Origin: Diphasiastrum complanatum
Lineage: Eukaryota; Streptophyta; Lycopodiopsida; Lycopodiales; Lycopodiaceae
Assembly (NCBI GenBank): GCA_029204225.1
Contig: CM055096.1
Coordinates: forward strand, 75,861,521-75,925,520
Reading direction: 5' to 3'
DNA length: 64,000 bases
Shown here: in pieces, positions 1 to 64,000 of the stretch
How the letters are laid out: each line of letters starts with the position of its first letter
Position numbering within the stretch: the first letter of the stretch is position 1
Notes under the pieces: model-generated
The model's input: the letters and a program-made list of their open reading frames with translations, nothing else
Told to the model about the DNA's origin: nothing
Database searches by the model: none
Position numbers and translations under genes: made by a program

Positions 1-544
1 ATGAACTTCTCGTATTTCATTGTGGGGCAAATGTATGGATATTTCCACTTCTTGTTGATTCGTCTCAACGTCCAAGGCATCCCATCGGCCATGACCAAAC
101 TTATATCACCTATTGATGAAACTTAAGGAGCATGTTTGACGTGAAATATGATGCCTTATGGTCATTGTTTGACAAGAGAGCTTACACTTATTAAATCTCC
201 TTTGTGCTCCACTTCCTTTGAACCCATTCAACAAATATGGTATCCAATAGTGATGATTCTGTTGCTTTCCAAGCCCACATGATGTTTGTTTTCCTAAAGG
301 GGACTGCCTTAAATATGGCAACAAATATAGTGATTGGCACATAGACTCATTTGGATCCGAATGTTGGCTTCATGGTCCCAATAATCTCTTTGGTAAGTTG
401 TCTCTTCGTTACTTCAATAGTCAATTGGTCAACATATGGCCACTCATGAGAATCGATCGTAGGCTCATAAAGTGGTGCTAATTTGGCCAAAGTTTTTTTT
501 TGGAACTTCATACATGTGATCGTAAAAGAAAATGCCCATTTTGA

Positions 545-1057
545 TCAGGGCAGAGGACGCCAACCCACCAATATCAATTTTCCATATTTGGCGTGTATGG
601 GGGAGAAATTTTCAGTAAAGGACTTCATGTTTTGCCAGTCGAAGCTATTTGAAGGAAAGACATTTGCACCAGACATTAATGCAATATTATTATCCATTAC
701 AAAGACATAATAATAATCCAAACATAACACAAGAATAAAGGAGCTGGGACCTACAATGTGACTGTATGGTTCAATAGCCACATCCAAGAAAATATCTCGA
801 CACATGTATACGTGTTGCACTTTTGCAAGATATGCACCGTTTTGGTGGACCTTGAAATCGTGGATCCTTCCTTTCCAATGGTAGTCTTGGTTTTTAGCTT
901 TCTCTTTGCAACCTTGTGAGTTCCTTTGCCCAAGGGTTGCATGTAAACAATCAAAAGTTGAGAACATATGAGGCACCCAATGCTCATTGGAATGTTTGAT
1001 GTGTGTAACAATGGAAGCCAGCTGATTCTTGGGCTTCCTTGATTGACTGGAGGCCAT
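545..1057 (-). other. Unidentified coding-like stretch
   Basis: An open frame of 170 codons on the minus strand reads like real protein (balanced composition, phrases such as NEHWVPHMFSTFDCLHATL and GKLILVGWRPLP). A similar but interrupted reading continues towards position 100. No family is recognised. Position next to element remains suggests part of an old mobile element, but this is a guess. Bases 1-540 hold no other recognisable gene. Confidence 0.3.
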
Positions 1058-1153
1058 AATGGATGATGTAATGATAATGTAGGATATGCAAAATAGTGTG
1101 TGAAAGTTTCAGATAAGCTGAACAGAAATGAAAAAAATAGAATGTTTGTTGAG

Positions 1154-1156
<3 letters not shown>

Positions 1157-1247
<91 letters not shown>
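1157..1247. repeat. (AG)n microsatellite
   Basis: About 91 bases of uninterrupted AG dinucleotides. Apparent open frames rich in Ser-Leu across it are artefacts of the repeat. Confidence 0.97.
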
Positions 1248-1250
<3 letters not shown>

Positions 1251-1440
1251 GCGATACAAACTTTTGAACATTCAAAATTTTAAATAAGGACTAGACTCAT
1301 TGCTTTATGTAGGGTTAATGTTAGAGGTGTACTATGTGTGTGAACACTTGATTTAATTTGAACCATTGAATATTCCATGTCATATGGACCATTCCTTCTC
1401 AGTTGTTAGCATTCTATTGGTACACGTGTCATCATTAACA

Positions 1441-3110
1441 GTAATTATAATTAGTGAAGAGGCCCTTTTTGGAATGGGTGTTGTGCAATCAGAATTGAAC
1501 CAAGAATAAGGTCAATCTTGTGATCTATAGACCTTTTAGGTGGTAAACCTACAAGAAGGTCTAGAAAAACACCATTGAATTCTTGCCTAAGTTCACTATA
1601 GGCTTCAAATTCAAGAGTGTTCTCACTAGGTATGTTCATGGCATTATGTTTAAGAATCTTATCATTGCAACAAATTAAGTTTTTGTGAAAACATAGATAA
1701 AATTTATACTTTGTGTTCCTTATTAAAGAATTAAGCTCATGCTTAGAGTAAGGTTTAATTTTAGTAGCATCAACACTTAAACTAGCACTAATCTTTATTA
1801 AAGAACAATCATGAATATAAGTTAAAGATTTTTCAACAAAATCAATTTTCAAAGATTTATTCTTATCATAATGCCATTGTTGTCCAAGAACGACATCCAC
1901 ATTTGCCAAATTAATGGCATGGAATTCTAGTTTTTCAAAATAATCCTGTATGTGCAATGGTACATTAGGAACCACATAACCCATGGGTTTGGAATTACCT
2001 CAAGATGCCATTGTCACGAAGTACTTTTTCTCACTTTTTTTTATGGGAAGGTTTAGCATTTGCACCAAATTTGCATTTATAAAATTATGAGTGGATCCTG
2101 TGTCAAAAAGTACGTTAACAACATGTCCTCCAATTTTACCCTTAATGCAAATCAAGTCACTAGGTCCATAATGCATTGATCTAAGAAAACAAATATCCAT
2201 CTCATTACTTTGAGATATGATACTTGAAGTTAAGGCTTTGTTTTTTACACAATCTCGTGCAAGGTGACCCTCTCCATTGCACTTGAAGCAAAGATGATTC
2301 TTCCGAGCTTCCGCTAGATCCTTATTGCCACCTAAATGATTTTTAGGATGGTGTTTGGGTTTCCTAAAATTAGGATTGGAAGATGCCTCATTTTCCTTAT
2401 CCTTTCTTTTGTATTGAAAACCCTTCTTTTGTTCATTAGGGTGATAGCTCTTATGTGGCTTAGGAGTATCATCAAAAAGTTTGCAGCCCTAATAGCATCT
2501 TCTAGGGTGTTAGGATGGTTCCTTTTAACATCCACTTGATAGTCTTCAGGTAAAACATCAATAAGCATGAGCATCTATATCTTTGGAGGTATTTCACTAT
2601 AAAGAGGAGTAAAATACTCATGAAAATCTTGAATGAATTTGGAAATGTTCATAGTCATCTAGCAAGGGAAAAAAGTATTCCTTGAATACTAGACAAAATG
2701 TCTCCCATGTTAAGGGTTGTTTTTCTTTGGCTACTAAATCCTTCCACCAAACTAAGGCTTTTCCATCTAGAACCATAGTGGCGGTGGAGAGTTTTTCACG
2801 TTTAGAAAATATATTCACGGCAAAATATTACTTCCAACCATTAAGCCGTGAATTAACTACTTGTAGACTCCTCGCTTTCTTTTTTCCTTTAGAAACTTTA
2901 ACAAGAGGAGATACTACATGCTTTCAATGACTAAACAACTTAGATTCAAGGGCTTGATTCTTCAAATTAGTTTCATGAAGTTGTTGATTTGTTTCTTGGA
3001 CTTGTTGGTAGAGAATTTGTAGTGCTTGTGCCACACTATCAGGTTTAGATAAATCAAATGTAGGATTAGGGGTTGATTGATTCAAGGGAGTGTCTTGATC
3101 GTGATCCTAG
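1441..3110 (-). mobile_element. Ty3/Gypsy fossil, gag to start of RT
   Basis: Read on the minus strand the order is: a gag core near 2820-2600 (GKALVWWKDLVAKEKQPLTW), a CCHC zinc-knuckle region near 2280, a retroviral-type aspartic protease at about 2200-2000 (NVLFDTGSTHNFINANLV), and the linker into reverse transcriptase near 1600-1500 (LVGLPPKRSIDHKIDLILGS). The rest of pol and the LTRs are not seen. It is an old fossil, broken in several places. Confidence 0.85.
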
Positions 3111-3289
3111 TTTTCAAAGAAAGAAAGTAAGATTAGAAAAAGACAATGACATGCTCATTCCAAGATCTATATGATTAAATCCCAAAAAAAAGTTCAAAAA
3201 TGTTAGATGCAATCACATGAAAATGACTCAAAAATCATCCAAGTTTTCATTTACATGTTGGGTCCCTCTTTTAGTTTTATCTTTACTTC

Positions 3290-3780
3290 GGTGACTCCAG
3301 TGCATTATAGATTGGAGGCAAAGGATCTATACGCCTCTACCTTCCAAATGGTGAACTAACCTTGCTTAAGGATGTACTTTACGTACCCAAACTGACAAAG
3401 AATTTACTGTCAGTCAGCAGGCTCACTGATCAGGGCTGTAGGGCCTTGTTCAATTGAGAGAAGTTACCATATTGGACAAGAACTGTAAGGAAATCCTCTC
3501 AAAAAACAGAGAAGGTAATTTGTACATTTTGGATCATGAGTATACACTTAATACTAATGAGAGTACTTCAGATGCTGATTTATGGCATCAAATATTAGGA
3601 CATTTAAACATGCGATCTATCTTGTACATGCATCACAATTGTATGGTCAAAGACATGAATATTAATGTTGTCTCCATAGCAAATCAGAATGTCTGTGAAA
3701 TGTGCTTACTAGAGAAAGAACCTAGATCTTCTTTATCAAAAGTTACCACCCTTGATCATGCTATAAATAAACATATGTGA
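3290..3780 (+). mobile_element. Copia fossil, gag-pre-integrase region
   Basis: The stretch encodes a Copia gag-pre-integrase domain (phrases LWHQILGHLNMRS and CEMCLLEKEPRSS). The segment around 3600-3670 closely matches the sequence at about 13815-13885, so both come from the same Copia family. It is a broken fragment without LTRs. Confidence 0.75.
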
Positions 3781-4070
3781 TTTGATGGTCCTAAACTTTC
3801 TTGCCAACCCAACCATATATAATACTTTTAAAAAAAATATTTTCCCACCAATTTTGGCTGAAAGAGAGCTTATGGAACCACTATATGTAGCCTTTTCTCG
3901 AATGAGTTTTTTGTACTATACAGTGAGAAGAAGGTTGGAAGATATGCTCATGATAGAGATGGCGCCCTCCCTGGCTTGAAGTCATCTGCTTCTACTCTAT
4001 GGTATGTGGTCCTGCTCGTTTCATCTCTTTGCTTTCATCTCTTTGCTACATATGAAGGGTACCAAGCTTT

Positions 4071-4361
4071 TTGGGTGATAAACGTGATGGTCTGAATCCG
4101 TTGTCTAGTGATGGACCAGTGAGGGCTCATACACATTTTTTGTATTGCATTTTCTTCAAGTACTATCCGCTATCCAGCGATGGACCGGCGATGAAGCATG
4201 CTCAATTGTGGAGAAGCTTGATGAAGATATATGAGTTGTTGTCCAGTGATGGACCTGTAATGATTTGTCTTGAGCTAGATACTCAAAAAATGGATATATA
4301 TGGTAAGTTGTCTAGCGATGGACCAGTGATGAATCAATGTTTCCTTCCACATACTTTGTAA
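4071..4361 (+). other. Open frame with four 23-residue LSSDGP repeats
   Basis: A 96-codon open frame contains LSSDGP four times at an exact spacing of 23 codons. In DNA the core is TCYAGYGATGGACC, starting near 4101, 4170, 4238 and 4308. Between cores the sequence is strongly diverged. Degenerate cores, CCAGCGATGAAGC near 4420 and CCAGAGATGAAGC near 4602, lie beyond the frame. It could be a decayed satellite that happens to stay open or a fragment of a repeat protein. No known family is recognised. Confidence 0.5.
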
Positions 4362-5039
4362 GCATGATAATGATAGGTATGCATCACATATGGTAGGTTG
4401 AGACAAAAGCTTCTTAATGACCAGCGATGAAGCACTTCTTACCTTACGAATGGTTGTGTGGATTCAAACTCCTTATTATAGATATGAAAGGACAAAAATT
4501 TGGTTTGATAACTACAGTTTACAATAGGCTTTACTATCCTTCAAAGGACATTATAAATGTTTGGTTGTTCCATAAGTAACAAAATGTTACATACATACTC
4601 CAGAGATGAAGCCATTGTAGTATCATGCTATTATACAAAAGATATAACTCAGACACTGGCACGTTCTGATTATGATTAGTATACCTCATGCTTTAACCTA
4701 TTTTGCTATCATACTTTTGAATGACTACTATTTCGAAGGGAATACTATTGTGTCTAGGCACTAACAAATAAAACTTGCGCTCTTTGTAGCATCAAATATT
4801 ACTACTATCTTTGTTTTCCATTAGGTTCGGTTTCAAACCATAAAGCTATAAGCGCTTGCACATGTATGCACATTAAACCATTCGCTTCATACTTATATAA
4901 GCAATGAGTGGTAGGCTCTCCTTAACATGCTTATTACCGCTTTCACAATAGCTGACAATAACGTTATGAACGGTTTAAGTCTAAGGAAGGCAAGAGCACT
5001 CGAGGGACTAAACATGGCATCCTCACAAGAAACCATTGC

Positions 5040-5340
5040 TACAACCTTCAAATAGACATTGGCAAACATGCAATTGGGCTTGACAAGGATGTGTATCTTG
5101 CAGTTTGCTATTTTCCACTAGAGTCTCCGGCTTTTGTTGATAGTATGGGTTCCCCCTATGTTGATCTCTCTCCATATACTCTTCTTTATTCTAAGTGTGG
5201 TCATATACTTCTGGCCGGTGACTTCAATGCCAAGACCTCCTCTAGACAGACAGAGTTTCACATGATCACTAATGAATTTTTGTCGAAGAAGAAAAAGTAC
5301 CAAACGATGTTACAAGTATTGAGACCCAAGTTGGCATGAT
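5040..5340 (+). mobile_element. LINE remnant, endonuclease domain
   Basis: The frame from 5091 encodes YLAVCYFPLES followed by HILLAGDFNAKTSSRQTEF. The AGDFNA motif with a downstream TEF is typical of the apurinic-type endonuclease of plant LINE elements. The frame ends at 5337, and the following 1.4 kb shows no recognisable reverse transcriptase, although weak lysine-rich coding-like pieces occur. It is a truncated non-LTR retrotransposon fragment. Confidence 0.65.
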
Positions 5341-8301
5341 TGAAGAGAGTGAGAAGCTCTCTCTTATCACACACCTCTAAGTGATCAAAGATTGACAATC
5401 TAGTAGTTGAGGTTGGAACACAAAAAACATCACATCATAGCCATGAAACATCTTCCAATTCTACTAATTCCCTTGATTACATCATTAAGACCATAAATAC
5501 CCCCAAAAAAATATAACATTGGAGGAATACCTCGTAAAGATGATAGACATGGGGCAAATAAAAAAGCTAGATGCTAATTTGACTAAAGGTTATCACATTA
5601 AATTCTTTCTAAATGCAGAGATACTCAAACGAAGACATTTGAGTCAAAATAGCTAAGTAGGTGGATGTATGTTCTTTAGATCCTAATTAGAATGCTATTT
5701 AGAAGTATACTACGCAATGGGAAGCCAAGGATTCACCTCTACACTTGAATGGCAGAGCGCGCGATCTAAACATTGGCAAAAGTGGCCCAAATGATGAGCA
5801 AGATAAATGACCAAGTATAGGTTAAACAATTTACCAATAATTCATATGGGATAATGTACATATTTTAATGATTGCAATTATAAGAAATTAAAAGTAGCTC
5901 CAATCAACAGAAATAAATATTGAACATAAAGTTTTAAAACTACAACAAAATATGTTGCCAAAGTACAAGTGTTGCATATACTAGACAAATATGAATGGAC
6001 TGAGGTTGTCATTCATAACGATAAGACAGAGTAGGATTTGAGGTAGTGGACTAATATTAATCGGTGAACTGGAAAACTTGTGATATGACTAAAAAAATTA
6101 CCACTAATGTTACAATAACACAACATCAAGAAGCTTACTTATTGGTATGAAGCACAAAGAACTAAAAAAAAGGTTTATACAAAAAAGGAGAGAAGAACCA
6201 AATCATTCATGATAAATAAGTACTCCATTATCTTTTAGGCATCAAAACTAGAAGTTACAAACGGATTTTGAACTACCTTGAATCCACCTATATAGTCAAC
6301 ATTGAAAAGGTTCGAAAGCTTTGCCTAAACAAACAAAAGAGTCTGACAAATTAGATCTTGAAGCCTCCCTTCCAAATATTGATGTCAACTATGGTAACAA
6401 AATTTGTAACAAAATTTAAAAAATGTATTTAGATCTATAAAAATGCAATCACTTTTCACTCTGACAATCAAAATCAAAGACATGAAAAGTGAATCTTCAA
6501 TAACCTAGCCTCCTCAAATTGCAACATGAATGCAAAGTCATCAACATCCTACAATAGGAAGTTAGACTATGCAATCAAACGTTTTAAACTTCCAATACTT
6601 GTGGACCAAAAGTCAAAAGAGAATGTTGGAAATTGAAACTACAATAGAACCTTAGAATCTTGAGCAAATTGCTTTGAAGAGGTAAAAAATGCCATTATCT
6701 TGAAAAATGTGAGATGCTTTTGCAATTTAAACTCCAACAAATAGGTGTTTTTCTCCCCACTTTAGGAGCTGAATCTTTGAAAGCATGTGATCTATGACGT
6801 GTAGCACACAGTAGGTCCTTCAAACAAAGATAAAGCCCTCTTTATAATACTTTCTCCCAATTCATAAAATAATATACATTTTTATTGGTCCTTTAATAAG
6901 GTTTGTGTTGCCCTATTGCATCTTGTCTATGCCTAGCATAGCAAAGACATTTGTCCTTCACTCTTTCTATAGTTTTGCAGCCAAAGCATATAAAAACAAA
7001 AAAGCATCTAAAATTGAAAATAACTAATTCATCTGATTCTAGCTTGTCAATCATTGCTAACATGATTGTATTACACACCTCAAATGAAGACACTTTCTCT
7101 TTACCTCTTATTGTGGTTCATTCAACGACAGCCTTTCAGATGGCTCCTGATTTTGATTTGGAACTCTTCTCATTTGGGCTTTACTACCAGAGTTTCTTTT
7201 AACCCTTTTTCAGATGTAAAATAAACTGACATAACAGTCTTATTCTCCCTTGAAAGTTCTTTATTACAAAGTTAAGAAAAACATACATTATATAGACGAC
7301 TGGACAAACTGTAAAATGATAAGGATTCTCCAACAAAAATATCGAGACAACAATAGGGTACCTGCAGGCACACTTCCACACGAATACTGTCTCTTAAGTT
7401 CTTCCTTGAAAAAGCTTGCTATATGAACAACGGTCAAGCAATAAAGGAAATGTGTTAGTTAATCCTCTGCTTTTGAAGAGAGGCATTGACCCCAATGATA
7501 TAGTTCAAGCGGCTAACTAGATCCTGTTTAGAAGACCCTTGTGCAAAACCCACAAAGCGGTATGAAGGTGCTTCTATTACCAAAACCCACAAAGAGGTAT
7601 CAAGGTGCTTATATTCTTAGACTTGAAAAACACTTTGCGACATTGTCTGCTATAGTTCAAGCAGCTAACTAGATTACAGACGAATTGGCTTCACCGTCAT
7701 AAAACCGGTGGTTCTATGTACTTTTCTAATTTCAAAAGTGCTCCTATCATTCTGGTGATACAATGGAGCAAAGGAGAATAGGGAGCAGCAGAACTTCCAA
7801 CAGCAACAATATTTTTTCACTCATGCTTTCCATACTTTTAGAGGTTGAAAACAATTGAGTAAACAGATTCAGCATTTTTTGAAGTCTGACTTTGCCTCTT
7901 ACAACCTGCCACAATATCCATAGACACAATAATAGCGCTCTGCTCGTGGAGAGCTGTGAGGTAGTTTAATTACATTTTACAAAGGCCATCAATTAGATGC
8001 TACTGCAAAATAAAGCAAAGATTCTTTGACCATCAAGGCTCCAATATGCTGCAAACTACCAAGTAAGCTGAATTGCCCGTATTCATAGCTGAATTGCCCG
8101 TAATCATGACTTCCAGGATAATTTCACTACCAACAAATTGCCAATGGTGGTAGCACAAAATTTGTGGAAGAAAAATCTGATTAAGCATATAAACCGCCTC
8201 TGAATTGTGTAGCTACCAAGACAGCATTGCTTACCTGCAAATCTGTAAAAGACCATACTTGACTGAAGAATAGCAATGGATCCCCTGTGCAATATTGTGA
8301 A
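5341..8301. other. No recognisable gene
   Basis: AT-rich DNA with only short chance frames. Small local duplications are visible: a 20-base phrase beginning TAGTTCAAGC at 7501 and again near 7653, AAAACCCACAAAG near 7546 and 7580, and a 22-base tandem beginning CTGAATTGCCCGT at about 8070 and 8092. The last few hundred bases are expected to hold the 3' untranslated region and terminator of the minus-strand PPR gene. No poly(A) site can be fixed. Confidence 0.6.
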
Positions 8302-10527
8302 TCAGAAGGTGTTCAAACTCAAATCATGAAAATCAGTATTGGCCTCATGTCTAAAACCCACAAAGTCTTGCAATGGGTAGCCTTTTCTTGACTCTAACCA
8401 AGGCTTCAGAGCTGAACAAGTTGCCTTGAAGATACCAATTTCAGACTCATCCTCTTCAAAAGGAGCATCCATTTTCTTCAATAACGAATAAATGAACCCA
8501 TTCAAACGTGCTTTTTCCACTGTACGCCTCTTTCCAGAACCTGTTTCAACAACTAAAAGGGTAGGCATCTTTTGACCCTTATACAATGCTACATAGAGAG
8601 AGTTCAGCCAACTCTCTAGGGCACATTCAGCACTCGAAAATGAAAGTGTGCGAAGGTTCAAACGCCACTCCGAATCCAGAAAAGTTTCTAGGTTCTCATA
8701 AACCTTCAATGATCTGCCTATTCTAAGAATCTGATAAGATTCCCTCATCCGACCTGCTTGCCAACATATATCGATCAAAGAATTAAGCAAAGGTCGACGA
8801 GTATCCAACTGAAACTCGGAAATCACATTGGCAAGTTTTTCCTGAAGCCAGTCTGCCTCAACATGCTGACTATCAAGGAATTTTTCAACGATATCATGCA
8901 CTTTAGGGTTACACCTCTTTACACAATCCAAAATGCTCCTATGCACATCACCTGGTTTACACATGGAAAAACAAGCGAGAAGGCTGCCGCACAGCCATTC
9001 ATTAGGTACACAACCTCTAGATATCATCTCATTGAAATATTCAGGCACTTTATCAAATTCGAGCGCCTGCTTGCAAGCCCTAATCAGACTAGTATAGGCT
9101 TGGCTTCCTGGGTTATACCCGTCCGCCTCAAGCCATTCAAATATGTCTCTGACCTCTTTCACCATTCCCTTAGAAGCATAAACAGACATCATGCACCTAT
9201 AAGTACCTTCATTCGGTCGGGATCCTTGTTCATAAATCCTGTCGAAAAGACTCTCTGCTTCTGTCACCAAAGAATGCTCAGCACATGCAGAGATGAGAGA
9301 GTTGTAAACGATGACATCCACAACCAATCCTTCTCGTTGCAATCTTTCAAAAACTTCAAAAGCTTTTTGAATTGCTCCGACTCTTGTATACATCTCAATT
9401 AAAATGGTGAGAGTGACAGAAGTCGGCTGAATCCCTGCCTCCTCCATCTGCTTGAACGTGTTCGCAGCTAAGGTTAGTCTCCCTGATCTACTAAGTGCCT
9501 GAATGTATGTATTATAGTATACGACATTCGGCTCCACTCCTATCTCCTTCATATCCCAATAAAGCTTCTCAATTGCCCAATGATCATCCATTTTAGCAAA
9601 CACATTTGCCATTGTTCCGCATGTCACACTATCAGGTTGCCACCCCGACTTTCGAAGCTGCTCATAAAGCTTAACAGCTTCTTCCATGCGACCACATGAT
9701 CCGAGCACATCTAAAATACAATTATAGGTTACCTGATCTGGCACACACTCTGTTGCATTCATCCTCTGGAACCATTCTAGAGCCTTATCGGGCAAATTAC
9801 ATCGCTTGGCGCAATTTATAAGTATGCTGTAGGTAAAATTATCAGGAACAAAACCCTCTCTGATCATTTCTTCCGCCAACTGCTCACACAATTGCCATTG
9901 CTTCCCCTTTTGCAGAGCCTTCATAACTACATTATAAATATATGTGTTGATATCATAGTCATCACGAGACTTCAGCCATTCAAAAAAGTAAAAAGCCTTC
10001 TGCCAGCCATCAACTCTGCTTATAACTTTCACTATATTTCTTGGTGTCAGAGGCTCCCTCCACCCTTCTAGAGCATTCTCAATACCTTCTCTGCTGGCTT
10101 CTGCTTGCCCTACCCTCATAATCAAATCATTAACAAAATCATTTGTCAAATACCAATTGCGCCTTTGACCTGAAGGGGTTTTTCTGCCGTTATACTGATT
10201 TGTGTGCGCTGATGAGGAAAACCTTTCCTGCTGTTTATCGCTAGGCTGGCTTTCCCACCATCGATCAACGTGAGGATCAACGGACTGCTGCTCCTCCGCT
10301 ACATGTCCGTACCATGATGGGGTTGGATCAGCGTCTAAGCCAGCAATTCCTTCCTCCGCAGGGGCAGAAGCAGATTCTGCCCTAATGCTGCTGGTAGTGG
10401 ATCGGAAGGTTGAAAGAGAGAGTGTGGTAGTAGCACGGCGAGTAGGAGAAGAGGCAAATGGTTGTGCTGGAGGTGAGAGAGCAGAGTAGGAAGAAGGGAT
10501 GAAAATGGAATAGGAGACTTGCGCCAT
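8302..10527 (-). CDS. Plastid PPR-SMR protein, SOT1/SVR7-like
   Basis: An intact, intronless 741-codon gene. Residues 1 to about 55 are Ser/Thr/Ala/Arg-rich with few acidic residues, like a chloroplast transit peptide. From about residue 190 come nine or ten tandem P-class PPR motifs (for example FTYSILINCAKRCNLPDKAL). A helical linker follows, then a C-terminal SMR domain from about residue 620. Order and wording of the C-terminal half (RRPLLNSLIDIC, WRLNLRTLSFSSAECALESW, ETGSGKRR, then GIFKAT and LKPWLES) match the Arabidopsis At5g46580 (SOT1)/At4g16390 (SVR7) group, about 700 residues long. Those proteins bind and process plastid RNA (rRNA or atp transcripts). The usual SMR LDVR motif reads LNLR here (residues 623-626), while the TGxG motif (662-665) is kept. 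The start is the first ATG after a CT-rich leader. Assignment to SOT1 rather than SVR7 is tentative. Confidence 0.93.
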   Translation of the reverse strand: MAQVSYSIFIPSSYSALSPPAQPFASSPTRRATTTLSLSTFRSTTSSIRAESASAPAEEGIAGLDADPTPSWYGHVAEEQQSVDPHVDRWWESQPSDKQQERFSSSAHTNQYNGRKTPSGQRRNWYLTNDFVNDLIMRVGQAEASREGIENALEGWREPLTPRNIVKVISRVDGWQKAFYFFEWLKSRDDYDINTYIYNVVMKALQKGKQWQLCEQLAEEMIREGFVPDNFTYSILINCAKRCNLPDKALEWFQRMNATECVPDQVTYNCILDVLGSCGRMEEAVKLYEQLRKSGWQPDSVTCGTMANVFAKMDDHWAIEKLYWDMKEIGVEPNVVYYNTYIQALSRSGRLTLAANTFKQMEEAGIQPTSVTLTILIEMYTRVGAIQKAFEVFERLQREGLVVDVIVYNSLISACAEHSLVTEAESLFDRIYEQGSRPNEGTYRCMMSVYASKGMVKEVRDIFEWLEADGYNPGSQAYTSLIRACKQALEFDKVPEYFNEMISRGCVPNEWLCGSLLACFSMCKPGDVHRSILDCVKRCNPKVHDIVEKFLDSQHVEADWLQEKLANVISEFQLDTRRPLLNSLIDICWQAGRMRESYQILRIGRSLKVYENLETFLDSEWRLNLRTLSFSSAECALESWLNSLYVALYKGQKMPTLLVVETGSGKRRTVEKARLNGFIYSLLKKMDAPFEEDESEIGIFKATCSALKPWLESRKGYPLQDFVGFRHEANTDFHDLSLNTF

Positions 10528-10665
10528 CGCCAGACTTACTCTGTGCTAGAAACACCCAAAACACGAGAAAAAGAAAGAAGAGAGAGAGAGAGAGAGAATG
10601 GGCTCCTATCTCCCATGTGGGTGCCCCATACATTGCTAGGGTTTGGAATTGGGCACGTGTTCTAG
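10528..10665 (-). promoter_or_regulatory. PPR gene leader and promoter elements
   Basis: Reading towards the gene on the minus strand, a G-box core CACGTG lies at 10654-10659, a telo-box (AAACCCTAG) at 10636-10644, then a long CT tract at about 10571-10598 just ahead of the ATG. G-boxes and telo-boxes are common in promoters of light-responsive and plastid-translation genes. CT-rich leaders are common in plant housekeeping genes. Function here is inferred from motif identity and position. Confidence 0.55.
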
Positions 10666-11199
10666 CTTATTTCTATTCTTTTTTTCTCCTTTGTTAGTGC
10701 CTTGTTGAATAAGAATGAAGTGCATGAAGATCATTGTCACTCCCTTGTTGTTGAAGTCCATAGAGAGGATGAAGTGCATGGAGATCATTGGAGATGATCC
10801 ATTCTTGTAGATTAAGTGGTGCTAATGTTCAAAAGAAGAGTGGATGCCCATGCTTTTCTTTTGGGATGTATTTGAAGGAGAATTTTGCTTGTTTTCTTTG
10901 TGGTTGAGTGTTGAAAGTTGAGCAGAGAAGCAAAAATCAAAGATTCTTTTTCTGTGTTCCAGGAGATGAAACACAAAAGAACATACTTCATGTTTTTAGT
11001 GATGAAACCCATCGGAGTACAAAGGAATGCATCTAGGGAGTATAAAGGTCATAAGGCGAATTGAGATGTTGTTGTACTTCAACTATAGCAAAGCAAAAAT
11101 CCCACAAAGTAGCTATTGAAAGCCTATTGCTTGATGCAAGTCACTAGCAAAGATAGTTGCAAGTTTAGGTAGTGTAGGAAGCTGAGAAGCAGCCGTTCT
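10666..11199. other. No recognisable gene
   Basis: Non-coding spacer upstream of the PPR gene. A near-repeat occurs at about 10717 and 10763 (GAATGAAGTGCATG-like and GATGAAGTGCATGG). Nothing else stands out. Confidence 0.6.
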
Positions 11200-12166
11200 T
11201 GCAACTACGGCGTGTCAAAGTATTGCATTCCATGGGGTTGGTGCAGTACCTATTCAATTTCTTGATGGGCAAGTGAAGGAAATTGAAAATTTCTTGTAGG
11301 TTTCTAGCCTACAAAAAAAATCCTCTATTTGTTGGTACAATGATGGATCATAAGGGATTCAACAATAAAAAAATGTCAAATCAATGATGTGAAATAGGGT
11401 TTCAAAGTGATTGGTGATGGTTTTCTTGAAAAGACTCGTGCTTTGTACAAGTTAAATGATGTAGTCACAAAGTGCAATGCGTTGGCATCAATGTCAATAT
11501 CTCAAAGTGGCTTATGGCGTAGACATCTAGGGCATTTGAACTTCAAAAGCTTGAGGCTGCTTTGCAAGCTCAAGATGGTGAGAGGTCTATCCAATTTGGA
11601 TGATAAAGAAGAGTCCATCTACATAGGGTGTGTACTAGGCAAGTCACACAATGAGAAGTTTAATAAAAAAAGAGACAACAAGGGCAAAATAGGTGCTTGA
11701 ACCAATGCACTCAGATCCCTGTGGACCAATAAAGGTAATGTCAATTGACAATTTCCTTTATTTTTTGACTTTCATTGATGATTACTCAAGGAAGACTTGG
11801 ATCTACACGATTAGGAAAAAGTCTGATGCATTTGGATGCTTCAAAAACTTCAAAGCATTGGTGGATAGTCAATGGAGTGCTCAGATCTGATTGTGGTGGT
11901 GAGTATTTTTGCAAGGAGCATGGCAATTTGCATACGTTGATATGCCTCAACAAAATGTGGTACCCGAGAGGAAGAATTGTACATTTGTTGAAGTTGCTAG
12001 TGCAATGATGCCACACATGGGAATTACGAATTCTTTCTAGGCTAAAGTTGTGAGAATGGCCGTATTTTTGCAAACTGGAAGTCCACCAACCATTGTTGTA
12101 CCAAATTGCACACCAGATGAGGCATTTAGTGGTATGAAGCCTAAGATGGATGATCTGTGTATAGTT
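11200..12166 (+). mobile_element. Copia fossil, protease end to integrase
   Basis: The stretch reads as the end of a Copia protease, the gag-pre-integrase domain (GLWRRHLGHLNFKSLRLL) and the integrase core (YFLTFIDDYSRKTWIYTIRKKSD, then SDCGGEYF). It stops where the LTR of another Copia begins at 12167. The simplest reading is that the younger element inserted into, or next to, this one. Broken in many places. Confidence 0.8.
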
Positions 12167-14665
12167 TGTTGGAGTTTAATCTTTCTCCTATTCATCCTAA
12201 CTACTCTCCTTATTGCTAAGTAAATCACTCTCTCAAAGAAGTCTGTATTTTTTGAACTGTTTCTTGTAACAGCCTGTATTTTTCCTCGCAAACTTCAACA
12301 ACCAAAAAACCCAACAAAGACTTCTACTTCACTTTCGGGTCATTCTGAGTACAAAATTATTTTGTGAACAATGCGACAAAGTGGTCGCTCAAGACTTCGA
12401 GCCATTTCAGACACTTTCAGAAATATGACATTTTTTTCAAAGAATGCAAAAAATGCGACACTCTGCAGATTTACACAAGATTTCAAGTACAGCTTGTCTA
12501 CGTCTTCATGCTCCAATAGTAACTGTTCTAAATTGATCTATTACAAACAGTTGTTAACGATCTTGTAATTGAAAAGTTAGAATAACACAAGATCATTTAG
12601 TTGCTATATAAGTAGATGAGCATTGTAGATTAAAGATGATGCATGAAGATTCTCCAACATAGATCTTACTCTGAAATGCAACTAGCATGGGAAGCAGAAG
12701 ATGGCAAAGCACTTGCCATTGTATCCTTGAATTTGAAAGCACTCATATTGCTCATGTATCAAACTGTACCACCTCCAAAGAAGCGTCAGATATCTTAACA
12801 AGTACTACGAGACTTCAAATGTATCGACTCGTCTCTTCCTGAGAAAGAAAGCCGTTACACTCAAGATGAGTGAAGGCACCTTAGTTAGTGATCATCTGAA
12901 CGAGTTCAAACAGTTGCTGAATCAACTTGCTACTATAGGTTCTCCTATTTCTAAAGACGACTCAACAATGGCTCTTCTTGCCAGTGTTCCATCCACCTAG
13001 TATTGTTGTTGAGCAATACTCCTGCGCTATCACTCCATAAGCTGATAGCAAGTCTATTGCAAGAAGAAGTTAGGAAAAAAAGCTTATCTACAATGAGTAC
13101 CAAGTTTATGGCATTGTACTCTAATAAGCAACAGTCCAAGAAGAAGAACTTCAAGGACAAGAAGACAAAGGCGGAGCATCTAGATTCAATGCAACAACAA
13201 CAATAGCACAATCGACAACAACAACCAGCCAAGACCAAATTATTTTGTAGATACTACAAAAGATCCAATCATGACATCAAAGATTGTCGAATCCTCAAGC
13301 ACAACGAAACAGGAAGAAGATGCAACAGGAACAAGATGGAAGTTTCGACTCTGTTAGAAATTCCCAAGAAGATGAGAAGGTGCTGATGGTACAAGATCAA
13401 CCAAGTAGAGATGTTTGTCAATGGTATCTTGATTCAGGTGCTTCACAACACATGATGCCATGTAAGAACCTATTTTCTACTCTCATAGCAATGGACTCAA
13501 AGTACATTTTCTTTGGAGACTCAAGCTCACACAAGGTTGAAGGCCAAGGCTCCATTCGACTACAATTCCTTGATGGCATCACCAAATGGTTAGGTGGTGT
13601 ACTCTATGTATCCAAATTAACAAAGAATTTATTGTCTATAAGCAAGATCACTGATCAAGGCTATAGAGTTTTGTTTACTACTAGTTGATGCACTATTATT
13701 GATGGAAATTCCAATGAATCCTCTTTGCACACAGAGAAGAAAATTTATATATCTTGAGTCACAATTATGCACTTTCTGTGAGTAACTCTGATGCTCATGT
13801 TTGGCATCAAAGATTAGGTCATTCAAACATGAGGCCTATCTTGTACATGCATCACAATAGTATGGTCAAGGACATGAATATTAAATGTGTAGATACCCTT
13901 ATCAGTCGATAATCGGGTCTATAATGTATTTTATGATCTGCACACGACCTAATCTAGCATATGCGGTAAGCACACTGTCTCAATACATGTCCAATCCAGG
14001 CTTACAACATTGGAAGGCTCTACAAAGAGTACTAAACTACATTCAAGCTAGGAAGCACTAATAATTTGGCTCAGAAGGTTGCTACAGGATCTGTATTTTT
14101 CACAGATCGGTCCAACTATACTCTAATGCGACAATTAGAGCTATATAGCTCTATCTTTAAACCCAAGAACTCATACTAGAACTAAACACATAGAAGTTTA
14201 GTTTCATTTTCTTAGAGAGAAAGTTCAGAATAAAGATGTTGTACTAAGTTACTGCCATACAAATAGTATGTTGGTTGATATTTTGACAAAGCCACTGTCA
14301 AGAGATAAACGTTCTACTTTAGTAGATATGATAAATCTCAATTTTAAATCAGATTCATAGTAGTAAGCTTAAGGGAGAGTGTTGGAGTTTAATCTTTCTC
14401 CTACTCATCCTAACTGCCCTCCTTTTCTCTTATGAAAATCACTCTCTCAAAAAGTCTGCATTTTTGAGCTGTTTGTCACAACAGTCTGCATTTTTACTTG
14501 CAAACTTCAACAGGTGAAAAGGACAAAAAACCCAACAAGGTCGTCTACTCAACTTTCGGGCCATTCTGGGCATAAAAGAAAATGCAACATTTTCTCCGAA
14601 GAATGCAAAAAATGCAACACTCTGTAGATTTACACAGGATTTCAAGTACAAACTGTCTACCCATT
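12167..14665 (+). mobile_element. Copia element with two LTRs, internally reduced
   Basis: Two related terminal repeats beginning TGTTGGAGTTTAATC start at 12167 and 14380. The second is preceded by a purine tract (AAGGGAGAG). The 5' LTR carries a TATA-like GCTATATAAG near 12603. Between the LTRs are a gag remnant with a zinc knuckle (CRYYKRSNHDIKDC), protease (WYLDSGASQHMM), part of the gag-pre-integrase domain, and then directly the RNase H tail (STHDLI region to DILTKPLSRDK). Most of pol is absent. By eye the LTRs differ at well over one base in ten, so the insertion is old. Broken throughout. Confidence 0.85.
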
Positions 14666-14759
14666 TTCACTTCACTTTTGTTTGTGCTTTCATCCATTGT
14701 TTTTCAGCAAGATATTATTTACAAGATATTTCAAGTCTTTCAGGACCCTTTACCTACTT

Positions 14760-15125
14760 AATTGATTACAGCCGTCTTGTAGTTGGTAACCACCTATGTG
14801 CACGCCGCATGATGAACCATTTCATCATACATGTACTCTCCCCCTGAATCAGACCATAGGGTCTTGATTCTCTGACCAGTTTGAGCCTCAGCAAACTACT
14901 TGGATTCTTTAAAACAGTTGAATGCCTCAGACTTATTCTTGGTGAACATGATTCTGGTGAATCTGGAGAGGTCATCAATAAATGTGAAGAAATAAAAAGC
15001 TTGACCCAAAGAGGGCACACTCATAGGACCACATGAAAAGAATGGACTTAGCTCTTTTGGCTTGTCCTCTTGGAAATCTAGGAAAAACGTGAAATTCCCT
15101 AGTTTCACATGATTTTTCCTGGTTA
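14760..15125 (-). mobile_element. Copia integrase fragment
   Basis: On the minus strand the sequence encodes a Copia integrase core (QAFYFFTFIDDLSRFTRI followed by KSEAFNCFK and SGGEYMYDE). It directly follows the decayed 3' LTR of the plus-strand Copia. Old fragment. Confidence 0.8.
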
Positions 15126-15179
15126 AGAAGTGAATTTGGATGTCTTATAAGCCCTTTCTAACATGCAAATTTAGCTTTC

Positions 15180-15960
15180 ATCACTTGAAATTGCTCATTG
15201 TGTGATCAAAATCAACAATGTCAAGTTTAGGACATTCAAATTACTATAGTTCGGTCTCTTTTTGATGAAATAGACCTGTACCACTTGAGATAGCTCAAAT
15301 TTGGGTTTGTTCACCCAAGATAGCTTGATTTTGGATTGTATCATTCAAGATTCTCATTGAGTGATCAAATTTATGGAATTTTGCAAATGGCTCAAACTTG
15401 AACCACATCATACAAGATAGCTTGATTTCGGTTCCAAACATGTGATTTTAATCACTTGAGACTTATATTTGTCTTTTATCACTCACAATAGCTCGACATT
15501 GGTCCTTATCCTCAAGATGACTCATTGGTTGATTGAATTTGATATATCTTAAGTTTTGGACATTCAAATGGCTCATTAAAGTCTATGTTTGAAATATAGT
15601 TAAATTGGTCCTTAGTAAATGACAAAGCTCATCTAGTGATTCAGATCGGGCAACCTTGAGTGTGAGACATTTGAATTGCTCTGTCCAATCCCCTATAAAT
15701 AAAAATGATTCCTACAATTGGATATAGCTCCAATTTGACATCTATCACTTGATGCCTATGTTGTAAAATATCTTGCTTTTGACCCTTGTCAATCAATATA
15801 ACTCGTTGAGAGATTTGATATACTTCTATAGTCAGAATGTTTTCCATTATGTATGTGTCACTTGTTAAGAATGTGTGCTCAGACTCTGTTGTAGTTGTTT
15901 GTACCAACGAATGAAGTGAAATAGTGCCTGGGTGATTGCGTAGATAGGTGAAAAGACCAA
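15180..15960. repeat. Dispersed non-coding repeat family, copy 1
   Basis: The stretch is built of many short variants of phrases such as CACTCAAGATAGCTTGATTT and GACATTCAAATGGCTC. A block of roughly 300 bases (about 15510-15810) is repeated at about 19125-19425 with high similarity. It has no coding capacity and may be LTR or untranslated-region debris of the Copia that follows. Confidence 0.6.
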
Positions 15961-15967
15961 TTGCCAA

Positions 15968-16860
15968 ATGGCCATGAATTTGTTGCAGAAGATGAGCATA
16001 GTATTTGATGGATCAAACTACCGTGTGTGGAAACACAAGATGAAGATGTTGCTAATAGGCAAAAACCTTCAGAGCCATACCCAACTGATGGAAGAGAGAG
16101 AAAAGTCAGAATGGACCAAATTTAAAGAGATGATAGAGCTGCATCTATCAAAAGAAAAGCTCATGAGAGAGCCAATTGAGGAAAGTGATAATGTAGATAA
16201 GTCATTGTTCACCAAGAACAAAGGCAAAGGAATGGGCAAATTTCAAACTAACAAAGATCATGGTGATGATCCAGGGAGCAATAGCAAGCCAGTGCAACAG
16301 AAAAAGGACAAGATTAAGAATGTAATGCGTAACTATTGTAGAAGAAAGGGGCATTACGCCATGGAGTGCTAAAACAACCCGATGAACAAAGCCCAAAAGG
16401 AAAGGGCAAACACGGATGATGAACCACCAAATGAGGAGGACAACATTGAGAGGGCATACACCATCTTTGATGTCACCTCTGAAGATCATGTGTTGATTTC
16501 AAATGACAAGGTGATGCCAATTATTATCAATTCTAGAGCTATGTCACATTTTGTGTGCATAAAAGACCCTCTAAATGAGTATGTATCTTGTGGAATGCAG
16601 AGAAACTTTGTTAGGTGACAATAGCTAGCATCGAGTAGGAGACATTGGGGTGCTTCACATCAGAATAGAAGGTGGGATAAGAAGGCTTACATGGGTGTTG
16701 TATGTACCTACATTGAGAAAAGATTTGTTATCTATGGCTAAAATCACAAATCTTAGGATGAGAGTAATTTTTTACTCAGGGTTTTGCACAGGGCATAATG
16801 ACCAAGTGATCTTTGTGGCGCAATGAAGAGGAGATATAATTGACCATTTGCAATTAGAGG
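15968..16860 (+). mobile_element. Copia fossil, gag and protease
   Basis: Starts with a typical Copia gag (FDGSNYRVWKHKMKMLLIGK), then a basic region and zinc knuckle (NYCRRKGHYAMEC) and a decayed protease region (IINSRAMSHFVC). It is bracketed on both sides by members of the dispersed repeat family. Broken, old. Confidence 0.75.
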
Positions 16861-17050
16861 ATCAGATTGCCTACTTTTGTTTGTGTATCAATGAGTTTAA
16901 TCCATATCACTCCAAATGGCTCCATTTTGTTTTCTATCACTCAAGATAGCTTGATTTTGGCCCTTATCATCGAATATTTCTCAATTGAATCCTAGGAATT
17001 TCAAGTTTACAACATTTAGACCAGTCAAATTGTATGCATATTATAAAGTC
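16861..17050. repeat. Dispersed non-coding repeat family, copy 2
   Basis: The phrase around 16865-16945 (CTACTTTTGTTTGTGTATCA onward) recurs at about 19438-19510, and CACTCAAGATAGCTTGATTT recurs from the copy at 15.2 kb. Non-coding. Confidence 0.55.
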
Positions 17051-18130
17051 CTAATCCAAGAATCCTATTTAAAGCATGCCAATCACAAGCAACACAAGGG
17101 AACCTGATGGTGGACAAACCATCCCAACCAAATCTAGATCCAACGGATCTAGCCCCCAAGCTATGGATCAATCACAATCAAGGAATGAGGCATCATACCA
17201 GCAGCATCCTACCACCAGTCATGCTATCAAGCATACACTAGTGAGGGCCCAACAGGTATACTTATACCTTCCAAGGCCCATGCACCACTAGTAGTGCATT
17301 GTGACATCTCACTGGACACCTCTACAGCCTATCTTGACCATGTCATCCAGTTCCCCAATGACTCACTGATAGACCCATACAAATCCACCATCAAGTGTTT
17401 AGGCCTACAACCATTATTTATGACCATGTACACATAAGGGCCCCAATTCCCTTATAGTCACAATTAACTTACGGATTGCTGGTCTACCGGTCCCTATCAT
17501 GGACATGCTACCCAAGACCAGGCATGGGCATGACATTCTTCCCCCCTTATTCAAGTTATGTCCTCAAAACTTAAAACTGGGAAAGAACCTCCTTAAGCTT
17601 CCCTCCTGTTACTAGAAATCATCATCGTTCATCCCATCCATCGAACCAGATGCTCGGTAACTATGTGATTACTCAATCGTTTAGTTCTTTCATCCAAGAT
17701 CTTTGGGTTCAAGACGAGATACAACCGATGATCCATCCAACATGTCCAATTGATCTCCAGATCCAAAATGCTTTCCTTCATGTAGACTCTTCTCGAGATG
17801 GCTAACGTGAAATACGAGATGCACTTGAGATCATTCCGGGATTTCCAATTGGTTAAGCTAAGGATCCGATCTTTTTCAAGATCTTATACAGCCCTCTATA
17901 TCCGGCAAGCATTACACTCGAATCCTTCGGGATTCACAAGTATACCCAATCCCCCACTTGGAAGTCTCTTAGTGATCTTTTCATATTTGCGTAATGTCAG
18001 TCCCTATCCTGGGTACATTGGACATTTTCACGTGCAATCCGTAGTATTTCTTGCATATCATGTAGGAAGTCTACTACTTCTTGAAACTTGATCGACCGAG
18101 TCTCAACCACGATGGAAGTTCAACTCCTTT
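17051..18130 (-). mobile_element. Gypsy fossil, pol 3' end plus LTR start
   Basis: Read on the minus strand from 18130, the end of integrase of a chromodomain-type Gypsy is recognisable: DFQVGDWVYL, GYRGLYKILKKIGS, then a region like ILDERTKRLSN...EHLVRWMG. A purine-rich tract (AAGGGGGGAAGAA) near 17545 precedes TGTCATGCCCATGCC, the expected start of the 3' LTR, which would run towards about 17050. Broken in several places. Confidence 0.75.
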
Positions 18131-19790
18131 TCAAGGAACTTGACATGTATCACTCACCGTATCTTACATTTAATGTCTATCACTTCAGATATCTTCACTT
18201 TGATGCCTCTGTTGAAATATAATTTTAATATTTTTCTTTGACATGGGTCATCCAAAGATTGAATTTTACCAATATTGACTTTATGAATTTCAGGTGATAG
18301 GTACAACTCAAATTGTCTATTACTCAAGATAGATGTAGGTTGGCCCTTATGGTACAAGATAGCCTTGACCCATTATCATATGAGACACTACAAATTTGAC
18401 GTTTATGATTCGAATCAGTTCTAAGTTGATGCCTACATGTGAGAAAACTCAGTTTTGGGAACGTCAAAAGATTGAATGACATTCCCACTATTCGAGAGTT
18501 TTTGAAAGGCCATCTAAGAACCTTGGAACTTAGTAGGTGGCTAGGACAACAGTTGGGGCCATGGCAAGATCAAAATGTGCTATGATGACCACAATAGAAT
18601 TTCTATCTCGCTCTCTCTCTCTCTGATCATCAACTATTGTGGGAGTTTAGGATAATCCTAGACCTGGTTTTTTCCAAGAGTAGTATAACCATGTAGTTGT
18701 GCTCATGTTTGTGATAATTGATGAGCATCATGGCATGAGTCTATGATGGATTGGGTGGAGGTCCCTAAGTAAATGGAAAGCATCGGTCTCTAGGCATAAT
18801 GTGAGGCTATAGTGAGTGATTTTAATGCAGAAGGAATCTTTAAGAAGTTTACATGTGAAGGCATTGTAGTGGAACTTTGACTACATGAGTTTTCTACCTA
18901 CAAAGATCCAAAAGCAAAGAAGAAACGTGGGTTGACAAAAGGCAATCCAAGTCTCTCAGTGAAGTACATGGTTGTCTACACAAAACTCTGAAAAATGTCA
19001 ACTAGTTGAGTTGATCTAATTTGGCAATTTTGAGGCCAAAAAGATTTGTTTATGTCAATAAGGCCTTATAACAGATTTTCTACAAACTTTGGCTAGTATT
19101 GTTGATAAGGTTAGATTTAGACCTACTCTCATTGGTGACTCATCAATTGATTGAATTTGAGAAATCTTAGGTTTTGAACATTCAAATGGCTCAAAGTTTA
19201 TGCTTGAAATGTAGTTTTGGTCCTTAGTAAATGACAAAGCTCATCTACTGATTTAATTTGGCCAACTTCGAGTGTGTGACATTTATATTGCTCTGGTTCA
19301 ATCCCATGCTAATAGAATTGACCCCCGCAACTTGATAGTGTTGTAATTTGATGTCTATCACTTGATGCCTATGTTGTGAGATATCTTGATTTTGACCCTT
19401 GTCACTCAACATAACTCATTGAGTGATTACTACGTGATCTGGCTACTTTTCTTTTTCTATCAATGGGTTAAATTTATATCACAAAAAATGGCTCACTTTT
19501 GTTTTCCAAGTCCAAGCTCCTCCTCCTATTCTGGATACACTCCAAAAGTGTGAGAGAGTATGCAGTTCTCCCTTTTATGCTTTGGAATGACCAATATTGC
19601 ATTTAGTATCTTGGGATTACTCGAGATTGGCCCCGAGATTGGCCCCTTGTTGATGGAATTGAGCTCGGTGACTCGAGATTGATTGAATCTGATGTCTCTA
19701 ATTTGAGATAGACCAATATCGGCTCTAACGACTCAAGCTTGCACATTGGCTAACCTTTTATTCACACTGCTAAGAATTCTTCTTTAATGC
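18131..19790. repeat. Dispersed non-coding repeat family, copy 3
   Basis: Non-coding DNA with repeated CACTCAAGATAGC / TTGATTTTGGCCC phrases. The part at about 19125-19425 is the partner of 15510-15810. A short CT tract lies at about 18600-18623. No gene is seen. Confidence 0.55.
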
Positions 19791-19799
19791 GCTTGGATC

Positions 19800-21140
19800 A
19801 TCAAACATTGAATCGAGAACCTACATTGCGCAACTTACACTTTTGGAAGCAGAGAACGCGCTTGGGGACGCGGAGGTCAAAGCCTTACAAGACGAGAAGC
19901 TCACCGGGTTAGCTCAATCTGCACCAGACACAAGGTCGCTTTCCCAATCAGAAAATTATCTTCTACGACGTTAGGTGATTTATAGCCAAACCCTCAACAG
20001 CTACCAGACGGAGTTCAATAAGTATCGGACAAGCGCAACGCATGAGCTCGCCCCAGGCCAAGCAAGCCCTCAAGGCGTGCCAGAAATACATGGAAATGAA
20101 GGCCCAACCCACCCTCGTGGTAATTCCACTGCCACCTAATTTTGATGCTACACAGGCTACTACTTGCCAAGATCAGAGCCAACAGGCAGCAAGGGGATTT
20201 CAACCAGATCAAGGGTCTAAAGGCCAAGACCAAGGGCAGACAGATGCGGCCGCTGAGAAGTGAGACTAGAGCCAAGGCGCAACCACCAGCCAGGGCCAAG
20301 CAACATCATCCAGAGGTCGCGAACGATATTTGCCAGCTGGGCCTTCCGAAGACCAAAGTTCGTGGAGGAGAACATCAATGAATTTTTATCCAAATATCTC
20401 CACGAGTCATCAAGAGGCGGCTGGCAGATATCATTCTCAGTTCAGACCATCAACGGAAAAGAACTGCAAGCCTTACCCGCCCTCCAACCACAACTAGAGT
20501 GGCGACAACAGTTATTTGAGAGAGACCCTGCGGCCATCAGGGCTTACGTGACAAGTTCGCAACAGTTACGGGTGAACGTGCATTTCTTGCCATGTCTAAG
20601 AAGATCCAAATGGGCGGAATGCGACACTCCTTTGGACCAGATCACACTCAACAATTTCAACTGGCCAATCATCAAATCCGAATATGGGTGGACAACGGAT
20701 GTAGATGCCAGAAGGGCTCTCTCCGCATTCGCCAGTCACTACATCTATTGCCTCACAGTCCGCGTGACAGCCATTTACGCCTGAGACTTAGAATATTTAA
20801 TGGGCATTGAAACAAAATGGGATGATTTCCTTCCCTCCATATTTTTTGATCCAAATAAGAAGCTCGCTTCCGACAAAGTCGAAGACTAGCTAGTCGCTCG
20901 CGTATATTACTGAGCTGCATTCCTTGGAGATCCCTGGACGAAACGATTCCAAGCATGGGTGGATCAGGAATGGCTGACAGGCGTCCACAAGTTCTTCCAC
21001 ACGCCAAAGAACTCGAAGAAACTGGACTGTCTCAACTTCATGGAAGATGTTACGGGCCATCTCATCCACCAGAGGTGGTCCAAGAGAACGCTATACTAAA
21101 TCGGCAGAGTGCCAAAGGACCGGCACTACTTCAGGCCATG
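19800..21140 (+). other. Unrecognised GC-richer coding-like region
   Basis: The base composition jumps from about one-third GC to about half. An open frame at 20260-20784 (174 codons) reads like genuine protein (KFVEENINEFLSKYLHES; SKWAECDTPLDQITLNNFNW), and similar protein-like reading, interrupted, continues to about 21130 (WDDFLPSIFFDPNKK; WLTGVHKFFHTPKNSKKLDC). An Ala/Gln/Lys-rich region precedes it. No domain is recognised. It could be the gag or accessory protein of an LTR element, because an LTR-like start follows. Function is unknown. Confidence 0.4.
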
Positions 21141-21144
21141 GGTC

Positions 21145-21834
21145 CTGTTGGGGGTATTCCCAACAAAGTGCAAATAAATAAAATCCTCCAATAAAATGAG
21201 TTGCGAGAGCATGGCATCCTACGTGTATAAGCCCATGGCCCAATGAGCACGCAATTGAAGGTGTAAATAAAATAAACTTGACTTGGGCCTTGTAATTAAA
21301 ATAAAACTAGAGGCCCAATGTCATTTTTAGACTTAGAGATCATTTTTTAGAGTTGGGTCCAAATTGGGACTCACATGAATCTTGTGATTTCTAATGTACT
21401 TTTTGTGGACCCTTGGATCAAGTTGGGTCCAAGATGAATGGATAGGATCATTGTGAATATTAGCCAATAAGATTGAGGGGCAAGGGCCTTTCCCATTTTA
21501 TAGAAAGGCACCATTTGTACACTAATTGGATGCTTAATGAGAAGGAGAAAACTCTACCATTTTTGGAAGAAAAGCATCCTCATTTGCTATTCACTACTTG
21601 CTATTGCTCTTGATTGTGTTTTCTATTGCTTTCTATTTCCATGTTTATTGTTTGCCATAGTGAATGTTTTTCCATTACAAGCATAAGGAGCATTTGAGCT
21701 AACCTCCACCCTCACTCTCTATCTCTCTCTTTCTCTTCCCTTCTCAATCTCTTCTTCTCCATTCCTTCTCTTCAACCAAAACTATGATGAATGTTAGTGT
21801 ATGATATAAAAGGTTGTAATTCGTGGGAAGAGAG

Positions 21835-21878
<44 letters not shown>

Positions 21879-22100
21879 CATGCTTATACATGGTTCTCTG
21901 GGGTTCTCCTATCCATTGGTGCACTATACTTGTGATATCTTGCAATTCTATGTGTAGAGTGCTTATTGAATGTTATTTTTAGATCCACATGTGTGAAATA
22001 CAATAGCTTACTGTTATTGTATGGACATCAGCATTATTTTATGTTTTGGTTCATGTTTGATCAAGATCTATTAGAGTTTGCATCTCATTCTTAGTGTAGA
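21145..22100 (+). repeat. Possible LTR
   Basis: Begins TGTTGGGGGTATTCCCAACA, which has the TG start and short inverted repeat often seen at LTR ends. A TATA-like TTTTATAGAAAGG lies at about 21497, followed by a CT-rich leader-like stretch. No partner copy, primer-binding site or clear 3' end is visible, so it may be a solo LTR or a chance match. Confidence 0.3.
21838..21874. repeat. (CT)n microsatellite
   Basis: An uninterrupted run of CT dinucleotides within the CT-rich leader-like DNA. Confidence 0.95.
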
Positions 22101-22599
22101 TGTTGAATTTTCTACATTGGCAAGATTGGTGAGTTGCTTGTTTTTCTAACCAAAGCCAAGTTTGGCCTAGATAGAACTCGAGCTACATGGATATGTCATA
22201 TCTAGAATGATGAGTACCACTTGCATATAGTTTGTAGAACACGATGACATTTGTTTTGGGACTTTGACTTGAAAAAGAGTAATTTTGTTTGGTGTTTTTT
22301 AATGGTCCTAGTTTTAGGCCAAAATCATGGATTTTTTTAATAAATCTCTAAATTTTGTTTTTAAAAAAAGCCAAAAAATACATATTTTAAATAAAGAACT
22401 ACAAGTTTTTTGTTGCAAACTTCATAAAATCATCATATTAAAAAAGAAATAATAATTCAAGAGAACAAATGATTTTTGAAACTCGAAATCTCATTGAAAT
22501 ACAAAATAACTTAAATTATATTTGCACATTCTTTTTTTTTAAAGTACATTTTCTAAGGAATTTTCACTGATGCCTCTCAATTCAGACCTTGACATATTC
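22101..22599. other. AT-rich spacer
   Basis: No gene is seen. From about 22300 the DNA becomes very AT-rich. This composition continues, with short exceptions, to about 30700. Confidence 0.6.
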
Positions 22600-25087
22600 T
22601 CAACACTCACGTTTTCAGTTGATGAAGTGGTTCTTCATCAGAGTCAACTGGCATGTCTTCCTCAAAATCCGCGTCTAATGTTGACAAAAAATCTTGTAAA
22701 TAAGCTTTTCTCTGTTGATGACGAGTGGACGATGATGGTTTTTCAAGTAATCCAAGTCATTCTTTCAATATGGATATTGTTAACTTTCGTAGATGATTGG
22801 TCATTGTTAATTCAAAATTAAATGCCAAAACATCTACATCCTGTAGATTCAAATCGTCGACTCTTGGTTGATTTTTTTGGCACTCTTTCTCTTGCCCTTT
22901 GGATCTACTTGCAACATTTCGAGTTCGTACCTTCCCAAAAAAGCATTCGTTGAAGTGGTGCGCAACAATGGACACATAGTACTTTTGTTTGATGGCTATT
23001 TTGCATAAAACCAGGTACTTTGGCAATCCAAAATGGATGTCCTTCATTGTTTTTTGAAGCTAGAAGTGCAACAAGGCTTCCAATTTGGATTTCATTCAAA
23101 TCACCGCGCCATTTCATTTTTGCAGCTTTTACACTTTGCCTATTCTTCCTTGAGCCCAAATGAATTTCACGTTCCTCACCTTGCACAAGCTGCAAGAAAT
23201 CATTATCTTGAGGAAGATCTGAAGGTTCGACAGTCATAGTTGATGTTCCTAATTTATGAGGCCAATGAAATTCATCAGTTGTTGATGTATTTTCGAGATT
23301 GAGCAAACTGATTTTTTGTTTCTCGAAAAAGTCCATCCACCAATGCTGATCAAACTCATCAAAAAAAATGATAAGCTGTTTGAATACTTGATTCCAAAAA
23401 ATTTGATGAGACAAATGGATCAATCTCACGATGTTTTCTTTGCGTCTTTTATTCTTCTAGTAAGGACTTCAAGGGAGACAACACCACAAGCTTAATTTGA
23501 GTCAATGGAATGTTAAGCAAAAATCGAACTCCTTCAAGAGGTAGCCACAAAACTAAATTTGAAAATAGTTTGCCCCATAATAATATAATGACTGATTTGT
23601 TACATTTGATTTTAAACTGGTGCTGAAAGCTAATATCATTAATATTAGCTACGCATCACTCTATTTCGTTGGATGCCTTAACATAATCATGAAAATCATA
23701 TGTGTGTCTGATTAATGACATGTTTGGCTTTGGCACATACGATTTCTCAACAATGCTTTGAAGCACTGGTAATAAAAATGCTTTCTTGCGTCTCAACCTC
23801 TTAGAAAAGCAACTAAACATTTGATCAATTTGATTGTGGGTATGTCCTACCAACAAAAATCCTATTTTTACTTTTTTGAAAAAAAAATTTCTCCACTAGC
23901 ATAGACAATTATGCCAAAACAGTTTGATTTTTATTTTTCCTAGCAGTGTTGTCAAGCTGCAAGTATTTTTGGAAGATTTTCACCAAATTTGCAAATTATC
24001 TTATGTACAATGGTGATTGTCAAATTTGGATCATTTTGAACATTGGGATAATTAAAAAAGACCTTGGACTCCAAAGTGCCATTAAACACAAGTGCTCCAA
24101 TGAGATGAACCTGAATAAAATCTCCTTCGTTCAAATTTTTGGACACTCTGACAAAATGAGGCAACATTGTCTTCTTTTGATCCATGCCATCAATAACAAG
24201 TCCCAGATATTTTTGTGGACATTCCAAACATTTCTTTCGATGCTTGGCCAACTTTTGTCTTTCAATTGTTTGTTGATCTCTGTGCAGTTGAAGAGCTTTT
24301 GTAGCATCCACTGAAACACAATGATTCACTTATTTAATAAAATAAAGATCATACCATAATGGTGTTCAAAAAGACTGCAACATAATGGTGTTCAAAAAGA
24401 CTGCAACATAATTTTTTTCAAAATAGAAAGTATTAAAATGAATGATTTATTTGATTAATATTTACTTTTCTCGTCATTGGTCTTTGCAAGTTGTTTTGCA
24501 GACTTTAACAACTCGCAAGTGGAGCATATTGTCATTCGTGATTTTTTGAGAATCTTTACCAGTCCAAAATCTCTTTTTCAAATTCTAAGAAAATATGAGT
24601 AACTCAAATAGGAAACATTTTTTGTTTTTGCAAACTCTTTGTACATAAAAAATATTTCTAATTTTGTAAAATTATCCGGCAAGTGAAAATATAAGAAATT
24701 AGGCAATTTGTCTCCGTGCACATCTATGAAATACTTTAGCCAAGCAGTTGTATTGAAAGCATCTGGAGAAACAGTTCGACCTTGTAAGGATCCCTGTAAT
24801 GTTGGGTCTTTCTGAAGTCGTGCATGCATTCGTTGAAACTGTGAGTTTCCGATTGCGTGAACTGCTTTGTAAGCTTTGTGACAAACCTCCAAAGCATTTA
24901 AAAAATACGAAAATGAACTTTTGTCCAGTCTCATTATTGTACACAGATAGTAATTTCTCTCATCCTTACTTCGTAAAAAAACGTTTGATCTTAATTCTTC
25001 AATTTCTCTGATATTCAGCTTGTGCAAACAATAGGATAAGCAGCAAATAATATTCCGTACCTTTCGAATATCAGATTTTGTAATCAA
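22600..25087 (-). pseudogene. DUF7869-type DDE transposase, decayed
   Basis: The minus strand carries, in order: an N-terminal region (EVCHKAYKAVHAIGNSQFQR), YLGLVIDGMDQKKTMLPHF with a first acidic residue, a stretch around 23950-23890 with a LDNTAR-type second acidic site, then GFLLVGHTHNQIDQMFSCF and a C-terminal SH3-like part (GSLVALLASKNNEGHPFWIAKV). This order is the hallmark of proteins annotated DUF7869, which I regard as cut-and-paste transposases with a DDD/E centre. An intron is evident at 24311-24465 (GTAAAT to TTTCAG on the minus strand). The reading is interrupted in at least three places, so the gene is dead as it stands. No terminal inverted repeats could be fixed. Confidence 0.65.
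24355..24406. repeat. 26-bp perfect tandem duplication
   Basis: The unit beginning CATAATGGTGTTCAAAAAG occurs twice in direct tandem inside the transposase intron. It duplicates the tail end of an intron-like segment. Confidence 0.9.
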
Positions 25088-25303
25088 CTATTTTTGACGA
25101 TTTGTTTAACACCACAGTAAATGTGCTCCTCAAACATAACTGCAACCTATGTTGTCATAGAACAAATAAAACCTAAGCGAACCTCAATAGACGTACATAG
25201 AAAAACCAACTAAATGCAAATGAGCAACAAGCCTAAAAAGTAACTGGTTCATAAAAATTTTCGGTGGCTACCATGCCTTAACAACTGTTTGGCAGCATTC
25301 TTC

Positions 25304-25350
25304 GGGTTAGGGTTAGGGTTAGGTTTAGGGTTAGAGTTAGGGTTAGGTTT
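25304..25350. repeat. Interstitial telomere-like repeat
   Basis: Seven consecutive variants of TTAGGG/TTTAGGG (GGGTTAGGGTTAGGGTTAGG and on). Plant telomeres are TTTAGGG. The tract lies between the divergent transposase and methyltransferase genes and may be a scar of repair or a telo-box-like promoter element. Confidence 0.8.
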
Positions 25351-25379
25351 GGACTGTCCGGGCTAATAGTCAAGGTCGG

Positions 25380-25604
25380 CGTGGGGTGAGGTGAGTCGCG
25401 ACAACTTGGTCCCGAAGTAAGCTGGAGGACTGGCGTGAGACGGGGGTCTCAAAAAAAAATCTATTTAAGGACCATAGTCCTTGCAAGCATAACTCACCTC
25501 ATTTGCGAATTCAGAGGCCCACATGCTGCCAGAGCAATCGCTACGACCAAGTCACGGCTTTTGATAAGATTTTGCATACATTCTCGCTTCCAGATTTCTT
25601 GACG
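25380..25604 (+). promoter_or_regulatory. Candidate promoter and 5' exon of the ParB-MTase gene
   Basis: A GC-richer patch (25370-25450) is followed by a TATA box TATTTAAG at 25462-25469, then about 135 bases ending in a good donor site ACG|GTAAGA (intron from 25605). The DNA between has no long open frame and would be an untranslated first exon. The palindrome array then lies in the first intron. Arrangement inferred from signals only. Confidence 0.4.
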
Positions 25605-25633
25605 GTAAGATTATTATCATTTTCTAGCTTTGC

Positions 25634-26170
25634 TACATGCTTAGCATGGGTAATAAATTCTTGCATTAGAAAATATTCATATTTTAATTTGTATTCATCT
25701 TCTTGCAACATGGGTAACCTATGCTCAACATAGGTGCCTGCACCAGTCCTCTCCTTTAACCTATGCTGAGCATAGGTTGTGCTCGGGTCCTTAGTAATAT
25801 CCTATGCTCAACATAGGATTCCGATGTTATTTCTTTATTCTTAGCACGGTTCGACCTATGCTGAGCATAGGTTGCATCTCCAGTCCTCTTCCAACCTATG
25901 TTTAGCATAGATTAGCAAGCAAATAGTGAAGACATCCTATGCTTAGCATTGGTTGGACAAGAGCGCGCGAGTAACGACCTATGCTGAGCATAGGATGTCT
26001 TCGCAATTTGCTTGCTAACCTATGTTGAGCATAGATTGGAACAGGACCAGAGATGAAAGCTATGCTCAGCATAGGTCGAAAGGAGGTTAGAATTGAAGAA
26101 TTCCGCCTCCGTCCTATGTTAAGCATAAGTTGTTAGTAAGGACTCGACCACAACCTATGCTTAGCATAGG
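25634..26170. repeat. Array of 17-bp palindromes forming a 411-bp inverted repeat
   Basis: Consensus CCTATGCTNAGCATAGG. Copies start at 25718, 25760, 25801, 25855, 25895, 25936, 25978, 26019, 26059, 26113 and 26154, with a degenerate copy at 25634. Spacing is 40-42 bases except two steps of 54. From 25760 to 26170 the whole array is symmetrical about 25965. Spacer lengths mirror exactly (24, 37, 23, 24, 25 at the centre, 24, 23, 37, 24), and opposing spacers are reverse complements at 22/24, 19/23, 19/24 and about 20/37 positions. The region can thus form one long hairpin whose arms contain five smaller hairpins each. It lies upstream of the ParB-MTase coding exons. Confidence 0.93.
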
Positions 26171-26477
26171 TCGCTACTCATATTTTCTTGTTTTACAACG
26201 CTTTGTCTCAAAAAAGTGATTCTTTTGAAATGTTTTGTAAGAAAATATGTTGAATTTGTAGTTTTGTTTTTTAATTTTTTTTTTACAAAAATGGCTTGTT
26301 TTATTAAAGTTTTCAGCATTTTCATTAAGATAGCGTTTTAAATTTTTTCTAAAAAGTTTTTTTTTTTTTTTTTTTTGAGATTTTCGATTGTCTTTGATAA
26401 TTTTTGACATGTTGAGGATTTCTTTTAAAATTTTGGGAAAATATCAAGATATTTCGTTAAAAAATAAGATAAAATTC

Positions 26478-29400
26478 ATGTACTATTTCACCAAAGGGGT
26501 CAACAACACAAAGATTTCGGAGCTTTCTATTTATTTAGCTGAGAAGCCTGGCAAAGGAGACTCACAATTCAAAGTTCAAGGAAGATTGCTTGTTAATCAA
26601 CCAGATGAGTATCAAGAAGAAGGTTTTGTGAATATACTTGTAAAGGAGACAGATAAGTCTCGTTCTATTTTCATTCTGAACGAGACTATGATAAAGATCC
26701 GACTTTGTCAGGACGAGGCCATCAAAGCCTATTTTGATAAAGTTCTAGTTACTTTGGTGAGTAATTATAAAATATATTTTTAATCATGTCTGCTTCATGC
26801 TTAGTATAGTTGTTATTAGATATAAAATTATTTAAACTTTTAGTGATTATATTTTAAACTTGATTTTTGTTTCTGTCTAGAGCATGAAGCAATGCTTAAA
26901 AATGGTTTTAGCTGTTATTGCTGAGAAAAAAGATCCGGTCTATTCATTACGGAGTTCAAAAGGTGTATATATTGGACCTCGCAGGCCCACTTCTACTATT
27001 GCTCAGGTCACAAAGCTGGCCTCTAAAAATGTTGAGGATGAAACCGTAGCCGTCCCTCATCCCAAAAAAAAAAGATCTCATAATATTTCTGAGACTTCAC
27101 CCACTAGACCTAAGTCACGCCCAAAGGCCATGGCTACACATCGCCATAAGTCCATTCCTTCTGCTGAAAGCAAAAAAGCCGCCACCGAACCATCTTTGTC
27201 GCTACCTGGTGCATCCATCCGCCCATTACAAGACAGCTCCGAACTTGCCAAATTAAGAGAGGATATCCATAAAACAAAAAAATAAAAATAACAACTTTAA
27301 TTTTAGACATAAATCAGTGTGATAGGCCACCTGTAGACCCGATAACAGGAGACAAGCCAATGAAAGTTAGAGAGCCTAATGAAACACATGTACATAATTT
27401 GAAAATAAAATTTAAAGATCATACACAGGCCATAGTTACTCCTTTTGTTGTTTTGGTTGATCCCAACGAATGTAATGATGTTGCAAATTTTGATTTTTCT
27501 TTATTAGATTCACATCATTTTTTTGTTCTTGGGGAGATACACAATTTACAAGCTTGAAAACAATTATCTCAAGAGTATCCCCATATCCCAAGCTTTCGAA
27601 CTATGAGTGTCATTGCATTTGCTGGTCCAACAGTGGAAGAAACGAAATTATTGGCTTGGGACCACAATATTGATCAGGACTACCGGATGAATATGACCGT
27701 GATACAAAGAATTCGTTTTTTTTACAAAGAATACATGAGAGTCTCCAAATAAGGAGATGTGAATCAACTTGAGTTGAAAGCACTATGTGCTCAAGAGACA
27801 TGCTTGTCTTTTGATTCGAAAAATCCTACGCAGAGCCTTATTAAATACGATAATTTTTTTCAGCTTGCTTTTCGCAGTGGCCAGGTAATTTGTTTGACTA
27901 TACTCATCATGGAATGCACTAGTCATAATATATGTTATAATCTTTTTAAATTGTTTTTATCAGACTAAAATTTTGAGCTCAATTTTAATATTGGTTAAAT
28001 TCTTTATCAATTAATTTTTTTTTTAAAAATTTTAGGTGAGGGCCCTTGTTAATAAAATTTTTGATAAGTGAGAAACTTTTCAAATAAAAGGCCAACCTGT
28101 TCAGGGTGCCTCAAAGTCCAAAAAAAAAATTGTGAGCACTCAAACTTTGAAGCCAATCCCTACTGAAATGGGAATATCAGAGTGGAAGAATATGCAAGGG
28201 ATTAGTTCTTCAGAACTAATAATAAGTATTCTTTCAAGAGTTGCCGATGGTCAACTTTCCTTGGCAGAAATGAGAAAAGAATTTCAGAGGTAATAATCAT
28301 AATTTAAATATTTATTTTCATATTACCTTTTTTAATAAAATGATTTTCATAATTTAGTTGGACTTTTAACAATTATATTTTTTTAATGCAGGCACAAATT
28401 ATTTATGAAAGTTCAAGAAGCCCTTGTGACAGGGTAAAATTGTCAAGATTTCGATGAGTGCCAGAAGCTTTATCCTCTGAGCAGCTGAAATGAAGCCCCG
28501 AGTCCATTTCTTATTTTGTTTAGAGACATGATATTTATTTCACCCATGCTTAGCATAGGTGCTTATTGATTGTTTCTTTTCTATATTCTATATCTCCTAT
28601 GCTAAGCATAGTTTTTTTTTTATTTAATTATTATTATTTTGATAAGTTAAGTCTCCTATTCTACTTTATATTTTTTGTCTCCCATGCTAAGCATAGCTTT
28701 TTCCTTTTCAGTCTCCCGAAGACAAAAAAACAAAGTCCTTCTAGAGCAATTCAAGAGACATATTTTGAAGGCAAAAGAAGAAAAAAGAGACAAGGAGAGA
28801 TTGGCACGGGGTAAGACCATTGCGGAGGAGGATCCATTAGAGACCTACCTTCCCAAAAGCGTCGTTGATCAACCATGCTTTTACTCTGATGAGGAGGACG
28901 ATTGTAGAAAAATTTCAATTTTTTTAAGAAAATGGCCTTATACACTCTGCATCGCCAATATACTATATGGATTTCAGATGAAAGAATCATTAAATGATGA
29001 TACTCCTTTCAAATTCACTAAAATCCATAGTTTCATGCAGGGCTTTCTTGAAGTCACAACTTCTCTAATTTGGAGAGTTGTTATTTTTCATTCTTCTTGG
29101 CAGTCAGTATCAATACAGAAAGTTCTACTAACTTTCTGTAATACGAGAATTGAGAATGCTATGTGGTAAGTTTTTAAGTTCCTAAATTATCAATTTGTAT
29201 TTTGATTCATAATTTTATTTTGAATTTTTTATTTTAAAATTAAAATTTTAAATTGATTTTACTTGTAATGTTCCATGTCAGGTATAAGCCCAATGTCAAG
29301 AATTCGGGAGGAGCTCGACTTTGCAATGAAATAGAATACATAACCATCGGTTATTATTCTTTGGATGACAAACACTCGATGCTTTATTATAACACTTCCG

Positions 29401-29903
29401 GACTGACAAGTTTTGGAAACTTGTTCCAGTATCTAACTGTCACAAAGAAATTAAAAAATCCAATGACGGGTTCTGCGGCTTGTCCCTACCAAAAGCCACA
29501 ACAATTAATTAATCATTTAATTGATATTTTTTCTCACCCAGCTGATTGGGTTTTAGATTTATTTAGCGGTAGCGACACTACGAGCGCATGTGCTGTTAAA
29601 AAAAACAGACATGTTGTTGTAGTAGATTTAGATTTTAATTTAGTTGATTTTGTAAAAATGAGAATGAATCTCTTTCAATTTTGCCAGATGAATGATCTGA
29701 TGTGGGAAAGAGTTTGGATAGCGAGGATACAATAATTCCCTTGGCAAGCTCCTGCAAGAGGAAAAGTAGGTGACATAGGAGAATTTGCTGATGTCTTGGT
29801 TCAAGATTACAATGTAGTAATTGTAGTCGAGGAAATTGTAGAAGAGGTGCCACTTGATAGTATAGTGGCTACTCAAGAAGAAAAAAAAAAAAGATGTAAA
29901 TGA
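26478..29903 (+). pseudogene. ParB-like domain fused to beta-class amino-methyltransferase, decayed
   Basis: Coding exons separated by small introns are visible. Clear splice pairs give introns at 26757-26880, 27885-28035, 28290-28391 and 29166-29281, and an acceptor lies at 28710-28711. The N-terminal exon starts at ATG 26478 (YYFTKGVNNTKIS). Next is a basic, Ser/Pro/Lys-rich linker. From about 27300 a ParB/sulfiredoxin-type domain follows (TPFVVLVDPNEC, FSLLDSHHFFVLGEIHNLQA, then LLAWDHNIDQDYR). The last exons encode an N4-cytosine/N6-adenine methyltransferase. A motif IV region (CIANILYGF where DPPYGF is expected) precedes KPQQLINHLIDIFS and motif I (DWVLDLFSGSDTT, usually GSGTT), i.e. the beta-class order. 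An acidic tail ends near 29903. Several stops and at least one frame change interrupt the frame, and both catalytic motifs are degraded, so the enzyme is presumably inactive. ParB-methyltransferase fusions are known from phages and bacteria. A host or transposon role here is unknown. Confidence 0.7.
28543..28697. repeat. Three further copies of the 17-bp palindrome
   Basis: Copies CCCATGCTTAGCATAGG at 28543, CCTATGCTAAGCATAGT at 28596 and CCCATGCTAAGCATAGC at 28681 lie in a probable intron of the methyltransferase gene. The last one sits just before the acceptor's pyrimidine tract. A degenerate copy is at about 26794, inside the 26757-26880 intron. Confidence 0.85.
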
Positions 29904-30731
29904 CATCAATAATTTTTGGGAATAAAAATTCTCTTTTGTTTTAAAGAATAATTGTGTTTATATTTTTTGATGTATTGTGTTATGAATTTCTTTTTATTGA
30001 TTTAATATTTTTAAATTTATTTTTTAAAGATTTAAAATATAAAATTTGAAATATTCTAAAAAATTTAACATTGATAATTATTACCAAAATTTAAAATTGT
30101 AATGATTTGTCAAGTTTACAACATTTTAATTTTAGATGTGTTTTTATAGTATTTTTCTATAAAAAAAATATTGTTAAAAATTATAAGAAATGAAAAAAAA
30201 AATTAGATTTTTTTCAAGGTGATTTAAATATTATCACAAATAATTTAATCTCGATTATTGTAAAGTAATTTTATTTGCATTTATTTAATGTTTAAATATT
30301 TAATAAACTTACGTGGGTGTAAGTAAAGATTTTCAAAATTTTAAAATTTTAAAAAATATTGATTCAAATTTCTAACATAATTTAAAAAATATTTTTTTTT
30401 GATACAAGAATTGTAATTTAGAAAACTTTTAAAATTCCAAAAAAAAAAAACTATACCTTTTGTTTTTAGTAAGCAAAAAATATTTTTTAGGTATTTTAGT
30501 GGTTGTGTATTTAATGATTTTATTTTAAATAGTATTATTATTTAATATAAGCTAAAAAATCTATTGACCAAATTTTTGTAGCTTAAATTATTTTCTTGCA
30601 AAATACAACATTTTTTTACCATTACAATATATTTATTTGAAGCATTTTAAATTTGGATACTTTTTAAAAAAAATTAATAAATTTAAAAAAATGGGTCTTC
30701 AAGTCATTTCTCTTTTTTTTTGTCATCATGT
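29904..30731. other. Extremely AT-rich spacer
   Basis: No gene is seen. Roughly four bases in five are A or T, with many A and T runs. It ends abruptly at the LTR of the following Copia element. Confidence 0.7.
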
Positions 30732-33440
30732 TGTAGACATTGAAATAGCAAAATTATGCTTGTAGAAACTCGTGGCAATTCACATGCATTCATTGTAAGT
30801 GATCCATAGTGACATGCAAGACATGCACAAAGTGTAATGGACACATGCATGATGATTTGTACATTTCTAGTTAAAACTAGCACACTTGGAAAAAGTTGGT
30901 AGAGTTTCGTGCATGAGAAGTGACAAATGCCACATAAACTCTAGTTTTCACTTTAGATGTCATTAAATGATGGATGGATGTGGTTCTACCTTGAGCTACC
31001 TCAAACTCCATAAATATGTGTAACTCTCCTCATATTTTGTGATGAAGAACCAAAGCTTTGTAGCTATCTCATACCATTTTGGATCCACACATTTTTTATT
31101 TCTTATCTCTCTATCTTTCTCTCTCTAACTCGTGTTGAGGCTAATGCTAATACACTGATATCTTGTATTTTTGCTCATTATTGATTCATTGCTGTCATAT
31201 TCTGATGCTTAGCATGCTAGATTGTGGTTAAGCCATATCTTCTAAACTAGATCTTGTTAATCAATCTAGAATCAGTTATTGTGCTAATCACAAAGCTTAA
31301 TTAGATCCATCATACTTGTGGACATTCCTCACACGTGTGAATTCTAGAAATTTTGTCATGGTATTAGAGCCAAATTGAGCTTTGCATGCTAACATCTTTG
31401 ATTGTACAAAGAAATTGAGAGCTAATTCAAGCAAAAAAGCAGTTTTGCATTCTCACCTTTCTCTAAAGTGTATTTGGATCAAAGCAGATTGGAACTGAAT
31501 TTTTAGACCTGAATAGTGGTAGTACAGAATTCTGGAATTCCACACGTGTGAAAATCAGAGATTTTCAGTCCATTCTATCTCCTTGCTTGTAGATCCTGAA
31601 ATAGTGGTGTTATAGCTTGACGGAAAGCTTATGATCTGTACTTTCCATAGAAAATCAATCTGATGTGTCTATCAAGAGTTATAAGCTCTTAAAGAGGATA
31701 GGGATAGGTCCAAAATCTGAGTGATAGCATTTTGATTTGATTCAACCTTGCTTTGTTCTGAATCCATTGTTTTGAGCATCCTACACAAGAAACTGAGGAT
31801 CAAAACCAAGTTTGAAGTAATTGAACACCCTTTGAGCCTTCTGAGTGTCAATAGTATTTTCTTTTAAAGCATTTCACACGTGCCAAAAGTAGGATTCAAA
31901 CTAGCCAAAGTGTATCAATCCAGTTTGTGTGTCTGATCTAGATAACTTGTCTTGTAGAATATTTGAGATCCATCTCAAATACAATTGCAAGTGTTTCACA
32001 TAGGAATGTAGTACATCCTTGAAAATACTTATAGTGAAAGAGAGCAGCAACTTTTAAGTCTGATTGGAACAAGCTCAAACATATTGCAGTCCAATAACTA
32101 AGAAGTCTTCATCTAAATGGCACCTCTGGGAGGATATCTTCTAGAAGCAAATGAAAGACTAAATACTTCTAATTATTCAATTTGGAAGTTCAGAATGGAG
32201 TCTATTTTGATACTCCATGATGTTATGGACATTGTGCTTGGTGTTGAGGAGCCGCCTCAAGCACAGGCTGAAATTCCTAAGTATAGGAAGAGAGCTAGAA
32301 TGGCTCTACATTTCATTAAGATGAATGTATCTAATGAAATTCTGAGAGAGATAGGATCTTGCACTACAGCCAAAGAAGCTTGGGATGCACTTAAGTCCAT
32401 CTATAAAGCAAAGAATACTTCTAGAATACTCACTCTTAGGAATCAGATTTTCCAAAGTTTTCAAAGAAGTGAAGAGAGTGCATCAAACTATGTTCTGAGA
32501 GTTAAAGATTTACATAGAGAGCTTTCTTGTTGGTGTTACTATTAACCAAAATGAGCTAGTTCAAGTCATTTTAAATGGCTTGAGAGATGACTATGATAAT
32601 CTTGTTCAGTCTTTTGCCATTAAGGAGGAGTTGCCTAATCTAGAAACTCTCCAAGGAATTCTTATTTCTGAAGAATCTAGGCAAAGCTATAAACTTTCCA
32701 AGATGAACAAACTCGAGCATGGCGGAAGAAACAAAGCCCTCTTTGTCAAAGACAAGCATAAAGGAAGGAGTAAGAACCAGTTCTCTCAAGCATCCAACAA
32801 AGACAAAACCAAAGATCGAGACAAAGATGGTGAAGAGGATGATTCATCTCATCTTTCTATTTCAAAGACCAAGAAGAAAAAAGTGAAGTGTTTCTTCTGT
32901 GGCAAGAAGTGGCACTATGCCTCTAATTGCTTTAAGAAGAAAAACCAACTCAAGCAAGCTAATCTCTCCAAAGAGATTGAAGAAGATTCTGTTGCAGGTG
33001 ATGGAGAAGGATTACTTATGGTGTCCAGTGTTTCTTCATCACCTTTCAAGAAAGATGGAGCTTGGTACATAAATAGTGGAGCTTCTTCACATATGCACTG
33101 TTCAAAAGAGTCTTTTGACTCAATTGTATCTTACAAAGGACTTAAGAGATCTATTTACACTGCTAATGATGATGAGTGCTCTATAGAAGGAATTGACAAC
33201 ATTTCATTGAAACTTGCTTCTTCAAAAGTTCTGCACTTTCTAATGTTCTTTTCATTCCAAAACTTACAAAGAACTTGATTAGTGTGGGAAAGTTGCTTGA
33301 TAATGGTTGTGATGTAAATCACCTTTTGAAGTCTTGTTTAAGAAAAAACCTAAGGTAAATCACCTTAGAGTTTTTGGTTGTGCTTGTTTTGTTCATGTGC
33401 CCTTGGAAACAAGGAAAAAAGATGATCCTAAGAATTTGTG
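30732..33440 (+). mobile_element. Copia element, 5' half with LTR
   Basis: A probable 5' LTR runs from about 30732 (TGTAGACATTG) to 31358 (TTTTGTCA) and is followed at once by the primer-binding site TGGTATTAGAGCC, complementary to initiator methionine tRNA. An untranslated leader of about 750 bases precedes gag (from 32117; NTSNYSIWKFRMESILILHD). Next come a Lys-rich region with zinc knuckle (CFFCGKKWHYASNC) and protease (AWYINSGASSHMH). After this only a scrap of the integrase C-terminal side (NHLRVFGCACFVHVPLE) is left. No 3' LTR is seen. Broken, but gag is comparatively well kept. Confidence 0.85.
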
Positions 33441-33510
33441 AGCATTCTTGTCATAATTTTTAAGTGGACACCAAATAAATAAGTTGACACATAACACATG
33501 AAAGTTATGA

Positions 33511-33617
33511 TGGAATGTACATGTGGACAGCTAATGATGGGCTACCACATAGCACATGCCATTTTGCGTGGAATGTGCATGTGCTATGTGGCAGGCCATG
33601 TCCATATGCATGTTCCA
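33511..33617. repeat. Foldback hairpin of about 107 bp
   Basis: The left arm begins TGGAATGTACATGTGGAC and includes CCACATAGCACATGC. The right arm is its near reverse complement, ending GTCCATATGCATGTTCCA with small gaps. Arms are about 48 bases around a short loop at 33575. It looks like a foldback or MITE-like element, or an inverted repeat able to make small RNA. Confidence 0.75.
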
Positions 33618-34289
33618 TAAAAGAAATTTGTGCAAAATATGGGAAGACTAAAAAAAATTTGAAAAAAAAAGAATGAAAAAAAAAGTGGAATATTAAAAAG
33701 AAATTCCGAAAAAAATCCCCAAACAAAAAAATATCAAAAAAACATTCTGAACAAAAATTTTGAGAAAAAAAAAATCTAAAACTAAAAAAAAATAAAATAA
33801 AATAAAAATGAAACTAAAAACAACTCAAACAATAAAATCGGAGAAAATAAATCACGAAATAAAAGCCAATTTTTTTTTAAAAAAACAATCTTGGCACTTG
33901 CGAACTCGGGCCCACAAGAGAATGCCAAAAAAGTGTGAAAATTTTGTGATAGTGGTGGGTGGTTTTGTGAAAAAAAAAAGAACTTGTTTCATTTTTCTCT
34001 GCTTTTTTGCCGGGTTTAGTTAGGGTGCGGAGCCAGGAAAGAGACGAGGTGGTGTGGTGTGCTATGCCGATCTGAGGTGGTCTTTACGGCATAGCGACGA
34101 TCTTTCTTTTAAGGGAGCGACGATCTAGGGCGAGATTCGAGAAGAAGCTGCATCAGGCAAGTGCTGCAACTCCTTATTTTCTAGCTGTGATTGTAGATTT
34201 AAATTGGAAAAGAGGGATCGAAGCGCTTTCTGTTTGAGTGAGATCCTCTTTTTGGTGCTTTAGGGTTTCGAATACTTGATGAACTGTTT
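33618..34289. other. A-rich spacer
   Basis: Very A-rich to about 33880, then mixed composition. The part at 34030-34289 is GC-richer and could include leader sequence of the CCT3 copy. No gene is seen. Confidence 0.5.
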
Positions 34290-34820
34290 TGCACTCCCCT
34301 GTGTTAGTGCTCAATATGCTATGAACAGGGAATGAGAAAATGACGTGCACCGAATGCTCAAGATGCTCTTGTTGATCCCAACTGACCATTGTATCAACAA
34401 ATGATGGTAATGCTTTCTTAAGAGAGCTAGATGTAGATCACTCTGCTGCAAAAGCAATGGTAGCACTTGGCCGCAGAAGAGGTTTGAGATGGCACAACTT
34501 GCGTCGATATTTTTTGCTGGGGAGATGCTAGTTGCAGCAGAGCTCTTCGTTGACAAGACTTTCATCCCACTGTTACTTGCCGAGCTTACAATAAACCTCT
34601 TTTAGATGTTGTGCTGGATCACATTACATTTGACATCACGGTGATTGCCAAATGGTTCTTAACATTTAAAGATTCATCATCAGTATAGAATTCACCAGCC
34701 GTTTCAGCACATTGATTGCTGATCCAGCTATGCATGAAGTGGCTAATGTAAGTGTAGGTTTGGGAAATGCGCTGCAAGAGTTTGATGCCATGAAGTATGT
34801 GAAGGTTGAAAATAGCGTTT
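34290..34820 (+). pseudogene. CCT3: Decayed intronless copy of CCT3 (TCP-1 gamma)
   Basis: Pieces in the right order match the N-terminal third of chaperonin subunit gamma. They are SPVLVLN near 34293, MLKMLL near 34350, IVSTNDGNAFLRELDVDHSAAK near 34390, FAGEMLVAAELFVDK and FHPTVTCRAYNKPLLD near 34520-34610, IKFTSRFSTLIADPAM near 34690, and an LGNALQEFDAMKYVKVEN end near 34810. Known plant CCT3 reads APVLVLN, TNDGNAILRELD, AGEMLHVAEAFID, HPTVICRAYNKAL and KKYIKVEK at these places. CCT is the cytosolic chaperonin for actin and tubulin. The pieces lie in different frames with some codons missing and no introns, so this is a truncated, probably retroposed, dead copy. Confidence 0.75.
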
Positions 34821-35265
34821 TTTAACTAGCACAAGGCGCCCTTGAAGCTAGTATGCCCTAATCCAGGCACATTGTGACATTCATAAAAGACGTCCGTAAC
34901 TCGCATCCATGGGCACAAATTTTTGGTTCGGTCTTATGCCTCATAATCATAGCTTTTTCTCTAGATTTTTTCTAGCTTTTATCGTCATGACATAAGAACT
35001 TGTCTCTTATACAACGATTGAGATATTGTTGGATCTTATTCTTGATCTCGCTTCTTGTGGAGGGCTCTTGAGGAAATCCATCCTTTGCACTTGGTGCTAC
35101 CATGGAACAAAGCTTCTTAGAACCTTATAAGCCCAAGGCTTCCGTAGTTACGCCAAGTTTAGAGCTGATTGCATGCTCATCTACCGCACAAGGGTTCCTT
35201 GAAGCAGTCAAGAAGGTCACTTCTTACCACTAGGGATGCCTTATTGGGTTTATGTCAATGGAGGA
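34821..35265. other. No recognisable gene
   Basis: Non-coding DNA between the CCT3 copy and the Copia LTR. Nothing else is recognised. Confidence 0.5.
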
Positions 35266-36269
35266 GATGGGGTATCTTAACAACATAGAAAGCACACTAT
35301 GAAAGCTTCAAAACACCAACTATGGAGTATCTTAACAACATAGAAAGCACACTATGAAAGCTGCAAAAAACCAGCTATGGAGTAGTAGACAAAACAAGCA
35401 AGACAAAACTCAAGATAGATTCCAACACAATGAAATTCAAATTAGAGGAGGGTGTGGAAACCCCTCAAGACCAAAAAGATCTTGGGGACACAAATAGTAC
35501 ATGCTAAAATGGAACATATGAGGTGGCATCATTACTATTCTAGCTCTAGGCCCACATGGGTCTTTTAACCTACTTGCCACTACTTGCCTAATTAGCACAA
35601 GTGGGGTGTACTATGTACATTAACATTTACCCCCATGTCTTATGCACAACTTACAAGTGACAAGTATACAAGCCAAAAGGGGCAAAATAGGCATTATATT
35701 TGAACACCCTCCCTTAATGGCTATTTTGTTCATACCAACACCTAGCATATTACGAAAATTTTCAAACTTCTCTCTACTAAGTGCCTTACTAAAGATATTT
35801 GCTGCTTGGTCGTTAGTATCACAATACACGAGTTGAATTTCCCCACTTTGGATCTTCTCTCATAAGAAGTGCTGATTCACCTCAATGTGCTTCGTACGAG
35901 CATGGTACACAGGATTTTTGGCCAGCTGAATACAACTCTGACTATCACAATGAAGAATAGCAAGACCATCTTGTGGGATCTGCACCTCCCCAAGAAGTCT
36001 CCTAAGCTATATAGCCTCACAAGTAGCCTTTGCCGCTACCCAGTACTCCATTGTTGTGTCGAATCGCGATTCGAAAGTCCTTTTTGAACCATTTTTTTGC
36101 TGTTCGAATTGTTTTCAAAAAAAGGAAAAAACTCGTTACCTGCTCCTACTCCTCGCGATAGAGTTTCAGTCCCGAAGGTTCCGAGATTTCCGCACGAGAG
36201 AGAGAGAGATCCGAGACAAGATCCGCGCCCGAGAGAGAGAGAGAGATCCGAGACAGTTCCGCGCCCGAA

Positions 36270-36530
<261 letters not shown>

Positions 36531-37489
36531 TGAAGAAATTCGAATCATTGAACATTTGCTAATTTACCACTAACTAACCATGCACATGGTACATTGGAAT
36601 ATGACATATATAATATGTAATATGTATGCTGTGACATTAATGTTTTAAAAAAAAAACCTAAAACCGATTCGCCGGTTCGAACCTGGAGAAGTCGATTCTT
36701 TCCTGATTCAAACACGGTTCGAAAAGGCGATTCGAAAAGGTGCCCTCAAACATTGCAGTACTCAACCTTTGTGGATGATAAGGTGATGGTGGACTGTTTC
36801 TTGTTGCACCAAGAAATGGCTCCTGAACCAAGGTTGAATGTGTAACATGCGGTTGACTTCCGATCATCCCTATTACCAGCCCAATCCGAATCAGTAAAGT
36901 CTCCAAGCTGAAGCTTACCGTCATCTGTGTACTCTATTCCATAACAAGTAATTCCCTTGACATACCTCAATGCCCTCTTTGCTGCTTTCCAATGGGCCTC
37001 AATTGGGGAACTCATAAACTCATAAATCAAGTTGCTTACCAGCTGCCTATAAAGAGTCTCATCCACGAAGGAGTGCTACCCTAGATGGCTTGTTGCTGGT
37101 ATCGATGGGAGTAGATACGGGTTTACAATCTTGCATGTTGAACCTGTTCAAGACTTCACAATGCACATGCATACTTTGCCTGAGAAATAAACACACAATT
37201 TCACTTTTTGCAAATCTCCAAACCTAGCCAATAGTGGATTAACCTAAATGTTTTATTTCAAACTCATTTGACAAATGAGCCTGTACCTTTGCAATCAACT
37301 TCCCATACCGTGATGACTGAGTCATCCACATAGAGAACTATCAAGCTGATGTTCCCATACAAGTTGCAATCCGAATGGCTCTTTCTAAATTGCTTCTTGG
37401 CAAAATAGTCGTCAATACGACTATACCATGCCCTGGGTTCCTGTTTCAAATCATACAAGGCCTTCTTAAGCGTGAACAAGAAGATCAAG

Positions 37490-40147
37490 CCTTCTTTACC
37501 AAAGGCAAAGGCAAGGGCAAGTGGAAAGGTAAGCCTTCTTCTTCCAAGGATCAAAAATCCAAGGAAGGCCAAGATCAAGGATCCAAAAAGAAGGGTAAGT
37601 GCCATTATTGTAAAAAGTTTGGGCACCACATAAAGGAATGTAGGAAGAAGCTTACTAAGGATAAAGAGAAAGGTATTGATACAAATACAGCCATGATTTC
37701 ATTAGAACATCAAAAGGAGGATGATTTTTTCAATGGTGATTTTGCTTTTGTCACTAACAATCTCATTTCTAATCAAAATGAGATTTCTACCACTTCTCGA
37801 CTTGCTGGTTTTTCAGCAGAAAACAGCACTACTTCAGCTTTGCAGGTTGCTGTTTTTTCTTCCATTGATTGGGTGATTGATAGCGGAGCTACACGCCATA
37901 TGACTCACCATAGAGACGTCTTCACAAAGCTTATGAAAATCAAAGATGGAAGCAAGGTTCAAGGTGTTGACAACACCTCCTATCCAATTGAAGGCATTGG
38001 ATCCTCATTCGTCCCAATGGAGAAGAAAAGTACATTCGAAATGTACTTCATGTTCCTAAGATTAAGAAAAATCTCATTTTGGTCTCGACGATCATGAATC
38101 AAGGATTGATTATAGAATTTAAAGAAGACAAATGTCTTATAAAAGACCCAAAGAGATCACTTTTAATTGTTGCTTCGGGAACATTGCGAGGAGGTTTGTT
38201 TTTGTTGGATATTTATGAACCTAAAGCTTTGACATCCTTTGGTCTTGTTGGTACTAATTCACATGCATTGGAGTTGGCTAAACTATGGCATGCGAGGTAC
38301 GGGCACCTCAATTTTGGAAGTTTGAATATGTTGAAGAAATTCAACATTGTGGAAGGCATTCCAAATATGGAGCATCCCGAAGGACATGTATGCAAAGGAT
38401 GCATACTTGATTTTCTAGCTATCATAGAAAATCAATTTGGGCATACTTTGAAGATACTACGTACCGACTGAGGAGGGGAATACATTAAAAGTACGTTCAG
38501 CACGTTTCTTCAAAGCAAAGGCATTCTACATCAAATGACTACACCTACACACCGCAACAAAATGGTGTTGCCGAGAGGAAAAATCGCGCAATCATGGAGA
38601 TGGCTCGTTGCATGCTTAAGGCAAAGGGCGTTCCCCACAAGTTTTGGGCTGAAGTGGTTATTACGGCGGCATACATTAGTAATCGGTGTCCGACTAAAGT
38701 CTTGAAGATTTTGACTCCTTATGAAGTTTGGTATGATTTGGTATCACCATCTAATGTTGAAGAGGAGGGATTGCCATCATCCTCTAATGGACAGCCCATT
38801 GGTTTTTCAAGCGAACAGCCCATAATTCATCAAGAGGAGCAGATTTATGAAGAGGAACGACCTGTTGAAAACTTTGGACAACATAGTCCAATTTCAGAGC
38901 ACTTTGAACAGCAAAGTGTTGACAGTTCAGATCACTTCGGACAGCAAAGCATTGATCAAAGTAAGGCTGTTGGACAGCCTAAACCGGTCTCTAAATGGCT
39001 GTTGCAGACTTTGCAGGACAGCAAAGTGAACCGCTTCTATGAAGGGAAGACTCGTGCCTCATCTAAATCAGTAGAATTTGCTGATTTTTCTGATTTTGCT
39101 CTTACATCTATTGAGGATAGTGCAATAGAACCTGTTTTTTATGAGCAGGCCAAAGGAGTAAAATGTTGGGAGGACGCAATGAAAGAGGAATATGACTCAC
39201 TCATAAAGAACCATACATGGGTTCTTGGTGATCTTCCACATGGAAAGAAATCAATTGGCTGTAAATGGGTTTATAAGATCAAGTACAAGTCCGATGGTAC
39301 TGTTGAAAGGTACAAGGCAAGACTTGTTGCCAAAGGTTATGCGCAAAAGGAGGGCATTGATTATGAGGAAACTTTTGCACCTACCGCACGAATAACTACC
39401 GTAAGGATAGTCACTGCTTTGGCTGCCCATCATGGTTGGTGTATGCACCAACTTGACATAAAGACAGCCTTCCTCAATGGTGATCTTAATGAGGAAGTTT
39501 ACCTTCAGCAACCTGCTGGTTTTTTGGTTGCAGGTCAAGAAGACAAAGTTTGTCTTCTCAAGAAGGCTCTCTATGGACTAAAACAAGCCCCAAGGATGTG
39601 GTATCAAAAGATACACACATACTTTTGTGATTGTGGCTTTTCTAACAGTCCTAGTGAATCTACGCTTTATGTCATGCATACATTTGAGTTTATCATCATC
39701 ATTTTGCTATATGTTGATGATATTATCATTACGGGTAGTAATGAACAATATATTGCAGCCTTAAAATCTGATCTTGCTTCAGTTTATGATACATAAGATT
39801 TAAGCCAATTGCATTTCTACCTTGGTCTTGAGTTTTTGCAAGGAAAGGCTGGAATCTTCATTACCCAACAGCGGTACATTAAGCAGATTTTGAAGCGTTG
39901 GGATACTTAATTATTTTTTGTAACTTATGGTAGCTAGATAGCCATTAGTCAAGTTATTGGACAGCCAACAGTCATGAAGGTAGATAGCCATCTTGGACTA
40001 CTTATATGTAGCCATTCATTTGTATGAAACACACTTTTGTTAAGCAATCTAGTGTTCATATTGGCTGTCCACAAGTTTCTATAAGAGGGTCATCTAACCA
40101 TCTCTCTCTTCTCTTTGAGAATACTTTGTGTTAATGAACAGTCTTGA
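37490..40147 (+). mobile_element. Copia element, nested, plus strand
   Basis: Starts in late gag with a basic run and zinc knuckle (KCHYCKKFGHHIKEC). Next are protease (DWVIDSGATRHMTHH), gag-pre-integrase (LWHARYGHLNFGSLNML) and integrase. A long open stretch (38594-39796) then covers the integrase C-terminus, a Gln/Ser-rich linker and RT (KSIGCKWVYKIKYKSDG; MHQLDIKTAFLNGDL; LLYVDDIIITGS). RT continues to about 39905. LTR-like DNA (about 39910-40147) closes it. Neither a 5' LTR nor RNase H is seen. It interrupts the RT region of the older minus-strand Copia. It is broken, but its RT part is among the best preserved in the window. Confidence 0.82.
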
Positions 40148-41874
40148 TTCTGGATTCCTACAACCACCAGTCTTGCCTTATGCTTTTCGATGCTCCCATC
40201 TGATTTGTATTTGGTCCTATAGACCCATTTACACCCGATAAGATGCTTTTCTTTTGGTAGCGACACCAAGTCCCATGTATCATTCTTGAGGATGGAGTCA
40301 TACTCCTCTTGCATGGCTTGTTGCCATACCTTCTCATCTATTGGCTCGACGAATGTATACGAACAATAGTCATAAGTTCAAAGTTTGTCTCCTCATGCGG
40401 TTGAACTTGCCTTCGAGATCTTTTTGCCCCTAGATTGCTGCTTTCTCCCTCATCCAATATCATACCATCCTGCACAATTTGCCAATACCATTTGGGAAAC
40501 TTCTTCCTTGCAGTTGGTGATGAAGATGACGAATAGGACCCCTTTCCTTCTGCTTCTTAGTCTCCTCACATTCTTCCTCTTGATCACTCATATGATCATC
40601 CTGAGACTCCTCAATATGTGGATGTGGTTCATCAAGTATTGGAACGAACTCAGTTGTTCCCTCCCCTGTTCCTCCACAGGAGGCGAATGATCCTCTTCAA
40701 AGATCACATCTGGACTTATGATCCTCTTCTTGCTAGTGAGATCCTAAAGTCGGTAGGCTTTGCTTTCCTCACTATATCCCAAGAAAATACATTTTGCTGA
40801 TTTTGCATCTAGCTTCTTCATGTACATGGGCATATGCCGTACAACCAAACACTCGCAAAGCGCCCACCTTGGACTTAATGCCGCTAAATGCCTCTTCTTG
40901 ATTCTTGCCTTCACAGCGTTGGTTGGACTTTTATTCAAAAGAAACATCGTTGTGTGCATTGTCTCGCCCCAAAAAAAGTTGGGCAAACCCCTTTTCCTTG
41001 AGCATGTACCTTGCACACTCCGCAATACTAAGCTGCCTTTTGATTCCATTAGCTCCACATATTCCGTGCTAATGTACTCTGCACCACCATCTGACCTGAG
41101 CATCTTTATCTTCTTTCCTGATTGCTTTTCTACCAAAGCTTTTAATTGCACAAAGTACTTGAATGCTTCAGATTTTTGTCTCAAGAAATAAATCCAAATT
41201 TTGCATGAGAAGTCATCAATAAAGGTCATAAAGTAATATGCCCCCTCTGCAAATCTGTTAGTTTAAGCTGCTTCAGAGAACTCCAAAAAATTTCCTCCCA
41301 AATTAGAAAGTTTTTGGATCACAGTACTCCCCAACCATGTAGACAATAGAGAGACTATAGAAAGTGCACCCAATTCCAAGATAAGCTCCTCTACGAGGAT
41401 AACAAAAATCTGATCAAAACAAGTTCTGGCTTTCACAACACCACAGGCAACATAACCTGCTCTGACACCATGACAAAATCCAAGGCCTAGCTATGGAGTA
41501 TCTTAAAAACATAGAAAGCACACTATGAAAGCTTCAGAAAACCAGCTATGGAGTAGTAGACAAAACAAGCAAGAGAGAACTCAAGATAGATTCAAACATA
41601 ATGAAATTCAAATTAGAGGAGGGCGTGGAAACCCCTCAAGACCAAAAGATCTTGGGGCCACAAATATCACGTGCTAAGATGGAACATATGAGGTGGCACC
41701 GTGGCATCATTACTATTCTAGCTCTAGGCCCACATGGGTCTTTAACCTACTTGTCACTCCTTGCCTAATTAACACAAGTGGGGTGTACTATGTACATTCC
41801 CCATGTCTTGTTCACAAGTTACAAGTTAGAAGTACACAAGCCAAAAGGTGTAAAATAGGCATTATATTTCAACA

Positions 41875-42380
41875 GTTTGAAAGTCAAGGGCTGTATAGCT
41901 TGCCCTAGTACCCAGTGATCTCACCACTAGAAATGGCATTGCATGGCACATTCACGATAAGGCATCTGCCATTATTGTGGCTGTACTTGATCGTAACGTT
42001 GAATTCTTGGATAAGCTCCATCGAAGGGGTTTTTGATGTTTTAAATATGGTTTATCACATGAGTACTTCAAAGTTTGTGATCCTCGAAAATGGTACGATG
42101 AGTGCCATTCAAGTATTGATTCCATGTGTTTAGAGCATTTAAGATTGTATGAATTTGCTTTTTGTGAGCTGGCCAAGTCATTTGAGATTTCTCAACTTTC
42201 TTGCTCAAAATCACCATTGGTCGACCACGTTAGCACAAATGACACAACACCTACAATCACGTACTGAAATTAGTTTCCAAAGTGAATGGTGCAATTAGAT
42301 CTTTAAATGGGAACTCAAGAGTGGTAACCATTTTCATGCTTGAGCATATCAAATACCCTTTGCTTGCTGCCACCCCATAA
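41875..42380 (+). other. Unidentified coding-like traces
   Basis: Broken protein-like phrases occur on the plus strand (KASAIIVAVLDRNVEFLDKL near 41970; KWYDECHSSIDSMCLEHLRL near 42090), but no family is recognised. They could be part of a decayed host gene or element into which the Copia inserted. Confidence 0.25.
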
Positions 42381-43230
42381 TTTGGGTGTGGATCTCAGCT
42401 TGTCTAGTCACGTGACAAGGAGCTCGTGAAGCAAGAGCAAAACCGGGGACTAAATCATTACGATCATTAATATCTCGAAGTTGAGGTAAGGACAAAGGCT
42501 CAGAAGAAACATGCTAATATTTTTGTAATAAAGCCTTGACTAGTAAGGGAATAACAGAAGCTGGTGCAGGACTAGAAGGCAACGCGAACATATAATGAAG
42601 CTGCCCCATGAGCTTTGAGTAAGGAACGCATAAATTGTAATGAAGCCGCCCCATGAGCTTTGAGTAAGGAATGCATAAATTGTATAGCAAAAATAAGGGA
42701 AGAATTAGCTGCAGAATCGATACCATGAAAGGTATGAGGAGTGCCATCATGAATAATAGAAACACTCTACTTTAAAAGATATAAAGTAATATCTCCTAAT
42801 GAAACAAACTAATTAGCCCCTAAGTAATTGGGAATGAAGTGAGAATCAGCCTGTCCTGTAAAATCACCTATACAATAATGAACAACAGAAAACATAAGTG
42901 TGTTCTGGAAAGTATGAGAATTAGCAACTTCAATGCACAAAGGAACAGGAGCTGGAATAGGATTGGCACAAATATGAGATACAACACACCACATGCCAAG
43001 AAAAGAATGAGTACTGCCAGTGTCAACAAGAGCAGTAAATTCTTTATCAGTAATATGAAGATGACGTGGACCATGCTTGCCAGCCCAAGTGGCATAGGCG
43101 TTCGACAAGATCAAGAAAGTCGGGAAGAATGGGAGCTCCATTAAGATAAATTTCAAACTCGGAATCTTGAAAATCATCAATCGAATGAAAATGATTGCTA
43201 GCAGATCTCCGATCATATGTTTAGTTTAAG
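42381..43230 (-). mobile_element. Gypsy fossil, protease region
   Basis: On the minus strand a retroviral-type aspartic protease is visible (HITDKEFTALVDTGSTHSFL), followed by linker sequence. A 45-bp direct tandem repeat at about 42593-42682 gives a duplicated 15-residue phrase (YNLCVPYSKLMG-like). Broken, old. Confidence 0.65.
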
Positions 43231-43425
43231 AGCTAGCATTGGGAAGAGCCAAAAATACAGCAAACCTCTATTGTTGCTTTGTCAACTTTTGAGAAGCATT
43301 TGCCACAGTCTCAAAAATTGCTTTGCTATTGGTCATCTGGTTAGTATAAGTGCTAGCATTGAGAAGAGGGACAACAACAAAACCTCTATTATGGCTTGTC
43401 AACTTCTGAGAAGCATTTGCCATAG
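43222..43425. repeat. Tandem duplication of about 115 bp
   Basis: Two diverged copies (43222-43312 and 43338-43425) share TAGCATTG, CAAACCTCTATT and GAGAAGCATTTGCCA in the same order. No gene is seen in it. Confidence 0.65.
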
Positions 43426-43499
43426 TTTAAAGGTAGAAATTATAGGCACACATGGAGGAGATTGCATTCCAAAATGACTTGAGACACGCAGTAGGATAA

Positions 43500-43720
43500 C
43501 TCTATAAAAAGGTGATAGTGGAAGCTCGCACGTTCAATGGTTTCAAAATTCATCAACTTTGGCGTAAAGCAAGGCAACCCACCCTCTCCCACTCTTGTTT
43601 GCATGTAAGGATAGGCTTAGAGATTTGCTCGATGAGGAAGGTGGGAGAGGAGCCAAACTTCTATAGTATGCTATCAAACTTCTTCGTTGTGCTGATGATG
43701 TTGTGAGAGAATTGATCCAA
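43500..43720 (+). mobile_element. LINE remnant, reverse transcriptase
   Basis: The stretch encodes, in shifting frames, GVKQGNPPSPTL followed by a LLRCADDVV phrase. These match the GVRQGCPLSPTLF and LLYADDVVL motifs of plant LINE reverse transcriptases. The true LINE motif residues Y-A-D-D read C-A-D-D here. Short, frame-shifted remnant. Confidence 0.7.
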
Positions 43721-44479
43721 AGGGAAGAGCTACCCACTTCAGCAATCATCAGATACAGCCACCACCATAAAGGAGACAGTGCAAATATTGTACCAAGTTC
43801 AAATCACCAAAATCAGAAGTATACAAATGAAGCACCTCAACAATATACACTATGCTAACTATTTGTGGGGGTTTCCATGGCATGGATCTGTGGCCTTGTT
43901 ATGGGACAACTATCCCTCTACGTGTTATCCAGGTGGCATATAGTGAAACAACTTACTACATGCAACAAGATAGCTATATGCAATAGTGCATGTTAATAAA
44001 TAAGGCTCACAATATATTCAAGATTCTCCCGTAAGCGTTAATCTATCTTGGAAACTCCTACTGTTTATTCAAAAAGCTCAAATTTAACAACTGGCTTCAT
44101 AAAGATATTTAGATAAAGGGTTTTCCCCTGATAAAATGTTTCTTGATCTCTATGTGCTTAGTGCATGTGTGCATTGTGGACGCGCTAATAGATAATTTCG
44201 AGAATCTCTTGACGATATAGTGAGACTATGCCTTTCTTCCTAAAGCTGTACAGTGTCTGGGAATTTGTATGTAAGAGCACGGTAATTGTTGAAGAGACCG
44301 CATTTCTGTGCATGCAATGCATTCTGATTTGTTATTGCAGTAACCTGTCATTCCTTTCATTCAACTAGTTCCTTATAATTGCCTTACTGAATGAGTATTT
44401 GTCTTTTGTTTAGGAACGGACTGGGTGACACTTTTTATTCCTTCGATGCTATAACTTGCATTCAGCTTAAAGCGACAAA
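43721..44479 (+). promoter_or_regulatory. EMC6 upstream region with probable 5'UTR intron end
   Basis: No other gene is seen. A good acceptor site (TCTTTTGTTTAG|GAACGG, AG at 44412-44413) lies 66 bases before the EMC6 start, and an alternative TTATTGCAG lies near 44340. This suggests an intron within the 5' untranslated region. No convincing TATA box was fixed. Confidence 0.4.
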
Positions 44480-44851
44480 ATGGCACCCTCTTCTAGATCC
44501 AAGGGCGTGGCAGCAAAAGAGGCAAAGAAAAGTGATGAATCCAATGACGTGCCTTCTTTTACCCTTGAAAATGTACAGCATAATATGAAAATAGTCTATT
44601 ATTGTCGCACATTCTTGTCCATTGTTGCAGGTTTTGTTGCAGGTGTATTAGGCCTGACGGCTTTGAGTGGCTTCCTTTGCTATTTTGTCATCATGCTGCT
44701 TGCATCACTTGGATTGGCAGCCAAGGCCAAGTTCAACATTTATTCCTTCTTTGACTCATGGCATCGAGTTGCATTTGATGGAGTGTCACAAGGGTTAATG
44801 TCGTTTGTACTCTTCTGGACTTTTGCCTACGACATTGTGCACATCTTCTGA
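44480..44851 (+). CDS. EMC6: ER membrane protein complex subunit 6
   Basis: An intact 123-codon single-exon frame. A short Ser/Lys-rich cytosolic N-terminus (about 1-28) is followed by the EMC6 core: FTLENVQHNMKIVYYCRTFL, hydrophobic segments at about 44-62 and 66-84, AAKAKFNIYSFFDSWHRVAFD, and a last membrane segment ending in the signature LMSFVLFWTFAYDIVHIF. The end matches plant and animal EMC6 almost word for word, and the length is normal (110-125). EMC6 is a core subunit of the ER membrane complex, which inserts tail-anchored and multipass membrane proteins. The ATG sits in a good context (ACAAAATGGC). Neighbours are only element remains. A polyadenylation-like AATAAA lies near 45224. 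It looks functional. Confidence 0.95.
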   Translation: MAPSSRSKGVAAKEAKKSDESNDVPSFTLENVQHNMKIVYYCRTFLSIVAGFVAGVLGLTALSGFLCYFVIMLLASLGLAAKAKFNIYSFFDSWHRVAFDGVSQGLMSFVLFWTFAYDIVHIF

Positions 44852-47630
44852 GCTATTGTAGCATGAACAGTTTCTACAACAAATGCTACACAAGGCTTTT
44901 TAGCCTGCAAGGACAGAGTAGCGTAAGGCCACTGTTACTTGTGTTGCTCTTGCAAATTGCACCTGTTAGAACTCCACCTGTTAGAACTCCCGATACCTGG
45001 ACCTCAGATTGGTGATGCGGAAAAGATTCATCTCTAAATTACATGCTGAAATTTGTAGCCTAAAAGAGTAAAAGGATCTAATATCAGTCTAGTGTGGCAA
45101 TGCTGCCCACAGTATGTCACTGCTGTCAGCATTTTGCAATAGTTGCCTCATTTAGTTACTCTCTTTAGTATTTTCGACTTGCTTTGATTCTTGCTCTCAA
45201 TAATCTTATATGCTCATTCCTTAAATAAACTTAACTGTATAGAGTTTAAGTTTTCTGAAAATTGTAGATGATATTTTATTGATCAGAGCTTCTAGTCAGA
45301 GTCTAGACATCTAAAGAAGCTTCTGCTTTTCATCGTTCAGTGTAACCTATAAGGTCCAATCAAGGTGGTTCTTACTTCTCAATTGTATATGTGATGCCTT
45401 TATGTTATTAGTGATTGTCACAGTCTAAAAATGATCATATCCACAGCTGATCATGCAAAACATATCAAATGAGTAGCAAATTTTCAATTGACAATGATTC
45501 TCCAATAAAGATATCGACATGCATTATCTTGCATCTCACACGAAAGAATCTAATCCTTCGAGTGCTGTGTATCAAAAGCTATGGGTTTTTAAGTGGTATG
45601 CAGTGTCTCATGTTAGGCTTGCCATTAGGGTTGGGCATGTAGTTAACAGGTGTATAGCTAGGCTCAAATTCAATTATTGGGATTTTAGGGTTCTATATGT
45701 AAGTAGGGAGGCCTCGAGTAATGAATTGACATATTAACCCTAATTACATGTTAAGTCTTTTCTACTTAGGGAAAACGATATTATCAGTGCACACCTTCAA
45801 CTAAGACAAATTGTGACAAATAATCACAATTATTTGAACCACAAAGGTCTATGACTAAATATATGCAGCAAGTATTTGAGCTTCATCCTACAGTAGAGGA
45901 AAATAAACATCAAGAGCCTCTGGTGTCTCGTTAATGGATGCCTTTCCCATTGCCAAACCCATGAGCATTGTATGCTATGCTCTAGATAAGCTTGAAGGAA
46001 GATAATTGGTACAATTGGAAATTCAAGATTGAAGAGAAAATCTGTAGCATTGCTTAATTAGGGCCAGTAACAACTCAATAAACTGACATGGACTACGTGT
46101 GGTAGCAAATACTTGTGAAGGTGTCTTTATCGAGCTTCTAAAAAATGGGATGATGTTGATAGTATCTTGCAACCAATGTTCATCCTTGCCATAACTTATG
46201 CTGAACTAAATTCAGGTTAACATATACTTTGTCTCTCTTGAAGCTCAGCATGATAGTGATGCTTATTTGCTTGTGGCTGATATGTTTTTTGGATGATTTT
46301 ACAAATTTCTGGTTCTCTTTGAAGGGTATTTTAGCATAAAAGGATGTGAAACAACAATGGCAAAAAATACCATTTAGAGTTACTAAGTTTTCTAGGAGCA
46401 TGCAAATAGCTATTGGCTCAATAAAATGGGGATGCGGTGTTTGAAGAGACATGTGCCTAATACATGATGGGATTCAAATTTTCAAAAATTGTCCTTGGTG
46501 ATTAGATTTTGAATGAAAAGCATCTTCAATAGCTACACAAAAAAGTTTCTTAATTTTGATTGGAAATGTACATAATAAAGTAGTTATCTTGATTTGTCAA
46601 AATGCAGGTTCAAATTAGAAAGTTGGAATATTTTGCAAAAAGCTTTGTACACAATTTTATTTTAATGATATGTCAATCAATGGTGAAATGTGAATCCATT
46701 TAACCATGCCAATATCATGCCCATTTTGAATATGGGGTAAATCATAAACTCAATGGAGATATTTGTCCACTAGTATTTAGCTACTCTTAGCACCAAATGT
46801 ATACAAGCACTAGATTAAGCAAAAAGCATAAGCCACCATAGCCACCAAAGAAAAAGAAAACCATCATAATAGAAAAGTAGAGAGTGGTAGAACAAAACCC
46901 CTAAATTCTTATAGCTTAGTTCACACATACAGTGATCACCTAATCATAATAGTCAAAGTCACCTGAACATGAAAAGCAAGCATTGTAACTCGTGTGTTTG
47001 AAATGAGTTTCTTAATGATTGAACATGATCAATTTTAAGGTTTCGGGTACCACACGAATGATCCTCATCAAAACCAAACAATGACTAATCTCATATGAGA
47101 TTAAGTTTCGAGTCTTTAACTTTGTAACAAGTCACAGTACTTGTTTGGAAGTGAGATCCGATTTCTATCGTAGAAATCCATCTAGAATGTCAATGCTATC
47201 GTTCATTGTTGACTATGATTGGTGGTTTGAGCAATGCTTTGACAATTCACGGATCTGAATGTGGGAACTGATTGTTCTAAATTAGTAGAACAGACCTTTG
47301 TCTGAATCCTAGTCGATTAACTTTGATAGGGATGTATTCGGTTGTTGATGTAATCGAACTGTTAGACTTCTGTCATATCTGTGGAGTCTGATAATTTTAC
47401 TAAGAGTTTTTTTTTTTGAGACTCTGTTGATGTTAAAGTTTGTTTTCAGTACTCTACATTAAGGTAGTAATGGCTACCGGTTGATCAAATATTTGTTGAT
47501 AAGTAGGATACTACTATTACACAATGTGCACTAATCTCCAATATTCATCCATTTACCATTTTTGTGGGAATGATAATTTTTTATATTGCATTTAATCTGT
47601 GTAATTAAGGAGAACTTAGTTATGACATAA
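44852..47630. other. No intact gene; weak Copia gag trace
   Basis: The first 400 bases are expected to contain the EMC6 3' untranslated region. Near 45985-46030 a Copia gag-like phrase (DNWYNWKFKIEEKI) is visible, followed by uninformative DNA. The rest is non-coding with no repeats recognised. Short frames are chance. Confidence 0.45.
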
Positions 47631-47635
47631 GAATT

Positions 47636-48170
47636 CATCTTTTGGTGCCATTGCCGGGGAGGTAAGTGCCAATTGGAGATTGAAAAAATATCTTGGCATC
47701 AGATAACTATCTGTTGAAGATGAATGCCAACCATAGGAAGCAGTTCTAGAGCTGAGTGATTGGAAAGATATTGGATGCTCCAAGAGGATTTTTTCAAAAC
47801 TCTTCAGGAAACATCCAGAGTGGCACATCACCTTTCACATCAGGAAGCTGAAACTTATTTTGATTTTCTTCTTGACAAATCTGATAGTCTACCTGAAACA
47901 ATTTTTTTTGATATTCTTGACACAGTTGAACTAGATATCTCTAAGCCAGATCTAGAGCTACTTGTACCAGATATGGAGTCTCCACAACTGATATTCACAC
48001 CTATATCCAAGATCAAGTATGACTATGTTAAAGGCACATCGTTGGATGATGTAGACAGTTATATGTCACAATTCGAATCTATTGTTGTTTTCAACAATGA
48101 AGGAACAATTGGGGACAAGCTATGGATATTTCTCGGACTGTTGCGAAAGCAGACGTGAATATAGTATAGT
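47636..48170 (+). mobile_element. Gypsy 5' internal fragment
   Basis: TTTTGGTGCCATTGCCGGGG at about 47639 is the sequence commonly found at the 5' LTR/internal junction of plant Gypsy elements. A 132-codon frame follows (47760-48158; VKGTSLDDVDSYMSQFESI) that may be the start of a gag-like or leader protein. A second, very similar junction occurs at 48540, so two related elements, or a duplicated 5' end, lie in tandem. Confidence 0.45.
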
Positions 48171-48799
48171 CAGATGGATAGAATTCTTGCTCTCTATCAC
48201 TTTTCCTCCATCTCTTATGCTTTATTTGGATTTTGCTAATTGTTGGATCTGATTGTTGTTGGGATTGCATGTTATTATACTTTTTATGAGGGAGAAAGGG
48301 AGAGAGAGAAAGAGTAAGCTATTTGTGTTGTGGATCTAGTGTTAGTGGATGTAGTGTTAATGCTTCTTAGGGTTAACGGTTGTTAGAGTTAGATGTGAAT
48401 CTTCCATTCATCCTGAAATCTGAACTATACTATCGCTCTCATGGGAACGAATCTATGCGTGACAACTAACTTCATCTCTTTGATGCTAGATTGATTAGAT
48501 CTTGGATTGAGGTTAGGCAAGGAAAGAAACCCACTACAATTTTGGTGCCGTTGCTGGGGAGCTACGCCAATTTTTTAGTTTGCAGCATGTTTGTTGGATG
48601 GTTAGTTTGGGAGTGATTTTGCTTTATTTGAGTGGATTTGCTTGTTTAAAATCTAATCTGATTAGCTATTCAGATCACCAATCTTAAGATCCATTTGGAT
48701 TTGAGATATCAAAAGAACCAACAAAAGTCGGTCAAATCTGTCAGATTTTGGTCAAAAGAAGACAAAAATTGTCATCATAGCTGATAACTTTTTTCCCTC

Positions 48800-49460
48800 T
48801 TTTAAGAAACCTTCGCCAAGTTGCAGACACCTTCGATTTTGATCACGGAACCTTCTGTTTGAAAGGCCAACAATCCTTCCCAGCAGATTTTCAGAAACAT
48901 CCGAAAAGCCGTCAAAAAATACCAAAAAATCACCAAAATCCTAAAAATATAGAAAAAGAACCTTTGCCGATTCACTGTACATAGGTGTGATTCAGATCTA
49001 TCTACTGCCAGGTTGGCGAAGAATAAGACAAAAAATAGAAGGTTTTTTCAGAGTATCAGTTGTCATATTGCCATATTTTGCCAAAAAAGTCACTTTTTTT
49101 GCAAAAATACCAATATTACTCTTGATTCTTCGCCAAAACCTTTGTCGAGATTCCAGAACATTCTATTTATAGTAAAATACTATTTTTGAGTTTGGCAAAG
49201 ATTCTTCTTGTCCAGATAATAGAAAATCTTGATTTCTACCCTTGCCAAACTACAGAAACCGTGTTTTTTTGTGTCAGAAACCTTCGTCGGGTTTACCCTA
49301 GCTTTGTACGTGTCAGATCTTGCATCCAAGAGTTCGGCGAATGTTATTTTCATAAAAATTGTCAGAAAAACTTGATCAGAGAGTTTTTTTTCTCCAAAAT
49401 AGCACTAATGAACCTTCGCCGAACCAATTTTCGCTTAGGAAACCTTTGCCAATACTTTTT
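48800..49460. repeat. Repeated AACCTTCGCCGA motif in Gypsy leader
   Basis: The motif AACCTTYGYCRA or its complement occurs about ten times in the Gypsy leader (for example near 48809, 48961, 49126, 49281, 49412 and 49440). It occurs about seven times again in the 3' region at 60968-61235 (for example 60969, 61029, 61101, 61133 and 61217), but was not noticed in the coding part. Confidence 0.65.
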
Positions 49461-52400
49461 TTAGGTTCTAATTTTCCAGATCAAGTTTCTGTCAAAATTT
49501 GGATCAAATTTGATACAGACTGATTTGGATTCTGAGAAATTTTTCATTTTTGAGAAGTATCAATTGATTGAATTTCGAAATCTTTTTCATGATAAAAAAA
49601 TCTGATTTTTGAAAAGTGAAATAGATCTAGCAGATCTGATCTAAGATAGTTTTGATTGAAAAATCTAGATCCAATCTCATTGTTTGCTTGATTTGAATTT
49701 TTTAAGATGGCTGCCCCTAGAGCTGCTCCTCAGGAAGTTAATCCTATCATTGTTAGAAGAGCACCCCGTTTGGATCTACCCAAATACAATGGGTTAATAG
49801 ATCTAGTTAGATTTCTTCAGATCTATGCTGAATCCTGTGAAGTCTATGGTGAAATTTTTTCCCAAGATAAACTTAAGCTTTTTCCTATGGCCTTAACAGT
49901 CGCAGCACAAGATTGGTACTATAATCAAGATGAAACTAAGCGTGCAGATTGGGAGATTGTTAAAAGAGCCCTTATCACACGGTTCAAACCTCGGAAGTTT
50001 ATGGAAGACCCTTTCCTACTTTTAAGTAAAATTGAAATGGGAAAGCGGGAAATGGTTCGAGATTACATTGAACGGGTGAAACGTCTCATATCTGAGTGCA
50101 AACCTGAGCTGATTAACAAAAATGCCATGATTATGTGGTTTTTGTCAGGTTTACCTAAACGGATCAGACGTGAGCTGAAACGCCATAATGAGTATGCACT
50201 CTTGCAAAATGCTATGGATGATGCAATCCGGGAGGAGGATGAAGATTCAGATGATGAGCCGAATGTCAGTATGTTGTCTTATACAGTAGGGTAGACCACT
50301 ACGACATCCGTCACTATTGCATCAACAAATGTAAATGCTACTGCAGAAATGATGCTCAATGAGTTCGAGAAACTCGGGAAAAACCAGTAGAAACAGATGG
50401 AAAAGTTGCAGTCGCAATTTGATGAGAAGATCAAAGCATTGAAAGATTTCCATGGACAAGCTAACAAGGAACTTGAGAAGTTTGCAAAGACTTTTCCTAC
50501 TAGGGAAAATGTTTGGTGTTCTATTTGTACAGGAAATCACACAGTGAATGAGTGTCCTCAATTGAAAAAACGAATGGAAATCAGTGTTTGCCATTTGCGT
50601 AATTCGTCGGATCATGAGACTGTTTTTTGCAACTTCATTCCTTGAATAATCCAGCAATGGTATGCCCAAATGGGATATCGAGGACCACAGTATGGAGGAA
50701 ATCCAGTAGCCAAACCTCGATAATCTGCTCTTGGATACTCGGAAGGTTTAGCCTTACCTGTCCCACCAAAGCACTCCGCTCCTCTTGCCAATTTGATGGA
50801 ACCAGAACCGTACAGAATTGCTGAGCAATGGAACTATGATAATGATCAAGAAGGTGGATCTTCAAAACAGTATGCTATTTATGCTGCCGCGCAACAACAA
50901 GCATCTAGAAACTGGACCAGAGCACCATTTGGATGCTTTGCATGTGGAGAAAATCACAGAGTTGCAGAATGTCCAAATAAAGAGAAATTTGTACCATTTT
51001 GTCGTGACTATGGTTGTGGGCATTGCTATAAAGACTGTCCAGCAAGACCGAAGCCACCACCAGCTACAGCTCCTGTAAATTTGATAACAATCAAGCGAAG
51101 ACCAGTAGCTCAGAATAAATCAAGTGTACCCTTGATGGTGGTCACCAGAGCACAGAAGTAGAAAGACCCAGTAGTGGATCCAGTACCTGCTGATTATATA
51201 CCGTTAACAAATATACCAACAACATCTGGAGTCTATCCATATCTTCATGTAGGAAAAAGAAGATATCAGGATATGAGGTAGTGGAATAAATATCTGTAAG
51301 AAGAAGAGGAGCTTGAGGCTGCTAAAGCAACAATTGAAGTTCATTCTTCATCATTGCAGCCACCAAGAAATTTACGTACAGATATGAATGATTAGTTGCA
51401 TCATCATGAAGAACCCTTCAAGATGATTGAACCGGAAGCGCCGCAAACAGAACTGCTCATGAATATTTTATCTAGTAAGATCAATATTTCATTGGAAGAG
51501 TTCTTGAAGTTGGTGCAAAAAGCAAAAGAAGTCTTAGCGCAAAAATTAGCCCAAACAGAACCAGAAGTCCAACAAGAGCCATTTTTTTGTGCCGGATTTG
51601 AAGAATCTAATAAAGTACTCCATGTCAGAGCCGCTTGGAAAAGTGAACAAAAAAATATCACTCTTCCGATACAGCATAGACAATTTCCTAGAGAAGCAAC
51701 TGTGATAGATGGCGGTTCAGGAGTTAACCTGATTTCTACAAAGCTATGTGAAAAATTGGGCCTTACAAATATCAAGCTTGCGACTTTTGCCATTAAGCAA
51801 GCTGATCAAATGACAGTTCTTCCGTGAGGAATGGTTGAAGATACTGTCAGAATTGCGGGAGTACAGTTTGTCATTACTTTCGTAGTAATGGATTTACCAG
51901 AAGCACCAAATGTCTACCAAATCCTATTGGGACGTCCATGGTTATGAGTTGCGCAAGTAATTCATAACTGGGGTACCGAGAAAATCACTTCTGAAAATCG
52001 TGATCGTGCAGTCAAAGTTGATCCTGCAACTTGGACTATCAAACTAGTGGTTCAAAAAGAGGATGATGATTCATCAACAACGAATCAGACTTGTGACCGA
52101 CCAGAGAAAAATTTGGGAGTTCATTATGATTTTCAAATGGATACTGTCAACTGGAATGAAGCTCTTGCAACGATTGATTGTCTAGCAAGATATATGTGTC
52201 AACAAGATAATCGGTTAGATTTGAGTGAGATTTCATTATTGGATTGAACCTTGGATACACCGATCACTTTTCCATTGAATGTGCTGAATGTAGCTTGGAT
52301 ATCAATGGAACCTATACCAAATTCAATGACCTCATACTTGTGAGTCATGTCTTGACTTATGATGACAATGCAGAACTTACTGATGAGCATATTCTAAATC

Positions 52401-55258
52401 ATATGGATTCGGCAGTGCGTAATGTTCTTGATGAACCAACAATAAAACCGCTCAAAGAGGTTATATTGAAGGAAGACAGGATCACAGAGTCAATGACGAA
52501 GAAACAAGCCAAGCAACATTATAATACGGTCCTGAAATGGAAAAATCCTCCTCAAAAGATTGATTCAAAGAATGTGTCACCCTTATTGGATAAAGGTAAA
52601 GGAAAAGTTGCGGATGATTCTATAAGTCAGAGTTCTAGCAAGACATCATCATCTAGGAAGTCTTCACCTTCAAAGAAGAGTTTATCTTCTTGGAAGTCAT
52701 CACCTCCATAATCAATTCCTACTAAGAAGGCTAAGTGAAGATCCAAGACAAGTCCTTTCAAAAAAGAACAAGCAGATGTAGTCCAACATGAAATGTCCGA
52801 ACATTTTAAACGTTATGCATTAAATGATGTGGTTATCATGTTACCTAAAGCACATCGTGAACCTGAAGAACACGTGCCAGACTCGAAAGATGTTTACGAT
52901 GGCCCAGCTAGGACACAGCCAATGAATCTTGCCGAACCAGGAGAGCCAGAAAAGATTGTACAAGTTGGATCACAACTTAATCTTGAACAATATCAAGCAC
53001 TTCAGAAGCTACTTCTTAAGTATCAAGATTGCTTTGCATGGACTTATCAAGATCTGAAGGGTATTCCGATGTCAGTTATTGAACATACCATACCTTTAGT
53101 ACCCGATGCAGTTCCAAAGGTTACAAAGTTCTATCGTTGTAAACCTAATGTTGAGATCTAATAAAGAAAGAACTTCAGAGATTTCTTGATGCCGATTTCA
53201 TTTATGAGATCGAGCATACCGAATGGATCTCACTGATTATCACTATTCCTAAGAAGAATGGAAAATTGAGAATTTGTGTGAATCTCAAGGCTTTGAACAA
53301 AGTGACGCGGAAGCACTTTTTGTTACCTTTTTACTGAAAGCATTTTGGATCGCCTTGTTGGAGCGAAAGCGTATAGTTTCTTGGATGGATTTAGTGGTTA
53401 CAACCAGGTTAAGATTGCACTTGCAGATCATCACAAAACAGCTTTTGCAACAGAATGGGGCACCTATGCTTACAAAGTAATGTCGTTTGGACTCTGTAAT
53501 GCACCAAGTTCGTTCCAAAGAGTAATGCCTATCATGGTGGATACATGACAACAAAGGACAAAGGAGGAAGAGACATGCAAGCAAATGTTGATCACTCACT
53601 TGGATGACCTGGGAGTCCATAGTACAGATACAGACCACCTAGATCGATTGGAAAAAGTATTTGAAAGATGTCGCAAATATCAAATTTCTCTAAATCTAGA
53701 AAAATGCCAGATATGGGTTTCCCTCGGAGTTGTGCTTGGGCATGTGATATCGAGACATGGTATTGCCACAGATTATTCTAAAATCAAAATTACTGTGGAA
53801 TTGCCACCACCAACAACGATTCGTGGAGTTTGTGTTTATGGTCATCGCACTACTATCAAATTTTTATTATCTTCTTTGCGGATTTAGCATGACCTATATA
53901 CAAACTGACTATTGTTCCTATTTGGATAGTAGAGGCATTAGAAGCCTTTGAAAAATTAAAAAAAACATTAACTTTAGAACCAATATTGCGTTCTCCAGAT
54001 TGGAAGATTGAATTTCATGTTCACACGGATGTCTCAAAATATGCCATTGGATCAGTTTTGACACAGCCAAGTGATTATAAGAAGGACTATCCTATACGAT
54101 TTGCAACCAGACAACTTACAGATCCGGAGAAGAATTATTCAACAACAGAACGTGAAGCGTTAGCCATGATTTTTTTCGTTCAAAAATTTTGTCACTACCT
54201 CATGGAAACGCACTTTGCATTTTATACGGCTCACCAACCGCTACTTTACTTGGTAAACAAGACATGCAATACTGGACGTATTGCAAGATGGTTACTGTTA
54301 TTGACTGAATTTGACTTTCGAATTGTGGTTCGAAAGGGCAAGCGACATTATCTAGCCGATCACGTTTTGTGAATCGAATCCACACCAGTTAATACTGAAG
54401 TGGATGATGAATTACCAGATGCTACATTGTTCTATGTCGAAGCAGTACCTGAGTGGGCAGCGGATATTGTTGAGTATTTGATGCTAGGACAACCGAATGA
54501 CTCTTTGACAAAATTACAGAAGAGACAATTGATTCATAAGGCTCAACCTTATCATTTGATTGCAAGACAATTGTGTCGTCGTGGATCAGACAATATTCTA
54601 TGTAGATGTATTTTACCACATGAAATCCCAGATTTAATCATGTTTTCACATGATGGCATGGGCAGAGGACACTTCTCTATAGATATTATTGTTCGCAAAC
54701 TTTTGCAATCAGGTTGTTGGTGGCCTACGTTTCATAAGGACAGAAAAAATTATATTCAGACATGTTATGTTTGCCAGCGAGCACGAGGGCCTACTAGACA
54801 GAACTATGAACCCTTGCATTCGGTTTTATCGCAAGCACCATTTGAAAAATAGGGACTAAATTATGTTGGTCCTATTCATCCTGACGCGCAAGGATCTCAG
54901 GCCTGATACATTATCGTAGCAACTGATTATATGACCAAGTGGGTTGAAGCCAAAGCTGTCAAAGTTGCTGATGCAAAATCTACGGCCAAATTTCTCTACG
55001 AAAATATTATAATCAGATTTGGATGTCCGATCGAGATTGTCAGTGACCGGGGTACACACTTTGTTAATCAAACAATAAAGTGTTTACTGGAAGATTTTTT
55101 GTTATACACAGATTTAGTACTCCTTACTATCCCAGGGGGAATGGCCAAGCTGAATCTTCCAATAAGATTCTCTGCACTATTATGACGAAGACAGTTGAAG
55201 CAAGTCGGTCTGATTGGGAACATAAACTTTATGCAGCATAATGGGCATTCAGAACAGT

Positions 55259-58200
55259 TGAAATTCCGATAGAATCTAGTGCGGTATGTAGATCACATCA
55301 CACAATCACCATTGCCACTCCTCACAAGCTCTCATAGATGGCACAACAAAAGTTAATTCTATTATGAAGAAACATTGTACATATAGCAAAGTCCCAAACT
55401 GCATGGGCTCAACAGCTGTCACTAAACTGGCCTACCGCATGCCAAACTAAGGTCGGGCCCAATATGGCCAAATTCGACTGACAAACTTGGGACATGCCCC
55501 CAAGTATAGCAAGTACTATATATAACTCTGTAAAGGCTAATTTTTCCTACGTGTGGCTACTCGGCTAACCCAAGTAGCCGTCTATGGGATCAGTGCCCGA
55601 TCAATATATCCTAACGGGTCACATCCCGATCACAACCATATAAAGTAAACCAAATAAAATGTACACTAATTACATCATCACATTTAGAGCTTATACAAAT
55701 GAATCAGATCAAAACTGATTTCTAACTCTCTTCCTTAAGCTCAAATGTGATAAGAGTGAAAAACAATATATTGCAGCAACGTCTAGAGTGTCCAAAAGAT
55801 GTTATGCATATCCCTGCTACCTGTACTTGACTCACACTCAAGCACACCGAGAAACCACCAAGTTTGACTCACAAAGTATCATGCAAACACAATGCTCATA
55901 CAGAGAGTCTATTATACTCTCGAGCAACTGACTCGTCCCCAATCCGACTTGAACACAAGTGGACCACATGAGCGACATGGCTCAAACTAAGGAAATCCCA
56001 CTGCCACCATGAGACTTACATCCTCCATCTAGCTAGGCTGACATCCTATCAGACACTTACAAGCACAGACCTATAAAGCTGACATAAATGAGCAACTGAG
56101 GCTCAACCTGAGGAAATCTTACTGCCACCATAAGATTGCACCCTCACCAGATAGACAGCTAGTAGACAATGACAAGTCAATGAGCATAAAATGACTACTT
56201 TGTTTTCCTACATCTCATGCAGGCTCAACTTCCCATACTTGACGTTGCCAGCTCTATTTGATCAGTATATAGGCCTCCCACCAAGGAGCCTATCTCACCA
56301 CAACTGTATCCATCATAGCGTCCAAGCCAAAGCAAATGCAAACTAGTCCTACTCACCAAATTAAAGATAAAAACAACATGTGATGCCAACCTGGAGACCA
56401 TTGTGCATATAACCATGCAGCTCACCTGATCACTCGCCAAAGTATCAACTGTCACTCCTGAGCAACCATCTCCATCCATGTCAACTCACAGCCATGGGCA
56501 TGCTAGATCCACATCACCCCATAATGCTCTCCATGCCCTTAGGATATGTACCACCACAGGTACACTCCATGCCACCTACCTCCAAGTAGACATGACCCAT
56601 CTCTAGGTCATCAAACATGATGCACCAGCTGAAAAACATTGTCCATACATCAAATGACATATCATACCTGAGCAATTGTAGCATCTCCATGAGCCACCCC
56701 AATGGACTCGTCATCCACATACTATGCTCACCTGATGTCTCTGATCCTGGTCACCATCCTGCTAGACAAGCCAAACTCCAAAGCATCACCTGCTCCACCT
56801 AGCTCCTAGCATCTGCTTGCTCTCCCTGGCTATGTGCCATCCGACACCATGCCAACGCAAGCTTGTCCCTGAGTCGCCGCTCACGGGATCCCGAGACCAC
56901 TGTCTCCCTGATCGTACTGAGGTATATGATTATGAGTGACTCCCTCTTGGCTTATCCCTGATCTCACCACCTGAGAATCTGCACCATGGAAATTCCAACA
57001 CCTTTGCTAAGCCTAGACTCCTGCAAATACAGCCAAATGCATGAAAGCTATAAGTAGCTTATCCATGCCCGTGATGGTAGATGCCTCCCCATTGATGCCA
57101 ATGTCCAATGACTAGCCCCCTGCTATAATGCCAACCTGTACTCCCAAATGGGCACACCATGAAGTCCTCGCCATTAGTGTCCCCTACAATAGATCTCTAG
57201 AAAAACACCCATCATGGTGCTTGCCCTCCGATCACACCTCGTGCGATCTCCATCAGCTCTCCAACCTAGAGCTGGCTCCCAAAGCTTCACGCTTTGCTCA
57301 TTTGCATTTGCAGCTTCCTGATTCCATCATGAATCCCCTTGTAAGTCCTGTCCATGCCAATGACTCAAGTCTCGTATGAAATAGTTGCCCCCGGATGATC
57401 ATCCCATGTCATCCTACAGTGTTATCCCTATCAGATATTCCAATGCCATCCCTGATCACATAAATCTAAGCATCTACCCTGTAGTGCCCACCTGTATTCC
57501 CCCAAGCTAGCTCCAAGCTTTTTCTGTGAATGGTTCTAAACCACTCCTTGAGAATACATTGAGATGTGAACTCCAAAGCCACCATCAAGTCCCTCACATA
57601 ACTATGCATGCCAATATCTCTCCAAGTGAACATGTGAGATCTTCCATGGCCCAAACCAAACGATCTGCACCTTGTCATTACTGAAATCTGCATCCCTGAT
57701 GCAATACTGATATGGCAAATTGACTTGACTTACCCAGAATAGGCAGTTGAAGTGTATCTCCTCCATGACAAACCTGATACAGTGCCCCACAACTACAATG
57801 ACTTGATCAAAATTGACTTATCGACTGCAAAGCCGCAAAATCATCACACTCACCACTCACGAAGAGCATTTAAAGTGTGATTATTGACCCATTCTTCATC
57901 CTCTGCGTGTCCCACACACAGCTCATCCAATGCAAGTCCGCTATCTTGTCCAATGGCCTCCAACTAGCACCACCTCGCATTTCCATCATCTGTGACCGCC
58001 AAAATGTGTGTACCTCCAAGCTAGCCATATTTCCCTCCGAACGAGAAATTTCCAAGCTACAGAGGCGTGTGTCAATGCAGCTATCACCTGACTCGACAAT
58101 GCCACTACCGAGCGTTCCCCCAAAACGCCACTTGACATTGGTTGGTTCAAACCCCAAGAGTTGAATCTGATCACAAGAATTTTTCACCTATAACTGGCAT

Positions 58201-60278
58201 ACCATGCCTACCTCTCACCTGTGACTGCTTGCCTTCTCAAAATTGTCGCCAATGATGAGTAGTCATGCTGCCAAACTGCACTTTCGTCGCCAAAACTAGC
58301 TTTCTCCACACAATTCCACTACCATTCGCTCCCATACCGTATTTATCACTTCTAAACACCCTGTTACCCTGATAAGAGTAAGTAATAATAATTTTGAAGT
58401 GATTATGCCTCAATGTACTACCTTGTAACAGGTTTCACCAGCCAAAGTTTCACCAAATTTGGCCCTACGGTACCCAAATAGCGGATGTAGCCCATCACTA
58501 GGTCACCTGCACTTCGCTCGATAGCATGGTGACAAAAACTCCTCAAAATGCGTTTCTCCCTGCTTTGTGACATTGCTCTATCCATTGGCTCTGAGCAGCC
58601 AGTTTCAGGGGTCATTTTGGCCCAACGATGGCCAAAAAAGGTGCCTTCTAGCCAAAGATAGGTCCATTTCCAAAATGCCTTGCAAAATGAATTGGTTCTT
58701 CGTAATGAAGATTTTTAATGAAGAAATGGCATTTCTGCCCTTCGGGTCCCTTTCAATATTTCGAACTAAAATTTTTTAATGAAGTTTTTTCATTTTTGCA
58801 CTTCAAAACTTCAAGCCTCCTTTCAACCATATCCCAATGGCTATCAATGATCCTACGGCCCTCGATGCTCTTCCTTTACACCGTCAATTTTATCTGGCCT
58901 AGATCCATTGGTTGCCCACGATTTGGCACGTCGAATTGGAGTCCTCAATACGCTGACGCCCTGTAACTGATACGGCTTCCTTTTGAGTGAGCGCACGCGA
59001 GGCCCGCGCCTCCTCCATCTCCTCCATTCTCCTTCCTTCCATGCTTTTTCCTTGTTCAAGCTACGGTGGCTGCTACCTAAAAATCCGATCCAACTGATTT
59101 CTCCCTCCATGGCCAGTCATGGCCTCCTGGCTGATGTCTTGTGATGCTAGGGCGCCCAGCTATACCTTTTTACAGCTCCAGAGAACCTTATGTATTGAAA
59201 GAGAATTGCACTTTTTCACCTTAAAACCTTAGCTTCAAGGAAAGAGAAACATTCTTGGGCATTTCTTAGTCTTTTACTGAGTTAATTCTTGCAGCCCTTC
59301 ACCACATTGAGGTCGCCCTTCCTCAGCTCTCTGAGGCAATTTATGGCTCCGAAATTGGTGCATTATTGACTCAAAATAGGCTGATTTTCTCACCATACCG
59401 TCAACACCCCACGAAACCAAAAATTTCTAAAATTTTCATCGATTTCCACCCAATTACATCCTATAAGCTGCCCTGGCTGTGTAACACTGTTCTTTACAGC
59501 TCTCTTGCAAATCCAATTGCTTCAACCGGCTGCCTACATAGTCAATTACTTAGCCATCATCAATGATTTCTCCGAAATCACCGGAACTGCAAGTTTTTTC
59601 GTAAATTCTCCCCGGAATCCACCTACGACGATCGCCTAGGTCTTCTCCAAAGCTCCGATCGAAGGAACTTTGTTGTCTCCTACCATCCGAACTGCCAATA
59701 CCCCGTATGGAGTCACTCTCTCCTGAGATGCTCTGAGTGCTATTTCTCCTGGTGAAAGACACTATCCCATAGCTCCATCAGATCATGCATACTTGCTACA
59801 CCCTGCCGCTCTGATACCAAATTGAAATTCCGATAGAATCTAGTGCGGTATGCAGATCACATCACATAATCACCATAGCCACTCCTCACAAGCTCTCATA
59901 GATGGCACAACAAAAGTTAATTTTATTATTGAAGAAATACTGTACATATAGCAAAGGCCCAAACTGCATGGGCTCAACAAGTGTCACTAAACTGGCCTAC
60001 CACCTGCCAAACTAAGGTCGGGCCCAATATGGCCAAATTCGACCAACAAACTTGGGACAAACCCCCAAGTATAGCAAGTACTGTATATAACTCTGTACAG
60101 GCTAATTTTTCCTACGTGTGGCTACTCGGCTAACCCAAGTAGCCATCTACGGGTCAATATATCCTAACGGGTCACGTCCCGATCACAACCATATACAGTA
60201 AATCGAATAAACTGTACACTAATCACATCATCACATTTAGAGCTTATACTAATGAATCAGATCAAAACTGATTTCTAA
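55259..60278 (-). mobile_element. Nested LTR element without recognisable genes
   Basis: Two near-identical LTRs lie at 55259-55726 and 59823-60278. Over the first 150 bases they differ at about eight positions by eye. On the minus strand the right LTR is followed by primer-binding site TGGTATCAGAGC (near 59808-59819), and a purine tract (AAGGAAGAGAG) lies just before the left LTR. The roughly 4.1-kb interior is GC-richer than its surroundings and shows no gag, protease, RT or integrase motif on either strand. It sits inside the integrase gene of the Gypsy element. It fits a non-autonomous LARD-type element and is the youngest dated insertion here. No clean target duplication was found. Confidence 0.85.
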
Positions 60279-62450
60279 CTAGAATCGCTTACAAAAATAA
60301 TTTAAATCAAACACCTTTCAACTGGTTTATGGTCAAGATGTTGTCATGCCAATTGAATTTTTAATCTCATCTTTACGCATAGCGACAACAGAACGGCTAA
60401 ATGATGATAAGTCTTTACAACTACGCCATGAAGCGTTGCACAAATTATGTGGAACCCGATTGATGGCAGTTCATGCGTTAGCAGCAGAGAAAGCCCGCCG
60501 AAAGGCATGGCATGATTGTCGATTGCACAAAAAGGATCTGAAAGCAGGAGATCTTGTACTGATGTACAAAACCAAGCTGATCAAGAGAAAATTGAAGTTT
60601 ACCGGTGAATGCCCGTATAAAGTGAAGGAAATCCTGAACTATGGCGCAGTAATTCTTGAGCGCTTGGATGGAAAACGATTCGATACTTCGGTGAATGGCA
60701 GCCGATTACGCAAGTTTTGGCAGCCTACTCCGCCAGTTCAGCCAACCTGATCTCAATGATTTTTTATTTTATTTGTTTTTCAATTTTCTGTTTTCAATAG
60801 TTAATTGTTCACTTTTTGTTTTGAAATAGACAGTAAAAAAAAAAATTGAGAAAAGACTGATGAGCAAAAGTCAGAAAGTCATCAGCATGGAAAAAAGGAA
60901 GGACAGTATTTTTGATGAAAAATGACTTATAAAATCATTGTTTCGGGCAGATATTGCCTATATAGTATCAAAAACCTTCGTTGAGCCTCCAAACTGTACA
61001 TCCACTTCAGATATGTCTAAATTGAGGTGGGCGAAGGTTCTTGTCCAAAAAAAGTCCATTTTTTAAGTCAGGCGAATGATCATCAATATGCCATTTTGGG
61101 AACCTTCGTCAAGCACCTTACTCTCATTATGAACCTTCGTTGACATGCTAGCTGGTCTTAAAATGTCAAAATTAGGTTGAATTAGCATGTTCGTCGGATA
61201 GGTTCAGATCCCCAAAAACCTTTGCCGAGATTTTTATAGCCTATTTTCACAGTATTGTACATGCCTCCAAACTTTTTTTCAGAACCGATCAACCAAACTA
61301 GTATTCAGTGTAATGGACCCTCCAAATTCACCTATGAGTTGGCTAAATTCTCATTTCTCATTTGTGCTAGCGAATTTCTTGTGATTTTTTTTCTGCGACC
61401 AAAGCCTTCCAAACTTTCTAAACTTTTTTTGGATATACATTCGTGCGTCTTACTTTTTGTTTCTGATCCTGTCCTCCACAGATACATCCCAGTCTCTACG
61501 TTATATTATCCATCGTGATGTCCCATCTACGAAGAATATCATGATACTTCCTAGCACAAGCATGCTCACTTAGTGGATGAACCTTGCGGAGCCTCTGCTT
61601 ACTGCAATGAGTATTCATGAGAGAGTCTTTTCTGGGAGAATCAACATGGATTTCATCACTCTTGCCTTCAGTACGTGGAAGGAAGAGAAATCCAAGTTTT
61701 ACATCACCTTTCAGGGAGCCACACACAATGTGCGCGTAACTGAGGCTGCCCTTGCTTCCATAAGCATAGCGTCTGGAACCCAAGCCTCACCCAACCATTA
61801 GCAGGCCAAACAGGCTATTAAGCCTTACATTGACCTAACAAATGATCTGCATTGGACTAATGATGGCTATCTCCTCGATGCCATCACTGAGCCTGCCATA
61901 CACGCTGCTGCCCAGCTCCTGAATAACTTTTTGATGGTTGGCAACCTCAAGAAAGACCGCATCACTTCATAGATACTACATAGGATAGTTGAGTCCTATG
62001 CCAAGATAGCCAAGGCCCTCTCGAACCATATAACTAGTTCAAGACTATTTCTGGTGAGCTCAAACGAGCTATTAAGAGTAATACAAGGCAGTAGTTCGCT
62101 GTTGGTTCCTTGTTGTCTCTTCTAGCGGCCTCCCACCTTGAAAACAAAATCCATGGCTTTCATCTGGATTCTGTGCTTTCGGTTTATGAAGAAGCACCGA
62201 CCGAGTCATCCCATCAAGCCTCCAGTTCACACAGTCGATGTCATCCATGTAGCGAGATCGTCATTCCTGAATCGCCTTCCGCGTCACGACGTCGTACTAG
62301 GCATACAACGTCAGCTGCACTTTCTCCTCCTCCTGCTGTTCGCATTGAACTTCCTATTCCCCTTGCCTCTGATGCTTCCCTCGCCTCTGCTTCCACTCAA
62401 GGACAGTCTGTGACCATTGGGGCTACCATTCCCATCACAGTTGCCTAGGC

Positions 62451-62870
62451 CGCCTCACCCCGCACACCGAAGCTATTTTACCAAACACACAACACTTTAT
62501 GGATATGTTCGATGATTTCGACCCCTTGGGGCCTCCAAAGTTTTTGAAATGCCCCAGAGCCCTGCTCTCTTGAACTCCAATCCCTTGGAAGAGGATTCGA
62601 ACAAATCCATGATACTACTTTAGGTGTTGAAGATTCATGCCAGCTACCTCAACAACTTCAAGCTGAAGACGTCCCAGCCACACTTCGGGTCGAGCAAGCT
62701 ATGAAATCACCGAAGCAGCTTGACCCACCATGCTTGAGGGCTTTGAAGACTCCAAACCATCAGTGAATTGAATTAGGTATTGATCCAAGGGTGCTTCTTC
62801 AAGTTTATAGATCTTTCACTCTTGAAAGATCACATTCCCACCATTGACAACTTCTTTGATGGAAAACAAG
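62451..62870. other. No recognisable gene
   Basis: Weak coding-like traces continue from the Gypsy 3' region. No domain and no LTR boundary is recognised before the Copia fragment. Confidence 0.4.
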
Positions 62871-62879
62871 TAGATTCTA

Positions 62880-63895
62880 CCATCTCTACTTGAAGAGCAA
62901 AACACTACCATTATTCCTATCATTGAAATAGGATAATCTTTGGTCCTTACATTGGAATGATCATGCTCAAAGCATGTGACCCAAAGATTTCCAATACAAA
63001 TGATGTTTCATCTTTTATGACACTATTCAAACTATTACAAAAATAGTTATACAATGAAATTGCTTTATCAACAACAAATGGAGATTTGAAAGCATCAATT
63101 TTTATTGTCTTGTCATAAAAAGATCTAAACATCATACTATCTTAAAGCTAAGCAACAAGTCACTCCATGTCTACTAATACTATCCAAAAAGTATTCAAAG
63201 ATAGTAGACTCTCCAATGGTCACCATTCTTGCAAGATGCACACTTGAATGGACAATTTGCATGCAATTTGATGACTTGGCCATTGTCATTGAGGACTCCC
63301 TTGGAACTCTCATGCTTTGAGGCTGATCCTCAAGATCTTCCTCCTTTTGATGCTCCTCCTCAATGCAAGCAAGATCATACTTTTCCAAGATCTCCTCTTG
63401 AGTGATCTCCTCCTTTGCCAGGCTCATTATTTCATAAGCAACACTAGCTTCCAACTTAAACAATCTTCCATGTTTAAATCCCTTTGCAATGCAAACATCA
63501 TTCTTCAGGATGAAACAAACACCATGCTTAAAGTGGACATTTAAACCACTTTCTAAGAGTAGACCAACACTAAGCATATTCTTGGTGAATGATGGTACAT
63601 AAAGGACATTTTCTAGATCCATGCATTTTGAGGATTCTAGACACAAAGAGATGGTGCCAACACCATCTATCCTACACTCTTCATCATTTGCAGTAAACAC
63701 AAACTTTTTAGCATCATTGAATGAGTGTAAGGTTGAGAAAAAGTCCTTTTCACAAGACATGTGGGAGCTAGCCCCACTGTTGATCCACCAATTGTCTCTT
63801 GAATTGCTATTGCTTGTTGGTGAGGATATAGATGCCATCAAGAATACATCTACTGTTAGAATAAGTAAGCCTGGGTTTCTCTCATAGTTCATGCC
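62880..63895 (-). mobile_element. Copia fossil, protease to integrase start
   Basis: On the minus strand a well-kept open stretch (63137-63892) encodes Copia protease (NWWINSGASSHMSCEKDFF), the downstream region (FVFTANDEECRIDGVGTISL; LENVLYVPSFTKNMLSVG) and the start of the gag-pre-integrase region. Integrase scraps follow to about 62880. The protease wording resembles the Copia at 33.06 kb (INSGASSHM, TANDDECSIEGI), so the two belong to related families. Truncated, no LTR seen. Confidence 0.8.
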
Positions 63896-64000
63896 TTTCC
63901 GTGTTTAACAGTGATTTCGAGTAGAGATGTTGAGCTGGTTCACACAGCTATAAATGGCCTATCTGAAAATTTCCAAATTTTTGCAAGTGGCATTGCTTCG

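Follow-up and report, generated by a model that had tools for sequence, protein, structure and literature searches.

Palindrome array inside a two-gene DNA transposon

We examined a 64,000-nucleotide stretch of Diphasiastrum complanatum DNA (hereafter the window) and found that its array of 17-bp palindromes sits inside an 8,495-bp DNA transposon (22238-30732). As read from the sequence, the array occupies the intergenic region between two divergent genes, one encoding a transposase-like DUF7869 protein (minus strand) and the other ending in an N6_N4 DNA methyltransferase (plus strand). Element ends were placed by comparison with other copies, and exons by open frames and homology. The features are listed below.

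22234..22237, no strand: left 4-bp target-site duplication GTAG, repeated at 30733-30736
22238..22249, plus: left terminal inverted repeat AACACGATGACA, a left end common to other copies
22607..25087, minus: remains of the DUF7869 (transposase-like) gene, with PF25273 matches; frame broken, inferred first exon deleted
25304..25349, no strand: tract of telomere-like TTAGGG/TTTAGGG repeats lying 5' of the DUF7869 gene, read directly
25634..25650, no strand: outermost copy of the motif, decayed, 84 bp beyond the one at 25718
25718..26170, no strand: array of eleven 17-bp palindromes CCTATGCTNAGCATAGG, from motif scan, masked spacer match and module decoding
25759..25953, plus: left arm of the large inverted repeat, modules b c d e, from arm alignment and masked spacer match
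25954..25976, no strand: central spacer, module f, inverted in L012
25977..26171, minus: right arm of the large inverted repeat, modules e' d' c' b', from arm alignment and masked spacer match
26409..27968, plus: first exons of the second gene (start unplaced), open pieces conserved in copies and in P0051 (32%)
26794..26810, no strand: decayed copy of the motif within what is inferred to be intron 1 of the second gene, from the core-motif scan
28072..28490, plus: middle exons of the second gene (approximate borders), open pieces in the window and in L015
28543..28697, no strand: three motif copies (28543, 28596 and 28681) at intervals of 53 and 85 bp, preceding the methyltransferase exons, with L015 counterparts
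28708..29735, plus: N6_N4 DNA methyltransferase exons (PF01555, E=1.6e-13; joined exons, 7.3e-14)
30721..30732, minus: right terminal inverted repeat TGTCATCATGTT, the same right end in the 37 rows displayed
30733..30736, no strand: right 4-bp target-site duplication GTAG, matching the left one

The terminal inverted repeats are 12 bp long with one mismatch between them. Exact 4-bp duplications flank six of the eight copies with both ends read (GTAG, AATA, ATAA, AACT, TTAA and TTTT), and the remaining two are inexact (L047, TGGA/TAGA, one mismatch; L015, TCTC/TTCT inside a TC repeat). For L051, a left end was found that could not be placed. All 37 right-end rows reach an identical last base, matches that ended earlier having been passed over. 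Some of these rows duplicate a single place, and flanks are common to several pairs, which leaves fewer than 37 independent rows. A first look at the 1.74-Gb genome returned 1,157 right-end, 1,398 left-end and 516 array candidates, numbers that serve as indications because 40 candidates were scored for each query. Three of the four copies picked by the right end alone (L046-L048) retain the array despite partial gene deletions, and the fourth (L049) shares the right end and contains no motif within 2 mismatches over 9.3 kb.

Foldback transposons carry long inverted repeats at the element ends, and the subterminal region of such an element was one reading offered by the initial annotation. A long inverted repeat does exist and does lie inside a transposon. 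However, it is interior (left end 3.5 kb away, right end 4.6 kb away), and the ends themselves are 12-bp repeats with 4-bp target duplications, boundaries that refute this reading and leave it a negligible probability.

Genes flanking the array

The DUF7869 gene is a remnant in the window. It matches PF25273 at 23656-23895 (E=1.9e-21) and 23952-24329 (E=6.1e-06), and ~700 bp including the inferred first exon are missing at 25106-25109 and present in L015. Pfam names the transposase-like domain only as DUF7869, a designation with no mention in the literature searched. The protein has three conserved aspartates, and its predicted model is integrase/mariner-like. Relatives of DUF7869 were found in Ceratopteris and Riccia, and a relative of the methyltransferase in Ceratopteris. 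Separately, a Foldseek search with the DUF7869 relatives (alignment A1, P0007 model) returned weak matches (E 0.13-0.19) to EBS, DNMT1 and polybromo BAH domain chains. The telomere-like tract 5' of this gene has a shorter form in L015, and on the DUF7869 gene strand it contains CCTAACCC repeats that we take to resemble plant telo-boxes.

Within the first exons of the second gene, one segment resembles ParB by eye only. This suspected ParB domain is not supported by family or PDB-sequence searches: no ParB match was obtained in Pfam, PHROGs or PDB sequences, the best weak match being DUF6551 (E=0.023). The predicted model of P0051 (mean pLDDT 36.8) was set aside. The PF01555 match of the joined exons places the family among N6_N4 (beta-class) methyltransferases, and the window copy is mutated at both the catalytic and the SAM motifs. 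At the presumed catalytic motif, which we take to be ADIPYGF, this sequence is read in 12 of the 19 copies with a readable stretch, a further 7 loci giving no reading under the filter; on the SAM motif side, the relative P0001 reads FSGSGTT. P0002 matched phage methyltransferases in 128 records (26.6-32.3% among the eight displayed), and no phage relatives of P0051 were found. A search of solved structures gave weak matches only, which were not trusted. As an aside, P0005, a channel-like protein of D. complanatum, ends in a stretch resembling the element's methyltransferase, so a copy of the element was perhaps absorbed into a host gene model.

Eleven palindromes in a mirrored array

Ten regularly spaced 17-mers with an eleventh at 25718 had been described from the letters alone, and a motif scan recovered all 11 copies at 25718-26170 (≤2 mismatches). 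At ≤3 mismatches the whole window contains 16 matches, against 0.10 expected from shuffles. The steps between successive 17-mers (42, 41, 54, 40, 41, 42, 41, 40, 54 and 41) agree with the reported 40-42-base spacing with two 54-base steps. Additional copies beyond that list were located at 25634 (decayed), 26794, 28543, 28596 and 28681. The first of these differs from the 19-mer by 5 mismatches here, by 3 in nine of the ten relatives displayed and by 4 in L047.

The arms of the large inverted repeat are 195 nt each, separated by 23 nt, and are 80% complementary. Because the self-palindromy of the 17-mers inflates this value, we hid each 17-mer together with one flanking base; opposing spacers then matched at 73 of 100 positions (25.8 on average in letter shuffles, none of 20,000 reaching the observed value). 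The matches per spacer pair were 18/22, 18/35, 17/21 and 20/22, the weakest being the 35-base pair, which is absent from the pairs quoted in the initial annotation. The claim that the array mirrors itself with reverse-complementary opposing spacers is therefore borne out, as the match between the arms on which it hinged is present both before and after masking.

Mirror order and module reshuffling among copies

All 40 scored array places, which include the window and were chosen from the 516 candidates for their likeness to it, keep the mirror, with near full-length query matches (39 at 91-95%) and 40 opposite-strand rows at 76-80%. The module order z a b c d e f e' d' c' b' g was found in 17 of 26 decoded arrays, counting L062, in which one 17-mer is lost; module c' was assigned by position and length, its likeness falling below the cut in most arrays. 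The left arm differs in L047 and L048, the centre f is inverted in L012, and the arrays of L009, L014, L014b, L006, L007 and L011 are rearranged or cut. L014b reads z a b c d b c d b' g and does not have the full mirror order, while L014 has it only in part. The two family arrays at L014:4478-8640 lie within 4.2 kb, both on the minus strand, with unlike module orders.

More distant copies thus carry the same spacer modules inverted, duplicated or deleted, with joints often at a 17-mer. By eye, both joints in L012, three in L009, two in L014 and one in L006 fall at a 17-mer, and those of L014b fall within a few bases of one. Elsewhere, the tails of two modules in L014 are fused without an intervening 17-mer, one module in L009 is shortened, and the joint in L047/L048 falls in a half-motif. 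Since the mirror is kept in amplified copies but reshuffled in others, it belongs to the amplified subfamily, and more constant than the mirror are the motif and its approximate spacing.

Palindromes are recombinogenic, and the many joints at 17-mers would fit an array that is a neutral by-product, in which palindromes stall replication or recombine and modules are copied, flipped and lost without function. Yet the joints of L014, L009 and L047/L048 that fall within spacers argue against this account, which also leaves unexplained the isolated copies in noncoding stretches of the element and the recurrence of the same motif with other spacers in three further repeats (L005, L008 and L010). We therefore regard a by-product without function as unlikely. 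Among close copies, the mean pairwise difference was 0.061 in the motif, 0.083 in the spacers and 0.050 in the flank. That the motif is not markedly more conserved than the spacers is what young dead copies should show, and the case for selection on it is drawn mainly from the other repeats.

The 17-mer in other repeats

Across the 1.74-Gb genome, the 17-mer occurs at 5,717 places with ≤1 mismatch, compared to 0 for the reversed control. Nine of the first 12 exact-copy clusters on contig C1 belong to the window family, and three (L005, L008 and L010) are other repeats, in which the motif is kept, often at a 28-bp spacing, with no other BLAST-detectable similarity to the window element. Neither DUF7869 nor the methyltransferase was found near these arrays in the three 10-kb loci. 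In viral contigs, the motif was present in 5 stretches, at a single place in each, and no array was found. L005 is possibly a related nonautonomous element, with a carotenoid-dioxygenase-like ORF (RPE65) at 1866-3530. A different palindrome array lies at L005:4850-5490, between the RPE65 ORF and a TIR-like end, AACATGTTGACA. L010:1338-2465 (plus strand) is a core-histone ORF (PF00125, E=1.8e-22) with a long C-terminal extension, ~2 kb from a 17-mer array of another repeat.

The 13-bp core of the motif (≤2 mismatches) occurs 16 times in the window element against 0.54 expected from letter shuffles, and all 16 copies lie outside the exons as placed, with the copy at 28681 immediately preceding an inferred splice acceptor. 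Main-form neighbour spacings of 40-42, 53-54 and 84-85 bp are close to 4, 5 and 8 helical turns, although they derive from duplicated modules and hence are not independent; spacings of 30, 34, 36, 37, 39, 43, 47 or 48 also occur in some copies.

The 17-mers might alternatively be internal transposase sites, acting as an enhancer of transposition rather than of transcription, a possibility that partly overlaps the explanation we favor below. The aspartates and integrase/mariner-like model of the DUF7869 protein would suit such a role, as would the L005 array, which lies ~130 bp inside the TIR-like end. The window-family array, however, is 3.5-4.6 kb from the element ends with no motif copy near them, and L049 shares the right end without having an array, so we assign this role a low probability.

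Folding and decay of the array

The initial annotation had also proposed that the array could fold as a long hairpin. Physically it does so in prediction: the RNA fold of 25759-26171 is a single hairpin (-263.9 kcal/mol; z -24; none of 100 shuffles folding as well), and the DNA fold of the same region is likewise one long hairpin (z -20). The pairing is not maintained among copies, however. Two-sided pair-keeping changes were found in 4 cells (1 in each of four slid controls), whereas one-sided changes break a pair in 102 cells and make one in 14. Since pair-keeping double changes are this rare, a conserved hairpin is not supported, and some relatives are without the mirror order.

We then considered cytosine decay in 18 distinct copies. 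C-to-T (or G-to-A) changes affect 71/608 CG, 52/515 CHG and 74/3,315 CHH cytosines, all other changes amounting to 185/10,328 cells, such that CG and CHG cytosines decay ~five times faster than CHH. The most changed motif positions are 7 and 11, mainly by C>T and G>A. These two positions are changed in 21/126 cells in CHG context, which is set by the centre base, and in 10/250 outside it; given this CHG-context excess, we rejected loose binding specificity at positions 7 and 11 in favor of C-to-T decay. Such CG/CHG decay is what 5-methylcytosine usually leaves behind in silenced plant DNA, and the sequences suggest that the copies were methylated at CG and CHG.

This methylation-type decay, together with the predicted folds, would be compatible with a read-through RNA that folds into the long hairpin and is diced to small RNAs for self-silencing or as a decoy. 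Against this are the 102 pair-breaking and 4 pair-keeping cells, the loss of full mirror order in L014b and its partial state in L014, and the regularly spaced 17-bp palindromes, for which a hairpin has no need. We consider such a self-silencing or decoy role of the array improbable.

Discussion

The intergenic position, approximate helical phasing and noncoding distribution of the motif favor a multi-site region for a dimeric factor that is probably encoded by the element. We put at roughly 0.6 the probability that this DNA transposon has its regulatory core in the array between its two genes, where a regulator encoded by the element would bind many sites at a divergent promoter. Among the three ideas in the initial annotation, a multi-site protein-binding region is the best supported, by this position and by the recurrence of the motif in L005, L008 and L010, while binding itself is what we infer. 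Each 17-mer would most likely be the binding site of a symmetric protein dimer, and, with the 17-mers repeated roughly in helical phase, many such dimers would line up along the same side of the helix in the intergenic region, further copies lying in introns. The protein concerned, probably the product of the second gene or the transposase, may switch both genes together or keep host silencing off them. An inverted duplication of half the array would have made the large mirror, which presumably spread with the amplified subfamily, the 17-mers serving as frequent joints where modules were inverted, duplicated and lost. In a more specific version, which we view as rather doubtful, the product of the second gene would attach to the 17-mers and deposit N6-methyladenine or N4-methylcytosine at the divergent promoter, a modification that would either label the element as active or prevent CG/CHG silencing by the host.

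Multiple short sites in a regulatory region are familiar from other systems. TnpA of maize Spm/En, a CACTA element, is an element-encoded dimer with multiple short sites, the subterminal 12-mers, and the operators of phage lambda are 17-bp near-palindromes with an odd centre that serve as sites for a dimer. The array would resemble both in this respect, its own dimer being putative.

VANDALs are Mutator-like elements. The nearest studied analogue of the array, in our comparison, would be VANC, whose targets are described as short motifs repeated in noncoding parts of Arabidopsis VANDAL elements (PMC5735166, PMC10398659). As in that description, the window element is a DNA transposon in which a second gene is accompanied by a short motif repeated many times in noncoding regions, and its motif also occurs in unrelated repeats (AT9TSD1 for VANC6; L005/L008/L010 here) (PMC5735166). 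VANC motifs, in contrast, are 8-9 bp long, and the main text of PMC5735166 makes no mention of a palindrome, whereas the motifs here are 17-bp palindromes in a mirror. The window element further differs from VANDAL in its 12-bp TIRs, its 4-bp duplications and a second gene with a DNA methyltransferase, and these duplications are not the Mutator-type TSD of 7-12 bp described in PMC10741241. Nor does the element, which begins AACAC..., have the CACTA/CACTG ends and 3-bp TSD that the same source gives for CACTA/Spm (PMC10741241).

Sola elements are described as having a DDD-type transposase, 4-bp target duplications and TIRs of at least 11 bp, as being mostly 2-9 kb long and as present in a moss (PMC10741241, PMC3627910). 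The window element, compared by description only, shares the 4-bp duplications and TIRs of at least 11 bp (12 bp here) and encodes a candidate DDD-type transposase. Sola elements of Dictyostelium fasciculatum are reported with TIRs of 12-13 bp and, for Sola2, AWWT duplications, which the six exact duplications here do not fit (PMC3627910, PMC10741241). The methyltransferase gene and palindrome array of the window element are unmentioned for Sola in the accounts given by PMC10741241 and PMC3627910. In bdelloids, N4CMT is described as a bacterial-type N6_N4_Mtase (PF01555) in a eukaryote that is linked to transposons; there it is a host gene marking transposons, whereas here the PF01555 gene is carried by the transposon (PMC8885841). 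Within the literature searched, with most subscription journals outside its scope, we noticed no paper on this element, nor on a plant transposon with such a methyltransferase.

Together, our results tie a 17-bp palindrome that is widely repeated to a well-defined mobile element in early-diverging land plants, one with a candidate DDD-type transposase and a bacterial-type methyltransferase, and the 17-mer offers a ready probe. If the array does bind the element's own protein, it would be another non-Arabidopsis case of transposons addressing themselves by motif arrays. The methyltransferase raises the testable question of whether some plant transposons write 6mA or 4mC and, if it is indeed guided to the array, it would leave a self-addressed epigenetic mark.
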